NCBI GenBank assembly: GCA_958298945.1
Contig: OY282609.1
Coordinates: 38,289,212 to 38,353,211, forward strand
Direction: 5' to 3'
Source of the DNA: Atherix ibis
Lineage: Eukaryota > Arthropoda > Insecta > Diptera > Athericidae
Length of the DNA stretch: 64,000 bases
The translations under genes were made by a program, and so were the position numbers. The first letter of the stretch is position 1. Every line of letters starts with the position of its first letter. Of this stretch, positions 1 through 64,000 are shown piece after piece. A model generated the notes under the pieces. It saw only the letters and a program-made list of their open reading frames with translations, searched no databases and was not told the origin of the DNA.

Positions 1-1240
1 ATTTTTTTGGGTATTCTTAAACAAATCTCCAAGAATAGATGGGTTTGGGTATCGTTTTAATTATTGAAAATTTCCAAAGTAAGGAAAAATAGGTAATACG
101 AAGAATACTGTTGAATATATAAGAAATAAACACGAGAGTTTTCTTGAAGATTTGTTTGAGGATAGGAACTGTTATTAAATCATAACCAGGGGCTTTTTTA
201 TTGAGAAGTTGATGGATTAGATTTTTAATTACGCATGGAGTAAAATTTTTGGGACGGGAACGCACAAAAAGTAGATATGTTAGTTTTTCATAAATTTTCT
301 GTAAGTGCGTCTTATCCTCTATGCCCTTGTGTAGAGTGAAAGTATTCACCAAGTCCTTGGCAAATACGTCAGTCTTTTATACATCTGATTTTGTGCAGGT
401 ACCGTTGTTTTGTCGCAGTGGGTGAGATGTACTTTTATAAGAATTCGTTTTGTTGTTGTCCATAATGAATTATTGTCTGTAATATTTCTTGTATACTGTT
501 CATAGCTTTCAGTTTGATATTTTTATATTTCTGAAGAAAGTTTCCGTTGTAGTTAGTTTAGTTTATATTTATGGCTAGGCATTCTGGAGCATTGTCATTG
601 TGCTCTAGCTATTCATTCTTTGTTAATGAACGTCCGTATATTTGAGGGCAAGTATTATTATGGCATTTATTTTATATCGTATTTAACGTGGGCTTTAATA
701 AACTGAATGTTTTATATATGCAGTAAGGCACTGTACTAACAAATCAAAGTGGTTTTCTGTTTTTAGTCTTTATTTAAAGTTAATCTGTTGATCTACTTCG
801 TGTTGAAATGTGTTTCAGTCGATTGTCCCATTTATGAGTCTGGGCAGAGGATTTTTAATAAAAGGGTTTATTTCAAGAGTAAGGAGAATATGACTATGGT
901 CGAAATTCAGATCTGTTAGAGTATCTTCATATGAATAAGAACCTATGAAGTGAGAGGTAATAAAATAGTTAAGGATATCAAGTCATTTAGAAGGAGATGT
1001 TAGTGAGTAAATTGGAGCTGGAGGAGAAATTACTTGATAGTTTGTATAAGTAGTGCGTCTTGGAGAGTCACTCCTCGAGGATTGCTAACGTGGCAATTCC
1101 ATTCAGCGTGCTTACCATTATAGTCGCTACCCGTGAGAAATTATGCTCCAAGTGACTGGAAGAAGTATGCAAATTTAAAAGCAGTGATGACTTTATTGGC
1201 ACGACAGTATACAAATGCTGTATTTAGGTTAAATTGGAAG
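1..1240 (-). mobile_element. Jockey-clade LINE remnant (endonuclease and RT pieces)
   Basis: Decayed non-LTR retrotransposon reading on the minus strand and cut by the window edge. At 352-17 a 111-codon open stretch carries the RT N-terminal signature NKKAPGYDLI and then LLWKFSIIK, closely matching the better copy at 12.8-14.85 kb. At about 1160-1060 the minus strand reads GSDYNGKHAEWNC, the GD(Y/F)N-KH-W motif of the APE-type endonuclease. Around 990-840 lies the divergent end of the endonuclease with several stops. Order (endonuclease upstream of RT) and strand fit one element. Many stops and frameshifts make it non-functional. The Jockey-like assignment rests on motif resemblance; ends are approximate. 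Confidence 0.75.
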
Positions 1241-1689
1241 GTATTAATTATAACAACTGTGGGTTCCAGGGATTTGGAGGTAAAATTGGAGTGGATGTAA
1301 TGTTTGATGGATATTGTTATTGTGGCTTAATATCTTTCGCATATTATATACCCAGGAGTTTATTTTACAGATGTTATAGTTCATACATCGCCTATCTCGT
1401 TTGGGATCTAATTTGGGTCGAAATTGCGTTGGTAAGCCTCCTGACCTTCTCGGAAACTTACGGATTTGGCTCTAAGGATATACCTCCTGGATACCCGCTC
1501 TAGTGCGTTAGGTAAATTTTTTTGCACTTAAGCGCGTAATATTCGATGTTGATCTTTAGATATCACCCGAAAAACCTCCTTTAATCTACGTAGTTTCAGC
1601 AGCAACCCATTCTATGAAGCATGGGTGACCATCTGTAAATTAAATAAAATCTTGGAGGAAAATTATCCGGTTGACATATGCCCTGAAAT

Positions 1690-2330
1690 TTCAGCCAGGT
1701 TTTTGGTCCCATTTTCAGAGATCATCTTTAATATATAAATTAATTCTGAAAATATGGATTGATTACCTCTTTACGAGTATATATCAGTTCGAATGTGGTT
1801 GATGCCAAACTAACTGATCAAAATTTTGAACGCCGTGGATACGAACTAATCTCCGTTATCTGATACTAGACTTTTGGGTAGCCCAATTAGATGGAAAACT
1901 TTGTGCTTTAGGAATTTATAGATATGAGTGGGGAAAATTATCCGCAAGGTGGTTAATAGGGGAATTTGGAAAAGTGTTTTAAGACGATAAACATGTGGGT
2001 ATTACCTGATTTACTGCATCTAATCCAGGCGCCATTTTGGGCAGAAAGATATACCGTCTGATGCGTTTCAGAGTTCTCCTTATTTAATTAATTCAGCTCT
2101 CTTGCCTTGCGGTATCCACAGCTTCCAAGCCTTATCTTCAAGTAATGAATTTCCTGTTCAAAGGAGCGTACGGACGTAGACAAAACCTCTATCTATCAAG
2201 TATTGTTATAATTGGCGCGCATTTCTTCTCTCAATGCAGGTATTCTTCGAGAGATACAATGGTCCACGCTATCAATTTACTTAATTTGAAAGATGTTTTT
2301 CCAGAATAGTCTGAATCTTGAAGTTGAGCG
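1690..2330 (-). pseudogene. Ty3/Gypsy-type integrase remnant
   Basis: The minus strand contains a degraded retroelement integrase. At about 2200-2120 a segment reads AWKLWIPQGKRAELI, the region after the HHCC zinc domain in Gypsy integrases. At about 2000-1830 it reads DMFIVLKHFSKFP and then LVSDNGD-FVSTAFK, which corresponds to the first catalytic Asp region and the SDNG motif with the second Asp. FGINHIRT follows, matching the usual GI-H-T segment. Stops interrupt the frame repeatedly, so this is a fossil. No LTRs were found around it. The 440 bases toward the LINE at 1-1240 may be its C-terminal part but I cannot confirm that. Confidence 0.65.
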
Positions 2331-3053
2331 TTTTGGCTGATAAGTTTTTAGGTATTATGTGTCTTAAGAGAATTTGAACGTAAATTGTAAGGGGAAGATC
2401 TTTGGTTCGACTACTGCTTTAAGGGGAAGACTTTTGGTTCGACCACTGATATCTTGTCGTCGTAAAATAGAGTCAAAAGGGGTACTAAAATTGGGAGAAT
2501 GTAAAATTTGGTCTAAATCATTATGGTCTAAAAGTAAAATAGGTAGGCTAGTAAAATAGGATGAAACTGGGTCTAAAAAGTAGTCTGGGTCGGTTGAATT
2601 TTCGTGTGCGGGTCTTCCGGGTCGGAAAATAATTATACTGAGAATTTATTTAGGAAGAAACGGTGAGAAAAATGGAAAACTTTAATTCAGATTTGAGCGG
2701 TCTGGCTGATAAGTTTTTAGGTATTATGTGTCTTAAGAGAATTTGAACGTAAATTGTAAGGGGAAGATCTTTGGTTCGACTACTGCTTTAAGGGGAAGAC
2801 TTTTGGTTCACCACTGATATCTTGACATCGTAAAATAGAGTCAAGAGGGGTACTAAAATTGGGAGAATGTAAAATTTGGTCTAAATCATTATGGTCTAAA
2901 AGTGAAATAGGTGGGCTAGTGAAATAGGATGAAACTGGGTCTAAAAAGTAGTCTGGGTCGGTTGAATTTCCGGGTCGGAAAATAATTATACTGATAATTT
3001 ATTTAGGAAGAAAGGGTGAGAAAAATGGAAAAACTTTAATTCAGATTTGAGTG
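2326..3053. repeat. Two-copy tandem repeat, period 369 bp
   Basis: Two direct copies abut: 2326-2694 and 2695-3053. Both start with GAGCG-T-TGGCTGATAAG and end near TTTAATTCAGATTTGAG. Copy 2 lacks about 10 bases around 2960. Each copy also contains a short internal repeat of AAGGGGAAGA-CTT-TGGTTCGAC. The 61-codon open frame in copy 1 is not preserved in copy 2 because of indels, so this looks non-coding. It could be an LTR or UTR fragment of the Gypsy-like remnant next to it, or a small satellite. Confidence 0.85.
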
Positions 3054-4241
3054 ACTATCCTGTTTAATCATGGTGGTTGGCATCGAGATCAGATGAAGGG
3101 GTCGTCAGCCTATTTGTTTTTGGAAAATGCCTATGATTGGATCAAGATCTAGTGTTGTTCTCGATTCCTTTTTATTTTTTCGCCAAGCATCTTGGACACC
3201 GCGTCTTTATTACATGTCCGAGTTTGTTGAAGTTCAAGCATAGCGGAATAAAAAAATAGCCATTTTATGTATTCCTAACTGGCTTCGTATAGCGGGCGAT
3301 AAACCTGTCCATACAATTTGTGCAAATTTTCACTCCTGGAATAGGAGTCGATAATCAATAACATCTTGTTAAAAAGCATGTATATGTTGGAGATCAACAG
3401 GGCAGGGTTTCCACTATATATTATAATATACGAGTATATAGCACGATATTTTAGTTAGTGAAGCAAAAAAAATTCACGTCAAATTATTTATTGGAGGGAA
3501 TGAGACCAACTTGCACTGCAAAAAAAATAATGATGAGATTAAAAAAATTTTTAATTATGGGGGAATGGAGGCTGATGTGAAAATTAATATCTAATAATTT
3601 CCCAAATAAATTCAATTTTATATGTTGCGTATTCTCGATTTTTTCCTTTTTTTCATTAATTCTGCTCAATTTCCACATAAGACCTAAAATATGTAATTTT
3701 TAGAATTAAATTTCAATTTGTATTTTAAAATATGTGATATTTTCAATAACAAAATTACCTACTATGCCGTATTCATGACTCTCGACTATCTCAGCGTACA
3801 TAAGCTAAGCAGCAAGTTGTCGTCATATATATCTCTCTCTTTCAGCGAAAGATAACTCTGATAGTTTAACCAGAATCTCCAAAAGACGAAGGAATAACTG
3901 GGCATCGTGACAGGCTAGCTTTACAGGATTATATCGGGATTCTTTATCATATCACCGTCGCCTTCGCACCCAAACGTAATAAAAAAATTCATGCCAAAAA
4001 GTATATTTAAAATGGAGATACCAAAGATATGAGCTTCTCCAGGGCAAAAAGATCTAGGCTAGGGAATAAAAAGTCCAGGCCAAAAAAGATCTAGGCTACG
4101 GAATGTTGGAAGTGCCCCTTTATACTTCATAACCTACCTTGGTTGGCTGAGCTCATGGTTTAACAGATGATCTGTAATGACTCAGGAAGGGGGGTGAAAA
4201 TAAAAATTATATTATCATTCCATGATATATGTACATATATA
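3054..4241. other. Intergenic, no gene recognised
   Basis: AT-rich and full of stops in all frames. The minus strand at about 3250-3170 reads CLNFNKLGHVIK, reminiscent of a gag CCHC zinc knuckle, but the spacing is broken and this is weak. The stretch at 3975-4050 (CATGCCAAAA...GGAGATA...TTCTCCA) resembles 47,975-48,060, so an unnamed dispersed repeat may be present. Confidence 0.4.
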
Positions 4242-4989
4242 TTGGATTGTTCCGAAAGTAATTTTTTTTTGAAGCAGATGGAGTTGAAGCTGATGAAGAC
4301 ACAATAAAGGCATTAATAGATGCAAACTGGCGAATAACAACTCGTGAGATCGTTGAGATATTAAATTAAAATGATCCATTTTTGAAGCGTACATTACTGG
4401 GGATGAGAAATGGGTTATCTACAATAATGTTAAGCACAAAAGATCCTGGAGTAGATCAGATCACTTCGAAAGCCAATATTCATCAAAAACGGTTATGCTA
4501 TCTGTTTGGTGGGATTCCAAAGGAATCGTTTATTTTGAGCTTCTATAGAGCAACACAACGATCAATTCTGAAGTGTACTGTCATCAATTAGACAAATTAA
4601 ATGATTCGCTTAAAGAAAAAAGGCCAGAATTGGTAAATAGGAAAAGTATAGTGTTCCAACAGGATAATGCAAAACCACATACAAGTTTGAATGTTCGGCA
4701 AAAGCTTTTGGAGCTTGGATGGGATATACTACCACACCCAGCATATTCTCAAGATCTAGCACCTTTTGATTATTATTTGTTCCGGTCTCTACAAAATTTT
4801 TTAGGTGGTGAAACGTTTAATTCAAATAAGGAGGTCAAAAATCACTTGGATCAGTTTTTTTGCCAGCATGCTACTACCAGAAAGATGGCAAAAGGTGTTG
4901 GATTAGACTGGACAATATTTAATTGAATAAAATATTAATTCACTATAAGATCATTTAAAAAAAAAGAAATTACTTTCCGAAGAACCCAA
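4242..4989 (+). mobile_element. Internally deleted mariner (DD34D), complete ends
   Basis: A 748-bp mariner-type transposon with imperfect terminal inverted repeats of about 28 bp (left TTGGATTGTTCCGAAAGTAA, right the reverse complement of TTGGGTTCTTCGGAAAGTAA), flanked by TA on both sides. Inside, 4573-4926 encodes the C-terminal half of a transposase, with FQQDNAKPHTS carrying the second Asp and DLAPFDYYLF the third; 34 residues lie between them. The first catalytic region TGDEKWVIY is readable at 4395-4425 in another frame. Most of the N-terminal helix-turn-helix DNA-binding region is missing, joined abruptly near 4370. It is a non-autonomous deletion derivative that could be moved only by an intact relative. 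Confidence 0.88.
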
Positions 4990-5235
4990 TATATATATTT
5001 TTTCCAATAATTGCTTTGTTGCTAAGTTTGTTACAATATTTGTTGTTACTTTAAATTAATTATACTTACGGTTTCTGTTTTTTTACATTGGTAGGAAAGA
5101 GTTAGCGCTGATAATAATGATAATAGTTATAATGATGCAAAATGTTCTTATTTTATTTGTATTTCTTTAAAAAAAAATACAATAAAAAATAAAACTAAAT
5201 AAGAAAAATTGAGAAATTCAACGTTATCACTTTTC

Positions 5236-5238
<3 letters not shown>

Positions 5239-5292
<54 letters not shown>
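5239..5292. repeat. (AT)n microsatellite
   Basis: About 27 uninterrupted AT dinucleotides, followed by CATATATACC. Confidence 0.97.
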
Positions 5293-5294
<2 letters not shown>

Positions 5295-5950
5295 TATATA
5301 CCAATAAAATTTTTTTTTACCTGAGCAAATAATCATCCATACATAATTAACTTAAATTCTATTGTTTTTTTCCTTCTCTTACCTTGTCCACCCTCTTATA
5401 ATTATGAATAATACAAAATTATAATTTATTTAATTTGAATTTGAACAGATTTCATTTAATAGTAAGTTGTTATTTATCTTTTTAGTAAAGTAAATTCGCT
5501 ATTTTCATTATTGCTACTTTTTTATCGTATATGTATTGAAATAATTGATTTTTTACAGGCATATACAATTTTTTTGGTTTGTTTTATTCTAACATTTCTG
5601 CTTATATATACACCCATACGAAAAGATATTTACTGCTTTTTTTATATTTTTATTTTCTAACTTATTATTTTATATTTTAATTTTTTAATAGTAATAGGTA
5701 TTTTTCACAATTTTTTTGTAATTACAATTCTATTGTTTTTTTTTCATATCATGTATTATAAAAATATGATTTTAAACTTATATTAAGTTCCCCTTCTCAA
5801 TCACTGTCCTCTGCTCTTCTATTATTTTGCTCTTAGAGAAATTAATTTCATTTTATCATTAACTTTTTTCTTTATTTATATTGTTACGATACAACATAGT
5901 TTCGATAGATATAGTAAAAAATAAAAATAAAATGTTACACAGATTACGAG

Positions 5951-6163
5951 ACATCCGCACAATACTTTATTTCTCTCCAATTAACTACTACACAAATTAC
6001 GCAGTGTTTACATATTTTATTTATCTCCAATTAATTACTGCATAAATAGTAATTAATTGGAGATAAATAAAATATGTTAACACTGCGTAAGTGTTTACAT
6101 ATTTTATTTATCCACACAATACTTTATTTCGCTCCAATTAACTACTACACAAATTACGCAGCG
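5951..6163. repeat. Hairpin with flanking direct repeats
   Basis: Arms of 41 bp at 5999-6039 and 6048-6088 are inverted with one mismatch and an 8-base loop. The block is bracketed by direct repeats of about 53 bp, 5951-6003 and 6110-6163 (CACAATACTTTATTTC-CTCC...). It resembles a small foldback element or the scar of a snap-back repair event. Confidence 0.85.
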
Positions 6164-6839
6164 TCTACAATACACCGCTTATAATTGCTGTTACTTTTCT
6201 ACTCTTGTTCTTTCCCGAGTGATAAGCAAACTTGAATAATGGCAGTATGATTGAATCGTTCTACTATACATGTAGCGAAAAATTAAGAGTTGTTTCGGAA
6301 GTGAATAAGTTTTTATTAATTTAAGTAAATTTAAATAGAAATAAATTGATCACTTGGATAAAGCTTTAAAATAAATTTAATATATTAGGCAATGATGAAG
6401 GATATATACTGCAATGTACCCATAGAATACGAAGCAAGACTTCAGCGGTATCTTCATTTGATGCTAAATTATCACTAGTAGTATGGATGAATGTTTAAGT
6501 CAATATGTAGCTGTATCCACAATCGCACTTCTTTCTACGTGCGATCTTACTGCATAATAAAAGTACACCAAATACAGTATAATTCCACCTGAATAGCTCT
6601 TCGATTATGATGACCTTATGCGTTTGGTTGATTGTTTAGGTTACTTTAATCTTTCAACAGTACTACCAAGAAGATTGCAGTAAATTACTCTATGCATGAT
6701 CTTCTCCGAGACTTTGGTGATTATAAGCTTACTGACAAAGATGTACTAAATTTATTAATATAGTCAACTGCAGACGTAAAATCATGCTCACTCTCACCCA
6801 TCATCTTCCACCTAAAGCGTAAAGCTAAGTAAATCCTTA

Positions 6840-7480
6840 CGTCTTAGATAAAAAACGGTAGCATAAGATAATCAACATTCTTACAAGTTCAGATCTTTCC
6901 TTTTAATTAAAAATATTATTAATAGTTTACAAAATGATTCCAACACCCAACCAACCAAAAACTTTCTTACCTCAGGGTGTACTTCTTCAGAATCAGTTTG
7001 GATTTTTAGATGCGTTTTTGCAGTGTCATCGTATAGTCAATTATATAGCGTGCTCGCTAAAGCGGAAGAAATACTGCTCAAATATATTTTTTAAACATTT
7101 CGCACACTTTCGACCCTGTACGGCATGCTGAATTACTTTAAAAGTTGCAGCAAGTCCTACTCTCTGGTTATTTTTACATCCGAAAATCCTATTCCCTAGA
7201 CCGATATTTTCAGGTAGCTGAAAATATTGAGTATTCTGTTATATATGCCATTTTCATCGGTGTCCCTCAGGGAAGTATCCTAGCAACAATCCTTTATAAT
7301 ATGATATTCTTTATCACAGTGATATCTTTACCACAATATATGCTGATGATACAGCCTTCCATACACTGCATAAAGATCCTTCCATAGCCACCAATATTTC
7401 TTAGAAACCTAGTTCAAAAGGTGGAAATTGGAAGTAAATGAGCAAAAATCTGCTCATGTTACTTTCACATTCTGCCTGTC
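6840..7480 (+). pseudogene. Jockey-type reverse transcriptase fragment
   Basis: The plus strand carries a broken LINE RT of the same family as the copy at 12.8-14.85 kb, in opposite orientation. NQFGFLDAFLQCHRIVNYIA (about 6980-7050) aligns with that copy's NHQFGF-QCHRVVDFIA. GVPQGSIL lies at 7260-7285. The catalytic YADD box reads IYADDTAFHTLH at about 7335-7370, one frame off from the preceding motif. Stops and frameshifts occur between every block. No endonuclease or 3' tail is visible. Confidence 0.75.
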
Positions 7481-7539
7481 TCTTCACTGAGTTTTCTAAG
7501 TACTTTTTTAGTTTTACTTCGGGTTATATTTTTTTTGGG

Positions 7540-8215
7540 AAAATTTTGCCTCGTTAGCCTTTATTACACGTGCAAAAGCATTTATGTTTTTCGGAATTAG
7601 TTTTTCGAGTATATCCATCTATATTTGTGATAGACCGTCAACAATGACATTTAAATTTCTTTGTTTATAAACTATCTTGAAGTTATAGTCAAGTAAGTCT
7701 AATTTTATTTTAGTTGGTTTGAATGAGGGGTTTTTAGGGCTAAACCAACTTACGCGTGATTGGTAATATGTTACTATGATAAATCTTGTGTCATAAAGAT
7801 ATGGCCTAAAGTAATTTACTGAGTAGTTCCTTCTCAATAACTGGATTGTTTAATTCATATTTGTGTAACGTTCGACTTGCGTAGGCTATTGGATTATTTT
7901 TCCCAATTTCACCTTCTGCCAAAACTGCACGTAGGGCATAATCTAAGGCATCTGTAGTAATTACAAATAGTTTATCAAAGTTGGCGTACTACAGCAGAGG
8001 TGGACTTATTAATATGTTCAATGCCTTTCAGCATTCAATAGTCCAATTAAAGACTACATTCTTCTTTATTAGGGAGTTTGGAGGTTTTGCAATCTCAACA
8101 AATCATGAGATGAAACGTCTATAATAGTTACAGAATACCATGAATATTTTCATTTTATCAGCATTTTTTGGTATTGAATAATCTCTGAAGATGTCAAGTT
8201 GAAAGGTGTCAAGTT
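7540..8215 (-). pseudogene. Ty3/Gypsy RT-RNase H remnant
   Basis: Minus-strand Gypsy pol fragment. From 8165 it reads FCNYYRRFIS (end of the RT thumb/tether). At about 7975-7810 comes the RNase H start ITTDALDYALRAVL, then NPIAYASRTL. At 7837-7619 an open 72-codon stretch holds VTYYQSRVSWF, KLDLLDYNFKIVYK and DGLSQI, matching the usual TDHQSL-WLF, W-L-L-EFDF-I-Y and D-LSR blocks. The D of the TDH motif is changed to Y and several stops are present. No protease, integrase or LTR is attached. Confidence 0.78.
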
Positions 8216-8824
8216 GTCCATGGGAGCTAAGAAGGCTCTTAAAGAAAAAAGAATGGAAAGATAAAGGAAAAAAATTGCTCAATACAAAAATAATTTAAAA
8301 AAATTTCTAGAAAAGGTAGAAAATAGGATATGTAGAGGAAGTTATAGAAATTAGGAAGGTTAAAATTTGTCGCCAAAATATAATCTAAAAAAATTTGTAA
8401 AATTTATCATAAGAAAAATTTTAAGAGTCCAAAAATAAAGGAAAAATAAAAGATGGGTGAAGCTGATCAGCGTCGTTGGTGGGAGAAACTTAGATGCTAC
8501 TCCTCTCCCTGGCGTATCCCCAAATCCGCCCTATAGAACTCCATAGCAAAATAATTTAAGAGTGCCCCTAATGAAATTCGACGATTATATTTATCAACTC
8601 ATACTACAACATAAGTTAGAATATAGGACCGGATACCTAGGTGAAAAAGTGGCCTTGAATAAAAAATATTAAATTAGTTATACTTCATTATAAATTTTTT
8701 TAATCCGATTAATACAAACGGTTTAAATCAATATTTATCACGGACTTCACTATTTATGTTCCGTTTATTTCTAAAAAGAATTCTATTAATTTTAAAGTTT
8801 CACTTCAAATCTTTTTCATTTTTC
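8216..8824. other. Purine-rich intergenic stretch
   Basis: No gene seen. 8216-8470 is A/G-rich. The sequence around 8200-8240 (TCAAGTTGTCCATGGGAG) resembles 48,030-48,050, so a degraded dispersed repeat may start here. Confidence 0.35.
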
Positions 8825-10256
8825 ATTTCTGTATTAAAGGTAAGTTAAATACACAAAAATCCGATTATTTTTATTATCATGATAAGTAAATTACAAAATC
8901 AGTTTGTTTTCATTATCATGATAAATTATAAAAATCAGTAAAATTTTTATAGGTCAGGCAATTTCTGTCCCATTATTTAAGTTAATAATAATAACGGAGA
9001 AAAAAAATCTTTTGTTATTCGATTATATGGTCTATATCATATTGTCTCAAAAACATTTAATTATTTCTTTGTTAAATTTATCAATAAAGAAAGGAAAAAA
9101 TAATAAAGGAAGAAAGAAAGGAAGACAAAAAGAAAGGAAAAGCATGCAATGGGTAGAAAAGGAAGAAAAGAAGAAAAGATAATCTAGTAATCTCCAATAT
9201 TTTTCCCATTGTCAATCAGTCGTCGATGCCATTATTTGATATTAATTCTTTAACAATTAATTAATATTATTAAAAATTATTAATGTTGTTTAAAATAATT
9301 ACTTAAAAATTATAACAATAATAATAATTAAGTAATTATTTTAAACAACATGTAACAAATAATTAAGTAATTATTTAAAATAATTAAGTAATTATTTTAA
9401 ACAACATGTAACAATATTTTTACAAAAATACACGTAGATGAGAAAAAGAATGGTACAAAATGAAACATATTACATATAAAGCAAGATAATTAGTATTAGT
9501 AGGCATTTAGTTTCTTCAATTTTAATATAAATGAAAATATAAAATTATAAACATTTATTTTATTTTACATGATTTTATATTATAGATTTTAATATATAAA
9601 ACTTGAATATCAGTTCAGATCCAAGTAAAAATTTAATTATTTAAAAAAAAAATGCCGAACAAAATATTAAAACATTTTCAAAATGAAATTTTCCTAATAT
9701 ATGCCAAATCTATATATCTCCAAATTTCAAATATTATTATTTTTATTTTATTTTAGTTTAATTAGATAATAAATCATGAAATTTCAATTTGAATTATTTT
9801 ACTAATAATTTGAATTAACTTTTTCATATTTTTCTCTGCAGAAAATACCATCTCTTCTTATATATATTTTCCTTTTCAGAAAATACAATTTAACTTTTTT
9901 CATATTATTTTTACTATTATTAATTTTTAAACAATTATATATTTTAATAAAATATTATAAAATATTTTTTTTATAACTACATTTGCTAATTTTTCTTAGT
10001 TCTGTTCGATTTTTCAGGCTTGTCCCTTTAAAAAAAATTTCCCACACCATTTTTTAATCAAATATCAAAATATCTCATTCATTTGCTTAATCATTTACCT
10101 ATTTATTATATTGTAATTTCGAAACTTTCCCTGCAATATTTTATATTTATAATTAATTTAAAATTTTTTTTATCAATTTGCTCTTTCAAATAGAAAATTT
10201 GTATTAAATATGTACCTACAAAGAATATAATCAGGATCGAGTTGAGATGATTTACT

Positions 10257-10409
10257 AGCTTGAACTAGAGTTGTAAAGATCTTTATAAAACGAGGCAAAT
10301 TCTTATGAATTTCAAGCACCTATTAATACTGCAAGATGCCCAACACCAATTAATATATCTAAAAACTTTGCCTCGTTTTATAAAGATCTTTACAACTCTA
10401 GTTCAAGCT
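10257..10409. repeat. 43-bp perfect inverted repeat
   Basis: Arms 10,257-10,299 and 10,367-10,409 are exact reverse complements (GCTTGAACTAGAG... / ...CTCTAGTTCAAGC) with a 67-base loop. The unit B counterpart is 15,720-15,762 / 15,830-15,872 with two mismatches. The right arm is LINE coding sequence. The left arm lies outside the LINE's apparent target-site duplication. Confidence 0.93.
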
Positions 10410-11824
10410 CATCTCTACAAACTCATGTAAACGATCAGGTCGACAGTTTTTTATCAAACTCCCCAACTCATATTACAAAATTCAGCACCGATAACAGTGC
10501 GAGCAATCCCAGCTCTCTAGATATGTTTATATCCGAAAACACACTCTATTCTATAATAAAATATTTAAATAATAAAAAGTCTGCTGGCATCGATAATATA
10601 TCGAATTTTATGCTTAAAAAGATTCCGAAAAAGAGTCCCTTAGTTGCAATATTTAATCACTGCATCATTAATTTCTACTTCCCTAAAGCCTGGAAGATAG
10701 GCATAATCTTTAATATTTCGAAAACTCAAGGTAGAGCAGCCATCCAACAACATCGACCTATATCTCGATGTTGTTGGATGGCTGCTCTACCTTGAAAAGG
10801 TAAATGAATTTTACGAAAAGGTAAATGAATTTTGTAATGAAAATAAAATTATTCCCGACTTTCAATTCGGATTTCGGAAAAGGCACTCAACTTTGGATTC
10901 TGATTAAAAATACAGCTATTCCAGTATTCACGTATTCTGATTAAAAATACAGCTATTCCAGTCTCAAATCAACTAAAATATTTAGGCATCAACTTTAACT
11001 CAATGTTCAAATTTAACCCACATATTGAGTTAACTCTGAAAAAAGCCAAAAGGGGTATTCATACCTTTCTATTCCTACTTAGGCGTCGGAAGGGGCTTAG
11101 TATAAATACAAAATTACTATTCTATAAACAACTTATTCGGCCAATTATTGGCTATGCATTTCCAATCTATTTTAGTTTCTCGAAAACGTATGCCAATAAA
11201 GTCCATATATTCGAAAAGTCAATCATTAGGAAATGCCTTTCAAAATATCGTAAAATAGACGGCAAGCATTATTCTAACTCCTATATTTATCAGAAAAGTA
11301 ATCTTACTCCTTTTATTTCATACATGGTTGGTCTAACCAAAAACTTTCTCCAGCATTTAATAGACCATACCAATCCACTCATTCAACAGTCAATAGAAAG
11401 TATTAAATCTCAAGCCACCCAACACAATGATTACCTTTATGCCTCACCAATCATTATATCTGATTTTGCTAAAGATAGTGATATTATGAACGTTCAGTTT
11501 TATAATTCCTTAACTCCCATTTCCATCGTGGTTAGCGGAAGCAACACAAAATTCCCAAAAATCCCAAACTCCTAATCCACTCTCCCTGAATATTCCTTTC
11601 CCTAATTTTTTTTAAGTCAATTAAATATATAGAATATAGTGTTTGAGCAAGCACATATAATTTTTAAGCCATAGTTGTAGCAATTCATGTACTTAGTCAT
11701 TAAAAACTAATTTACTATATAAGCAAAGAATGTACAGAGCATGTGTCAGCTCTACGTTTTAAATACCATATAAATATGTACAAGTACTATGTAAATAATA
11801 AATGCTCTACTTAAATGACAAAAA
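10346..11824 (+). mobile_element. 5'-truncated LINE insertion with TSD (unit A)
   Basis: A non-LTR retrotransposon fragment flanked by 13-bp direct repeats AAGATGCCCAACA (10,333-10,345 and 11,825-11,837) and ending in a short A run. An open frame runs from the left junction to 10,795 and contains the RT block NKKSAGIDNISNFMLKK and FPKAWKIGIIF. After a palindrome, the plus strand reads NKIIPDFQFGFRKRHST (10,840-10,885). 11,003-11,575 encodes the RT C-terminal part (LKYLGINF upstream, then RRRKGLSINTKLLFYKQLIR and IIGYAFPIYF). The segment with the YADD active site is deleted, so this copy cannot be enzymatically active. It is a different family from the Jockey copies. Confidence 0.85.
10726..10795. 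repeat. 31-bp perfect palindrome inside the RT
   Basis: Arms 10,726-10,756 and 10,765-10,795 (CATCCAACAACATCGA / TCGATGTTGTTGGATG core) with an 8-base loop. It sits where the RT sequence HRPIS should continue, replacing downstream coding sequence with a mirror copy. It is preserved in unit B at 16,195-16,264. Confidence 0.95.
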
Positions 11825-12789
11825 AAGATGCCCAACATTCCACGAAGCTGCAACTCTAGTGATGGAAATCGAGGCGAATAGAGAAACAAATCAGATTTCA
11901 TAAAACAGTAACAACAAAATAAATAAAAATAATTACGAAAAACGTATTAATTATGATATAATACTTATAAAAACAATACTGACAGAAATAATAATTATAA
12001 TAAAAATAATATTTGTCTATTATATATTTGCGGTCATATGTCTGACCCTAACGTTTCATCCGTAACATTTTATTTGTAACTAATGTTGATAGAATTAAAT
12101 AATAGTTGGCGATGTTAGTATTTTTCCAGTAATCTTTCTGTACAGAACTGTTCTTTGAACTGTAATGCGTTCAAAAAAATGTCAAACGGTGTAATCGAAA
12201 TTATTGCCGTCGTATAAATTTCAGCAAAGACACGACGAATTAAATATACATATTTGAGATAGCTTGAATTTGTTTGTTAAGTGAATTTGTTTGTACGAGT
12301 ATTTCTGTATTAAAGGTAAGTTAAATACACAAAAATCCGATTATTTTTATTATCATGATAAGTAAATTACAAAATCAGTTTGTTTTCATTATCATGATAA
12401 ATTATAAAAATCAGTAAAATTTTTATAGGTCAGGCAATTTCTGTCTCATTATTTAAGTTAATAATAATAACGGAGAAAAAAAAATCTTTTGTTATTCGAT
12501 TATATGGTCTCAAAAACATTTAATTATTTCTTTGTTAAATTTATCAATAAAGAAAGGAAAAAATAATAAAGGAAGAAAGAAAGGAAGACAAAAAGAAAGG
12601 AAAAGCATGCAATGGGTAGAAAAGGAAGAAAAGAAGAAAAGATAATCTAATAATCTCCAATATTTTTCCCATTGTCAATAAGTCGTCGATGCCATTATTT
12701 GATATTAATTCTTTAACAATTAATTAATATTATTAAAAATTATTAATGTTGTTTAAAATAATTACTTAAAAATTATAACAATAATTTTT

Positions 12790-14849
12790 TTTTTTATTTA
12801 TTTAGATATTTACAACTACAACATAGTAATAAGCAAATTTTTGCAATAGTATAAATTAACTTGATAGGTTGTGGGGAGTAAACATCCATTGAAGTTCCTC
12901 CTGCTAGCGTGTGTTTCTGTCAGGCCTCAGTATTTAAGTAAATCACGCGACCAGTGACGCTTAAGTCTTCGTTGGGTATTAATAGGAAAGGAAGTGGAGG
13001 ATAGTTCTTGAACAAGAGGATTATTATGATTGAGGACACGGGAACGGAACTTTTTAAAACGAGATACAGCCATGTCAAAAACAAATGGGACTTTAAGATC
13101 ACGATGAATAACAGTATTGCGAACATAAAAGGGGGCATCGACAATTGAACGGAGTATTTTTGATTGAAGGGATTGGATTCGACGGGAATTAGAAGGCTTA
13201 GTAGATCCCCAGAGTTCTAGTCCGTATGTCCATATGGGTTTCAGTAAGGTATTGTATAACAGAACTTTGCTGTCTATAGTAAGTTTGGAACGTTTGTCTA
13301 GAAGTCGAAGTAGTTTTAGGTATCGTCTTTTAAGTTCTTGTCTTTTAAGTCTTGTATGTGGGTTCCATGTCAAGCGTTTGTCTAAGTACAGTCCTAGATA
13401 CCGAGCTTCGGTGTGTTGAGGTATGGCACTGCCATTAAGGTATATGGGAGGGCATGTCTCACGACGGAGAGTAAAAGTTACCTGGATAGATTTTCGTTCA
13501 TTGACTTTTATTCTCCACTTAGTAAACCAGTTCTGGAGGGTTTGGATTTGGATTTGGAGAGTTTCGGAAGCATGTTGGGGATTTTCGCTAGATGCAAGGC
13601 AGGCATCATCGGCGTATGTAGTAAAGAAGATATTAGGGCAAATTGGGATATCGGATGTGTAAATGTTGTAGAGGATGGGTCCAAGTATACTACCCTGAGG
13701 AACCCCAGCCAATATCGGAGAGATATTTGACAGTTCGTTGGATTCATTTACTTGGAAGTGTCGGTTGGAAAGGAATAATCTTAGGATTAGGAAATAGGTG
13801 GAAGGACGGAACCTCTTGAGTTTCCAGAGTAGACCCGGGTGCCAAACTCTATCAAAAGCTTGACTTATATCAAGAAACACACCGGGACAGTACTCTTTTC
13901 TTTCTAAAGAGGATGCAATGAAATCGACAACACGATGACACTGCTGGGTAGTGGAGTGTTCGGCGCGGAAACCAAATTGGTGATTAGGAATTAAATTTCA
14001 AGATTCAAGTAGAGGATATAAGCGGCGAAGGAGGATTTTTTCAAAGATTTTTGAGGGAAGTGGAAGGAGACTTATTGGCCTCAAGGAAGTGGGCCGGTTT
14101 AATGGTTTGCTGGGCTTAGGGATCATTTTAATGATTGCAAATTTCCAGAGGATTGGGAAATGTGTTGTTCTAAGGATGGAGTTATATATTGTCGCAAGGA
14201 AAACTATTGCTCTTTTAGGGAGTTGTTGGAGTATATTGGAGGTAATCAGATCATAGCCAGGAGCTTTATTTTTGGGAAGGAGCTTGATTATATTGGCAAC
14301 TTCGGAAGGAGTGATTGCCTTAGGGGAAAGACTCATGGGTAAAGGAATGGATAGTTCCGTCTCGATTGTAGTGCAATGAGTCCTGTCTAATATGTCTTCA
14401 TGTGGAGTAAATGTTTGTGCAAGGTGTTCAGCAAAAGCGTCTGCTTTATGTTTGTCCGTTTTGGCCCAGGTTCCGTCAGTTTTTCGTAAAGGGTGCTTTG
14501 TTTTTCTATAAGATAGTATTTGTCTTGTAGCAGTCCACAAAGTTCTGTTTTTCGTTAGGGTTGAAGTATAGTTTCTAAAACGTTCTGTATTGTATTAAGT
14601 GATTTCGTCATGTAGTTCTTTTTGCAGTTTGTTCAGTTTGGTTTTGTCGCTGGGCATTCTTGTGTGTTGCCAATGAGATCTTGCTTTTCGTTTTTCTGCA
14701 ATAAGACGCCTAATTGTTAATGGTTGAATTGTTAGGTTTTGTGTAGGTTTCGAGTTTTTACTTTTTTGCGAAAAGTCTGTAGCATTTTGTAGTAAACATG
14801 TAAACTTGTGTACCGTGTCATCTAGTTCTTGTACTGTTTTTAAGCTTTG
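12790..14849 (-). mobile_element. Jockey-type LINE, 5'-truncated, with TSD
   Basis: A 2.06-kb non-LTR insertion in unit B, transcribed leftward. It is bounded by direct repeats TAACAATAATTTT (12,776-12,788 and 14,850-14,862). The left end is a T run (the poly(A) tail on the minus strand). The 5' truncation removes ORF1 and the endonuclease. This is the best-preserved member of the family that also occurs at 1-1240, 6840-7480, 44.4-46.6 and 61.8-63.1 kb. The conserved 3' end reads CTATGTTGTAGTTGTAAATA on the minus strand. Confidence 0.92.
12927..14849 (-). pseudogene. Jockey-type reverse transcriptase ORF, two stops
   Basis: Minus-strand RT of a LINE, which would copy element RNA at a nicked target. 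Reading from 14,849 it passes the linker region, then NKAPGYDLITSN (about 14,260), LRPISLLPLPSKIFEKILLRR (split here by position 14,070-14,030), NHQFGFRAEHST, FLDISQAFDRVWH (13,880), GVPQGSILGPILYN (13,700) and the catalytic TYADDACLASS, with YADD at 13,616-13,605. ARYLGLYLD and the C-terminal domain follow and end at 12,927. The reading frame is interrupted by only two stops, at about 14,592 and at 13,997 (after PLLES), so decay is mild. The endonuclease is absent through truncation. The Jockey assignment is by motif resemblance. Confidence 0.9.
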
Positions 14850-15808
14850 TAACAATAATTTTTAAGTAATTATTTTAAACAACATGTAACAATATTTTTA
14901 CAAAAATACACGTAGATGAGAAAAAGAATGGTACAAAATGAAACATATTACATATAAAGCAAGATAATTAGTATTAGTAGGCATTTAGTTTCTTTAATTT
15001 TAATATAAATGAAAATATAAAATTATAAGCATTTATTTTATTTTACATGATTTTATATTATAGATTTTAATATATAAAACTTGAATATCAGTTCAGATCC
15101 AATTAAAAATTTAATTATTTAAATAGAAAATGCCGAACAAAATATTAAAACATTTTCAAAATGAAATTTTCCTAATATATGCCAAATCTATATATCTCCA
15201 AATTTCAAATATTATTATTTTTATTTTATTTTAGTTTAATCATGAAATTTCAATTTGAATTATTTTACTAATAATTTGAATTAACTTTTTCATATTTTTC
15301 TCTGCAGAAAATACCATCTCTTCTTATATATATTTTCCTTTTCAGAAAATACAATTTAACTTTTTTCGTATTATTTTTACTATTATTAATTTTTAAACAA
15401 TTATATATTTTAATAAAATATTATAAAATATTTTTTTATAACTACATTTGCTAATTTTTCTTAGTTCTGTTCGATTTTTCAGGCTTGTCCCTTTAAAAAA
15501 AATTTCCCACACCATTTTTTAATGAAATATCAAAATATCTCATTCATTTTCTTAATCATTTACCTATTTATTATATTGTAATTTCGAAACTTTCCCTGCA
15601 ATATTTTATATTTATAATTAATTAAAATTTTTTTTTTAATTTGCTCTTTCAAATAGAAAATTCTTATTAAATATGTAGTTATAAAGAATATAATCAGGAT
15701 CGAGTTGAGATGATTTACTAGCTTGAACTAGAGTTGTAAGGATCTTTATAAAACGAGGCAAATTCTTATGAATTTCAAGCACCTATTAATACTGCAAGAT
15801 GCCTAACA

Positions 15809-17256
15809 CCAATTAATATATCTAAAAACTTTGCGTCGTTTTATAAAGATCTTTACAACTCTAGTTCAAGCTCATCTCTACAAACTCATGTAAACGATCA
15901 GGTCGACAGTTTTTTATCAAACTCCTCAACTCATATTACAAAATTCAGCACCGATAACAGTGAAAGCAATCCCAGCTCTCTAGATATGTTTATATCCGAA
16001 AACACACTCTATTCTATAATAAAATCTTTAAATAATAAAAAGTCTGCTGGCATCGATAATATATCGAATTTTATGCTTAAAAAGATTCCGAAAAAGAGTT
16101 TGAGTCCCTTAGTTGCAATATTTAATCACTGCATCATTAATTTCTACTTCCCTAAAGCCTGGAAGATAGGCATAATCTTTAATATTTCGAAAACTCAAGG
16201 TAGAGCAGCCATCCAACAACATCGACCTATATCTCGATGTTGTTGGATGGCTGCTCTACCTTGAAAAGGTAAATGAATTTTACGAAAAGGTAAATGAATT
16301 TTGTAATGAAAATAAAATTATTCCCGACTTTCAATTCGGATTTCGGAAAAGGCACTCAACTTTGGATTCTGATTAAAAATACAGCTATTCCAGTCTCAAA
16401 TCAACTAAAATATTTAGGCATCAACTTTAACTCAATGTTCAAATTTAACCCACATATTGAGTTAACTCTGAAAAAAGCCAAAAGGGGTATTCATACCTTT
16501 CTATTCCTACTTAGGCGTCGGAAGGGGCTTAGTATAAATACAAAATTACTATTCTATAAACAACTTATTCGGCCAATTATTGGCTATGCATTTCCAATCT
16601 ATTTTAGTTTCTCGAAAACGTATGCCAATAAAGTCCATATATTCGAAAAGTCAATCATTAGGAAATGCCTTTCAAAATATCGTAAAATAGACGGCAAGCA
16701 TTATTCTAACTCCTATATATATCAGAAAAGTAATCTTACTCCTTTTATTTCATACATGGTTGGTCTAACCAAAAACTTTCTCCAGCATTTAATAGACCAT
16801 AATAATCCACTCATTCAACAGTCAATAGAAAGTATTAAATCTCAAGCCACCCAACACAATGATTACCTTTATGCCTCACTAGTCATTATATCTGATTTTG
16901 CTAAAGATAGTGATATTATGAACGTTCAGTTTTATAATTTCTTAACTCCCATTTCCATTGTGGTTAGCGGAAGCAACACAAAATTCCCAAAAATCCCAAA
17001 CTTCTAATCCACTCTCCCTGAATATTCCTTTCCCTAATTTTTTTTAAGTCAATTAAATATATAGAATATAGTGTTTGAGCAAGCACATATAATTTTTAAG
17101 CCATAGTTCTAGCAATTCATGTACTTAGTCATTAAAAATGAATTTACTATATAAGCAAAAAATGTACAGAGCATGTGTCAGCTCTACGTTTTAAATACCA
17201 TATAAATATGTACAAGTACTATGTAAATAATAAATGCTCTACTTAAATGACAAAAA
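15809..17256 (+). mobile_element. 5'-truncated LINE insertion with TSD (unit B)
   Basis: Duplicate of the insertion at 10,346-11,824. Flanking repeats are AAGATGCCTAACA (15,796-15,808, one mismatch) and AAGATGCCCAACA (17,257-17,269). Open frames: from the left junction to 16,264 (NKKSAGIDNISNFMLKK, FPKAWKIGIIF), and 16,294-17,007 covering FNSDFGKGTQL, LKYLGINF and the RT C-terminal domain. Unlike unit A, the join that removed the YADD region keeps one frame open into the C-terminal part. It also carries the 31-bp palindrome at 16,195-16,264. Confidence 0.85.
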
Positions 17257-17732
17257 AAGATGCCCAACATTCCACGAAGCTGCAACTCTAGTGATGGAAA
17301 TCGAGGCGAATAGAGAAACAAATCAGATTTCATAAAACAGTAACAACAAAATAAATAAAAATAATTACGAAAAACGTATTAATTATGATATAATACTTAT
17401 AAAAACAATACTGACAGAAATAATAATTATAATAAAAATAATATTTGTCTATTATATATTTGCGGTCATATGTCTGACCCTAACGTTTCATCCGTAACAT
17501 TTTATTTGTAACTAATGTTGATAGAATTAAATAATAGTTGGCGATGTTAGTATTTTTTCAGTAATCTTTCTGTACAGAACTGTTGTTTGAACTGTAATGC
17601 GTTCAAAAAAATGTCAAACGGTGTAATCGAAATTATTGCCGTCGTATAAATTTCAGCGAAGACACGACGAATTAAATATACATATTTGAGATAGCTTGAA
17701 TTTTTTTGTTAAGTGAATTTGTTTGTACGAGT

Positions 17733-17950
17733 ATGTCAAATTATTTGAATGAAAAATTAAATTGAAATGAAAAGAATTTAATTATACTTTCCACAGAATG
17801 GATGAAGAGCGTAAGTTGCGGATGAATCGTAAGCGATACTAATGGTGGGTGGCTCGCCAAAGTGAAAGCAATTTGCATTATTTAGTACCATCGTTTTCGA
17901 CGGGCTATTGCTAGTAATTATAATAATTATAGAAGCACTAGCAATAATAT
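17733..17950. other. Short non-coding spacer
   Basis: Sequence between the large tandem repeat and the first MITE. No gene or repeat recognised. Confidence 0.4.
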
Positions 17951-18310
17951 TAGGCGTTTTCCTTTGGACCAATTTTGCTACTACGCGGTAGATGACCAAA
18001 GGAAAGCCAAATTCTAAACTCTAGTAGAAACGTAACCTCAAAACAGTCAAAAACAATACTGAGTTTACTCACACATAAACAATAAAAACTGAGTTTATTC
18101 ACACATAAACAATACTGATAAAAATATGACTTTTCAACATAACCAACGAACCCGCAAAAGTATATATTTACACTTTAGCAACTAGAATCCACCTAACGTA
18201 AATTGTATGCGTAACTCCCCGTTCGATGTGGTCATTTGTTCGAGGTAGAGTAGATGATGACAGCTACAACTACCGCGTAGTAGCAAAATTGGTCCAAAGG
18301 AAAACGCCTA
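17951..18310 (-). mobile_element. MITE family copy 1 (about 40-bp terminal inverted repeats)
   Basis: A 360-bp element with inverted ends TAGGCGTTTTCCTTTGGACC... and ...GGTCCAAAGGAAAACGCCTA. The arms match for about 40 bp, through GCAAAATTGGTCC and CTACCGCGTAGTAG. The interior holds two copies of TGAGTTTA(C/T)TCACACATAAACAAT and the family-wide CATAACCAACGAACCCG. Orientation is opposite to copies at 32.3-33.2 and 63.4 kb. The outermost TA may be the target duplication. Short open frames inside are not conserved among copies, so it is non-coding. Confidence 0.88.
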
Positions 18311-18437
18311 TTATTAACAACTATAATAATTATCATACTAACAATAATAACAATCAAAGAACCAGAATGTACAGAAATAATAATAATACTCAAGGAAACA
18401 ATATGTGCTATGCTAAAAACTGAAATAATAGACACAA

Positions 18438-18790
18438 TAGCCGTATTCCATTGGGCAAATTTTGCTTGTAGGTGCCCAATGGAACGCAAAATTTACTGAC
18501 AAAAGTAAAATATAAACCTCAAAATAGTCAACAACAACACTGAGTTTATTCACACATAAATAATAAAAACTGTGTTTATTCACACATACACAATACTGAC
18601 AAAAATATGACTCTTCAACATAACAAACGAACCCGATAAGCTATGTATTTTCATTTTGGGAACAAAAATACCCTACCGTAAATTGTATGCATAACTACTC
18701 ATGCGAACTACTCATTTGTACGAGCAAGAGTAGCTGCGAGTAGCTAGAAGTACTTGTGAGTAGCAAAATTTTCCCAATGGCATACAGCTA
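18438..18790 (-). mobile_element. MITE family copy 2
   Basis: 353-bp relative of the element at 17,951-18,310, ends TAGCCGTATTCCATTGGG... and ...CCCAATGGCATACAGCTA. It shares the interior CTGAGTTTATTCACACATAA repeat pair and CATAACAAACGAACCCG. It also has a second inward copy of the end motif (GTGCCCAATGGAACG) near the left end, seen in other copies too. Confidence 0.86.
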
Positions 18791-19354
18791 ATAATTTCAT
18801 CTCTAATAACATTAATAATTTTCATAGTAGAAATAGACATTTAAACTAAGAATGAAATAATAGCACCCGGGAAAATCTAATATATTTTTAGAAATAATAA
18901 TAATTTAAGAACTTATAAGTATGTAAACTTAATATACATCCATAATAATTTAACATTTTTAGTAGAAACAGTTACAGATGTATCAATATGTAAACGTAAT
19001 ATTATTTACAATCACTTGATAAGCTATAATAAAGCTAATACCATTCGGGCATAACGAAACAAAATATCTACACAAAGGGCTCAGCGTATATTAAATTTAA
19101 ATATGAAATGTGAAATGCGAACAAAAAGAATGACATAAAAATAGTTTAGATGGGTAATTTTAAACAATCTAACAGAATGAAAAAACTAATAAACAAGCTA
19201 AACTTAGGGAATTCAGATGCACAAATGGACATGAGGAGTTTATATATAAGATACTAAGATGGGTTTCATCTGGAAGATACACTATTGTCCACGAATACCT
19301 TTTACACCCAACATATACCGTGTACCGATAATAACTTGGTACACATTAAGCACT
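18791..19354. other. Non-coding stretch
   Basis: AT-rich. No recognisable gene. It may contain the upstream, unrecognisable part of the Gypsy remnant that follows. Confidence 0.4.
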
Positions 19355-20493
19355 ATAGATTGCCCATATAATTATTTTCTCCTTGTCATTTCAAAGGAAA
19401 ATACAAGGCAGGAGAGAAAGTGAAAATTACCTGTCAATTAGAGACAATTAGATAAGAGAATAGATAATGATAAATTCCCATTGATGACGTTCTAGATAAA
19501 CTACGCGGGGCGAAATACTCCTCCACTCTCGATATGACAAATTCCTTGCACCAGATTATGGTTGAAAAAATTTCACTCACTATATTCTCGACCGATATAG
19601 AGTATTACCAATTCAAAAGGATACACTTTGGTCTAAAAATGTTCATTAATTGTTTTTAACAAATGCTATCAATAGCAAAATATTCGTTACATTCTGTAAT
19701 TACTATAGACTTTTTGTATCATGATATGCGGATATAGAACAGCCACTGAATCAACTTTTATTTATTATAACTGATAAAGTTGCTAAGCTACCTCAGGTAG
19801 CAAAAGATTGAATATATATGAGCTAAACAAGCCAATTATCGATTCGAAATAATAACCGATCATCACCTACTAGTAAGTTTATTTAGCCACAAAAATTTCT
19901 CATTTCAGCTGACTGAGAAATAATGAATACAAATACAACTGCATTTGTATTCATTTATTCATTTTAAATTCTTTAATGGATAAAAGATATAAGGCAATTA
20001 GAAAAGCCCGTTCCAAAAAATATTAATATACTTACCCATGAAAAAAAAACCTCGTATAGAATAATATAAACAGAATGGTAAAAAGATATATTGCCAGTTG
20101 CTAGAACTGTTCAGACAAAAAATAAAAGAATTGAGTCTGACATATAATGACATTGTATTCGAGTATTTGAGTGTCACTAAATTTAAAAAGATATATTGCC
20201 GGTTACTAGATCTGTTCATAAAATAAGGTGATTAGACATATAAAAGAGTCGTTGGTTATAATTGAAACTCCAAACAGTAGCTTCGACACAATGTCAAAAG
20301 ATAATGTGGGACCATTGAGACTTTCTTAAATATATAGATATATCCTAACTATTCAATGAGAACTCACAATATATTTTGAAACTAAAGAGGCTTATACAAT
20401 AGCAAAAACCATATCATAGAAGTACATATTAAAGTACGGATGTTTCAGAAAATTTAAAACACAGAAGAGTACAGAATTCAATAGTTTATTATT

Positions 20494-20506
20494 TAGTAAT
20501 TTATGT
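20494..20506. repeat. Target-site duplication, left copy
   Basis: TAGTAATTTATGT, identical to 21,339-21,351. It flanks the poly(T) end of the 5S-headed retroposon. 13 bp is typical of LINE-type target-primed integration. Confidence 0.93.
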
Positions 20507-20548
20507 TTTTTTTTTTTTTTTTGTTATTTGACAGGTTTCATTTCTACA

Positions 20549-21064
20549 TTATACATTATACACATAGTCATGAGACACAGTCGCTCCTATGGAGCATATA
20601 GCGGCACAGAGAATACACGTCTCTAATTGGTGGTAGAAGGCTTCTTTATTGGCGTCATCCTCTACTTCAGTTGGGGCATAGCATTGCACGATGGTGATGT
20701 TTCGGAACTTCGAGTGGAACCTGGCTGTCAGAAGGCGGTCGGAGACCGGTTTGTAGCCCATGAGAGATCTCTTTGCGTTGGCTGATAGGATTAATCCGAC
20801 TCCACAGTGGTGTCCACTGTCGTTGCCGCTGTAGATGAAGTGTTCACCCGTCTGCGTTGCGAGGATTCCTTGATGTTTCCACCTTGTTTCGGAGATTCCC
20901 AGTATGTCGAGATTGTAGCGTCGCATTTCGGAAGTAGCTTGCGCCAGACGAGAAGTTTGGGAGAGAGTCCGCACGTTCCAGGTACCCATTCGAGTTGTTC
21001 GGTGAAAGCCAAATGTCGTTTTGCCTGAGGTATTGTCCGGATGATTACTCTTGTGCTGTTTCAT
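20549..21064 (-). CDS. N-terminal APE-type endonuclease fragment of a LINE
   Basis: A 171-codon ORF inside the 5S-headed retroposon. Residues about 25-150 show the exonuclease/endonuclease/phosphatase fold of LINE endonucleases, which nick target DNA: GTWNVRTL (Asn motif), LDILGISETRW (catalytic Glu), HCGVGLIL, and ITIVQCYAPTE. Proteins of this type are often labelled craniofacial development protein 2-like in insect annotations. The conserved C-terminal catalytic part (GDFN, SDH motifs) and the whole RT are missing. After FYHQLET the frame runs into unrelated 3' tail sequence (CILCAAICSIG...) for about 20 codons. The frame is open with no stop, unlike most elements here, which fits a recent insertion. 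It is unlikely to be an active nuclease. Confidence 0.85.
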   Translation of the reverse strand: MKQHKSNHPDNTSGKTTFGFHRTTRMGTWNVRTLSQTSRLAQATSEMRRYNLDILGISETRWKHQGILATQTGEHFIYSGNDSGHHCGVGLILSANAKRSLMGYKPVSDRLLTARFHSKFRNITIVQCYAPTEVEDDANKEAFYHQLETCILCAAICSIGATVSHDYVYNV

Positions 21065-21193
21065 GATAAGATGTTTTTTATGGCTTGCGGCTTATCAGGC
21101 CAGCGAAGCAACCCCCAGTGACGTTGGGGGACCCTACGGACTACATATGTAAGGCTTGTAGTCGGCCTCTCACCCCGGCACCAATGCCGTGAT

Positions 21194-21217
21194 GGCGGCA
21201 GCGGGAATCGAACCCGC
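21194..21217 (-). promoter_or_regulatory. tRNA T-arm/acceptor-like segment with B box
   Basis: The minus strand reads GCGGGTTCGATTCCCGC, a perfect 5-bp T stem with a 7-base loop and an exact match to the RNA polymerase III B-box consensus GGTTCGANTCC. It is followed by the 7-nt acceptor-like TGCCGCC and an A. It begins about 7 nt after the end of the 5S-like head. No A box or anticodon arm precedes it, so this is the 3' end of a tRNA-like unit fused to 5S, not a tRNA gene. Confidence 0.8.
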
Positions 21218-21224
21218 TACCTAC

Positions 21225-21337
21225 CTGCGACACGCGGTTTTCCAAGTGGTCACCCATCCGAGTACTAACCACGCCCAGTCCTGCTTAACTTCGGTGATCT
21301 GACGAGAACCGGTGGATCCAGGATGGCACGGTCGCAG
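21225..21337 (-). promoter_or_regulatory. 5S rRNA-derived head (internal Pol III promoter)
   Basis: On the minus strand the 113 nt follow insect 5S rRNA along the full length. Shared segments include CCGGTTCTCGTCAGATCACC, GAAGTTAAGCAGG (box A region), GGTTAGTACTCGGATGGG (intermediate element/box C), and GACCACTTGGAAAACC. The terminal helix is kept as CTGCGAC at the start and GTCGCAG at the end. That suggests selection on the structure or a recent origin. It is a retroposon head rather than a 5S gene, since it continues into the tRNA-like part, a coding leader and poly(A), and is flanked by a TSD. Confidence 0.87.
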
Positions 21338-21338
21338 A

Positions 21339-21351
21339 TAGTAATTTATGT
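21339..21351. repeat. Target-site duplication, right copy
   Basis: TAGTAATTTATGT, identical to 20,494-20,506, abutting the 5' end of the 5S-like head. Confidence 0.93.
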
Positions 21352-21755
21352 AAGATACTGAAAATCAAATGCGCAATATCAATATTGTTCCATCATGAAA
21401 CCTTAGGTTCTATAGAAAGAGATTACAAAACACTAAATGAATTAGTGCATACTATATTACGTTTTCACATACAACACCACTCCCTATACTGAAACAAAGT
21501 ATACCTCTTTTGAATTAGTATTTGGGAAAATAACATAATCTTTTCAGTGACACCAACAGTACTACAGAATACAGATGACTATGTCAAAGAATTACAAATT
21601 AAGCTAAAGAGATCATTAGAGGTAGTGAGGAAACAACTTATTCAGGGGAAATATATTTAAAAAGAATATAAAAATGGTTAAAAGTTGGTGATATAGTATA
21701 TCTTAAATGCGGTAACCATAAGAAAAGCGAGAGTCCATATGAAGGCGCCAATAAG

Positions 21756-22821
21756 TCACAACAATAATAAATTAATAAAATAAACATCCCAATTAATGAA
21801 TTTTTTAAAAATAAATGAAATAAATATGATCAATACATATTATTAAATAAAATATTAAGAACAAGTTTTTAAAAAAATAAAAGTAAATTAAATAAAATAG
21901 ACTATCATTAAAATAAAAATAATCATAATATTAAAATTAAGAACCTATAATTTAAAAATATTTAAAGTAAGCGAAAAGAAATAATTTTTTTAAAAATATT
22001 AAAAGTAAATAAAATAAAATAGATTATTTAAACAAAGAATAATCATAATATTGAAATTACGAACCTATAATATTTTAATATTATGTATAAATGAAAGTAA
22101 AATAAAATAGATTATGAATAATAAATGTGATATTAAAAATTATGCGCTTGTAAGGTTAAGAACAATATTATAAATAAATAAAAATAAACTTATAATATAT
22201 AATACCTCTACAACAAAACATAATATAATACAAAATAATAAAACCAAAGTAGATTGCAAACAAACATATCATCGTACAAATAGATGTAATGCTATCGGCA
22301 AGTAGAGAAATGCACCGTCATTGTTAACTGTAATCTAATGTCGAAAATAATTTTGTTTTTCTAGATTCAAACAAAATTGATTTCTTTTTTGTATCGGTAA
22401 GTTGTAGTAAAGTCTCGCTCATTCCAACATGTTACTGTTAAGAACATAAACATAAATTTTTACTATTAATGACAGCAAGATTTTTACTATTATGAATGAG
22501 TTATTACTACTTTAAATCTGAATAACTTCAAGAGGGCAGTTCTTATATTTATTTTTATATGGCATGAGTGCACAAGTGCTATGTAAAATGGATAACAAGT
22601 CAATTCATTCAGTCTGATTTTACTCAGACTAGGGGTTTCTAATTTCATGTGAGATACGATAAACAGTATCTTTTTCATGTTAATCTTGATAAAGAATTTT
22701 TGTACACCATTTCAAATGTTTGTTATCTTTGTCTCTCACAACTCTTAGTAATTTCAGTTTCTCATAATTTACTTGCTATAGTCCACCCCAGTGCATAAGT
22801 ACATCGCGAGGAGTGTGTTGT
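21756..22821. other. Very AT-rich non-coding stretch
   Basis: Repeated ATTAAAATAA-type runs, with loosely repeated blocks such as GAACCTATAAT near 21,940 and 22,060. No gene recognised. Confidence 0.5.
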
Positions 22822-23142
22822 TCAGAAAAATGCAATAGAATACACCTGTGCAGGAATTTCGTGGTTGCGAAGTGGATGTGAACCGAATAGAGAACCATCT
22901 AAAGTTTTTAAGGATAGCGAAAGAACATTGATGAACAATTGCTGTAATGAGTTATCGTTGTACTTTTCGATCCATTTGGACAGATATACAACATTGCGGT
23001 TATCGGCCATCAACGACTGGGACCACGCCTGCTCATTCCCTAAAGCCGTCGGCGCCGATTTCTCCACTTCAAAGTCCATAAGATCATCCTCCGTAGAGGG
23101 TGGATTCTCTACTGGAATGATATTTCCTTTCTTTTTATCCAT
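22822..23142 (-). CDS. Unrecognised 106-codon ORF
   Basis: A minus-strand ORF starting at ATG 23,142 (MDKKKGNIIPVENPPSTEDD). It is hydrophilic and acidic at the start (TEDDLMDFEVEK), then shows a helical stretch NDNSLQQLFINVLSLSLKTL that could form a coiled coil or dimerisation helix. I see no known domain, signal peptide or zinc motif. Base composition is less AT-rich than the flanks, which favours genuine coding origin. It might be a gag fragment of a retroelement or an exon of a host gene. Neighbours give no hint; a copia element begins 1.04 kb downstream on the plus strand. Confidence 0.35.
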   Translation of the reverse strand: MDKKKGNIIPVENPPSTEDDLMDFEVEKSAPTALGNEQAWSQSLMADNRNVVYLSKWIEKYNDNSLQQLFINVLSLSLKTLDGSLFGSHPLRNHEIPAQVYSIAFF

Positions 23143-23159
23143 TCCGAAGGATCTTTAAT

Positions 23160-24180
23160 AAAATAAAACGGATCACATTTAACTTTTTAAGATTAAATTC
23201 AATGAAAATGAATATGTAGATATAAATAAATAAATATATAATTAAATAAAAATTAAATATTGGTAAATGAATTATTCAACCGAAATTTAAACAAAGAAAT
23301 GTCTGCTTATGCACAAACACACAAAAACAACTGGTAAGAAATATTAAATAAATAATTTTAATAAAATGAGTAAGAAAATAAATAATAAATAAATAAATAA
23401 ATAAAATTCAGTATAAGCAAATGAATTTATTCATTGTAAAGGGTTAGTACAGAAATTAAAACAAACAAATGACTGTTTATGCAGTCACTACCACCAAAAC
23501 AATCGGTTAGAAACACGCAAGATAAAACTTCTCTTTGTTCTATCACTAGAAATTATACACAATATCGTTTCCCTTTCGATTCTATTTTTATTATTAATTA
23601 ATGATTTAATTATATTTCCTATTATTGAGTGTTAACCAAGATATTATTTGAGCGGAAGTGAACCAAATAAGCATATTAAAGATTTTCTGAGAAGATAAGG
23701 CCAGTTCTCCGATTAGAGTCGTTGCAAATGTAATGATACCGTAGAAGTGACATTTTATGCTTCAGAATGACTCTGAATGAACTGATAAAGGTTTTATATT
23801 TGTGGTATTTAAAGTGCGAAAGTAGTAAGAAGTGTTTACAAATATCATGAGTTGGATATACTTCAAATTATTTTTATTTGCTATTATTTCCAGGTGATAT
23901 ATTTTAAAATAAACTTCAGTTAGATTATGTTGCACCTTCCAATTCCCTAGAATGTGTTGCATGTAGTTAGGCCGCTGTTCTATGATAGTCCGATCCTGTT
24001 GACGGTTCGCCGTAGCTGCGTTGCATAATTACCGCAGTGCAATGAGCATCATATGCACACTTTAAAATGAAAATGAAAGTATGTAACCTGCCGATCTTTA
24101 AGAGAGAATTATTTTATAAATTCATAAATTTACTTACCTCAGTGATTAGATTAGGTCTGACTGTTATATAAAGTTTAGTC
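23160..24180. other. AT-rich non-coding stretch
   Basis: Two loosely similar blocks near 23,220-23,340 and 23,380-23,520 share AAATGAATT-ATTCA, AAACAAA-AAATG-CTG-TTATGCA and ACAAAACAA-TGGT motifs, so a degenerate tandem repeat may be present. No gene recognised. Confidence 0.45.
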
Positions 24181-24556
24181 TGTTGAGATTTGATCAATTG
24201 ACAGCTGACCCGACCTAACCCAACCCAACGACATCTATCCTTACCTTATACTAATCTTTTGTTTTATATAGAGTCAAAGTTGGTAATATGCTTTCTATTG
24301 TATTTTTACTGACCTAAGCTGGCAGGCGATAAGTTTTTATTTGATAACTTTATGTGACAGCAAAAATAAATATAAAAAGAAAAGAAATTGAATGGCGACA
24401 AGAAAACGTGCTCCAAAATTTGTAATCAACGAAAGTATAAAATATTGAGCAACAATCTCTCGATTGTTACGAAAGATTCCATAAATTGAATATTTTGTCA
24501 ACTTTGGACTCGACTTTTCTCAATCCAAAAACCCAAACCCACTGAAATTAACAACA
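24181..24556 (+). repeat. Copia 5' LTR
   Basis: Begins TGTTGAG and ends AACAACA immediately before the primer-binding site. It contains AAATATAAAAAG at about 24,365 as a TATA-like candidate. Only the first 20 or so bases match the 3' LTR start at 28,728. Confidence 0.75.
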
Positions 24557-24568
24557 GGTTATGGGCCC
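24557..24568 (+). promoter_or_regulatory. Copia primer-binding site (internal tRNA-iMet)
   Basis: GGTTATGGGCCC directly follows the 5' LTR. Drosophila copia primes from an internal region of initiator tRNA-Met using this same type of sequence, so it supports both the LTR end and the copia assignment. Confidence 0.8.
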
Positions 24569-24837
24569 AGGACGGCTGTAAAAGGTTTTTTTTTCAAAAG
24601 TAAGGAAAGGAAATTGTCGGGCAAGTCGAGAAAGCAGTCCAAGACGTCAGAACCGGCAAGGACAACATAACCTACAAATCAGCGACATTGGAGCAGCCAT
24701 CGCACAGCAAGTCAACATTGAGCAACGAACACGCAAGTCGCTTTAAGTCAGAAAAATCGCCACGAAAGTTTATAAATTCATTTTGTTTATTTAAAAATCG
24801 TCAGAAGTCAGTCAAATTATCAAAATTAAAAGCAAAA

Positions 24838-25556
24838 TGGATACTGTAAAGTCTCAATTGGAAATGTTAAGTGAAGATAGTCAATTTTATTTCATGGCGA
24901 TTTAAATTAAACCTAGCACTTAAGAACAAAGATCTGTATTATATGATAACGGGTGCAAAACCCAGACCAGCAGGTGCTGCGTCAATTGATACAGTCGCCA
25001 CTTGGTTAAAGAAAGATATTGGGCTCAAACTTTGATAGGTTTGAATGTAAACAGTAAGATTGCAAACAAAATTGCAAATTATAAAACTGCCAAAGATATG
25101 ATGGACAAATTGGCTAGTTTATATGGTACAAAGACTGATGTTACCCTGGAAACGTCCCGAATCAAATTCTTTACCTATGAGTATGATGAAAACAAATCAG
25201 CTGTTGAGACCTATATGGAGATTTTGAATTTCGCGGAAGAAGTGTCAACTGAAAATGATCCTGTGAGGGAAAGTTGGATCATGACGAGGATCATGAGTGT
25301 GCTGCCACCAAAACTGGCTTATTTCAGGACATCCTGGGACAACGTGACCGGAGCAGCAAAGAACGTGGAAACTCTTATGGAACGCTTGAGACTCGAGGAC
25401 GAGCGACTTAAAGAAACGACGACAAATGCAGAGCCGCAGCACCAACAACGCTCTCATGGCCAGACGCAGGAAACAAGAACAGCAAGCAAGAAAAATCACA
25501 GTTCGCATGCTACAAATGTGGGAAGAAGGGTCACGTGCTGAAGGAGTGCAGGGGAA
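24838..25556 (+). pseudogene. Copia gag, frameshifted
   Basis: Starts at ATG 24,838 (MDTVKSQLEMLSEDSQF) and shifts frame near 24,895 and again near 25,010. The readable blocks RFKLNLALKNKDLYY, ATWLKKDI and AQTLIGLNVNSKIANKI are the usual copia gag (UBN2-like) capsid core. The long frame at 25,002-25,541 continues it. Two CCHC zinc knuckles follow: CYKCGKKGHVLKEC (about 25,508-25,550, in a frame overlapping the next ORF) and CNICKKKGHFAKDC (25,603-25,645). Confidence 0.85.
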
Positions 25557-26722
25557 AACCGTGTGATGAATACAATGCCTATTGCAAGAAAAAGTATTCG
25601 TGTAACATCTGTAAGAAGAAAGGACACTTCGCAAAAGACTGTGAATCTCGAGAAGAACCGAATAAGTCAACAAACGGGAAACAAAATAGGAAGGCATTTT
25701 TGACCATGGCACTCTCGACGGTGGACAACGACATCTCCAAGGACAGGGCCACTTCATGGTATCAAGACGGTGGAGCCAGCCAACACATGACGTCTCATCG
25801 AGAGTGGTTTGTTCAACTTATTGAGTTGGACGAGCCCATTCCAATTGTGATTGGAGACTCAACCAGGCTGGATGGCGTTGCAGTCGGGAACATCGAGATG
25901 GAGGCATTTGATGGTCAAAAGTGGTATCCTGTGGTATTGGAGGATGTCATTTACGTGCCAAATCTCAACTTTAATCTTTTCTCAGTGAGTCAGATGTTAG
26001 ACAAGGGACATGTACAGAGGGCAAACGGAAACGAGTCAACGTTTTACAGTCTCGATGGCAGAGAAATTGTGGCAATGGCAAAACGCAAAGGAAATCTCTA
26101 CAAAATGATGCTCAGGAGAGAAGAGACAAGTTTGATGGCCGTGTCGATCAAAGTCTGGCACGAGCGACTCGACCATCAGAATGTCAAGTACGTGAGGGAT
26201 ATACTGAAGAGGAAAGGAATAAAATACATTGATGACTGGAATGACAATGTATGCACAGCGTGCTCGTATGGCAAGTTACAAAGATCCTCGCACCCAAACA
26301 ACCCCAATACAGCCCAGCAGCCGTTGGCTCTCGTACACGTCGACACCGGCGAGATGAATATCCCGTCATTGGGAGGAGCAAAGTACTGGCTCATGTTCAA
26401 GCACGATGTCACTCACTACCGAACCTGTTACTTTATGAAGACGAAAATTGAAGCACCAGAGAAGATCGAATGTTATCTGAGACTTGTTGAAAACCAGCTA
26501 GTGAGGAGAGTGAAAAGTCTGAGGTCTGACAACGGTACCGAACTGAAGAATGCAAAAACAAAACAGATGATGGACACGTTAGGAATTTTACACACCTTTA
26601 CGAATGTACACACGCCAGAGCAGAACGGCAGGATCGAGAGAGAAATGAGAACGATTGTAGAGGCAGCCAGAACAACGTACCAGGGAAAAGCCCAGCAGAA
26701 CTTTGGTTCGGAAGGAAAATGA
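25535..26722 (+). pseudogene. Copia protease and integrase
   Basis: A 395-codon open frame. After the second zinc knuckle comes the aspartic protease site WYQDGGASQHMTSH, where the usual DSGA is DGGA; the catalytic Asp is kept but the next residue is Gly. The GAG-pre-integrase HHCC zinc domain is VWHERLDHQNV...CTACSYGK (about residues 205-250). The integrase core follows with HVDTGEM (Asp 1), SLRSDNGTELKN (Asp 2) and HTPEQNGRIEREMRTIVE (Glu). The core then ends abruptly at GKAQQNFGSEGK. The sequence expected in the next frame (KSPAELWFGRK) is present, showing a deletion plus frameshift that removes the segment after the catalytic Glu. Confidence 0.9.
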
Positions 26723-27147
26723 AGATTGAGAAGCTGCGACCTTTTGGATGCGAATGTTACGTGCTGACACAAAAACATAAAATAGGCAATATGGATAGAA
26801 AATCAGAAAAGGGAATTCTGGTTGGCTATGATATTGATTCACCCTGCTATCGGGTTTATCTGAAAGAGAAAAGAGAAATTATCAGCTCAGACAATGTGAT
26901 TTTCGACAAGGAAAAGATGGGAATGAGGCAAGGAACTGAACTTGAGACACTGGCACCAGAGGACACACCTGAGAAGCATGAGGAAAGCAGCAGCGAGACA
27001 GACGAAGAAGATGGGAACTGGGGAACTGGAGAAAGTGCTGAGGAGGCAAGTGACAAAGAGAGGGAGACACCAGCGCCAGAAGAAGAGTCAGGAAGGAGAG
27101 TTTTGCGAGATCTCTCGGAGATACTCTGCAACCACCACCAAGACTGA
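26719..27147 (+). pseudogene. Copia integrase C-terminal part and linker
   Basis: Frame-shifted continuation of pol. It contains LRPFGCECYVLTQKHKIGN and KGILVGYDIDSPCYRVYL, the conserved block after the copia integrase core, then an acidic linker rich in E, T and S (ETDEEDGNWGTGESAEEASD). A stop at 27,147 and another frame break precede the RT. This linker normally joins integrase to RT. Confidence 0.85.
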
Positions 27148-27263
27148 GAGACTGTATGCTTGACTCACGCCGTGGAGGAAAGAGTGCAAAAGTAGCCATG
27201 ATTGGTGAAACGGGCGACAACCCGGTGAGTGAGGCACTCACAGATGAGAAGTGAAGACGAGCC

Positions 27264-28277
27264 ATGCAGGAGGAGTATGATTCGCTGATGGAGATGAAAA
27301 CTTGGAAGTTGGTGGACTGTCCAGAAAGAGCAAAACCAATCACCTGTCGCTGGGTACTTCGAGAGAAGGCGGACGGTAGATGCAGGGCCAGACTAGTGGC
27401 AAGGGGCTTTGAACAGAAGGAGGGAGTGGACTACACGGAAACTTTCAGCCCAGTAGCCCGCGATGCATCCATTCGCCTACTCCTAAGTCACGCAGCGTCA
27501 GAGAACATGAAGTTGGTATCGTTCGATGTGAAAACGGCTTTCTTGTATGGGAACCTAGAGCAAGACATTTATATGCACCAGCCTGAGGGTTTTGACGACG
27601 GAACCAGGAAAGTCTGCAAGCTGAACAGGAGTCTCTACGGACTTAAACAAGCTCCGAGGATGTGGAACGAGAGGGTCACCACTCACTTTGAGAAGAAGAT
27701 AGGCTTGATCAACACAGATGACGACCCGTGTATATACTATAACAAGGACGGGAGCATTATGCTTTCACTCTTCGTGGATGATGGATTGGTAGTCGGCAAA
27801 GATGAAGAAGAAATATACAAACTTTTAGAGGATATAAGCAAGGAATTCGAGATAACCTTCAGCAAGAAAGTACAAGACAAGTTAACGTATTTGGGGATGG
27901 AAATCAAGATCGACCAGGACGGTATCTTCGTGAGTCAGGCTCGCTACACGGAGAAGATCTTGAGAAAGATGAAACTCGGACAGTTCAATCCAGCATCCAT
28001 ACCCACTGAGCCTGGAATGATCAACCATAAGACGGACTTCAAGAACGACGAGGCACTCCCAGCGAACAACAACTATCGCGAGGCGATAGGAAGCTTATTG
28101 TACTTAGCTACAATAACCAGAAGACATAAGCTTCGCCGTGAACTACCTCAGTTGATTCTGCAACAAGCCCATGAAGAGCCATCAGTCGATGGTGGAACGT
28201 GTTTTCCAGTACCTGAGAGGGACGACGACAGCCGGAATTCATTTTGGAGGAGACAAGACACTCGTGGCCTACACTGA
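27264..28277 (+). pseudogene. Copia reverse transcriptase
   Basis: A 337-codon open frame. RVT_2-type RT blocks in order: KTWKLVDCPERAKPI, RCRARLVARGFEQKEGVDY, TFSPVARDASIRLLL, FDVKTAFLYGNLEQDIYMHQ, LNRSLYGLKQAPRMWN, and LSLFVDDGLVVGK with the catalytic VDD. KLTYLGMEI and NNYREAIGSLLYLATITR follow. The frame then shifts near 28,115. This is the least damaged part of the element. Confidence 0.93.
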
Positions 28278-28735
28278 TTCAGACTTTGGAGGAGACTCTG
28301 AGACAGGACAGTCAACGAGTGGAGTGTTAGTAATGAGAGGAGGGCCAGTGATCTGGTATTCACAAAAGCAGCATCTGGTAGCGACTTCAACCGCCGAAGC
28401 TGAGTACCGAGCAGCAGTATCAGTGATTGACGATGTGTGCTGAATCAAACGAATCGCACTGGAACTTGGCATTCTAGAAGCTGAGCAGCCGATCACTCTG
28501 TACGTCGACAACATGTCAGCCATACACATGCTACAGAATGCACACGAAGGAAAGACGAGCAGGGGAAAGAAGCACATCGAAATACCACGAAAGTACATCC
28601 AGCAACACATCGGTAACACTGTGGCACTGCAACATGTCGAGAGCAGCAAGCAGATCGCAGACATCCTGACGAAGCCACTCAACGGGAGAATTTTGAGACG
28701 CTCCGCTGTAAATTGATCAAGGAGGAGTGTTGAGA
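28140..28735 (+). pseudogene. Copia RNase H, one stop codon
   Basis: The frame at 28,171-28,441 gives VERVFQYLRGT and then the RNase H start VAYTDSDFGGDSETGQSTSG, VIWYSQKQHLVATSTAEAEY and AAVSVIDDVC. A TGA at 28,441 sits where copia proteins usually have Trp. The same frame resumes with LYVDNMSAIHML, KKHIEIPRKYI and QIADILTKPL. The last codons overlap the approach to the polypurine tract. Catalytic acids (D of TDSD, E of AEAEY, D of VDN) are retained. Confidence 0.9.
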
Positions 28736-28900
28736 TTTGGTTAATTGCTTTTGGCTTACGATTTCGTAGAGCATTTTTGTCACTCGCGTAACACTGGATG
28801 GCTGGTGTCCTGGAGCCAAGTGATCCACGAATATGTTCGATTGGATAATATTCCATTTTGAGAATTTTGTTTTATAATTTTCCACTTTGTTAATTATACC
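28728..28900 (+). repeat. Copia 3' LTR start (truncated or divergent)
   Basis: Begins TGTTGAGATTTGGTTAATTG right after the polypurine tract. Beyond about 20 bases it does not align with the 5' LTR. The end is not identifiable. Confidence 0.5.
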
Positions 28901-30079
28901 AGCCTTGATTGGTTAATAGGAGGAAAATCTTCTTCACTATTTCGGTGTGTACGTATGACCCCATGCTACCCTTCAACATGATAATTTCGAAGATAGTTTT
29001 TTGGTGCTTTAGCGTCTCTGGCCTTTCTATTATTGCTGGTTATTTTGTAACTAGGTGCTCTAACTAGCATCTTCATCTTCTTAAGGAAGGCGTTAATATT
29101 CAAACTTTGATAGATGTCGGAGGTACATCGATTTTTTCCACCACAGAGGTGTATGGACTCTTGGTCCTACTCGAAGTAAGTGGCAGATTTGGCAAAATGC
29201 ATCTATCGAATAGACCAAAGCGATTTTGGCACTCAATTAGTGCACAACCTACTGTAATCGCTTGCCTCTTCAACGTTTTCAACTTCTTAAGCAGCTTATT
29301 CTTTAAATTCGGTAGCAGGAACTTCTTCGAATTATTTTACAGGTTAAAGTGAACCCCAAACTTTCTAAAAATGCCGTTATAGGTGTACTCATTTTTTTTT
29401 ATAGGCAAGAAGCTTGCCAAATATTTTTACATCTACATTCGGGTTAATCATTTTATCATCTGAGTAAACTAAGATAATATCTTTACAATATTTATCTTAC
29501 GACGAGGTAATCTCTCTGGTCTGCCTGAATACCAGACTTTTTATCTTACGATAATGTAATCAAATCGAATAACATTCATGATCGACCTGATCTAACCATC
29601 CGCACATAGTTTCAACAGCCCAGCGTATTCAGTTATAATTCTTATAATAATGGTGTTTCCACACTCGTTCCACCTTATCTTATAATTTTTTAACCAGCAT
29701 TTAATTTTTGATTTTTGACTTTCTTCATCGATTTCAGCAGAAAGCTGAATAGCAGACGCTCAATGCATTAACAAACACTCTTTTTTCTGAATTCATATTT
29801 AAATTAACATATGTAATTGAATAATTTGAAATATGCATTAAATAATTTAATAATTACTAAAACATTTAGTAAGTATTTACAATATATAATATTCTTTTAT
29901 TAAAACAAAACTCGATTTCATTCAAACTTTTTAATTCACAATGTGTTTTCGCCTCAATGGTTCAGAATTATATATTTCTTTACCAAATTAAATGCAAAAC
30001 CAGGTTGTTGACAATTAGTTTGAGCGAGGTTGATCGCATGTTCTTGATGTTATGTTAACATCGTGTAAAAAAGCCACAA
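28901..30079. other. Intergenic stretch, possible retroelement debris
   Basis: No gene identified with confidence. The minus strand at 29,480-29,100 has open pieces (VYSDDKMINP, then a 60-codon frame MKTLKRQAITVGC...) that might derive from an RT-containing element, but motif order is not convincing. TTTATCTTACGA---GTAATC is repeated at 29,491 and 29,538. Confidence 0.3.
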
Positions 30080-30639
30080 TTGGTTTGGCGCACATTTTTA
30101 AAATAATAGTCGTAGTTATTTAAACAGAAAAAATTTAGAATTATAAAATAAATATAACAACTTTTATATTGCTGTGAATTTTTTTCTTTGTATATAAAAC
30201 TCTATATTTAAAAACATGAAACAGAAGCTCTACCGTATTTACTCTGTTGTCAAAATTCTGAAAATATACCAAAAAGTCTGAAAAATTAAAAAGCAATCAG
30301 ACGATCATTTTAAAGTCATATTTATTAAAATTAATTTGATAGGTCATTAAAATTATTCCTATTAAAATTAATTTGCTATTTATATTCAATGCTGCAAAAT
30401 ATATTTTAAGTTTAAAAACGAATTTTAATAAAAAATGATTTAATGATAGGTAACCATGCCGTATAATTTAAATATATTGTATAATTCATTTTCACTGTCA
30501 ATTTATGCCTGGGTAATTGCAAAAGCGGCGAAAAATCGTACTTCTTGCACACGTTTGCGTAGTATTTTTTGTGTACATATGACACCCACTGACATTTAGT
30601 TTTGGTAATAGAAATTTTTTGAATTCCAGAAGAATAATT

Positions 30640-30775
30640 AATATCTATTTAACTACACCTATTCCAAGGAAAATATTAATAATTATTATCTATTTGACTA
30701 CACCTATTCCAAGGACTACACCTATTTGACTACACCTATTCCTTGGAATAATTCCAAAGTGACTACACCTATGTA
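30640..30775. repeat. Short tandem/inverted repeats of GACTACACCTATTCC
   Basis: (T)GACTACACCTATTCC or a close variant occurs at least four times within 130 bases, with TTCCAAGGA and its complement TCCTTGGAA also present. It looks like local slippage or rearrangement. Confidence 0.85.
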
Positions 30776-31131
30776 TTTTAAACACGACAGATGGCAATAT
30801 ATATTTCTTTTTCTAATCTTCTGGTATTAAATGTAATTTTATTTTAGGTTTATGTATTTTGTAAATATCAAGCGCCTCAATTTTGAAGACTTTTGGGGAG
30901 TTTTAAAACGTCATTCATTCTCCATGAAATGGTAGCAAACCGAAAAACTTGGATACTTTTGTCTATTTTTGCATTTGTGATTTTAACAGATATCGCAAAG
31001 TTAAAATATATGTGTGGCTTTAATGAAATTTGAACAATTTACGAGCAAGTCAGTATAAATTTATCCATTCACATGCAAAGTTTTATTCTTCAAAGTACTA
31101 AATAGGAACTTTTTATTTCAGATTATGAAGT

Positions 31132-31192
31132 GTTTTGCGTAAAATTGCTGGCTGTTCAACGAAATGAAGAAACCGGGAATTTCTTTCTTTCG
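31132..31192 (+). pseudogene. THAP-finger first exon, copy 1
   Basis: A short exon-like block: pyrimidine-rich acceptor TTTTTATTTCAG, then ATG at 31,135, reading MKCFA-stop-NCW and continuing NEMKKPGISFFR up to a donor CG|GTAATT at 31,193. The Cys-x4-Cys start and the GISFFR segment that would precede FPKD are the signature of a THAP zinc-finger N-terminus, used by P-element-type transposases and some host factors. A TAA replaces an expected Lys codon, so this copy is dead. The next exon was not identified. The inverted counterpart is at 33,541-33,609. Confidence 0.55.
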
Positions 31193-32343
31193 GTAATTTG
31201 ATATATATGTTTTTATTAAATATATAAACAAAAATTTAGTTTGCGATATATTTAATCGCTTTTAAATTATACATTCAATCGTAAAAGTTGTTAAAAAGTG
31301 ATGTATTTGTGATTGCATAAATGTAAACAATTGTGTTTTGACAATTCAGTTTTTCGAAAAATAGTTCAGTGCCGGTGTACGTTAAGTGTGTACGGAAAAT
31401 TCGGAGAAAATATATTTTAATATGTTTTTCGTTTATTAATTAAAAATGTAAATATTAACCGATCATATATTCATTATAGGTGTTCACACAATATATGGTT
31501 ACGATAAAAACCGATTGCAGCAACAATGTCAGGAATTGGCCGGAGTCATGATATAGTATGCCTTTGTGATAATGAAATTCAAAAACATGCGAGTTGGAGT
31601 ATATCGTAAAGAAATGATATTCCTAAGAATGTTAGCGCAGTTTTGTCAAAGTATATATTAACATCTGATAAATGCAGGTTGATGATTTCTAAAAAATATA
31701 TATGTACAATATTTATTATGAAACTTTGTAAGAAATATCGAAAAATTTAAATTATATAGCTTTTTAAGAATGGATTGGAATAAAATCTGAAGATAAAGAT
31801 TTAGTAAAATACACGAATAATAGAAATGCATTTGTTGAAAATTTACCACCTACTCCAAAAATACTATAGAATAAATATATATTAATGTACAATTTCTCGT
31901 ATATGTAAAAATATAAATCTATGTATGGTATTGAAAAAAATACAAGGTAAGTATCCTAAAAATTAATCATAAGAATATAACTTTTAAATTATGAATTTTT
32001 ATACAAATGTCAGTGAGTATTAATATATGATATTATAACTCAATGCTAAAGATGATTCCATTGGGAAAAATGTGAGTAAATTTGTTATTATAAAAATAAT
32101 TCAATGACCCTATTTAATTTTTCATATATTTTTAGAATTTAATCAGAAAAATAAGTAAGTAAACTTTTACATGCAAATAAATAAATTCATAGCAAAAAAA
32201 AGTTTTATGTAGTTTCTTATTCTACATTTATTACATTAGGTAACCGTCGCAGTTATTTATTTAATCTAAATAACTTTGACTATTATTTTAAAAATGTGCG
32301 CCAACGTAATATTTACAAATATTAAGCTGCCCCTATTTGATAA

Positions 32344-32772
32344 TAGCTGTCTTCCTTTGGACCAATTTTGGTACTCCCGAGTAGTGCCAGCTGTCATCAT
32401 CTACTCTACCTCGAACAAATGAGTACATTGTAATAGGAGTTGCGCCTACTATTTATTAGGGGGATTTAAGTTCCCGGACTGGAAATAGATGTCTTAGTGG
32501 GTTCGTTGGTTATGTTGAAGAGTGATATATTTGTCAGTATTTTCTATGTGTGAATAAACTGTTTTTATTGTTTATGTGTGAGTAAACTCAGTACTGTTGT
32601 TGACTACTTTGAGGTTATATTTCTACTACTGTCATTAAATTTTGCCTTCCTTTGGCCATCTAATAGCTGTATACCATTGGACCAATTTTGCTACTACGAA
32701 GTACTGCGTTCCCTTGGGCATCTACTACGAAGTACTGCTCAGTAGCAAAATTGTTCCAATGGAAGACAGCTA
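32344..32772 (+). mobile_element. MITE family copies 3 (full) and 3b (mini), nested
   Basis: 32,344-32,663 carries the family left end TAGCTGTCTTCCTTTGGACC, the body with TCATCTAC-CTACCTCGAACAAATGAG, GGGTTCGTTGGTTATGTTGA and two copies of TTTATGTGTGA(A/G)TAAACT, and a right part TTTGGCCATCTA. 32,664-32,772 is a 109-bp mini version with both ends, TAGCTGTATACCATTGGACC and its inverted partner ending GAAGACAGCTA. The pair interrupts the repeat that resumes at 32,773, so it inserted there. Confidence 0.82.
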
Positions 32773-32888
32773 ATGATTCCTTTGAGCAGTATGCATATGT
32801 GAGTAGCTTTAAGGTTGTTTGCATTTTTTTGCTTCAACTTGGAGCTTCATTTGTATATTCTTATACTCCATAATTTAAGGTATATTAT

Positions 32889-33210
32889 TAGCTGTATTCA
32901 ATTGGAAAGTTTTGCTACTCACGAGTAGTTCTAGCTGTCATCATCTACACCACCTCGAACAAATGAGTAGTTCGCATGCGTAGTTACGACGTACAATTTA
33001 CGATAGGGTATTTTAGTTCCCGAACTGGAAATAGGTGATTTAGCGGGTTCGTTGGTTATGTTGAAGTCATATTTTTGTCAGTATTGTTTGTGTGAATAAA
33101 CTCAGTTTTTATTGTTTATGTGTTAGTAAACTCAGTATTGTGTTGACAATTTTGAGGTTATATTTACAAGTACTTGTGAGTAGTAAAATTGGTCCAATGG
33201 AATACAGCTA
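32889..33210 (+). mobile_element. MITE family copy 4
   Basis: 322 bp with ends TAGCTGTATTCAATTGGA... and ...TCCAATGGAATACAGCTA. It has the full family body including GTGTGAATAAACTCAGTTTT and the second TTAGTAAACTCAGTATTG. Oriented like copy 3. Only about 115 bases separate the two. Confidence 0.87.
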
Positions 33211-33540
33211 TTGTGTGAGAACCTATAATATATGATTCGGTTAATATTTAAATTTTTAATTAATAAAAGAAATTATTAATTTTTCTTATTTTTAAAATTA
33301 AGTTTATTAATGAACGAAATTATTAAGATGTTCTCAGAATTTTCCGTACACCGCCGCGCCATTGAACTAATTTTCGAAAAATACTAAATTGTAAAATAAC
33401 ATTTGTTCACATTTATTCAATCACAAATACATCGCTTTCAACAACTTTTAAGTTTGAATAAATAATTAAAAATCAGTTAAATATATCGCCAACTAAATAT
33501 TTCCTAATTTATCTAATAAAAATAATTACATCTACTTACC

Positions 33541-33609
33541 ATAAGAAAGAAATTCCCGGTTTCCTCATTTCGTTGGACGACCATCAATTTTTTGCAAAAC
33601 ACTTCATAA
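33541..33609 (-). pseudogene. THAP-finger first exon, copy 2 (inverted)
   Basis: Minus-strand counterpart of 31,132-31,192: acceptor TATTTCAG, ATG at 33,607, reading MKCFAKN-stop-WSSNEMRKPGISFL up to a donor TATG|GTAAGT. The second Cys codon is TGA here. Flanks also match for over 150 bases (TAGTATTTTTCGAAAAT, GATGTATTTGTGATTG). The two copies lost coding capacity by different mutations, which suggests independent decay after duplication. Confidence 0.55.
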
Positions 33610-33684
33610 TCTGAAATAAAGTTCCTATTTAGTGTCGTGATGAATAAAACCATTCTAAAAATATAAAATTGCACCTTTCTGAAA

Positions 33685-35504
33685 GTGATGGCTTTGAGCA
33701 GTATGCATGCGTGAGTAGCTTTAAGGTTGTATTCCGTTTTTTGGATTTAACTTGGCGCGTCAATTGTCTATCCTTATAATCCATATTCGAAGGCTCCTAC
33801 ACCAAAATTCTGTCCAATTATATTTAATTGGATAATTTGGACGAAATTCGTTAATTGTTGACACGATTTGCAACTTAATTTAGTTTTAGTCGGAATTGTG
33901 TTTCAACCACTATACTTATATTATCGAAATTCAATACTGTCGTTTTGGCCATCAAGCCCATGTTATTTCAAATATAAATCATTTAGTTGGCAAAGAAAAA
34001 ACGCTGCACATGGTTTTCAGTTGCAGTACGCTTTCTCGCACCTTTAGTTTCACACAAACACAAGTATAGTTCTTGAGTAATGTAAACGGACTTTTCATAT
34101 ATGCTAATATGCGGATGTAAAATTTAATTCCCAATTATCGAGAGCGAATCGGACGCTGTGCATACATATATGCATGTCAACTTCCTAAAATAACTCAAAA
34201 TATTGCTGACCAAAAATATTTAATTATAATAGGCTCTTAATACTATTCTGTTTGAGCTATTAAACGATTATGTATCTTACATGGATTTGTAGGATAAGTA
34301 ACTTTCAGAAGTTACACAAGCTTTATGCCAACGCCACTCAGTATTGACGACATGGTTTCTGCCATTTCATTTACGCTAGTTAAATAAGATACATAACTTT
34401 GTCTCACATAACTGATGAGTGCATCTCTTACTATCGTCTTCTTAGTAGTTCCACACACGCACTCATATTACTGCTCGTCGTTTCTTTTATAGATATAGAT
34501 ATAAAAATCTCTTTCTCGCAAAACAAAATGGTGTCTTTTCTAATATGATTGGCTTGTTTCACTTGCGCTTATATGAAGTACATTGAATTAATCTAGCTAT
34601 GTCATTCGTTTCAAATTGGTCATTTGTGAAGTTGCGCGTTGTGTATTGACGGGGCTTGAACCATACCATATATTCCATAGTATTAGTGATGCCCATCTTG
34701 TTTGCATTTTTGCAATATTCTTGTTGAAAAATAAGAATTTTCTGATGGGAAATCTCATGTTCTGTGCAATAAAGTTTTTGCTAAGCTTTTTGTAAATTAT
34801 AAAGTAATTATTTATAGTATTTTTAGTGAATTGCAAATATTTTGAAGCATATTTAAAATGTGAAAAGTAAAAGTGAGCATAGGATGATCTGCATTGAAGA
34901 AATCTTGGGTGGAACACCTCACGTCGCTTTTTTTCTGTGCACTTAAATGCATTTGGTTATGTGGGGAGTGCGTTCCTTAAGTGGATATATTTTCTAAAGG
35001 GTAATGAAATTTACATACTATTTTTAAAATAATAATTATACAGTTGTTGCAAAGACATAGTTTAGTGAAGTTTTTTATAAAATTAAAAAAAAAATTGAAG
35101 AATAGTTCGAATTACAAGTTTAAAGAACGCAAAAATTTGCTGAGAAAGGTTGAAGAAAACGAAGAGCAACGAAATGTATTTGTGAGGAGACGTCATGATT
35201 CTTTCAATTTGGACGCATGCGTCGCAGAGAGACGAAGAATTTTGTTAACCTGCCCCTAATGTGGTAAATTGAGTATATTTTTATGTGATCGATCTCTCCA
35301 AAAAAAAAGAAAACAAAAATAACAGTGCAAATGATTATTTTTATTTTTGTCGTATGCTAATTGCGGAATTAAATTTTGGATTTCGTTTTTTAACAAAGAA
35401 CTGAACTAATGTAAATTAATGTCTAACAAAGAGAAAAAAATGATAAATTTGCAATGTTCTAGCCATTTGATAATTTTCTTGTATTTAAAAAGCCTAAATT
35501 AAAT
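33685..35504. other. Upstream region and probable 5' UTR of crol
   Basis: 33,680-33,780 is another copy of the TTTGAGCAGTATGCAT repeat. After that no repeat or gene is recognised. 34,920-35,504 has lower stop density and includes a 71-codon lysine/arginine-rich frame (35,044-35,259), which I regard as chance or 5' UTR sequence. The promoter and any upstream non-coding exon of crol should lie here but I cannot point to a transcription start. Confidence 0.4.
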
Positions 35505-38500
35505 ATGAATCCAGAACGTTCAGTTCAGAGTTCAGAAGGTAACAATTCTAATGATCAACAGAGGCAACAGTCTCAGCAGTCGTCACCACAACAATCACCG
35601 CACCATCAACAGCAGCATCATCACCTGCATCATCGTCTGTCCCATCAACAGCAAATCGATGAGGTACGGTTAATTAAAATAATAAAAATTAACTTTTGCA
35701 AACTTATATCATTTTGATGTCAATAAATGTGCTGTCACAATTTTTAGTCGATAGCCCAAACATTTTTCTATGAGGGCATATTGGCCAATCTAATCGTATA
35801 ACAACTTTAAATATACTTAGTGAAATTTTGCTGCTGAACTTTTTGTACTTATTCAAAATATGCACAATAATGGAGCGACTGTTAATACAAAATTATTTGA
35901 GAAGAAAATTATGTGACCGCTATACTTGTACATACAAATATATTTTTGCTTGCGGATTTTAATAAAATTTCTAATTTGCCACCCACTATTATAAGATGAA
36001 TTCTTACACATCCTGTCTATGTTTCATTCAATTTTAAATAATAAAACAGAGTTAAATATTATCATTGTAAAACTATTGTAAGAAAACTTGATATGTGCAA
36101 TATTACATTGTTTTCGATTTTGGTGCTATCTTTTTATACTGAATGTGTGTTCGCACACATTTATTAAGTAGATGCTTTTTATGAAATTCATATGCATTCA
36201 TATAATTATTTACCATAAAACAAATATTTAAATTTTCAGTGATTTGCACATCCAAGAAATACTGCAATGTAATAAATTTTTATCAGAAAACAAAATAAAT
36301 TAATACCTGATTTTAATATTAATTTTTGTAAATCAAAAAGCATCATCAGCAGAATCGTAGCTCTGTTGGAGTAATACAGCCAGTTAGTGAAGCTGAAGGA
36401 AAACACCCTTTGCAATTATCAGGAGTTCCACACGTAAGTTAGAAACAATTGAACAGTAAAAATTCAATTCGTTTTGTACAAAAAAATCTATATTTCGCAA
36501 GTCAAAAATATAAATATTTCATAATTTGTGATTTTTATATTAAGTGTGGATATTCTTAGTTCATTTTTTTAATTTTTAAGGAAATAAAATTGGGAAAATA
36601 TGTTTCAATATTTTGATTTACAGCTTGGAAAATACTGGGTTGTCACGAATCTCTTCCAGGGTGCCGGGCACAATGCTTATAATATAGCTACTCCGCCGAC
36701 ATCATCATCAGGATTAGTAATGGCACCGCCTCCGCTACCTTCAACACATTCGACGACACCAATATTGAAATTGGATACGATCAAACAAGAATCACCAAAT
36801 ATTCATCATCGTCACACACCTCAACACCAACAACAACAGCAACAAACAACACAGTCGCAACAACAAACAGTACCACAGCAACATCTAGTAACACCAGTTA
36901 GTGTTGGGTCAACCTTAATCCACATACCGAATCCACTAATGAATCCAGTGGCTGGACAGAACCAAATTCCTAATAATAGCATGATATCAAATGGTCCGCC
37001 ACCGGAACAGATACAAATTCCTGTTAATCCGGAGTCAAGTCTTATGGTGATCGATACTTCTAATTCAAATCCTAAACAGGAAAAGATGACATTAAATTCA
37101 CAAAATATTCGTCAAGAACCTATGCAAACTACTATGGATAGATCTGTAACAGGTCACCCACTGCAAGAAGTTAAAGAAGAAAAGCCATTTGCAAATTGTA
37201 AAATTATACCTCCTCATCAACAAATTCATCCACATCATCTAATAAATGATTCAAAAGTGCAAGTTCCCCATTTATTAGATATGCGCCATGCTGATGGATC
37301 ACTGGTTAAAATACAACCACCTGAACAGGAGTTAGGAAAATCATTGGGTGTTGAAATGTATAAAGTTAACATTGAAGATTTAAGTCAATTCTTATCATAT
37401 CATGAAGTTTTTGGAAAACTACACGGCGATGTTATGACACCACATCCAATAACGCATGCAAATACGCATACAACAAATACTGTTACTAATGCTAATATAC
37501 CATCATCAACATCATCCAATACTACAACAACTACTAATAATATTACAAATACAACTGGCGAATTGTTAATGCCGAAAATTGAAGGAGTTAATCAAATGCC
37601 AAGTATTAATCAAACGCATAATCCGAACAATACACATTTACTAGCTGATGGTACAACGATAACACCAGCTACACACACTTGCGATATTTGTGGAAAAATG
37701 TTTCAATTCCGTTATCAGTTGATAGTTCATCGTAGATATCACAGTGAACGTAAACCATTTAACTGTCAAGTTTGTGGACAAGGTTTTACTACATCGCAAG
37801 ACCTAACACGTCATGGTAAAATACACATCGGTGGGCCAATGTTTACTTGCACTGTCTGTTTCCACGTGTTTGCCAATGACGCAAGTCTCGAGAGACATAT
37901 GAAAAGACACTCAACTGACAAACCATTTGCATGTACGATTTGCCAAAAAACATTTGCACGAAAAGAGCATCTTGATAATCATTTCCGGAGTCACACTGGT
38001 GAAACACCCTTTCGATGCCAGTTTTGCGCTAAAACATTTACTCGAAAGGAACATATGGTTAATCATGTACGCAAACATACTGGCGAAACTCCACATCGTT
38101 GTGATATCTGCAAAAAATCTTTTACGCGCAAAGAACATTATGTTAATCACTATATGTGGCATACAGGTAAAATTGTTAATTATTAATTTTTGAATGTTTT
38201 AAAAATATAAATTTTTGGTATATTTGCAGGTGAAACACCACATCAGTGTGAAGTTTGTGGCAAAAAATATACACGAAAGGAGCATCTGGCAAATCATATG
38301 CGATCACATACTAATGATACGCCATTCAGGTGTGAGATATGTGGTAAAAGTTTCAGTCGAAAAGAGCATTTCACCAATCATATTTTGTGGCATACCGGTA
38401 ATTAAAATTTATCTATCAATAAATAGACACTATCGTTCATAAATAAGTGAATAATTGTATATTCAGGGGCAAATATTATGACAATTATAAAAATTATTAT

Positions 38501-40507
38501 TAGTCCTTATGCTTAAATTTGTTTGCATACTTAGTGCTATTATCTACAATATTTTATTGAATATATTTTTTATCCTTTTTTTTAGGGTAGGTAAAAAATA
38601 TTGTTGGTAAAGTAATGACAGCATATATTCGTTTAAACTCTGTCAAAACCATACCTACAGATCTTTTTGTTTGTAAGTGTTCTAAACGATGAATTAAAGT
38701 ATATTTACAAAATATCCATACACGTCTCTTAATTCTTCCGTTATTTTTAAGAGGCTCCACTACTCTTAACTCCCATATTAAACAACTTCACGAATTTGAT
38801 TCATGATAATGAAATAATTTTGTAATCTGTTCGTCTTTTTATTTGTTCTTGGTATTCTGATAATAATAATAGTATGTTCAGGCGCCTATACCTTATTTCG
38901 AATTGCAAAAATAATTAAGAGTTTGTTACTAGAACATTGTCAAATTACTTTTTTTGTGGCAGCAATGCTACTGCGCAGCGAATTTGGAATTGGAGATGTG
39001 GTCCAGCGCTTCAAAAATAATAAGTGTTTTCACATTTCTAGAACAAAAGTTTTGTAACATTCTAATATAGAATTTCAATTGAGCTAATAAAATCTGTAAA
39101 ACTTTTTTAGAATATATTATATTTTTATATCAAAGGAAATATTGATATATTTTTTTTAAATCAATTTTTCAAATTAAAAAAAAAATTTAATACATATATT
39201 GATTAAACGAAACGAAAAAATAAACACATCGGAAACTTATTGATATTAATATTAATTTGTTTTTGTATAGGCGAAACTCCTCATCGCTGTGACTTTTGTG
39301 CTAAGACGTTTACTAGAAAGGAACATCTTTTAAATCATGTACGCCAACATACGGGCGAATCACCACATCGTTGTACGTATTGTTTGAAGACGTTCACTCG
39401 GAAAGAGCATTTAGTAAATCATGTTCGGCAGCACACTGGTGAAACGCCATTTAAGTGCACATTTTGCACAAAAGCTTTCACACGGAAAGATCATATGGTA
39501 AATCATATACGGCAGCATACTGGCGAATCTCCGCACAAATGCACGTACTGCACAAAAACGTTTACTAGGAAAGAACATCTCACTAATCATGTACGACAAC
39601 ATACAGGTGAATCACCGCATCGATGCTCGTATTGCAAAAAAACGTTTACCAGAAAAGAGCATCTTACAAATCATGTGCGTTTACATACAGGTGATTCTCC
39701 TCATAAATGTGAATATTGCCAGAAAACTTTTACGCGTAAAGAGCATTTGAATAATCATATGCGTCAACATTCAAGCGACAATCCTCATTGTTGCAATGTT
39801 TGTAATAAACCATTTACGAGAAAAGAACATTTAATAAATCATATGTCTCGCTGTCATACTGGAGATAGACCATTTGCATGTGAAACGTGTGGCAAATCCT
39901 TCCCTTTGAAAGGCAATTTACTTTTCCATCAAAGAAGTCATACTAAGGGGCAAGATGTAGAACGACCTTTTCGTTGCGATAAATGTCCGAAAGATTTCAT
40001 ATGCAAAGGTAATTTTTTTTTGTTATATTTAAATAAAGATTATAATAAAATTATGCAGGTCACCTTGTGTCACATATGAGATCACATTCAGGCGAAAAGC
40101 CGCATATGTGCACGCTCTGCAGTAAATCATTTGTTGAAAAAGGGAATCTGAAAAGGCATATTAAAATGAATCATCCGAATGTCATACTACCACCAACTGT
40201 AATGGCAACTACAGTGAAAAATGAATCGAATATAACAAGTACATTGCATAAATTAACATTTTGTCCCTTAGAAAATAAATATATATATAAATACCAAATT
40301 ATCTAAAATTCTAGTTCTGCATCAACCTCCAACTTTACATACAATACAGCAAATTACTGGAACTCCAAATGCCACAGCAAATGTAAACAATGCAACTGCT
40401 GTCTCAAATCCTATTTCTATTGGTTTAATGCCTGTTGCATCTTCAACAATAACATCGCTTAATGGTCAAACACAACCACAACAGCAGCAGCAACAACAGC
40501 AACAACG

Positions 40508-40567
<60 letters not shown>

Positions 40568-40946
40568 GCAACAGCAGCAACAACAACAACCGCAACAACA
40601 ACAACAACATCAGCAACAACAACAACCACAACAACAACAACCACAACAACAACAACCACAACAACAACAACATCAGCAACAACAGTCGCAACCGACACAG
40701 CAACAACAAAATCAGCCACAAGTTCAGCAGCAACAAACACAATCACAGCAACATGTACAGAATCAATTGCATCAAGGAACAGCAACATCACATCATCAAC
40801 AAAATAATTCAACGCAAGATCAAAATGCACAGCAATCAGTTCCGATTGCAATTATACAAACCTCTGATCCGTCTGCAATAGCGAGAGCATCTATTCAATT
40901 GCAACATTTGCCGGCAAATGTAGAGCAACATTCTGTAGTATATTAA
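35505..40946 (+). CDS. crol: Crooked legs-like C2H2 zinc-finger transcription factor
   Basis: Nuclear DNA-binding protein. Drosophila crol is ecdysone-induced at metamorphosis and also regulates Wingless signalling and the cell cycle. Proposed coding exons: 35,505-35,663; 36,341-36,433; 36,624-38,166; 38,230-38,397; 39,271-40,008; 40,059-40,238; 40,315-40,946. All junctions have GT/AG and keep phase, giving about 1170 aa. The N-terminus is Q/H-rich (QQSQQSSPQQSPHH). The family-specific block EMYKVNIEDLSQFLSYHEVF (encoded near 37,350) matches fly crol. Eighteen C2H2 fingers follow: six in exon 3, two in exon 4, nine spread to the exon 5/6 join, and one more in exon 6; most share TFTRKEHLxNHVRQHTGE. 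A long polyQ tract and the C-terminus SIQLQHLPANVEQHSVVY end the protein. Exons 3/4 and 4/5 join in the Gly codon of the HTGE linker. Exon 6's donor (AA|GTACAT) is my choice for phase and homology; reading through would stop after KYQII, a possible short isoform. Exons 1-2 are less certain than 3-7. Confidence 0.93.
40479..40730 (+). repeat. CAA/CAG repeat coding polyglutamine
   Basis: Imperfect CAA/CAG run inside the last crol exon, interrupted by CCA and CAT (Pro and His). The longest pure Gln stretch is about 35 codons. Dipteran crol proteins have Q/A-rich C-termini, so a low-complexity tail is expected. Length is probably polymorphic. Confidence 0.95.
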
Positions 40947-43900
40947 TTGAATATGATTTATGAACGAAATATATATAAAATGGTATTAGAATTTAAACTA
41001 TAATTTCAAAATTATTATACATCGTTAACGAAAGTTTGTTAAAATGTTAATTTAGGTGATTATTGAGCTTTTTACTCCCAGAGTTTCATTCTTTCAATTT
41101 GCATTTAAAAGTTAATCCATCAGCTTAGTTTTATATTTTAAATTTTAGTAACAGAAAAAAGGATTTCACACTAAAATACCATTTTTTTCAGTCGTAATAA
41201 TAATTTACATATAAATTTTTACATAGATTATAAATTTCCTATTAAATGAAATTCTCAATTAATAATTGAGAAATGTTATTGTAAAATGAAAATCTATTAG
41301 AAGAACGTATTTTTTAAGAAAATATAAATTTTTATAGATTTAGTATTAAGATGAATTCCAATGTTTATACGCAGACATATTTTGAGTGATGGAATATTGT
41401 ATGTAAATTAATATAAATTAAAGCAAAATAAATATATTCGGACTATAAAAAACGAGATGATGATAATACGTAATGTCCGATTTCCTCGATTATTGGTAAA
41501 GGATTATATTAAAATCGATATCGATTTTCATTTGATAAACATACAAATATTTAGTAGTTGAATTCTGAAATAGATCAAAAGTATAGTAATACATTTAAGT
41601 ATATATATATATATACATATATATATATAAACGTGTTATATATGGAGTAAGAAATGTATAACAATTTTAACTTGTTATTTGTAACGAAGCAAACGGAAAA
41701 GCAGATGGATTATGCAATGTTTAGAGATAAAAGAGTTTTGTAGAAACTTTATATAACTATATACAGCGCATAAGTACTAATTTAAATATATATTCATTAC
41801 ATACTTCTTGGGTAACGGGTCTTAGTGTGTCTATGAGTTGCAAAATTAATCGTCTTAATTTAATGTAGTAGTTTGCATACATACTATAAAAATTTTATTT
41901 AAATATGTGTAAACGTCGTATATGAAATATATTTTTACATATGTGTATTTACATATGGATATATAATACGCATAGAAGACACGTTTGCGCATATTACAAT
42001 TAATTAAGTCATCGTTATAGATTTATAATTAAAAAAGCATTGTTATAACTCAATCAAATATTTTTGTTCATTTTGTTTTTAGGAAATAAGATATTTATAA
42101 ATTTCGTTTTTGCACTGAAAAAGGTAAATCAGTATATCATATTCGATGTCAATAACATGGTAGACTATTCAAATAGTGATGATATTAATCTATAATAACT
42201 TTGAAAGAACACAAATCTTTGTAACATTTCAATTTAATTATAATAATAACTTAATTCAATTTTATATTTTACAAGCAAAATAATGGTAAACAAAATTGGG
42301 CTTTGTTGAGATCATTCAGTTTAATAATTCAAATAAATAAGGCTTTCATAATGCTAAAATCGACAATACATTTTACTATAATTTTAAACTATTTTATATA
42401 GTCAATGCTATATAGAGAAATTTATGAATTATTGATAACGGTATTATATTTTGAAGTAGAATATTAGGGTGATTAACATTATACGTTATGTTATATAGAG
42501 TATAAATAAAAATTTAACAAAAAAGGACTATAATAATTCATATTATTTCTATTAGAATTTTTCTAATTTGTCACATTTACGCAACCAATATTTTATTTTA
42601 TAAAATACATTAAATAAGTAAATTAGCATTTATGTTGCTTATATGTAAATGGTTTGTTTAAAATAACATGCTTTCATGAATACATAACATATAAATAAAT
42701 ATAGTAATAATAGTTATAATAAAAAAGAGGAACAAAGTTGTATTGAAAAACATATTATAATGAAGTTGGAATTTGCTGTCATAATGTTTGAAATTAGCAA
42801 AGGAGTTAAAAATAAGTAATAGTTAGTTAAGATAATTAAAAGCAAGTATAATAAAATTCAGTAAAGTAAATTAGTATAGCACACAAACACGTCTTAGTGG
42901 AGTTAAATTTTTTTGTGCTTTTTTTATTTAGTTAAATATATATATTATTTTCTAGTTAAGACTATCATTTAAAAAAATAGTAAATACATCTTGAATCATA
43001 ACGACTCACTCAAATGGTAATTCAGCCCAGATATATAATTTATCTAATGCATAAAAACAAATCAAAGATGATATTAATAATATAACGAAAGCTCATTACT
43101 ATAGCATTGAAAAATAATTATCTAAGCAAAATTCAAAATTCTAAAAACTTTTACAGGAAAATCAGTTTGGATTGTGACACGCAAAAAGTAATAATACACA
43201 CATACTATAAACAGATATATATATGTATATATATATATATATATACAATAATAAAGAACATTATTAACATATAATGTGTAGTGCTATTCAGTTGAGTAAA
43301 TTAGGACTTTAGATAATTGTAATAAAAAAGGAAATTTTGCAGTTTTACTTTAACCTTATTCTGTATTACTAAAAAGGAATGTCAATAATAAAGTGATAAT
43401 CCAGAAAAAAAATGTTAACTTTATAAGTAAAACGGAATATTATTATATGTTCTTGCTGTATATTAATGTATTTTCGATTGCTTGACAAATGATATTTATG
43501 TTTTGTATCTTTTAATTACATAGAGAAGCAACTGTTGAATAGTCGCGGAGTCACAAATTCTCTAACAAATCAGTGTGAGCACAAATAACTTCACAATGCA
43601 ATATTTTTAGGTAAATGTTCGGTTGAAAATCAGCGCCTAACGTTAGAGTTCGTATCACAACAAAAATATTCAATCTCGAACCAAATATTTGATTTAGGCT
43701 TGGAAGTTATTTGGGGTTTGGTTAATTTGTAAATCGCGTTTCTATTTTACGCGATTTATTATTTTAGCTGCATTTTCATCAACAAAGAATAACGCGTGAA
43801 AGTTTAATTTTCAACATTGCGTGAAAGTATAATTTGTGAATTCCAACATATTTTTGGTGCTCCGCATGTCGTGTTTCGTTCACCCCAAGCCGACTACGTT

Positions 43901-44059
43901 TTCTTCTATCGTGATTATTGCATCAATGATCGAATAGATACGTTACTACGTTATTAAAATGCTTAAACAATCCATAATTTTAACGATTGGACTCATTTCT
44001 CGCTCGAACTGGAAAAGGTATTGTGCCCGCGAAAAGTAGCTGTCTGATGTGCATTTCGG
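40947..44059. other. Probable crol 3' UTR, then intergenic AT-rich DNA
   Basis: No coding frame. AATAAA-type signals occur at about 41,427 and near 43,246 (AATAATAAAG), so a long 3' UTR is possible. TA-rich microsatellites lie at 41,598-41,630 and 43,218-43,246. No transposon signature recognised until 44,060. Confidence 0.5.
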
Positions 44060-44230
44060 TCTAAAGGGGCCATTGGCCTATGTTATTTATTTAAAAATGA
44101 AAAAGATACTTTTTGGCCAGAACTTGGAGATTTTAAACTGTTCTATATGTGGTTGCAACAAGATGGCGCCACAAGTCACAGAACATGACAAATTTTCGTT
44201 GTATTGTGCGAAAGCTCCCTAGGACGTAAT
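44060..44230 (+). pseudogene. IS630/Tc1/mariner-type transposase scrap
   Basis: The plus strand reads FWPELGDFKLFYMWLQQDGATSHRT at 44,108-44,180 in pieces: FWPEL, then MWLQQDGATSHRT, then a stop. LQQDGATSHRT is the second-Asp block of the same transposase type as 48,853-49,748 (there WFQQNGATCHTA). The rest is unreadable and no terminal repeats are visible. Confidence 0.55.
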
Positions 44231-44394
44231 TTAAAAATTATTTAATTTGATCCAAACAATACACATATAATGAATCAAAAATCTTAATTTTAAGTGTGGT
44301 TTATTCAACTATACCTTCTGAAGCACAAATCGGATATTCCTTTATTAAGACGCTAGGGTTCTGTTCAATAATCTGTATAATTTTTTGTAAAATT

Positions 44395-46607
44395 GTTATA
44401 GATATTTACAACTACAACATAGTTACAAGTAGATTTGAATAGTGTTAATTAACGTGAGGAGTTATGGTGAGTAAATACCCAGCTTATATCGGAGAGATAT
44501 TGGTGAGTTCGTTGGATTCGTTTACTTGAAAGTGTTGGCTGGAAACGAATGATTTTGGGACGAGAAAATAGGCGGAACGCAGGATCGTCTTGAGTTTCCA
44601 GATTAAGCCTGGGTTCCGAAATCTATTAAAAGCATGACTTATATCAAGAAACACACCTAGCCCGTACTCTTCTTTGTAAAGAGGATGCAGTGAAATCGAC
44701 GATTCGATGACACTGCTGTAGTGGAGTGTTCGAAGCGGAAGCCAAATTAATGGTTGGGAATTGAATTTGAGGATTTGAGTAGGGGATGTAAGCGCCGGAG
44801 GAATTATTTGTCTATAGGAAATGTGGCATTTTATTGGTTTATTTAGTTTAAAAATCATTTTTTTAATGGTGAATTTTCTGAGGATTGGGAAATTATTCGT
44901 AGAATGAAGTTATATAATGTTGTTGGAGAATATTAGAGGTGATCAGATCATATCGGGAAAGTGATTTTAGTACAATGAGTCTTTTGGTCACTCATTTGGA
45001 GGAAGACTCATAGGTAAGGGAATCAATAATTCTGTCTGGATTTTAGTACAATGAGTGCTGTCTAGACTGCTTTATTTTTGTTCCTTTTGGCCTAGGTACT
45101 GTCAGTTTTTCGTAAAGGGTACGTTGTTTTTTTACAAGATAAAATTTGCCTTTTTTTGTCCATAGCATTCTATTTTTGTGAGTTATTATATGTATGTAGG
45201 TTCTAAAACGTGTATTGTATTTTGAGATTTCGTCATGCAGTTCTTTTTGTAGTTTATTCAAATTTTGTTTCTCTCTGGGCATTTTTGTCTGTTTCCAATG
45301 AGCTCTTGCTTTCCGTTTTTCTTTATTTAGTCGCCTGATTATTAATGGCTGATTTCTCTGATTTTGTGGAGATTTCGCAAAAACTTTTTAAATTTTAAAC
45401 TTTGTGAAAACTTTTTAACGTTTTGTAATCTATATATAAAATTATGTACCATCATCGCCAATATAAGTATTGGAGACTATGATCAGAATTCAGATCTAAG
45501 AGGAAATTTATATATTAGTTGTAGTAAAAAGTAATCCATTATTTTGCCAATAGATGGCTTTAGGAGTCTGTATCTCCCGTTTTAAAAGTGCGATCGGGTT
45601 GCACTAGATGGCATTAGAAAGATAAGATTTCGTACTAAAAAAGTTCATACTTCTCATACAGTTTTGTAATTACTTGACTCAGTATTTTTTTAGCACGCGT
45701 CAAAGATGGACACCAACAAAGAGAAAATACGCCATATTTTACAGTTTTTTTCGATAAAGGCGAAAACGCAAGCCAGGCAGCTGAAAATGTGAATAGTGTT
45801 TATGGTCCTGATACTGTAACAGCCAATCACGCGCAATTTTGGTGTCGTCGATTCCGTTCCGGTAATTTTGATGTCAAAGATGCACCACGCTCTGGAAGGC
45901 CAATTGTCGAAAATGTCGATAATATAATGGAAATCGTCGAGTCCGACCGTCACGTAAGCACTGTTTCGATTGCCCAGGAGCTAAACATTGCACAAAAAAC
46001 CGTTTGGAACCACTTAAATAAGGCTGGATAATAAGGCTTATGCATCCACCTTATAGTAAGGACCTGGCACCAAGTGATTACCACCTCTTCCTGTCTATGA
46101 CGAATGATTTTGCAGGTGAAAAATTTGCCTGAAGAGAAGATTGTGAAAATCGGCTCTCCCAGTTTTTTGCCAATAGGGACGAGGGTTTCTATGAGAGAGG
46201 CATTATGAAATTACCTCTAAAATGGCAACAAGTTATCGAACAAAACGGTGCATATTTGACCTAAATCGTATCATTCTATCTCTGCTAAATAAAACCTTCA
46301 ATTAAATGCAAAAATAATGGAATTCTTTTTACTACACCTTATATATGTTGGAGGAATTCACGATACTAGTTATAAAATAATCTAGTATATCAGGAAGCTG
46401 TGATCCCGAATTCAACCAGTATGTGGGAGTCGGAGGTGAAATGACTTGATAAGAGGAAGATGAAAGCATCTCGTTTAGAATCTTTCCGCAGAGGTTGGCA
46501 ACGCGAAAACTCCATTTTGGATGTTTGGTGTTAAAATCATTGCCAGCGATGAAGGAATTTCCCAGAGCTTGGAAAAAGGATATAAATTTATGGGAGGAAG
46601 AGCTTGT
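44395..46607 (-). mobile_element. Jockey-type LINE copy, interrupted by a mini-mariner
   Basis: Degraded minus-strand copy of the 12,790-14,849 family. The 3' end at 44,400 has the conserved CTATGTTGTAGTTGTAAATA. The RT C-terminal half is deleted at 44,480, where the sequence jumps to the NELTNISPI block. 44,858-44,484 encodes GVFLDISHAFNRFRNPGLIWKL. 45,282-45,043 matches the region before the RT. Endonuclease lies at 46,600-46,340: FIAGNDFNTKHPKWSFRVAN and PDILDYFITSIVN. The endonuclease is split by the mariner at 45,516-46,340. It stops at about 46,605 against another mariner. Several stops; inactive. Confidence 0.83.
45516..46340 (+). mobile_element. Internally deleted mariner inside the LINE
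   Basis: About 825 bp with inverted ends GTTGTAGTAAAAAGTAATCC and the reverse complement of GGTGTAGTAAAAAGAATTCC. 45,789-46,031 encodes the paired DNA-binding region of a mariner transposase: NSVYGPDTVTANHAQFWCRR, GNFDVKDAPRSGRP, HVSTVSIAQELNIAQKTV. The frame then jumps straight to the C-terminus at 46,040 (HPPYSKDLAPSDYHLFLSM with the third Asp, then ANRDEGFYERGI). The middle with the first two catalytic Asp is gone. The two LINE halves on either side fit together, which shows insertion after the LINE. One stop follows GEKFA. Confidence 0.88.
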
Positions 46608-47455
46608 CATGTCTTTGTTGATAATCCATCCTTTTTTCACGCAGAGCACGGTGCAATTTGATCAGTTGTTGGTGGTAGCGGTGGGTATTAACAGTTTCAC
46701 CAGGTTTCAACATCGTTGTTGAAAACGCACAGCATCGTTTTCCGTCCGAAGCGATTTGGTCTTCGGGAAGATGTTGATGGTTGGCCGGGATCAACCCACG
46801 ATTTCTTGCATTTAGGATTTCGAAATATATCCACTTTTCATCGCCTGTCACAATCGGATGCAGGAACGACTTTCTTTTTTGTCTGGCGAGCAAGATTCCG
46901 CATGTGTTTTGGCGTCGCTCCATCTGCCTATCGTTTACTTCATGCGGCACCCTTTTTCCGATCTTTTCAATCTTCCCCATGGCACGCAGGCGCATGGAAA
47001 TGGCTGGTTGAGTAACACCCAATTGCTCCGCGAGCATTTTTTGCGATTGGGTATTGTCTTCATCCAAAAGAGCCTGCAATTGATGGTCCTCAACCTTCCT
47101 AGGCCTATTTTCACGCTTCTTGTCCCACAAGTCAAAATTGCTGTCTTTGGACCGACGAAGCCAATTACGGCACGTTGTTTCTGATAAAGCACTGTCACCA
47201 TAGGCCTCCATAAGCATTCGATGCGATTCGGCAGCCGTTTACTCAAATTAAAGCAGAAAAGCAGAGCTTCACGCATATGCTCTTTTTCTGGCACAAAACT
47301 AGACATGATTACAAAACGAAAAATGTATGTTGTTGTACGAAATTGCTAACAATGTGCACTGATTAATGTTGACAGATGTCAAAATCAAAAAAAAACTATG
47401 GCGTGCCCATGGTAGCTTAATACGCACACTCACGCCATCTATAACCAAACAGCGG
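46605..47455 (-). mobile_element. Mauritiana-like mariner, 3'-truncated
   Basis: Minus-strand transposase starting at ATG 47,306 (MSSFVPEKEHMREALLFCF). A frameshift near 47,225 moves into the frame 47,217-46,588, which reads NFDLWDKKRENRPRKVED, LQALLDEDNTQSQKMLAEQL, GKRVPHEVNDRQMERR, and KSFLHPIVTGDEKWIYFE with the first Asp, then LKPGETVNTHRYHQQLI. It ends at YQQRHDK, just before the HDNA block that holds the second Asp, where LINE endonuclease sequence begins. The right end lies in the leader near 47,455 (ends not proven). Phrases such as ALLDEDNTQ and HELNERQMERR are typical of the mauritiana subfamily. Confidence 0.85.
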
Positions 47456-48852
47456 ATTTAAGCTTATACACGTGGTATACATATGTATGTATATTAATAT
47501 CAGCTGGTAAAACAAAATAGTTAATTAAAAATAAAGTACTAAGAACACTAATCTATCTGATTGTAATTATGAACACAGTACATATAACAAAAACAATTTT
47601 ATTTTGATTATTTTTATTTATATTGATTAACAAAATTTAAATTATTACAGTTGCAAACTATTCTGTTTTCACCATAAACTTCTTTTAAAATATAATAAAT
47701 AAAATATAAAATAACACAACTGCAAAATACTAGCAATGAATCTAAACATATATGTATTTCCATACATATGTGCATAACAAGATGTATATATTACAAGAAA
47801 AAAACTATATTTTAGAGACATGTTAAACAGTAATAATAAAATTATATAAACAATTTTAGGAACATTAAGTTCAACAGGAGTATAGTCTAAGATGACAATA
47901 TTCAGATAGTACATATTTCATGCTGAAGGGGTCCAAAATTTGGGCTGATATGTGCTGTCACACCCATCATGAACAGAAAAATCATGCCAAAACATAAAGA
48001 GGATAATGGAGATATCCGTGGGTATCAAGTTCTCCATGGGAGGGAAAGGAAGACGGGAAAAGAAAAGAATAAAAACTCAAAAATAATTATTTTTCTTAAG
48101 AGATAAGAAAATAAAAATAAGAAGAAAGGAAAAGAATAAATAAAAAAAGTCCTAAAGGAAACAAAAAAAAATATATAACAGAAACAGCAGAAGAAAAATA
48201 AAAAAATTGGTGTAAGCGACCGGCGACCTATAAATTATTGCTTATGCATTCAATTCAATCATCAAAGATTTGTACAAACTTGTTGCCTTTTTAGTATATA
48301 TTCGATAGAAAATCAGTTTATTTTATAGTATTAATAAAATTACAATTGCTCGTTTTTTCTATTTATTTTTAAATTTTTTAATATACAAAAACAGTACTTC
48401 TTTATTTAAATTGATTGAAATTTTTTTTTATAATTATTTTTAAGTATGTAATCAACACTTCACTGATTTATAGAAAGAATAATAAAAAAATATACGCACC
48501 CACGAACCGAATCTCTCCACGGATGAACACCGAATATCTCTCTGATAGCCTCATGACGCCGACCCACTCGTATGCAATCGTATGTATGATCATATCGCAT
48601 GATCGTTGATTCGACGAAGCGTATTCGGATCATGGCATCTTCTGGCAGTAGTGCTATCTGAGGTAATACTCTCATAATACGACGACCTTGGTGATTTTTA
48701 CCCCACTTCTTTGGTAACGACCAAACCATCAACGCCATCGATAAGGCTACCATGACAAATAATTATAACAAGCAAGCAAAACAGAAGATTTTATATTTTA
48801 TGCAGTGCCATTCGTATGCATACGAAGTAACTGGTCTGTAAGTGAATATATA
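47456..48852. other. Intergenic, weak repeat debris
   Basis: 47,975-48,060 resembles 3,975-4,050 and 8,200-8,240. 48,100-48,200 is purine-rich. 48,753-48,460 (-) holds an unrecognised 97-codon frame described separately. Nothing else seen. Confidence 0.4.
48460..48753 (-). CDS. Unrecognised ORF, possibly a transposase fragment
   Basis: A 97-codon minus-strand frame starting MVALSMALMVWSLPKKWGKN, then HQGRRIMRVLPQIALLPEDA and YDHTYDCIRVGRRHE. The spacing of HQGRR-LPQI-LLPEDA followed by a helical stretch is loosely like the C-terminal part of insect MULE transposases, but I cannot assign it. Composition is GC-richer than the flanks. No neighbour with terminal repeats is seen. Confidence 0.25.
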   Translation of the reverse strand: MVALSMALMVWSLPKKWGKNHQGRRIMRVLPQIALLPEDAMIRIRFVESTIMRYDHTYDCIRVGRRHEAIREIFGVHPWRDSVRGCVYFFIILSINQ

Positions 48853-49748
48853 GGGTTTTCCAAAAAGAGTGATATGATTTATTTTCACAAAAAATACACT
48901 AATTGTTAAGAAAACTCAAATTTTTTTTATTTAATGTGAAGTACAATCGATACAATTAAGTTCTGAATAAAGATGGCCTCCACGACTTCTTTTGCAGGAA
49001 CGAATTCGATGAAGCCAATTTTCGAGCACTTTTTCCACTAAATCAAGTCGTATGTCATAAATAGCATGTTCAATATTGACTTCTGAAGCTTGGAGAGAGT
49101 CTGGTTTATTGCTTAAGACCAATGACTTCAAATAACCCCACAAGAAATAGTCTAATGGTGTTAAATCACAACTTCTTGGAGGCCATTCAATATCACAATT
49201 TCTTGAAATAATCGAATCTCCGAACTTTTCTCGCAATAATTCAATTGTTGCACGTGCTGTGTGGCACGTAGCCCCATTTTGTTGGAACCAAATGTTGTCA
49301 AGATCAACTTCTTCCAATTTCGGCCATAAAAAGTTGGTTATCATCGATCTATACCGCTCTCCATTGACAGTAACGGTGTTACCAGCTTCATTTCGAAAGA
49401 AGTACGGACCGATGATTCCACCAGACCAAAAACCACACCAAATTGTCAATTTAGGTGAATGTAATGGGTGTTTATGAATAATTTGTGGATTTTCTTCGCA
49501 CCAGAATCGACGGTTCTGATTATTTACCGCACCACTCAGATGAAAGTGAGCGCACGAAAAGTTGCAATTGGAGAACGATTATTTTGATTATAAAATTGTA
49601 TTAATTTGTAAACGTTATTCTTGCGTATATCTCTCCATGATGAAATTGTAAACATTACTGAATACAATGAAAAAAAATGACAGATCATGACATATTACAA
49701 ATGGCCGAAACTTCACTTAGAAATCATATCACTCTTTTTGGAAAACCC
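48853..49748 (-). mobile_element. IS630/Tc1/mariner element with perfect 28-bp TIRs
   Basis: An 896-bp transposon whose ends are perfect 28-bp inverted repeats (GGGTTTTCCAAAAAGAGTGA...), flanked by TA on both sides. The minus-strand ORF 49,449-48,931 is the C-terminal part of a DDE transposase: LTIWCGFWSGGIIGPYFF, WFQQNGATCHTARATIELL, WPPRSCDLTPLDYFLWGYLK, and RSCKRSRGGHL. The second catalytic Asp of QQDGA is Asn here. A deletion joins a remnant of the N-terminal helix-turn-helix (RYTQE near 49,640) directly to SGAVNNQNRRFW at about 49,530, removing the first Asp. The element cannot move itself, but identical ends suggest recent mobilisation in trans. Confidence 0.92.
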
Positions 49749-50226
49749 TATATGTGTTAATAATATTATTTTTTATAAACAAAAATGTTTTGATAAATAT
49801 CTGATTGAATTCTTGTAATAAATTGAACATTTGCATATAAAATTAGAAAATGGAAATTGTAAATATTTAAATGAATATATAACCCATCACAAGTTGGTTA
49901 TAATTTAGAGAAAAAAAAATCAATTTAAAAAAAAGACAAAAATATGCATGTGGAACGGAAAATATTGGATTGAAATATATTAATTAAAGTTTTCTTTTCA
50001 TTTTTTGCACGGCTTTAGTATACGAGTGGTTATTTTTACGTCTAAATTTTTTCTTTCATTTTCCATTTTCTTTTTTTTCATTTTCCATTCTTTTGCATCT
50101 AAACATTAACCGTTAGATTTAATTTTAACCCACTAAAGGCTTATACAGTTTCAGTTTTGTTTTTTTCGTGTAACCCAAGTTTATTTAAAAAAGTTATTTT
50201 AAGCAAACGGGTTTCAAGAATATATA
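49749..50226. other. AT-rich spacer between two transposons
   Basis: No gene recognised. TCATTTTCCATT is repeated near 50,055 and 50,080. Confidence 0.45.
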
Positions 50227-51061
50227 CGAGGTCTGTTCAAAAAGTATCGCGAATTTTGAATTTCCGTGGGTTACGTATATTTGATTTTCGTTTTTTTGTG
50301 GCGTTATGTTGGTACTTATGTCTCTCACTTATGCCGACAATTTCGGCCATTTTGAATGTTCAGTTAATTTTTGACAGCTGCTTTGCTTGCATGTGTTTTG
50401 GCTCGTCTTCGATTTTTGCCCATTCCAAAAATTGGATCGAAGAATCTGTTTCGAGCCCAAAAAAAAGTCACAGGGGGCCAGATCTTGTGAATACGGCGGC
50501 TGCGGCATTATTAGTGTGTTGTTTTTGGCCAAAAATTCGCGCCAAGCAACGATGCGTTATCATGGTGCAAAAGCCAATTTTTATTCTTCCACAAATCCGT
50601 GCGTTTCTGGCGGATTGCTTCGCGCAACTTGCGCATAACTTGCCGGTAATATTCCTTATTAACCGTTCTACACTGTGGCAAGAACTCATGATGCACCACG
50701 CCCCTGCAATCAAAGAAAACTGTAAGCAAAACCTACACATTCGACCGAACTTGGCGCGCTTTTTTTGATCTTGGGTCGTGCGGCAGCTTTCATTGGGATG
50801 ATTGAGCTTTGGTTTCCACGTCATAACCATAAACCCATGATTCGTCATTAGCTATGATCCTTTGCAGGAAATTTGGGTCGTCGCGGACAGAATCCAACAG
50901 CTTCTTAGCAGTGTTAATGCGATGCTGGTTTTGGTCGAAAATGGGCAAAAATCGGCCGAACTTGTCGGTATAAGTGAGAGACATGAGTACCAACATAACG
51001 TCACAAAAAATCGAATATATATAACCCGCGGAAATTCGCGATACTTTTATAACAGACCTCG
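50227..51061 (-). mobile_element. Mariner (DD34D), damaged, complete ends
   Basis: 835-bp element, ends CGAGGTCTGTTCAAAAAGTA and reverse complement of CGAGGTCTGTTATAAAAGTA, flanked by TA. The minus strand carries transposase blocks across frames: FDQNQHRINTAKKLL and IANDESWVYGYDVETKAQSS with the first Asp (about 50,870-50,800), then LTVFFDCRGVVHHEFLPQ, NWLLHHDNA (second Asp) and PPYSQDLAPCDFF (third Asp, about 50,500). The N-terminal DNA-binding half is missing: the sequence goes from TDKFGRFLP in the leader into the linker. Several frameshifts. Resembles the transposase type often annotated as SETMAR-like in insects. Confidence 0.9.
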
Positions 51062-51079
51062 TATATATATTCTTCATAT

Positions 51080-51258
51080 AAAAAAAAGTCCAAACGGGTT
51101 TAAAATTTATGTATCATAGTAAATTGTATAGCTGGTTAGTCTAAACGGGTCTCAAATTTATTTGATATATAAATCAAATAAATTTTAAACCCGTTTAGAC
51201 TTACCAGCTATACAATTTACTATGATACATAAATTTTAAACCCGTTTGGACTTTTTTT
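51080..51258. repeat. Large palindrome, 86-bp arms
   Basis: Left arm 51,081-51,166 and right arm 51,173-51,258 are inverted with about three mismatches and a 6-base loop. Each arm contains two direct copies of GTC(C/T)AAACGGGT-T-AAATTTAT. It starts 18 bases after the mariner at 50,227-51,061. Confidence 0.93.
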
Positions 51259-53373
51259 ATAGCAAATTAATAAAACATAAATATTCTTAACACATTTGAA
51301 GTTAGAGGTCTTTTATAAAAAATGAATAAAATATATGGTATTTAGACTTAGATCCTATAATACGATATATTATAGTAAATAAATATTATATTTTTAACTC
51401 AGTTGGACTTACAAGCTCTTTTAATATATATATAATTATATATTTCCAAAATCTGTAAATATATAAAATGTAATAAAAAATTCCATTCATATTTGATTGA
51501 ACGCAAGGATAGTGAAAATAGTAAAAGGTATTTTTGTATACAATTTCTAAAAGTTAAATATTATTAAAAGAAATATGTAAGAATATCGAAAAGTCTTATT
51601 TTATTACAATTTTTATGTTATAAAATATTAAAAGTTTTCTAAAATTGTATTTGATTTTAAAAAACTCTTCTTTCAACGAATATATATGAAGAAGCATTTT
51701 TTATTGAAAAGTTTCATTATTGATTACAGATGCAAAATTTTTAGATACGAGTATGAGATCGATGAGAAAAAAATTGTATTACAATTTCATGTTTCTGAAG
51801 ACCGTTAGTAAGTCCTTTTATGTCCTTTATATATGAAGAATGCAAATATATCATCATACATATATGTACATATACTATTATATTTAAGAATTGGGTATAT
51901 GATATATATACATGAATGTTGAATAGTAAACGGAATAAAAATAATACTACTTTCTGATACTAGACCATGGTTGGATAGTTCCACTCTTGATTTCATCCCT
52001 ATGCGGTATCTAAAGTACTTTATATGTTCTTACACGTATGTTCAACACAATAGCTTTTTGCTTAGAATAGAATGATAGAGTATCGAAAAGACTAGAAAAG
52101 AAAAATATTTATTCATAGAATAACCATTTCCGTTTAATATGAATTACAGTATTACTGTTATTCATATTAAATGGAAATGGTTATTCTATGAATAAATATC
52201 TTGATATGAACAACTATAATGTTAAATTGCCCGCGTAAAATTACTGAATTTTTTAGTAATATTATAAGTTAAATTTACTTTTATTGATATATAACGACCT
52301 GTAAGGAATATTTTAGATTTTTCATTTTTACGCCTTTTAAATTCTATATTCAAAGTAGTACAATTGACTTTAAAAATTAGCTTTCCCCTTTTTCCAAAAA
52401 AAAGTCAATACCTTTGATTTTTTAGAAACTTTTGAAAATTAACCATCTATTTTTTTGAGGATTTATAATTACCAAAGAAAGCCTCACGGTATCGTAAAAA
52501 AGGATCGAAATTAATTTTTTGTACAACAATTTTAAACTAATATTTAACAGCTAACTTATCCTATTCAAAGTAGTTCCCTAGAGCAGCGTTATTTGTATTC
52601 ATCATAAGAGGGCTGGAAGGCTTACACTAACTTATCCTCGGTTACACTGCTTTGGATGTATTCGACGGTACCAAGATAATGTCATTTCAAGTATTTTTTT
52701 GATTTTGTGGAATAAAAAAAATGCATATTGCTTAAGATACACGTACACCAGAGGAATTAATTTTTTCGATAAAAGCATATATATGAAAATCGCCATATAG
52801 TGGAGAAAATAACCCCTCTTCCGATCCTTTTAAGGACTTCTTTTAAAAATTATTTTGACAAAAATATTAATCGATGGCCTGCTTAACTCAGAAGAGCCGT
52901 GCCTTGTTCCACATTTTCATCTATTTTCGATTTTGTAAAAAAGCATCTAAGACTCTTCAATGTCTTATCTGATGCGAATAACCTTTTTTGACCCTTTCAA
53001 GACCTTCTTATTATCTTCAACATACACTGACCCCATAAAAGTCCTTACCAACTCTTGGATTAACTTAGCTTAACACAAAATTTGATATGATATCGTTCCT
53101 TCAGATTTTGCTCTTCTATCTTTTCTGATGTACTATAAAACACATTTTAGTGTCGCATAGTTACCAGATGGGGTCGAAAAATTGGACAGCGAACCTAGGA
53201 AGGACTAATGTACAATCTATGCAAGGGAGGGGGGTAATGTTGGCTTTCACTTTCTGATGCAAGTCTTATTATTTTTATCTCACAACTTGTAGAATAATTT
53301 GTTGACACAGTATGCTTGCGATTGGATAGAAAACAGCGTTTTCCCAACTACTACCTAAAAAGTCGCTCCATTC
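51259..53373. other. AT-rich intergenic, one hairpin
   Basis: No recognisable gene. Contains the 40-bp hairpin at 52,105-52,199. 52,630-52,690 weakly resembles 59,430-59,480 (GACCGTACCAAGAT). Confidence 0.5.
52105..52199. repeat. 40-bp inverted repeat
   Basis: Arms 52,105-52,144 and 52,160-52,199 (ATATTTATTCATAGAATAAC... ) with one mismatch and a 15-base loop. Both a stable cruciform candidate and a possible foldback relic. Confidence 0.93.
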
Positions 53374-55555
53374 AATGTTGACTTATTCCACTAATGTGGA
53401 AACTGCTCAGTGATCATGAATATGGTTAGCAGTATTGGCAGATCCTTCTCAGTGATGTTAGTCTACAAAACAATAGCTACAAAATTTTATCTATGATCCG
53501 ATAAGTCACATGTACAATTGGTAGTAATTTAAATTTAAGATAAAAGATTGATCTTAAAGTGTACGTAATCTGTATGTTTACAATTTTCTTTCTTATAAAT
53601 TTAAAGGTTTTTGAACATGTTTCAAAGACTCAGATTCTATTTTTATTTAGTTTCACAACAACGCGGTCTATTTGCTATAATAAATACGAGAATATAACTT
53701 CAACAATTTTTTCAAATCACAATTATATATAATTCATATTTAAATACCTTCAATTCACATTTAAATTTAAAAAAAAAACCTCTTTTGGGGGTTGCTTTCG
53801 TTTTAAAGTTATTATAAGGAAAATGTTCCTAATTATTTTACTGTAAAATTTTCATCCCTTATGGAAGGTATTCACGTATGGTACATAATACATACATGTA
53901 TGCATATGTGCAAAATTAGAAAATAGAATCATACAAGTTTTGACACAGGAATAATCATACCTGCAGGAAAATCACGATCAAATATTTATCTTTTGTGTGG
54001 TAATATTCAGCCAAGGGTAGATAATGTATACGTGACAAGGCAAGATTATAACATTGGCCGGCATAACTTTTCAATACATATGTCTATCCACAGTTTCATA
54101 TATGTACACATATGTATATGAGACTATTTATGCTGATATTTGGTGGATTTTGTTATTCCAAACTAAAACGATATGCAATGAATAAGTGAGGCTAATTAAA
54201 TTAATGGAAATTAGCTAGATGGGATTGTTGGAAGCGAAATTTATATATTGAATTTTCGACCATCTGAATATAGACATTCGATCAAAATATAGGCTAGAAC
54301 GTGAAAGATATTTACAACTCTATGGAATTTAGTATTTATCAATTTGTGTAAAGATATGTAAACATGTGAACTAAACAGAAACCACATAAGTGGTCACTTA
54401 TATTGGTTAACTATAGAAAAAACCGCAATTGCTAAGTAAATAATCTACGAAACCAATTTTTACTGATTTATATAGATAATTTCTATTAAAATTCAACCTC
54501 GTATTTTATCTTAAAATAAGTGGTTTAACAGAACGATAACTATGGTCAGCCATAACTGTTAGATTGACGTGTCAATGACGGTGGTCTGATTACTTTCCGA
54601 TGGGGGTTTTATTAAATTCATATTTTCCCATAGTCAAAAATTCATGTACAATTTCCGAATATGTAAAAATATACGGCAAGTGTAGGAAAGTCATTTATAA
54701 GAATAAAATTTTGAGTTTATGAATTTGTATACTAATGTCAGTGATTATTAATATATGATGATATTTTAACTCAATGCTTATATTCTACTCCAACTTAGAG
54801 CTGCTTACATTCGGAAACGATATTAGTAAATTTCTTATTATAAAAATGATTCGATGATCATATTTAATTTTTTGTTCTATTTTCATAATTTAATAAGAAA
54901 TGTAAGTTTATAGAAGTTCCGTTTCATGTTTTGAAATGTAAACTTTTATATGCAAATAAATGAAACTAAAAAAAAACTCTTTTTTTTAATTTCTAATTCT
55001 AAATTTATAAAATCGCAGTTATTTAATTAATTCAAATAAGTTCGACTATTATTTAAAAAATATTCGTCAAAGCGATATGTACAAATATTTGAGCAGTATA
55101 CATATGCGAGTAACTTTAAAGCTTTATTCCGTTTTTGTCCTCAAATTTGGCACTTCAATTATCTATTCTTATGTTATACTCCATAGTGTTCGAGTTGTAC
55201 TAACAAAACTTCAATATTTTGACAGATTTTATTATCCAGTTCTTCAGTAAAATTACTTGACCAAACACTGTAGTACAGTGACAGGAACATCTTGTTTGGG
55301 GCTATTTAATTATCGTTCATGTACAATATCAGTGCTGTTGTGCAATCTTATATTATATTATCCTTCCCATCTTAATATTTTTATATTGTTTGATATTAAC
55401 TTAGTCTATAACAACAGTCCTATATTTTCTAGTTTACTCCCTAAAACAAACATATAAACCGCTCACATTGTCACAATCCAAGTTAGAAAATTAAATTAAA
55501 GGGCTTTTCAGTCAGTCCATTTATTCTTTGAGAGGTAATTATTTTGATATTTTAA

Positions 55556-55777
55556 ATGACAGCACTACCATTCTTATACATTTGTATTTTTCTACAGCTA
55601 ACATTTATTCGTGGAGAACTATACGATTCAAAAACGCGTCGAAATGGTAAAATCTCCCCGAATCCCAGATTTGATCGAAAATCATATTCAGCACCTCATA
55701 AAGCTATATTTAAAATAGGTTGCGAAAAATACGTGTATTGCGAAAAAACACGTGCAGTGTGCCTACTGAATAAGTGA
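55556..55777 (+). CDS. Putative small secreted peptide, copy 1
   Basis: A 73-codon ORF with a true ATG. Residues 1-20 (MTALPFLYICIFLQLTFIRG) form a hydrophobic core with a small residue near the end and look like a signal peptide. The remainder is basic (SKTRRNGKI, RFDRKSYSAPHK) and ends IGCEKYVYCEKTRAVCLLNK, with three cysteines. No family recognised. An accessory-gland, antimicrobial or venom-like peptide is conceivable but only inferred from the layout. The sequence ATTTTTCTACAG at the signal-peptide region looks like a splice acceptor and GAGAG|GTAATT 65 bases upstream like a donor. If that intron is real, the signal peptide is intronic and no ATG remains in frame. Upstream 55,257-55,457 is open but has no ATG. 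Confidence 0.45.
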   Translation: MTALPFLYICIFLQLTFIRGELYDSKTRRNGKISPNPRFDRKSYSAPHKAIFKIGCEKYVYCEKTRAVCLLNK

Positions 55778-55890
55778 AATTTTAGTTAAATACATGCTAT
55801 TAATTTAAAAATATTTAAAATAGATTGCGAAAAATACGTGCAGTGTGCCTGCTGAATAAGTGAAATTTTAGTTAAATATTTACATACTAT
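55733..55890 (+). repeat. Partial duplication of the peptide's 3' end
   Basis: The segment TTGCGAAAAATACGTG...TGTGCCT-CTGAATAAGTGAAATTTTAG is repeated about 100 bases downstream (from about 55,825), missing the inner TATTGCGAAAAAACACGTG. The second copy again ends in a stop (TGA ATAAG context). It is present in unit 2 as well. Confidence 0.85.
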
Positions 55891-55926
55891 TAATTAAAAT
55901 AAAAATTGGTTGGAAATTAGTTTGGA

Positions 55927-58479
55927 AATGTTGACTTATTCCACTAATGTGGAAACTGCTCAGTGATCATGAATATGGTTAGCAGTATTGGCAGATCCTT
56001 CTCAGTGATGTTAGTCTACAAAACAATAGCTACAAAATTTTATCTATGATCCGATAAGTCACATGTACAATTGGTAGTAATTTAAATTTAAGATAAAAGA
56101 TTGATCTTAAAGTGTACGTAATCTGTATGTTTACAATTTTCTTTCTTATAAATTTAAAGGTTTTTGAACATGTTTCAAAGACTCAGATTCTATTTTTATT
56201 TAGTTTCACAACAACGCGGTCTATTTGCTATAATAAATACGAGAATATAACTTCAACAATTTTTTCAAATCACAATTATATATAATTCATATTTAAATAC
56301 CTTCAATTCACATTTAAATTTAAAAAAAAAACCTCTTTTGGGGGTTGCTTTCGTTTTAAAGTTATTATAAGGAAAATGTTCCTAATTATTTTACTGTAAA
56401 ATTTTCATCCCTTATGGAAGGTATTCACGTATGGTACATAATACATACATGTATGCATATGTGCAAAATTAGAAAATAGAATCATACAAGTTTTGACACA
56501 GGAATAATCATACCTGCAGGAAAATCACGATCAAATATTTATCTTTTGTGTGGTAATATTCAGCCAAGGGTAGATAATGTATACGTGACAAGGCAAGATT
56601 ATAACATTGGCCGGCATAACTTTTCAATACATATGTCTATCCACAGTTTCATATATGTACACATATGTATATGAGACTATTTATGCTGATATTTGGTGGA
56701 TTTTGTTATTCCAAATTAAAACGATATGCAATGAATAAGTGAGGCTAATTAAATTAATGGAAATTAGCTAGATGGGATTGTTGGAAGCGAAATTTATATA
56801 TTGAATTTTCGACCATCTGAATATAGACATTCGATCAAAATATAGGCTAGAACGTGAAAGATATTTACAACTCTATGGAATTTAGTATTTATCAATTTGT
56901 GTAAAGATATGTAAACATGTGAACTAAACAGAAACCACATAAGTGGTCACTTATATTGGTTAACTATAGAAAAAACCGCAATTGCTAAGTAAATAATCTA
57001 CGAAACCAATTTTTACTGATTTATATAGATAATTTCTATTAAAATTCAACCTCGTATTTTATCTTAAAATAAGTGGTTTAACAGAACGATAACTATGGTC
57101 AGCCATAACTGTTAGATTGACGTGTCAATGACGGTGGTCTGATTACTTTCCGATGGGGGTTTTATTAAATTCATATTTTCCCATAGTCAAAAATTCATGT
57201 ACAATTTCCGAATATGTAAAAATATACGGCAAGTGTAGGAAAGTCATTTATAAGAATAAAATTTTGAGTTTATGAATTTGTATACTAATGTCAGTGATTA
57301 TTAATATATGATGATATTTTAACTCAATGCTTATATTCTACTCCAACTTAGAGCTGCTTACATTCGGAAACGATATTAGTAAATTTCTTATTATAAAAAT
57401 GATTCGATGATCCTATTTAATTTTTTGTTCTATTTTCATAATTTAATAAGAAATGTAAGTTTATAGAAGTTCCGTTTCATGTTTTGAAATGTAAACTTTT
57501 ATATGCAAATAAATGAAACTAAAAAAAAACTCTTTTTTTTAATTTCTAATTCTAAATTTATAAAATCGCAGTTATTTAATTAATTCAAATAAGTTCGACT
57601 ATTATTTAAAAAATGTTCGTCAAAGCGATATGTACAAATATTTGAGCAGTATACATATGCGAGTAACTTTAAAGCTTTATTCCGTTTTTGTCCTCAAATT
57701 TGGCACTTCAATTATCTATTCTTATGTTATACTCCATAGTGTTCGAGTTGTACTAACAAAACTTCAATATTTTGACAGATTTTATTATCCAGTTCTTCAG
57801 TAAAATTACTTGACCAAACACTGTAGTACAGTGACAGGAACATCTTGTTTGGGGCTATTTAATTATCGTTCATGTACAATATCAGTGCTGTTGTGCAATC
57901 TTATATTATATTATCCTTCCCATCTTAATATTTTTATATTGTTTGATATTAACTTAGTCTATAACAACAGTCCTATATTTTCTAGTTTACTCCCTAAAAC
58001 AAACATATAAACCGCTCACATTGTCACAATCCAAGTTAGAAAATTAAATTAAAGGGCTTTTCAGTCAGTCCATTTATTCTTTGAGAGGTAATTATTTTGA
58101 TATTTTAAATGACAGCACTACCATTCTTATACAATTGTATTTTTCTACAGCTAACATTTATTCGTGGAGAACTATACGATTCAAAAACGCGTCGAAATGG
58201 TAAAATCTCCCCGAATCCCAGATTTGATCGAAAATCATATTCAGCACCTCATAAAGCTATATTTAAAATAGGTTGCGAAAAATACGTGTATTGCGAAAAA
58301 ACACGTGCAGTGTGCCTACTGAATAAGTGAAATTTTAGTTAAATACATGCTATTAATTTAAAAATATTTAAAATAGATTGCGAAAAATACGTGCAGTGTG
58401 CCTGCTGAATAAGTGAAATTTTAGTTAAATATTTACATACTATTAATTAAAATAAAAATTGGTTGGAAATTAGTTTGGA
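55927..58479. repeat. Tandem duplication, unit 2 (2,553 bp)
   Basis: Offset from unit 1 is exactly 2,553 bases throughout, so no net indel separates them. It ends at 58,479 where the sequence leaves into TTTTTTTCAAAAAAAAATTC. Confidence 0.96.
58109..58330 (+). CDS. Putative small secreted peptide, copy 2
   Basis: Identical to the ORF at 55,556-55,777 except Ile9 to Asn in the hydrophobic core (LYICIF to LYNCIF). Asn in the middle of the signal-peptide core would weaken it if this is a signal peptide. All mature-region residues and the three cysteines are unchanged. As in copy 1, a plausible small intron (donor GAGAG|GTAATT, acceptor TTTTTCTACAG) overlaps the N-terminal part. Copy number is the only hint of importance; expression unknown. 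Confidence 0.43.
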   Translation: MTALPFLYNCIFLQLTFIRGELYDSKTRRNGKISPNPRFDRKSYSAPHKAIFKIGCEKYVYCEKTRAVCLLNK

Positions 58480-59649
58480 AATTTTTTTCAAAAAAAAATT
58501 CTCAACAAATTTGTTTAAAAATATAGTTGTTTGAGAAAAATTATTATTTAAAAAAAAATCAATATATTCGAAGATCATTGCTAAATCTTATCTGTCTATT
58601 GGAAATTTATATTATAGTAGTTCAGCAAAAAGGCTGTGTTGGCGTTTTAACCGAATGAGGAAAGTAATAGCCACTCTAGGATACAGTATGTATAATACAG
58701 TAAACAGATTCCGAGAAAATGACGTATTGTATGAAACCGTGTTAAAGAAGAGAAAATGATTGGAGTATAAAATGAGAGGATGTGTTCCGAAAACTTCTTA
58801 AAACCAAAATTATTTTTTTTAATCAACAATATCTATTTATAAAACAAAAAATTAAAATAAATAAAAAAATTATATTCTCATTTAACTCAAACTCCTCTTA
58901 ATAATTTGATTCTTCATCACTGCTCACAATGAGACGAGATCGTTTTTTTTTATCGAACGATATCGTCATTTTACTGAACCCATTTTTTCGGTAAGGTTTT
59001 CTGCATCTTCTGCCTTCCTTAAAAAATCTGTTATTTTAGCCAGTTTGCTTAATCTTACAAGATCATTGTAAATCTCACTGTCTGTTAAATTTTTGACTTT
59101 TACAGCGCAAGGGTCTTGCTTCTCTTTGGTAGAAAACTCACACTGTACCGCAGTACTAGTGCTAGGTCCCATAATATATAGTTTCCAATTATTGTACGAT
59201 GTCTTCTTGAAAATTTCATTTGAGCTGATGCAGAAATTTCCTGTTCTTTGACAAAATCATACACATATATGGCTTTTTCCCATTTATGTATAGAATAAGC
59301 CATTATCTCTAAGGCTGAAAATGTCCCACTGATATAAAGTTGCCTTTACCTGCTATACATCGATAAAAACATTATTTCCACTTTCCGTAACAGTGCCGAA
59401 AGGCTTGAATTGTAATCGCCTATAGCTCCTGTGTTACACTTATTTGAACTTATTGACCGTACCAAGATGACATCCTTTAAAGTGTTCTTAGGGAACCAAA
59501 AAAGTAAGAAGGATTATGATCGGGTGAATTAAGGTTAAGAGGGGATAAAGAACCATAATACATATTTTTTTACTAAAAAACTCATTAATGCAGATGGTCG
59601 TATAGCTGAAGAGCGTTGATATGGTAGAGCATCCTTTATACGAGCCTTT
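58480..59649. other. Intergenic with an unassigned exon-like region
   Basis: 58,480-58,900 is AT-rich with nothing seen. 59,303-58,966 (-) holds open frames described separately. 59,340-59,650 has no gene recognised. Confidence 0.4.
58966..59303 (-). CDS. Unrecognised minus-strand coding region
   Basis: Two overlapping minus-strand frames: 59,303-59,100 starting MAYSIHKWEKAIYVYDFVKE then ISASAQMKFSRRHRT, and 59,172-58,966 starting MGPSTSTAVQCEFSTKEKQD, then NLTDSEIYNDLVRLSKLAKI and a helical EDAENLTEKMGSVK end. A single frameshift or a short intron near 59,180 would link them. The second part is amphipathic and might be a coiled coil. Neither part matches a family I know. It could be the 3' end of a decayed transposase or a host exon. 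Low certainty. Confidence 0.3.
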
Positions 59650-59935
59650 CAAAAACTACTCATCAATATTATTTAATAGTTTGAATTAAAGCATAACCTT
59701 CCTTTAATGAAAGTCCCACTTTCGTTGTCGTTTGAGGCGGATCATCACGGCAGGACCAATATCGTTAAACGATCCACTTTTCATCACCAGTTATCAATCG
59801 CCTCAAAAAAGGATCATTTCCTTCACGTTTAATGAACATGTCCCAAATATTAATGCACAACCTCAAATTAACTGCTTTGAGTACATGAGGAACCCAAATA
59901 TTGAGTTTGCTGAAGATGGCTGAATGGTGGGTCTG
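59650..59935 (-). pseudogene. Mariner transposase fragment
   Basis: The minus strand reads SKLNIWVPHVLKAVNLRLCI (59,905-59,845), then GNDPFLRRLITGDEKWIV (about 59,822-59,768) with the first catalytic Asp, followed one frame over by DPPQTTTKVGLSLKEGYALI. These are the central blocks of a mariner transposase of the type also seen at 4,242-4,989 (NDPFLKR, TGDEKWVIY). The stop after WIV and missing ends make it a fragment. It abuts the RTE-like LINE fragment at 59,940. Confidence 0.8.
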
Positions 59936-59991
59936 ATAACTGCAGCAAATGATGTTAAAACTGTTGGAATAAAGTTATCAGACCCACCATT
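59923..59991. repeat. 19-bp perfect inverted repeat at an element junction
   Basis: Arms 59,923-59,941 and 59,973-59,991 (AATGGTGGGTCTGATAACT and its complement), loop 31 bases. It sits exactly between the mariner and the RTE-like fragment. Confidence 0.93.
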
Positions 59992-61005
59992 TCTTCATCG
60001 ATTTTAAAGCAACTTACGATAGCGTAGCCAGAGTAAAATTTTGCACATCCATAACAGAGTTTGGCATCCCAGCAAAATTCATAAGACTGACTAGTATGAG
60101 AGCAAGAGCAAAAGCAGTCGAATCACTTTCGTAGCTATTTAACATACCCAATAGTTTTTGGCAAGTACACGCACTTTTCTGCGTTCTTTCTAACCTGTAT
60201 AGCCAGTTTTTAGAATATGCTGACGACATCTGCGTTCTTTCTTATTAAGTATAGCCAGTTTTTAGAATATGCTGACGACATCGATATTATATGTCGATCA
60301 GACGGATTTGTACGAGAGGTCTTCATCAAGAATAATCTGGCGACGAAAATCTGAGGCTGCATATAAATGAAAGCAAAACAAAGTATATGCTGCCAGCATA
60401 GGCGTCAAATACAAGACCAATTAGCACTAGTCTCCTACTTTGCGGTCAAGGGTTGCAGCCGACAACAATATCGAGGAAGAAATCCTTCTGTCAGTATAAA
60501 TTATTTCGCTCAAAAATTCTGACTATAATATCTAAGCTACTGCTGTATAAGACACCAGTCCTCACGGGGTTCCCTATTGCGAAAGGGCGAAAACCATTGC
60601 ATGTTCTTGTTCGCATTCGAAAGGATGATCCTTGAAATAGTTTTTGGCCCCCTTAATAAGCATGGACGACTCCGAAACCTTTTTAACGAAGAGATCCTGA
60701 AGTAGTACTACGATCGCGCGATTGTTAGTAAAATTAAACTTAAAAGACTCCGGTGGGCTGGACAGTTAGTCCGTATAAATGAGGGAGATCCTGCCCTGAA
60801 CGTCTATGGTAGTTTCATTTACGCTCACTGAAGGCGAGACGACGATGCCTAAAATGGAGCAGCGGCGGAAGCGAGGAAGCTAAGCACATGCAGAGAGTGT
60901 CAATCTGGAAGACCGAGGTGCAAAGCTGCGACATATAGAGTTCTTTGATACAGCAGGCCTAGACAAGACGCCCGGATGTCGCGCCGTTGATGATAATGAT
61001 GATAC
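59992..61005 (+). pseudogene. RTE-like LINE reverse transcriptase fragment
   Basis: The plus strand reads FIDFKATYDSVARVKF and TEFGIPAKFIRLTSMRARAK (60,000-60,110), then QFLEYADDI with the catalytic YADD (60,205-60,230 and again 60,257-60,282), HINESKTKYMLPA, KLLLYKTPVL, and LKRLRWAGQLVR as near matches (60,735-60,775). GRRDDDA-like sequence follows. It ends in a TGATGATAATGATGATAC tail, the short microsatellite 3' end common in these LINEs. It belongs to the F52C9.6-like RT type common in flies. Many frameshifts, and a segment around the YADD is tandemly duplicated. Confidence 0.78.
60180..60282 (+). repeat. 51-52-bp tandem duplication over the YADD motif
   Basis: TGCGTTCTTTCT...TATAGCCAGTTTTTAGAATATGCTGACGACATC occurs at 60,180-60,230 and again at 60,231-60,282, so the catalytic motif is encoded twice. 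Confidence 0.95.
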
Positions 61006-61809
61006 TCCCCTTGAATGCGGATAAGAGTTCAGAATTATTTTTTCTGAGAAAGAACGTAGTATATGGCCACGACCATGGGACCATCTAGCGACTTTATGGT
61101 TCGTGTAGATCGCGTTGACAGCTTTCTTTAAAAAAACTGGTGGATAGTAAATTGAAGAGAAAAATCAGAAATTATTATTTTGTGGGGGCATATTAAAATG
61201 TTTCGTATCTATCTCGTTCGCTGTTTGCCTTCTTCCTATAGATAGAAATACAAGGTAAATTTATTATTCTGATAAAACCACCATTTTAGCTGCTCCAAGC
61301 ATTCATCTTGGAAGTAATTTCATTCACTTGTTAGAGTATATATTTCTATGCTGAACATTTTCAGCATAGAAAGAGTATATTGCTGCTGAGAATGATGTGG
61401 ATGGGAAGCGGTTATTTGTGTTAGATAAGCTGGTGAGTAAAGAGTATTCTTGGAATATGTGAAAAGATACCGTTTATTCTAACCGTTAAGATGCTACTAG
61501 TGGTTGAGATGCCCACTTTACCGAAAAAGTACTATCGATAAATTACCCTATCCAGGTAAATTCGGTCATATGCCTTTTCTAAGTCATCCATCAGCTTTAT
61601 TAGGTGCTTCTGTTAATATTAAACCATCAATAAGTCAGTTTATTATCTCATAATAAAGTCATATTTAAAATTAAATACAATTAAGACCCATTTTAAAAAA
61701 ATTCAATATCTTAAATAATGCATTTGATTTTTCTAATAACTACTGCTTATAGTGCAGCTTCAACATTTTGAAAGTTTTGCATAAATATTGCAAGATTTAA
61801 GGATGAGTA
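61006..61809. other. Intergenic, no gene recognised
   Basis: A small hairpin, TTTCTATGCTGAA/TTCAGCATAGAAA, lies near 61,345-61,375. Otherwise nothing seen. Confidence 0.45.
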
Positions 61810-63065
61810 AGATAACGGGTTATGGATAGTTTGGCGTCAAAAGGAACGTTTAGGTCTCGGTGGATAACAATATTACGCACATAATATGAGGCATTGACGA
61901 TTTATCGTCGGATTCTAGATTGTAGTGATTCGATTCGGAGAGAGTTGGAATGTTTCACGGTACCGCAATGTTCAATTCCGTACATCCAGATTAGCTTCAA
62001 AACTGTATAGTAAAGTAGTAATTTGCCATCTATTGTAAGCTTGGATCTATCGTCTAAAAATCGCAGCAGCTGCTTGTATCGTCCATTAAATTCTATTCTT
62101 TAAGTTTTGTATGTGCGTTCCATGTTAATCGATTGTCAAACTTGAGTTCTAGATAAGGTACTTCATCCTTTGATGGAATAATGTTGCCGTTCAAGCTTAT
62201 GGAAGGAAATGGTTCTTGACGAAGAGTGAAAAAACTATGAATGCACTTTTGTTCGTTCACTTTAACTTTCCACTTTTTGAACCATTTTTGAAGAGAATAA
62301 ATATGAGTTTGCAGGATAGTGGATGCTATGATAGGGGTATGGTATCATCAGCTTATATTGATAATCGTTTTTTTTTGTAAGTTGGAATATCACGGGTGTA
62401 GATGTTGTGTAATAAAAGACTAAGGATACAACCTTGCAGGACACATGCTCCGTTAGGCGATATCTCAGAATATTCAACATTCTCAAGCATTTGAAAATAT
62501 CGTTTCGAAAAGAAGGATTTGATTATAAAAATGTATAGGTAGGAAGGATGCTATTAAGTTTCCAGAAAAGGTGAAGTGTTCACTTCGACAGTCAAATTGG
62601 TGATGGGAGATTATATTTTCGTTTTCGAGGATGGTATAAAGCCATTTTAAAACCAATTGTTTCATTATTTTGGCAAGAGTTGGGGGTAGGCTTATGGACC
62701 TATAAAAGGAAGGCTTATGGATCATTTTTATTATTAAGAATGTACGAATGATTCTGTTATATATATATATGTAAGTAAAATAATTGCTTTTTTAGATAGT
62801 TACTTTAATATTTCGGAAGTCATAAGATCATAGCACGTGGATTTTTGGTTGGGAAGGTGTTGAATGAGGTTTTTAACTTGTAAGGGTATTGATAAGTCCT
62901 TGAGTATTTGTCTTCGTGAGCTTTGTCATATATGTTAACTTAAAAGTTTAAGTTAACATATACGGTGAAGTTCAATAGTCGGCAAAAGTATCTGCTCTTT
63001 GTTTGTCTGCCTTTGCCAATGTTCAGTCGGTTCTATTTAGGAGATGTGTCGCTTATTGGATGACC
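61810..63065 (-). mobile_element. Jockey-type LINE remnant, RT region
   Basis: Minus-strand relative of 12,790-14,849 but more diverged. 62,725-62,483 reads RSISLPPTLAKIMKQLVLKW and IISHHQFDCRSEHFT. 62,500-62,400 has ISPNGACVLQGCILSLLLYN-like GVPQGSIL remnants. 62,290-62,220 has QKWFKKWKVKVNEQK-type sequence, and 62,190-61,830 follows the C-terminal domain (for example the counterpart of TIDSKVLLYNTLLKPIW at about 62,030-61,980). 63,060-62,830 matches the region upstream of the RT. A small hairpin (ATATGTTAACTTAAA / TTTAAGTTAACATAT) is inserted near 62,930-62,962. Inactive. Confidence 0.75.
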
Positions 63066-63437
63066 GGAGTGTATCACATCACATTTTATAATAATTTCAC
63101 TTTTAAAATAACTTAAAACATAATATTTAAAATATTATTTTAGTTCGATAAGTAAAAAATAGATGTCAGGTACAGCAGCTAAAAGATATTTTTTCAACTT
63201 TTTGATTTGTATTTTTGTTAATAATTCGTTGGTTCTACTTACCTAAAATATTTGTATTATATTTTAATAAATTTTTGAAGTAAATTTTTTTTTTTTTCAT
63301 TTTAAAAGCGCTTAAAATACAATTGAAACAACGGGGTTCATAGCTTAATTTTAAGTTAATAGATGAGTAATGATCGGCAGAGGAAGGTTTCAGTTCATTG
63401 CAATTCCACGGGATTTTTTGTCTTCAATAAAAGCTGT
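63066..63437. other. AT-rich spacer
   Basis: No gene or repeat recognised. Confidence 0.45.
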
Positions 63438-63672
63438 ATAGGCGATCTTAGTTCCCAAAATGAAAATAGATGGTTTAACGGGTTCGTTAGTTATGTTGAA
63501 AAGTCATATTTTTGTCAGTATTGTTTATGTGTGAATAAACTCAATTTTTATTGTTTATGTGTGAGTAAACTTAGTATTGTTGTTAACTATTTCGAGGTTA
63601 TATTTCACTTCTGTCAGTAAATTTTTATGTTCCATTGGGCATCTACAAAATTTACCCAATAGAATACAGCTA
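63438..63672 (+). mobile_element. MITE family copy 5, 5'-truncated
   Basis: Starts at TTCCCAAAATGAAAATAG in the family body, then GGGTTCGTTAGTTATGTTGA, two copies of TTTATGTGTGA(A/G)TAAACT, and the right end TCCATTGGGCATCTACAAAA...CCCAATAGAATACAGCTA. The left inverted end is missing. A chance 85-codon frame (63,363-63,620) spans it and is not a gene. Confidence 0.83.
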
Positions 63673-64000
63673 AATTTTGTAAACATATAGAGCGATTGTA
63701 TATCCTTATACTCTATAATCTAAGATTGCTCGGGTAATATTGAGTGTCGATAGTTACAAATCGGTTGCCTCCCAAGTAACACCAGTTACGAAAATTATGC
63801 TATTTAACGGCACTCTGACGGAACTGTGTTCCGTCATATAATTACGAATTTGTTCAAGATGGGTTCAGAAACGGTTCAGAAACTGTTCGTTCTTTGTCTG
63901 TAAAAGACGATACTCAAAAAATTAGTTTGCTTTCATGTGTGGGTGCATTCATACATGAAATTGCATGTTTGGGTGCACCCACGCATAAAAGCAAACAAAT
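63673..64000. other. Window edge with a 22-bp inverted repeat
   Basis: 63,690-63,715 recalls the GTCTATCCTTATACTCCATA end of the 32.8/55.1-kb repeat. Arms 63,926-63,947 and 63,974-63,995 (TTTGCTTTCATGTGTGGGTG / complement) are inverted with two mismatches; GGGTGCA also repeats inside. Confidence 0.6.

Follow-up and report, generated by a model that had tools for sequence, protein, structure and literature searches.

What kind of retroposon begins with a 5S ribosomal RNA and then goes on to encode part of an endonuclease? This question is raised by an 832-bp element on the minus strand (21338 to 20507) of the 64-kb stretch of Atherix ibis DNA that we analyzed, here called the window. In its own direction, the element contains a full-length 5S rRNA, a tRNA-like T-arm with a B box, a 5' UTR, a partial endonuclease ORF, a 3' tail, and poly(A), all enclosed by a target-site duplication (Table 1). 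A first-pass annotation, made from the letters alone, had described a complete retroposon with these parts and proposed two origins: a SINE that captured LINE coding sequence or, as the likelier case, an internally deleted LINE with a composite Pol III promoter as its own 5' UTR. Our analysis favors the second. We read the element as a SIDE, a short form produced by internal deletion, whose parent is an autonomous, RTE-like LINE with a Pol III-type head at its own 5' end, and put the probability of this reading at roughly three in four.

Table 1. Features of the element and its flanks, in window positions.
Feature	Position	Strand	Remarks
Target-site duplication, 5' copy, ACATAAATTACTA	21339..21351	-	last A may be 5S nucleotide 1
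5S rRNA-derived head	21222..21338	-	host 5S from nt 1-2 to its 3' end; Rfam RF00001
T-arm, GCGGGTTCGATTCCCGC	21201..21217	-	perfect; read as left from an older tRNA-like head
B box within the T-arm, GGTTCGATTCC	21204-21214	-	taken by us to be the B-box consensus
Remaining LINE 5' UTR	21065..21200	-	alignment with full-length LINEs
Open frame, ATG at 21064	20549..21064	-	171 codons and stop; N-terminal half of the LINE's AP-type endonuclease, with LINE 3' tail at the end of the frame
Internal join	20609..20613	-	lacks LINE nt ~728 to ~3214, about 2.5 kb; microhomology TC leaves the position ambiguous by 1-2 bases
LINE 3' end (last ORF bases and 3' UTR)	20524..20610	-	alignment with LINEs
Poly(A)	20507..20523	-
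Target-site duplication, 3' copy, ACATAAATTACTA	20494..20506	-	follows poly(A); matches 21339-21351

All of the parts that the annotation listed were found. The 5S segment is indeed full length: the Rfam 5S_rRNA model matches from end to end (1-120) at 21222-21339 on the minus strand, with 103.6 bits against a gathering score of 38 and an E-value of 1.3e-21 in the whole window or 2e-23 in a short stretch. Within it, AAGTTAAGCAGGACTGGG at 21274-21291, which by 5S anatomy corresponds to the A-box region, is identical to the host 5S, and the C-box region is partly changed. The T-arm and its B box are perfect, as claimed, and ARAGORN reported no tRNA anywhere in the window. The endonuclease frame is uninterrupted; the match of the fragment to PF03372 is weak (23.7 bits versus a cut-off of 24.5, with a query lacking the first Met), while in the protein of the parent LINE the domain is clear at 49.6 bits. 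A search of solved structures gave no relative, the single match having an E-value of 0.67. The target-site duplication is present too, with the same 13-base word on both flanks; since its opening A could be part of the poly(A) and its closing A part of the element, we give its length as 12-13 bp.

We searched the genome (669.8 Mb, 144 contigs) for copies of the element. Of 2036 first-look candidates, 40 were scored, and each of these covers at least 792 of the 832 bases at 96-100% identity. A pattern for the internal join, with two mismatches allowed, was found at 346 places and its reversed control at none; here and below, counts from similarity searches are lower bounds, while pattern counts cover the whole genome and depend on the mismatches allowed. 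This repetition (40 scored copies, 346 joins) excludes a chance origin of the structure, and a one-off chimera was rejected. The annotation had expected its composite head to fail if other copies lacked the 5S/tRNA-like part or if the 5S occurred only here; neither was seen in the 40 scored copies.

The short family appears to have spread recently, since the mean pairwise identity among 11 fetched copies is 99.5%. The 346 places are not all separate insertions, because three copies sit in a tandemly duplicated block. In the flanks of eight SIDE copies, we found shared words of 7-13 bp in five, of 6 bp in two, and an A run only in one; the flanks of one copy, L006, held no convincing target-site duplication. 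The 171-codon frame is open in 8 of the 11 fetched copies and is closed by a stop at codon 72-73 in the other three; it is probably not maintained.

Where does the endonuclease come from? Searching with a relative protein at 57% identity (P0003), we scored 137 places of 1165 candidates, many of them with an open frame of 1038 codons, and fetched 20 loci, mostly from the best-scoring matches. The parent LINE is about 3.3 kb long with one ORF of 987 aa. In one copy, L031, a 276-nt 5' UTR precedes the 987-aa ORF; the stop ends at nt 3240 and the poly(A) starts at about nt 3295, which leaves a short 3' UTR of about 55 nt. Read from stop to stop, 18 of the 20 loci are open over 987 codons or more, and 16 pass the stricter start-anchored test. 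The protein consists of an endonuclease, a reverse transcriptase, and DUF6451; the only domains at E <= 0.001 are PF03372, PF00078, PF20049, and PF14529, and RNase H is absent. This architecture, together with a general resemblance to RTE elements, suggests that the LINE is RTE-like. Its tail is an A-rich poly(A), not a simple repeat; lepidopteran RTEs have been described with a simple-repeat 3' tail (PMC2887409), and we do not take such a tail as defining the RTE clade. Among viral contigs, bacterial and archaeal genome contigs, and phage records, a set from which records near the genome of the window may be excluded, we found no relatives of the LINE protein. Inspected by eye, the N-termini of the predicted proteins of its relatives gave no clear sign of a translated 5S or T-loop. 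In a separate search with a zinc-finger ORF, the named match of widest coverage (88%) was Pseudolycoriella hygida, at 35% identity.

The 5S head belongs to this LINE. In 19 of the 20 loci, SIDE nt 1-740 aligns at 92-98% identity, either completely or with a truncated 5' end, and the sequence runs on into the full LINE; the same 19 carry the 5S and T-arm head, whole or truncated. Eleven of them start at SIDE nt 1, each preceded by an A as in the host 5S, and the remaining eight lack 2-90 bases of the 5' end. For 16 of the 19 copies, the two flanks have a word of 11-15 bp in common, to which the poly(A) may contribute up to a few A; in L027 the word is partly an A run, and in L024 it lies 11 bases off. 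The other three (L026, L037, L040) have no duplication of at least 11 bp and share 5-7 bp only. A pattern for the LINE-type joint between 5S and T-arm matches 52 places in the genome and its control none. Not all 52 are LINEs: checked against 100 of the 346 SIDE joins, at least three prove to be no more than 1 kb from one. These results also bear on the case that the annotation named as refuting its claim, a LINE landed by chance in a 5S pseudogene. In many copies the 5S is enclosed by the duplications, which abut its first bases, and neither the 346 internal joins nor the 52 LINE-type head joints fit a single accident; we consider this explanation refuted.

The donor of the head can be named. 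The host 5S array has a 655-bp spacing; 46 of its 47 scored matches share one score of 114.1 bits, and all 20 of the fetched genes are identical. The head takes in the host 5S from the first bases through to the 3' end, and 12 LINE heads plus the SIDE are identical to it at 103-111 of 118 positions: 105-111 in six early-branching LINEs, 103 in five young LINEs, 108 in the young L039, and 108 in the SIDE. A 31-base stretch, which by 5S anatomy surrounds the A box and intermediate element, is unaltered in 16 of the 17 young loci extending that far, the exception being L037. In contrast to this stretch, the C-box region of the young heads is changed at several positions. From these alignments, the head is best described as derived from the host's own 5S gene.

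The short element shares both of its ends with the LINE. In all 20 loci it matches at the 5' end, from nt 1-91 in 19 (L022-L040) and from nt 116 in L041, and in all 20 its 3' part aligns from SIDE nt 727-728. Its last ~105 bases are 82-86% identical to L022-L040 and 81% identical to L041. As an aside, this 3' tail resembles the older copy L041 at some positions. Like a SINE3-type element, the SIDE has a 5S rRNA-derived 5' head and a 3' end in common with a partner LINE; it departs from the short, non-coding body of a SINE in being 832 bp long with a 171-codon frame. Compared in this way, the 832-bp element is a short internally deleted derivative of an autonomous endonuclease-reverse transcriptase LINE. 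In structure, this agrees with the origin that the annotation had thought likelier: full-length LINEs start with the same composite head, with duplications at its first bases, and the genome holds both headed LINEs with a complete ORF and a short family that shares one join.

Why does a T-arm follow a complete 5S? We fetched 20 lower-scoring LINE copies over the endonuclease and upstream region. Four of them match the LINE only from nt 113-114, at the joint between the 5S, which ends at nt 116, and the T-arm; L041 likewise matches only from SIDE nt 116. In these five older copies (L041, L066, L067, L074, L079), a shared tRNA-like 5' half replaces the 5S ahead of the same T-arm. Four of the five carry TGGTGCAGTGG 44 bp before GGTTCGATTCC, motifs which, by their consensus sequences, we take to be an A box and a B box; the A box is absent in L066. 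A pair spaced in this way occurred in 0 of 20000 dinucleotide shuffles. With the Rfam tRNA model, the tRNA-like half scores 26.8 bits in L066 and 23.1 bits in L074, against a gathering score of 29, and ARAGORN called 0 tRNAs in 10 LINE loci. A further candidate for a tRNA-headed copy, L070, was rejected; its motif match falls inside the endonuclease.

When the tRNA-like head was used as query, 40 of 952 candidate places were scored, at 96-100% identity and with the query itself among them. Five of these 40 lie near one of the 137 scored endonuclease matches, both counts being lower bounds. From the remaining 35 we fetched six. Internal joins are present in five, no two at the same site, and the sixth has none within the 441 bases examined; the flanks of all six diverge just upstream of the A-box region. 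Head-sparing internal deletion thus recurs in this LINE lineage, since the five tRNA-headed copies have distinct joins. The 5S-headed SIDE, with its common join, looks like one founder that amplified. On our reading of these sequences, the T-arm in 5S-headed elements would be what is left of a tRNA-like head after the replacement of its 5' half. The order of events was apparently a LINE with a tRNA-like head, then the swap of its 5' half for the host 5S, and then a SINE-like family formed by deletion.

Trees built without the head are consistent with this order. In a tree of LINE nt 210-735 (drawn at midpoint), one branch (100/99) splits 12 rows, 5 tRNA-headed and 7 truncated, from 39 rows, of which 36 show 5S sequence and 3 (L065, L078, L081) are truncated. 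The SIDE copies form a single clade (98/93) inside the 5S side. When protein outgroups are used, 13 of 14 5S-side rows fall together (86/87) among unresolved tRNA-side branches; L063, from the 5S side, stays at the unresolved base, and L041, a degraded copy from the tRNA side, is placed inside the 5S group. This rooting gives weak support to a tRNA-like head as the ancestral state. The relic T-arm behind the 5S is a stronger argument for a tRNA-like ancestor than are the trees, which agree with it and do not amount to proof.

The trees speak more clearly to the first of the annotation's two origins, a SINE that took up LINE coding sequence; its 5S-tRNA head would later have spread to LINEs. 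A precedent for the starting material is HaSE3 of a moth, described as a chimera of 5S and tRNA-SINE partnered by an RTE element (PMC3272025). Here, the early branches of the 5S side include 5S-headed LINEs, and the SIDE is nested among them. Among the matches scored in our searches, which were made for other ends, no headed element lacked the LINE 5' UTR. Because the short form nests as one clade among headed LINEs, capture by a SINE is disfavored, and we regard it as very improbable.

How would such a head be gained and kept? On the preferred reading, that of a deleted derivative of a headed LINE, the head would act as an internal Pol III promoter, composed of the A box, intermediate element, and C box of 5S and the B box of the tRNA. 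Pol III would start the RNA at nucleotide 1 of the element, and because of this every full-length copy would carry the promoter along. The 5S part may have come from mature 5S RNA, reached by template switching or RNA joining while target-primed reverse transcription was under way. The RNA of the SIDE, which has the LINE 3' end and poly(A), would then be reverse transcribed in trans by the LINE protein. We infer promoter function, the direction of the exchange, template switching, and mobilization in trans from the arrangement of the copies. The best argument for a promoter is that two dissimilar sequences, both resembling Pol III promoters, seem to have occupied the same slot, each carried from its first base.

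A passive origin would account for the same 5' ends if reverse transcriptase simply jumps onto abundant structured RNAs, the 5S being non-functional and fixed through a lucky founder. Excerpts of a study of mammals describe 5S/L1 and tRNA/L1 chimeras that arise repeatedly, and a head that runs from the 5S start to its 3' end is what such a jump could leave; the mammalian 5S chimeras are typically truncated and antisense (PMC13174262), whereas the 5S here is full length, sense, and inherited along a branch, and it replaced another Pol III-type half at the T-arm joint. We consider passive capture unlikely.

The least certain point of our explanation is whether the coding RNA of the LINE is made by Pol III or by Pol II. 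Pol III might transcribe the short derivatives only. For the LINE itself, a downstream or read-through Pol II promoter would serve, the head riding as a passenger until a deletion occurs. Several points fit this division: the LINE requires a translated ORF of 987 aa; its sole TTTT, at LINE nt 771, falls in the part that the SIDE has lost and could stop Pol III inside the LINE; and Kojima 2024 argues that autonomous partners of LTR elements with Pol III promoters must use Pol II, Pol III processivity being weak (PMC10886601). Two points weigh against a promoter role of the head in general: the changes in the C-box region of the young heads, and the argument, made for the moth elements, that a retroposed 5S promoter is weak without upstream signals (PMC3272025). 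Against the division between polymerases, a Pol III-type head was kept through an exchange of type, untruncated LINE copies start at the head, and a passenger need not be swapped for another Pol III promoter. To our minds, this division of labor has only slightly less than an even chance of being right.

We rejected depletion of T runs as evidence of Pol III transcription, because it is significant for neither form. The single TTTT of the LINE compares with an expectation of 2.6 from dinucleotide shuffles (251 of 1000 are as low) and 3.75 from codon permutation (115 of 2000 are as low); the SIDE has none, as do 3312 of 5000 shuffles. In the boldest version of the preferred reading, Pol III would make the protein-coding RNA of an autonomous LINE, and this LINE could change its promoter type from tRNA-like to host 5S by template switching and give rise to SINE-like families by internal deletion without separate capture of a head. 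We put this version forward tentatively and think it somewhat doubtful.

Alternatively, the head could act as RNA. The Alu domain is thought to use SRP9/14, and a 5S-like fold could in a parallel way bind uL18/uL5 and TFIIIA and aid ribosome docking, nuclear traffic, or cis-preference. Such a role would fit the complete 5S of the head and the closed terminal stem in the predicted folds of head and host 5S. Against this, the tRNA-headed branch is also repeated without any 5S, a change at 5S position 16 weakens a helix as we read the alignment, and folding energies compared with shuffles were not significant for the two heads that we folded. The same comparison was not significant for the real host 5S; since its z-score is equally weak, we rejected head folding as evidence of selection. 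A role of the head as RNA seems quite unlikely to us.

These findings touch on an old question, how SINEs come to combine a Pol III head with a LINE tail. In this genome, the autonomous LINE coexists with its deletion products and with the two states of the head, and for this reason the order of events is readable and testable. The autonomous LINE had the head before it produced this short family, and the replacement of a LINE 5' end can be seen with an identifiable donor gene, the host 5S array. The further question raised is whether a Pol III promoter can sustain a LINE that encodes protein. In the open-licence papers that we searched, no autonomous LINE is described as bearing a 5S or tRNA head or as exchanging such heads.

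Parts of the arrangement are familiar from other systems. In the trypanosome pairs RIME/ingi and NARTc/L1Tc, the short element likewise retains the 5' end of its LINE; there, the shared 5' promoter is a 77-79-bp sequence and not a 5S or tRNA gene. Chimeric 5S/L1, tRNA/L1, and U6/L1 copies also place a small RNA at the 5' end of a LINE, for which template switching or RNA ligation is proposed in the excerpts cited (PMC13174262); these are separate insertions, the 5S ones typically truncated and antisense, in contrast to the full-length sense head of a productive lineage described here. Retroelements with promoters derived from 5S or tRNA include Cassandra, Ajax, and Helenus (TRIMp3), which are non-autonomous LTR elements with autonomous partners expected to use Pol II (PMC10886601). 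The Persaeus SIDE of the CR1 LINE Zenon is an amplified deletion derivative that, like ours, shares its 5' and 3' ends with the LINE; it differs in being CR1-derived and 263-386 bp long, and it is reported to lack similarity to tRNA, 5S, or 7S and a Pol III promoter (PMC6740152).

Comparable in their heads are the insect 5S SINEs, HaSE3 (PMC3272025) and PxSE4/5 (PMC8010984), whose excerpts describe a 5S head with A, intermediate element, and C boxes and, in HaSE3, a 5S/tRNA-SINE chimera with an RTE partner. PxSE4/5 and their relatives are 294-389 bp long, against 832 bp here, and the same excerpts describe no such head on the partner LINE (PMC8010984, PMC3272025). Our element differs from them in its endonuclease frame, in the joining of 5S to a T-arm, and in a head held in common with its LINE. 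Comparable in their bodies are the bipartite derivatives that RTE-type LINEs often yield, on some of which SINEs with heads from non-coding RNAs are known; as far as the excerpted account goes, these keep 5' and 3' regions of an RTE-type LINE, bear tRNA or 5S heads, and are mobilized by the LINE (PMC7245038). In the scheme set out there by Kojima 2020, internal deletion comes first and the head is gained later by the short element (PMC7245038). Here, in contrast, the autonomous LINE itself bears the head and swapped part of it, and the short form inherited it.

Among scored copies, the first codon of the ORF differs between the two branches of the LINE, the autonomous element of about 3.3 kb whose 987-aa ORF encodes an endonuclease and a reverse transcriptase. 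We compared this codon in 46 copies, 12 of which were left unscored by motif. On the branch with a host-5S head, the first ORF codon is ATG in all 23 copies scored (L022-L040 except L036, together with L063, L064, L068, L077, and L078); on the branch with the older tRNA-like 5' half, it is AAG in 11 of 11 (L041, L066, L067, L069, L072, L074, L076, L079, L084, L085, and L087).

The LINE contains a single TTTT, at nt 771 in copy L031, where it supplies part of the coding sequence for the endonuclease's GDFN motif. This site falls within the segment that is absent from SIDE, the 832-bp internally deleted derivative. Internal deletion also looks recurrent in tRNA-headed copies; five of the six fetched loci (L082-L087) carry one, in five distinct places, and the head is spared.

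Three copies of SIDE lie in a tandemly duplicated block at locus L009 (1642-6518, corresponding to G000:C2:54019141-54024017). Separately, one 5S copy adjoining the main 5S array (G000:C1:111421984-111422102) scores 108.5 bits vs 114.1 for the array; it is possibly a variant gene.

The window holds several other features, listed in the table. For the first zinc-finger frame, no close named relative was found among the matches listed (120 of 194).

Other features of the window
Feature	Position	Strand	Evidence
Reverse transcriptase fragment of another retroelement	12927-13997	-	RVT_1, 98.8 bits
Copia-like element	25412-28277	+	Zinc knuckle, GAG-pre-integrase, integrase core, and RVT_2 domains across neighbouring frames
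C2H2 zinc-finger frame, first of two	36588-38186	+	Domain match
C2H2 zinc-finger frame, second of two	39207-40079	+	Domain match
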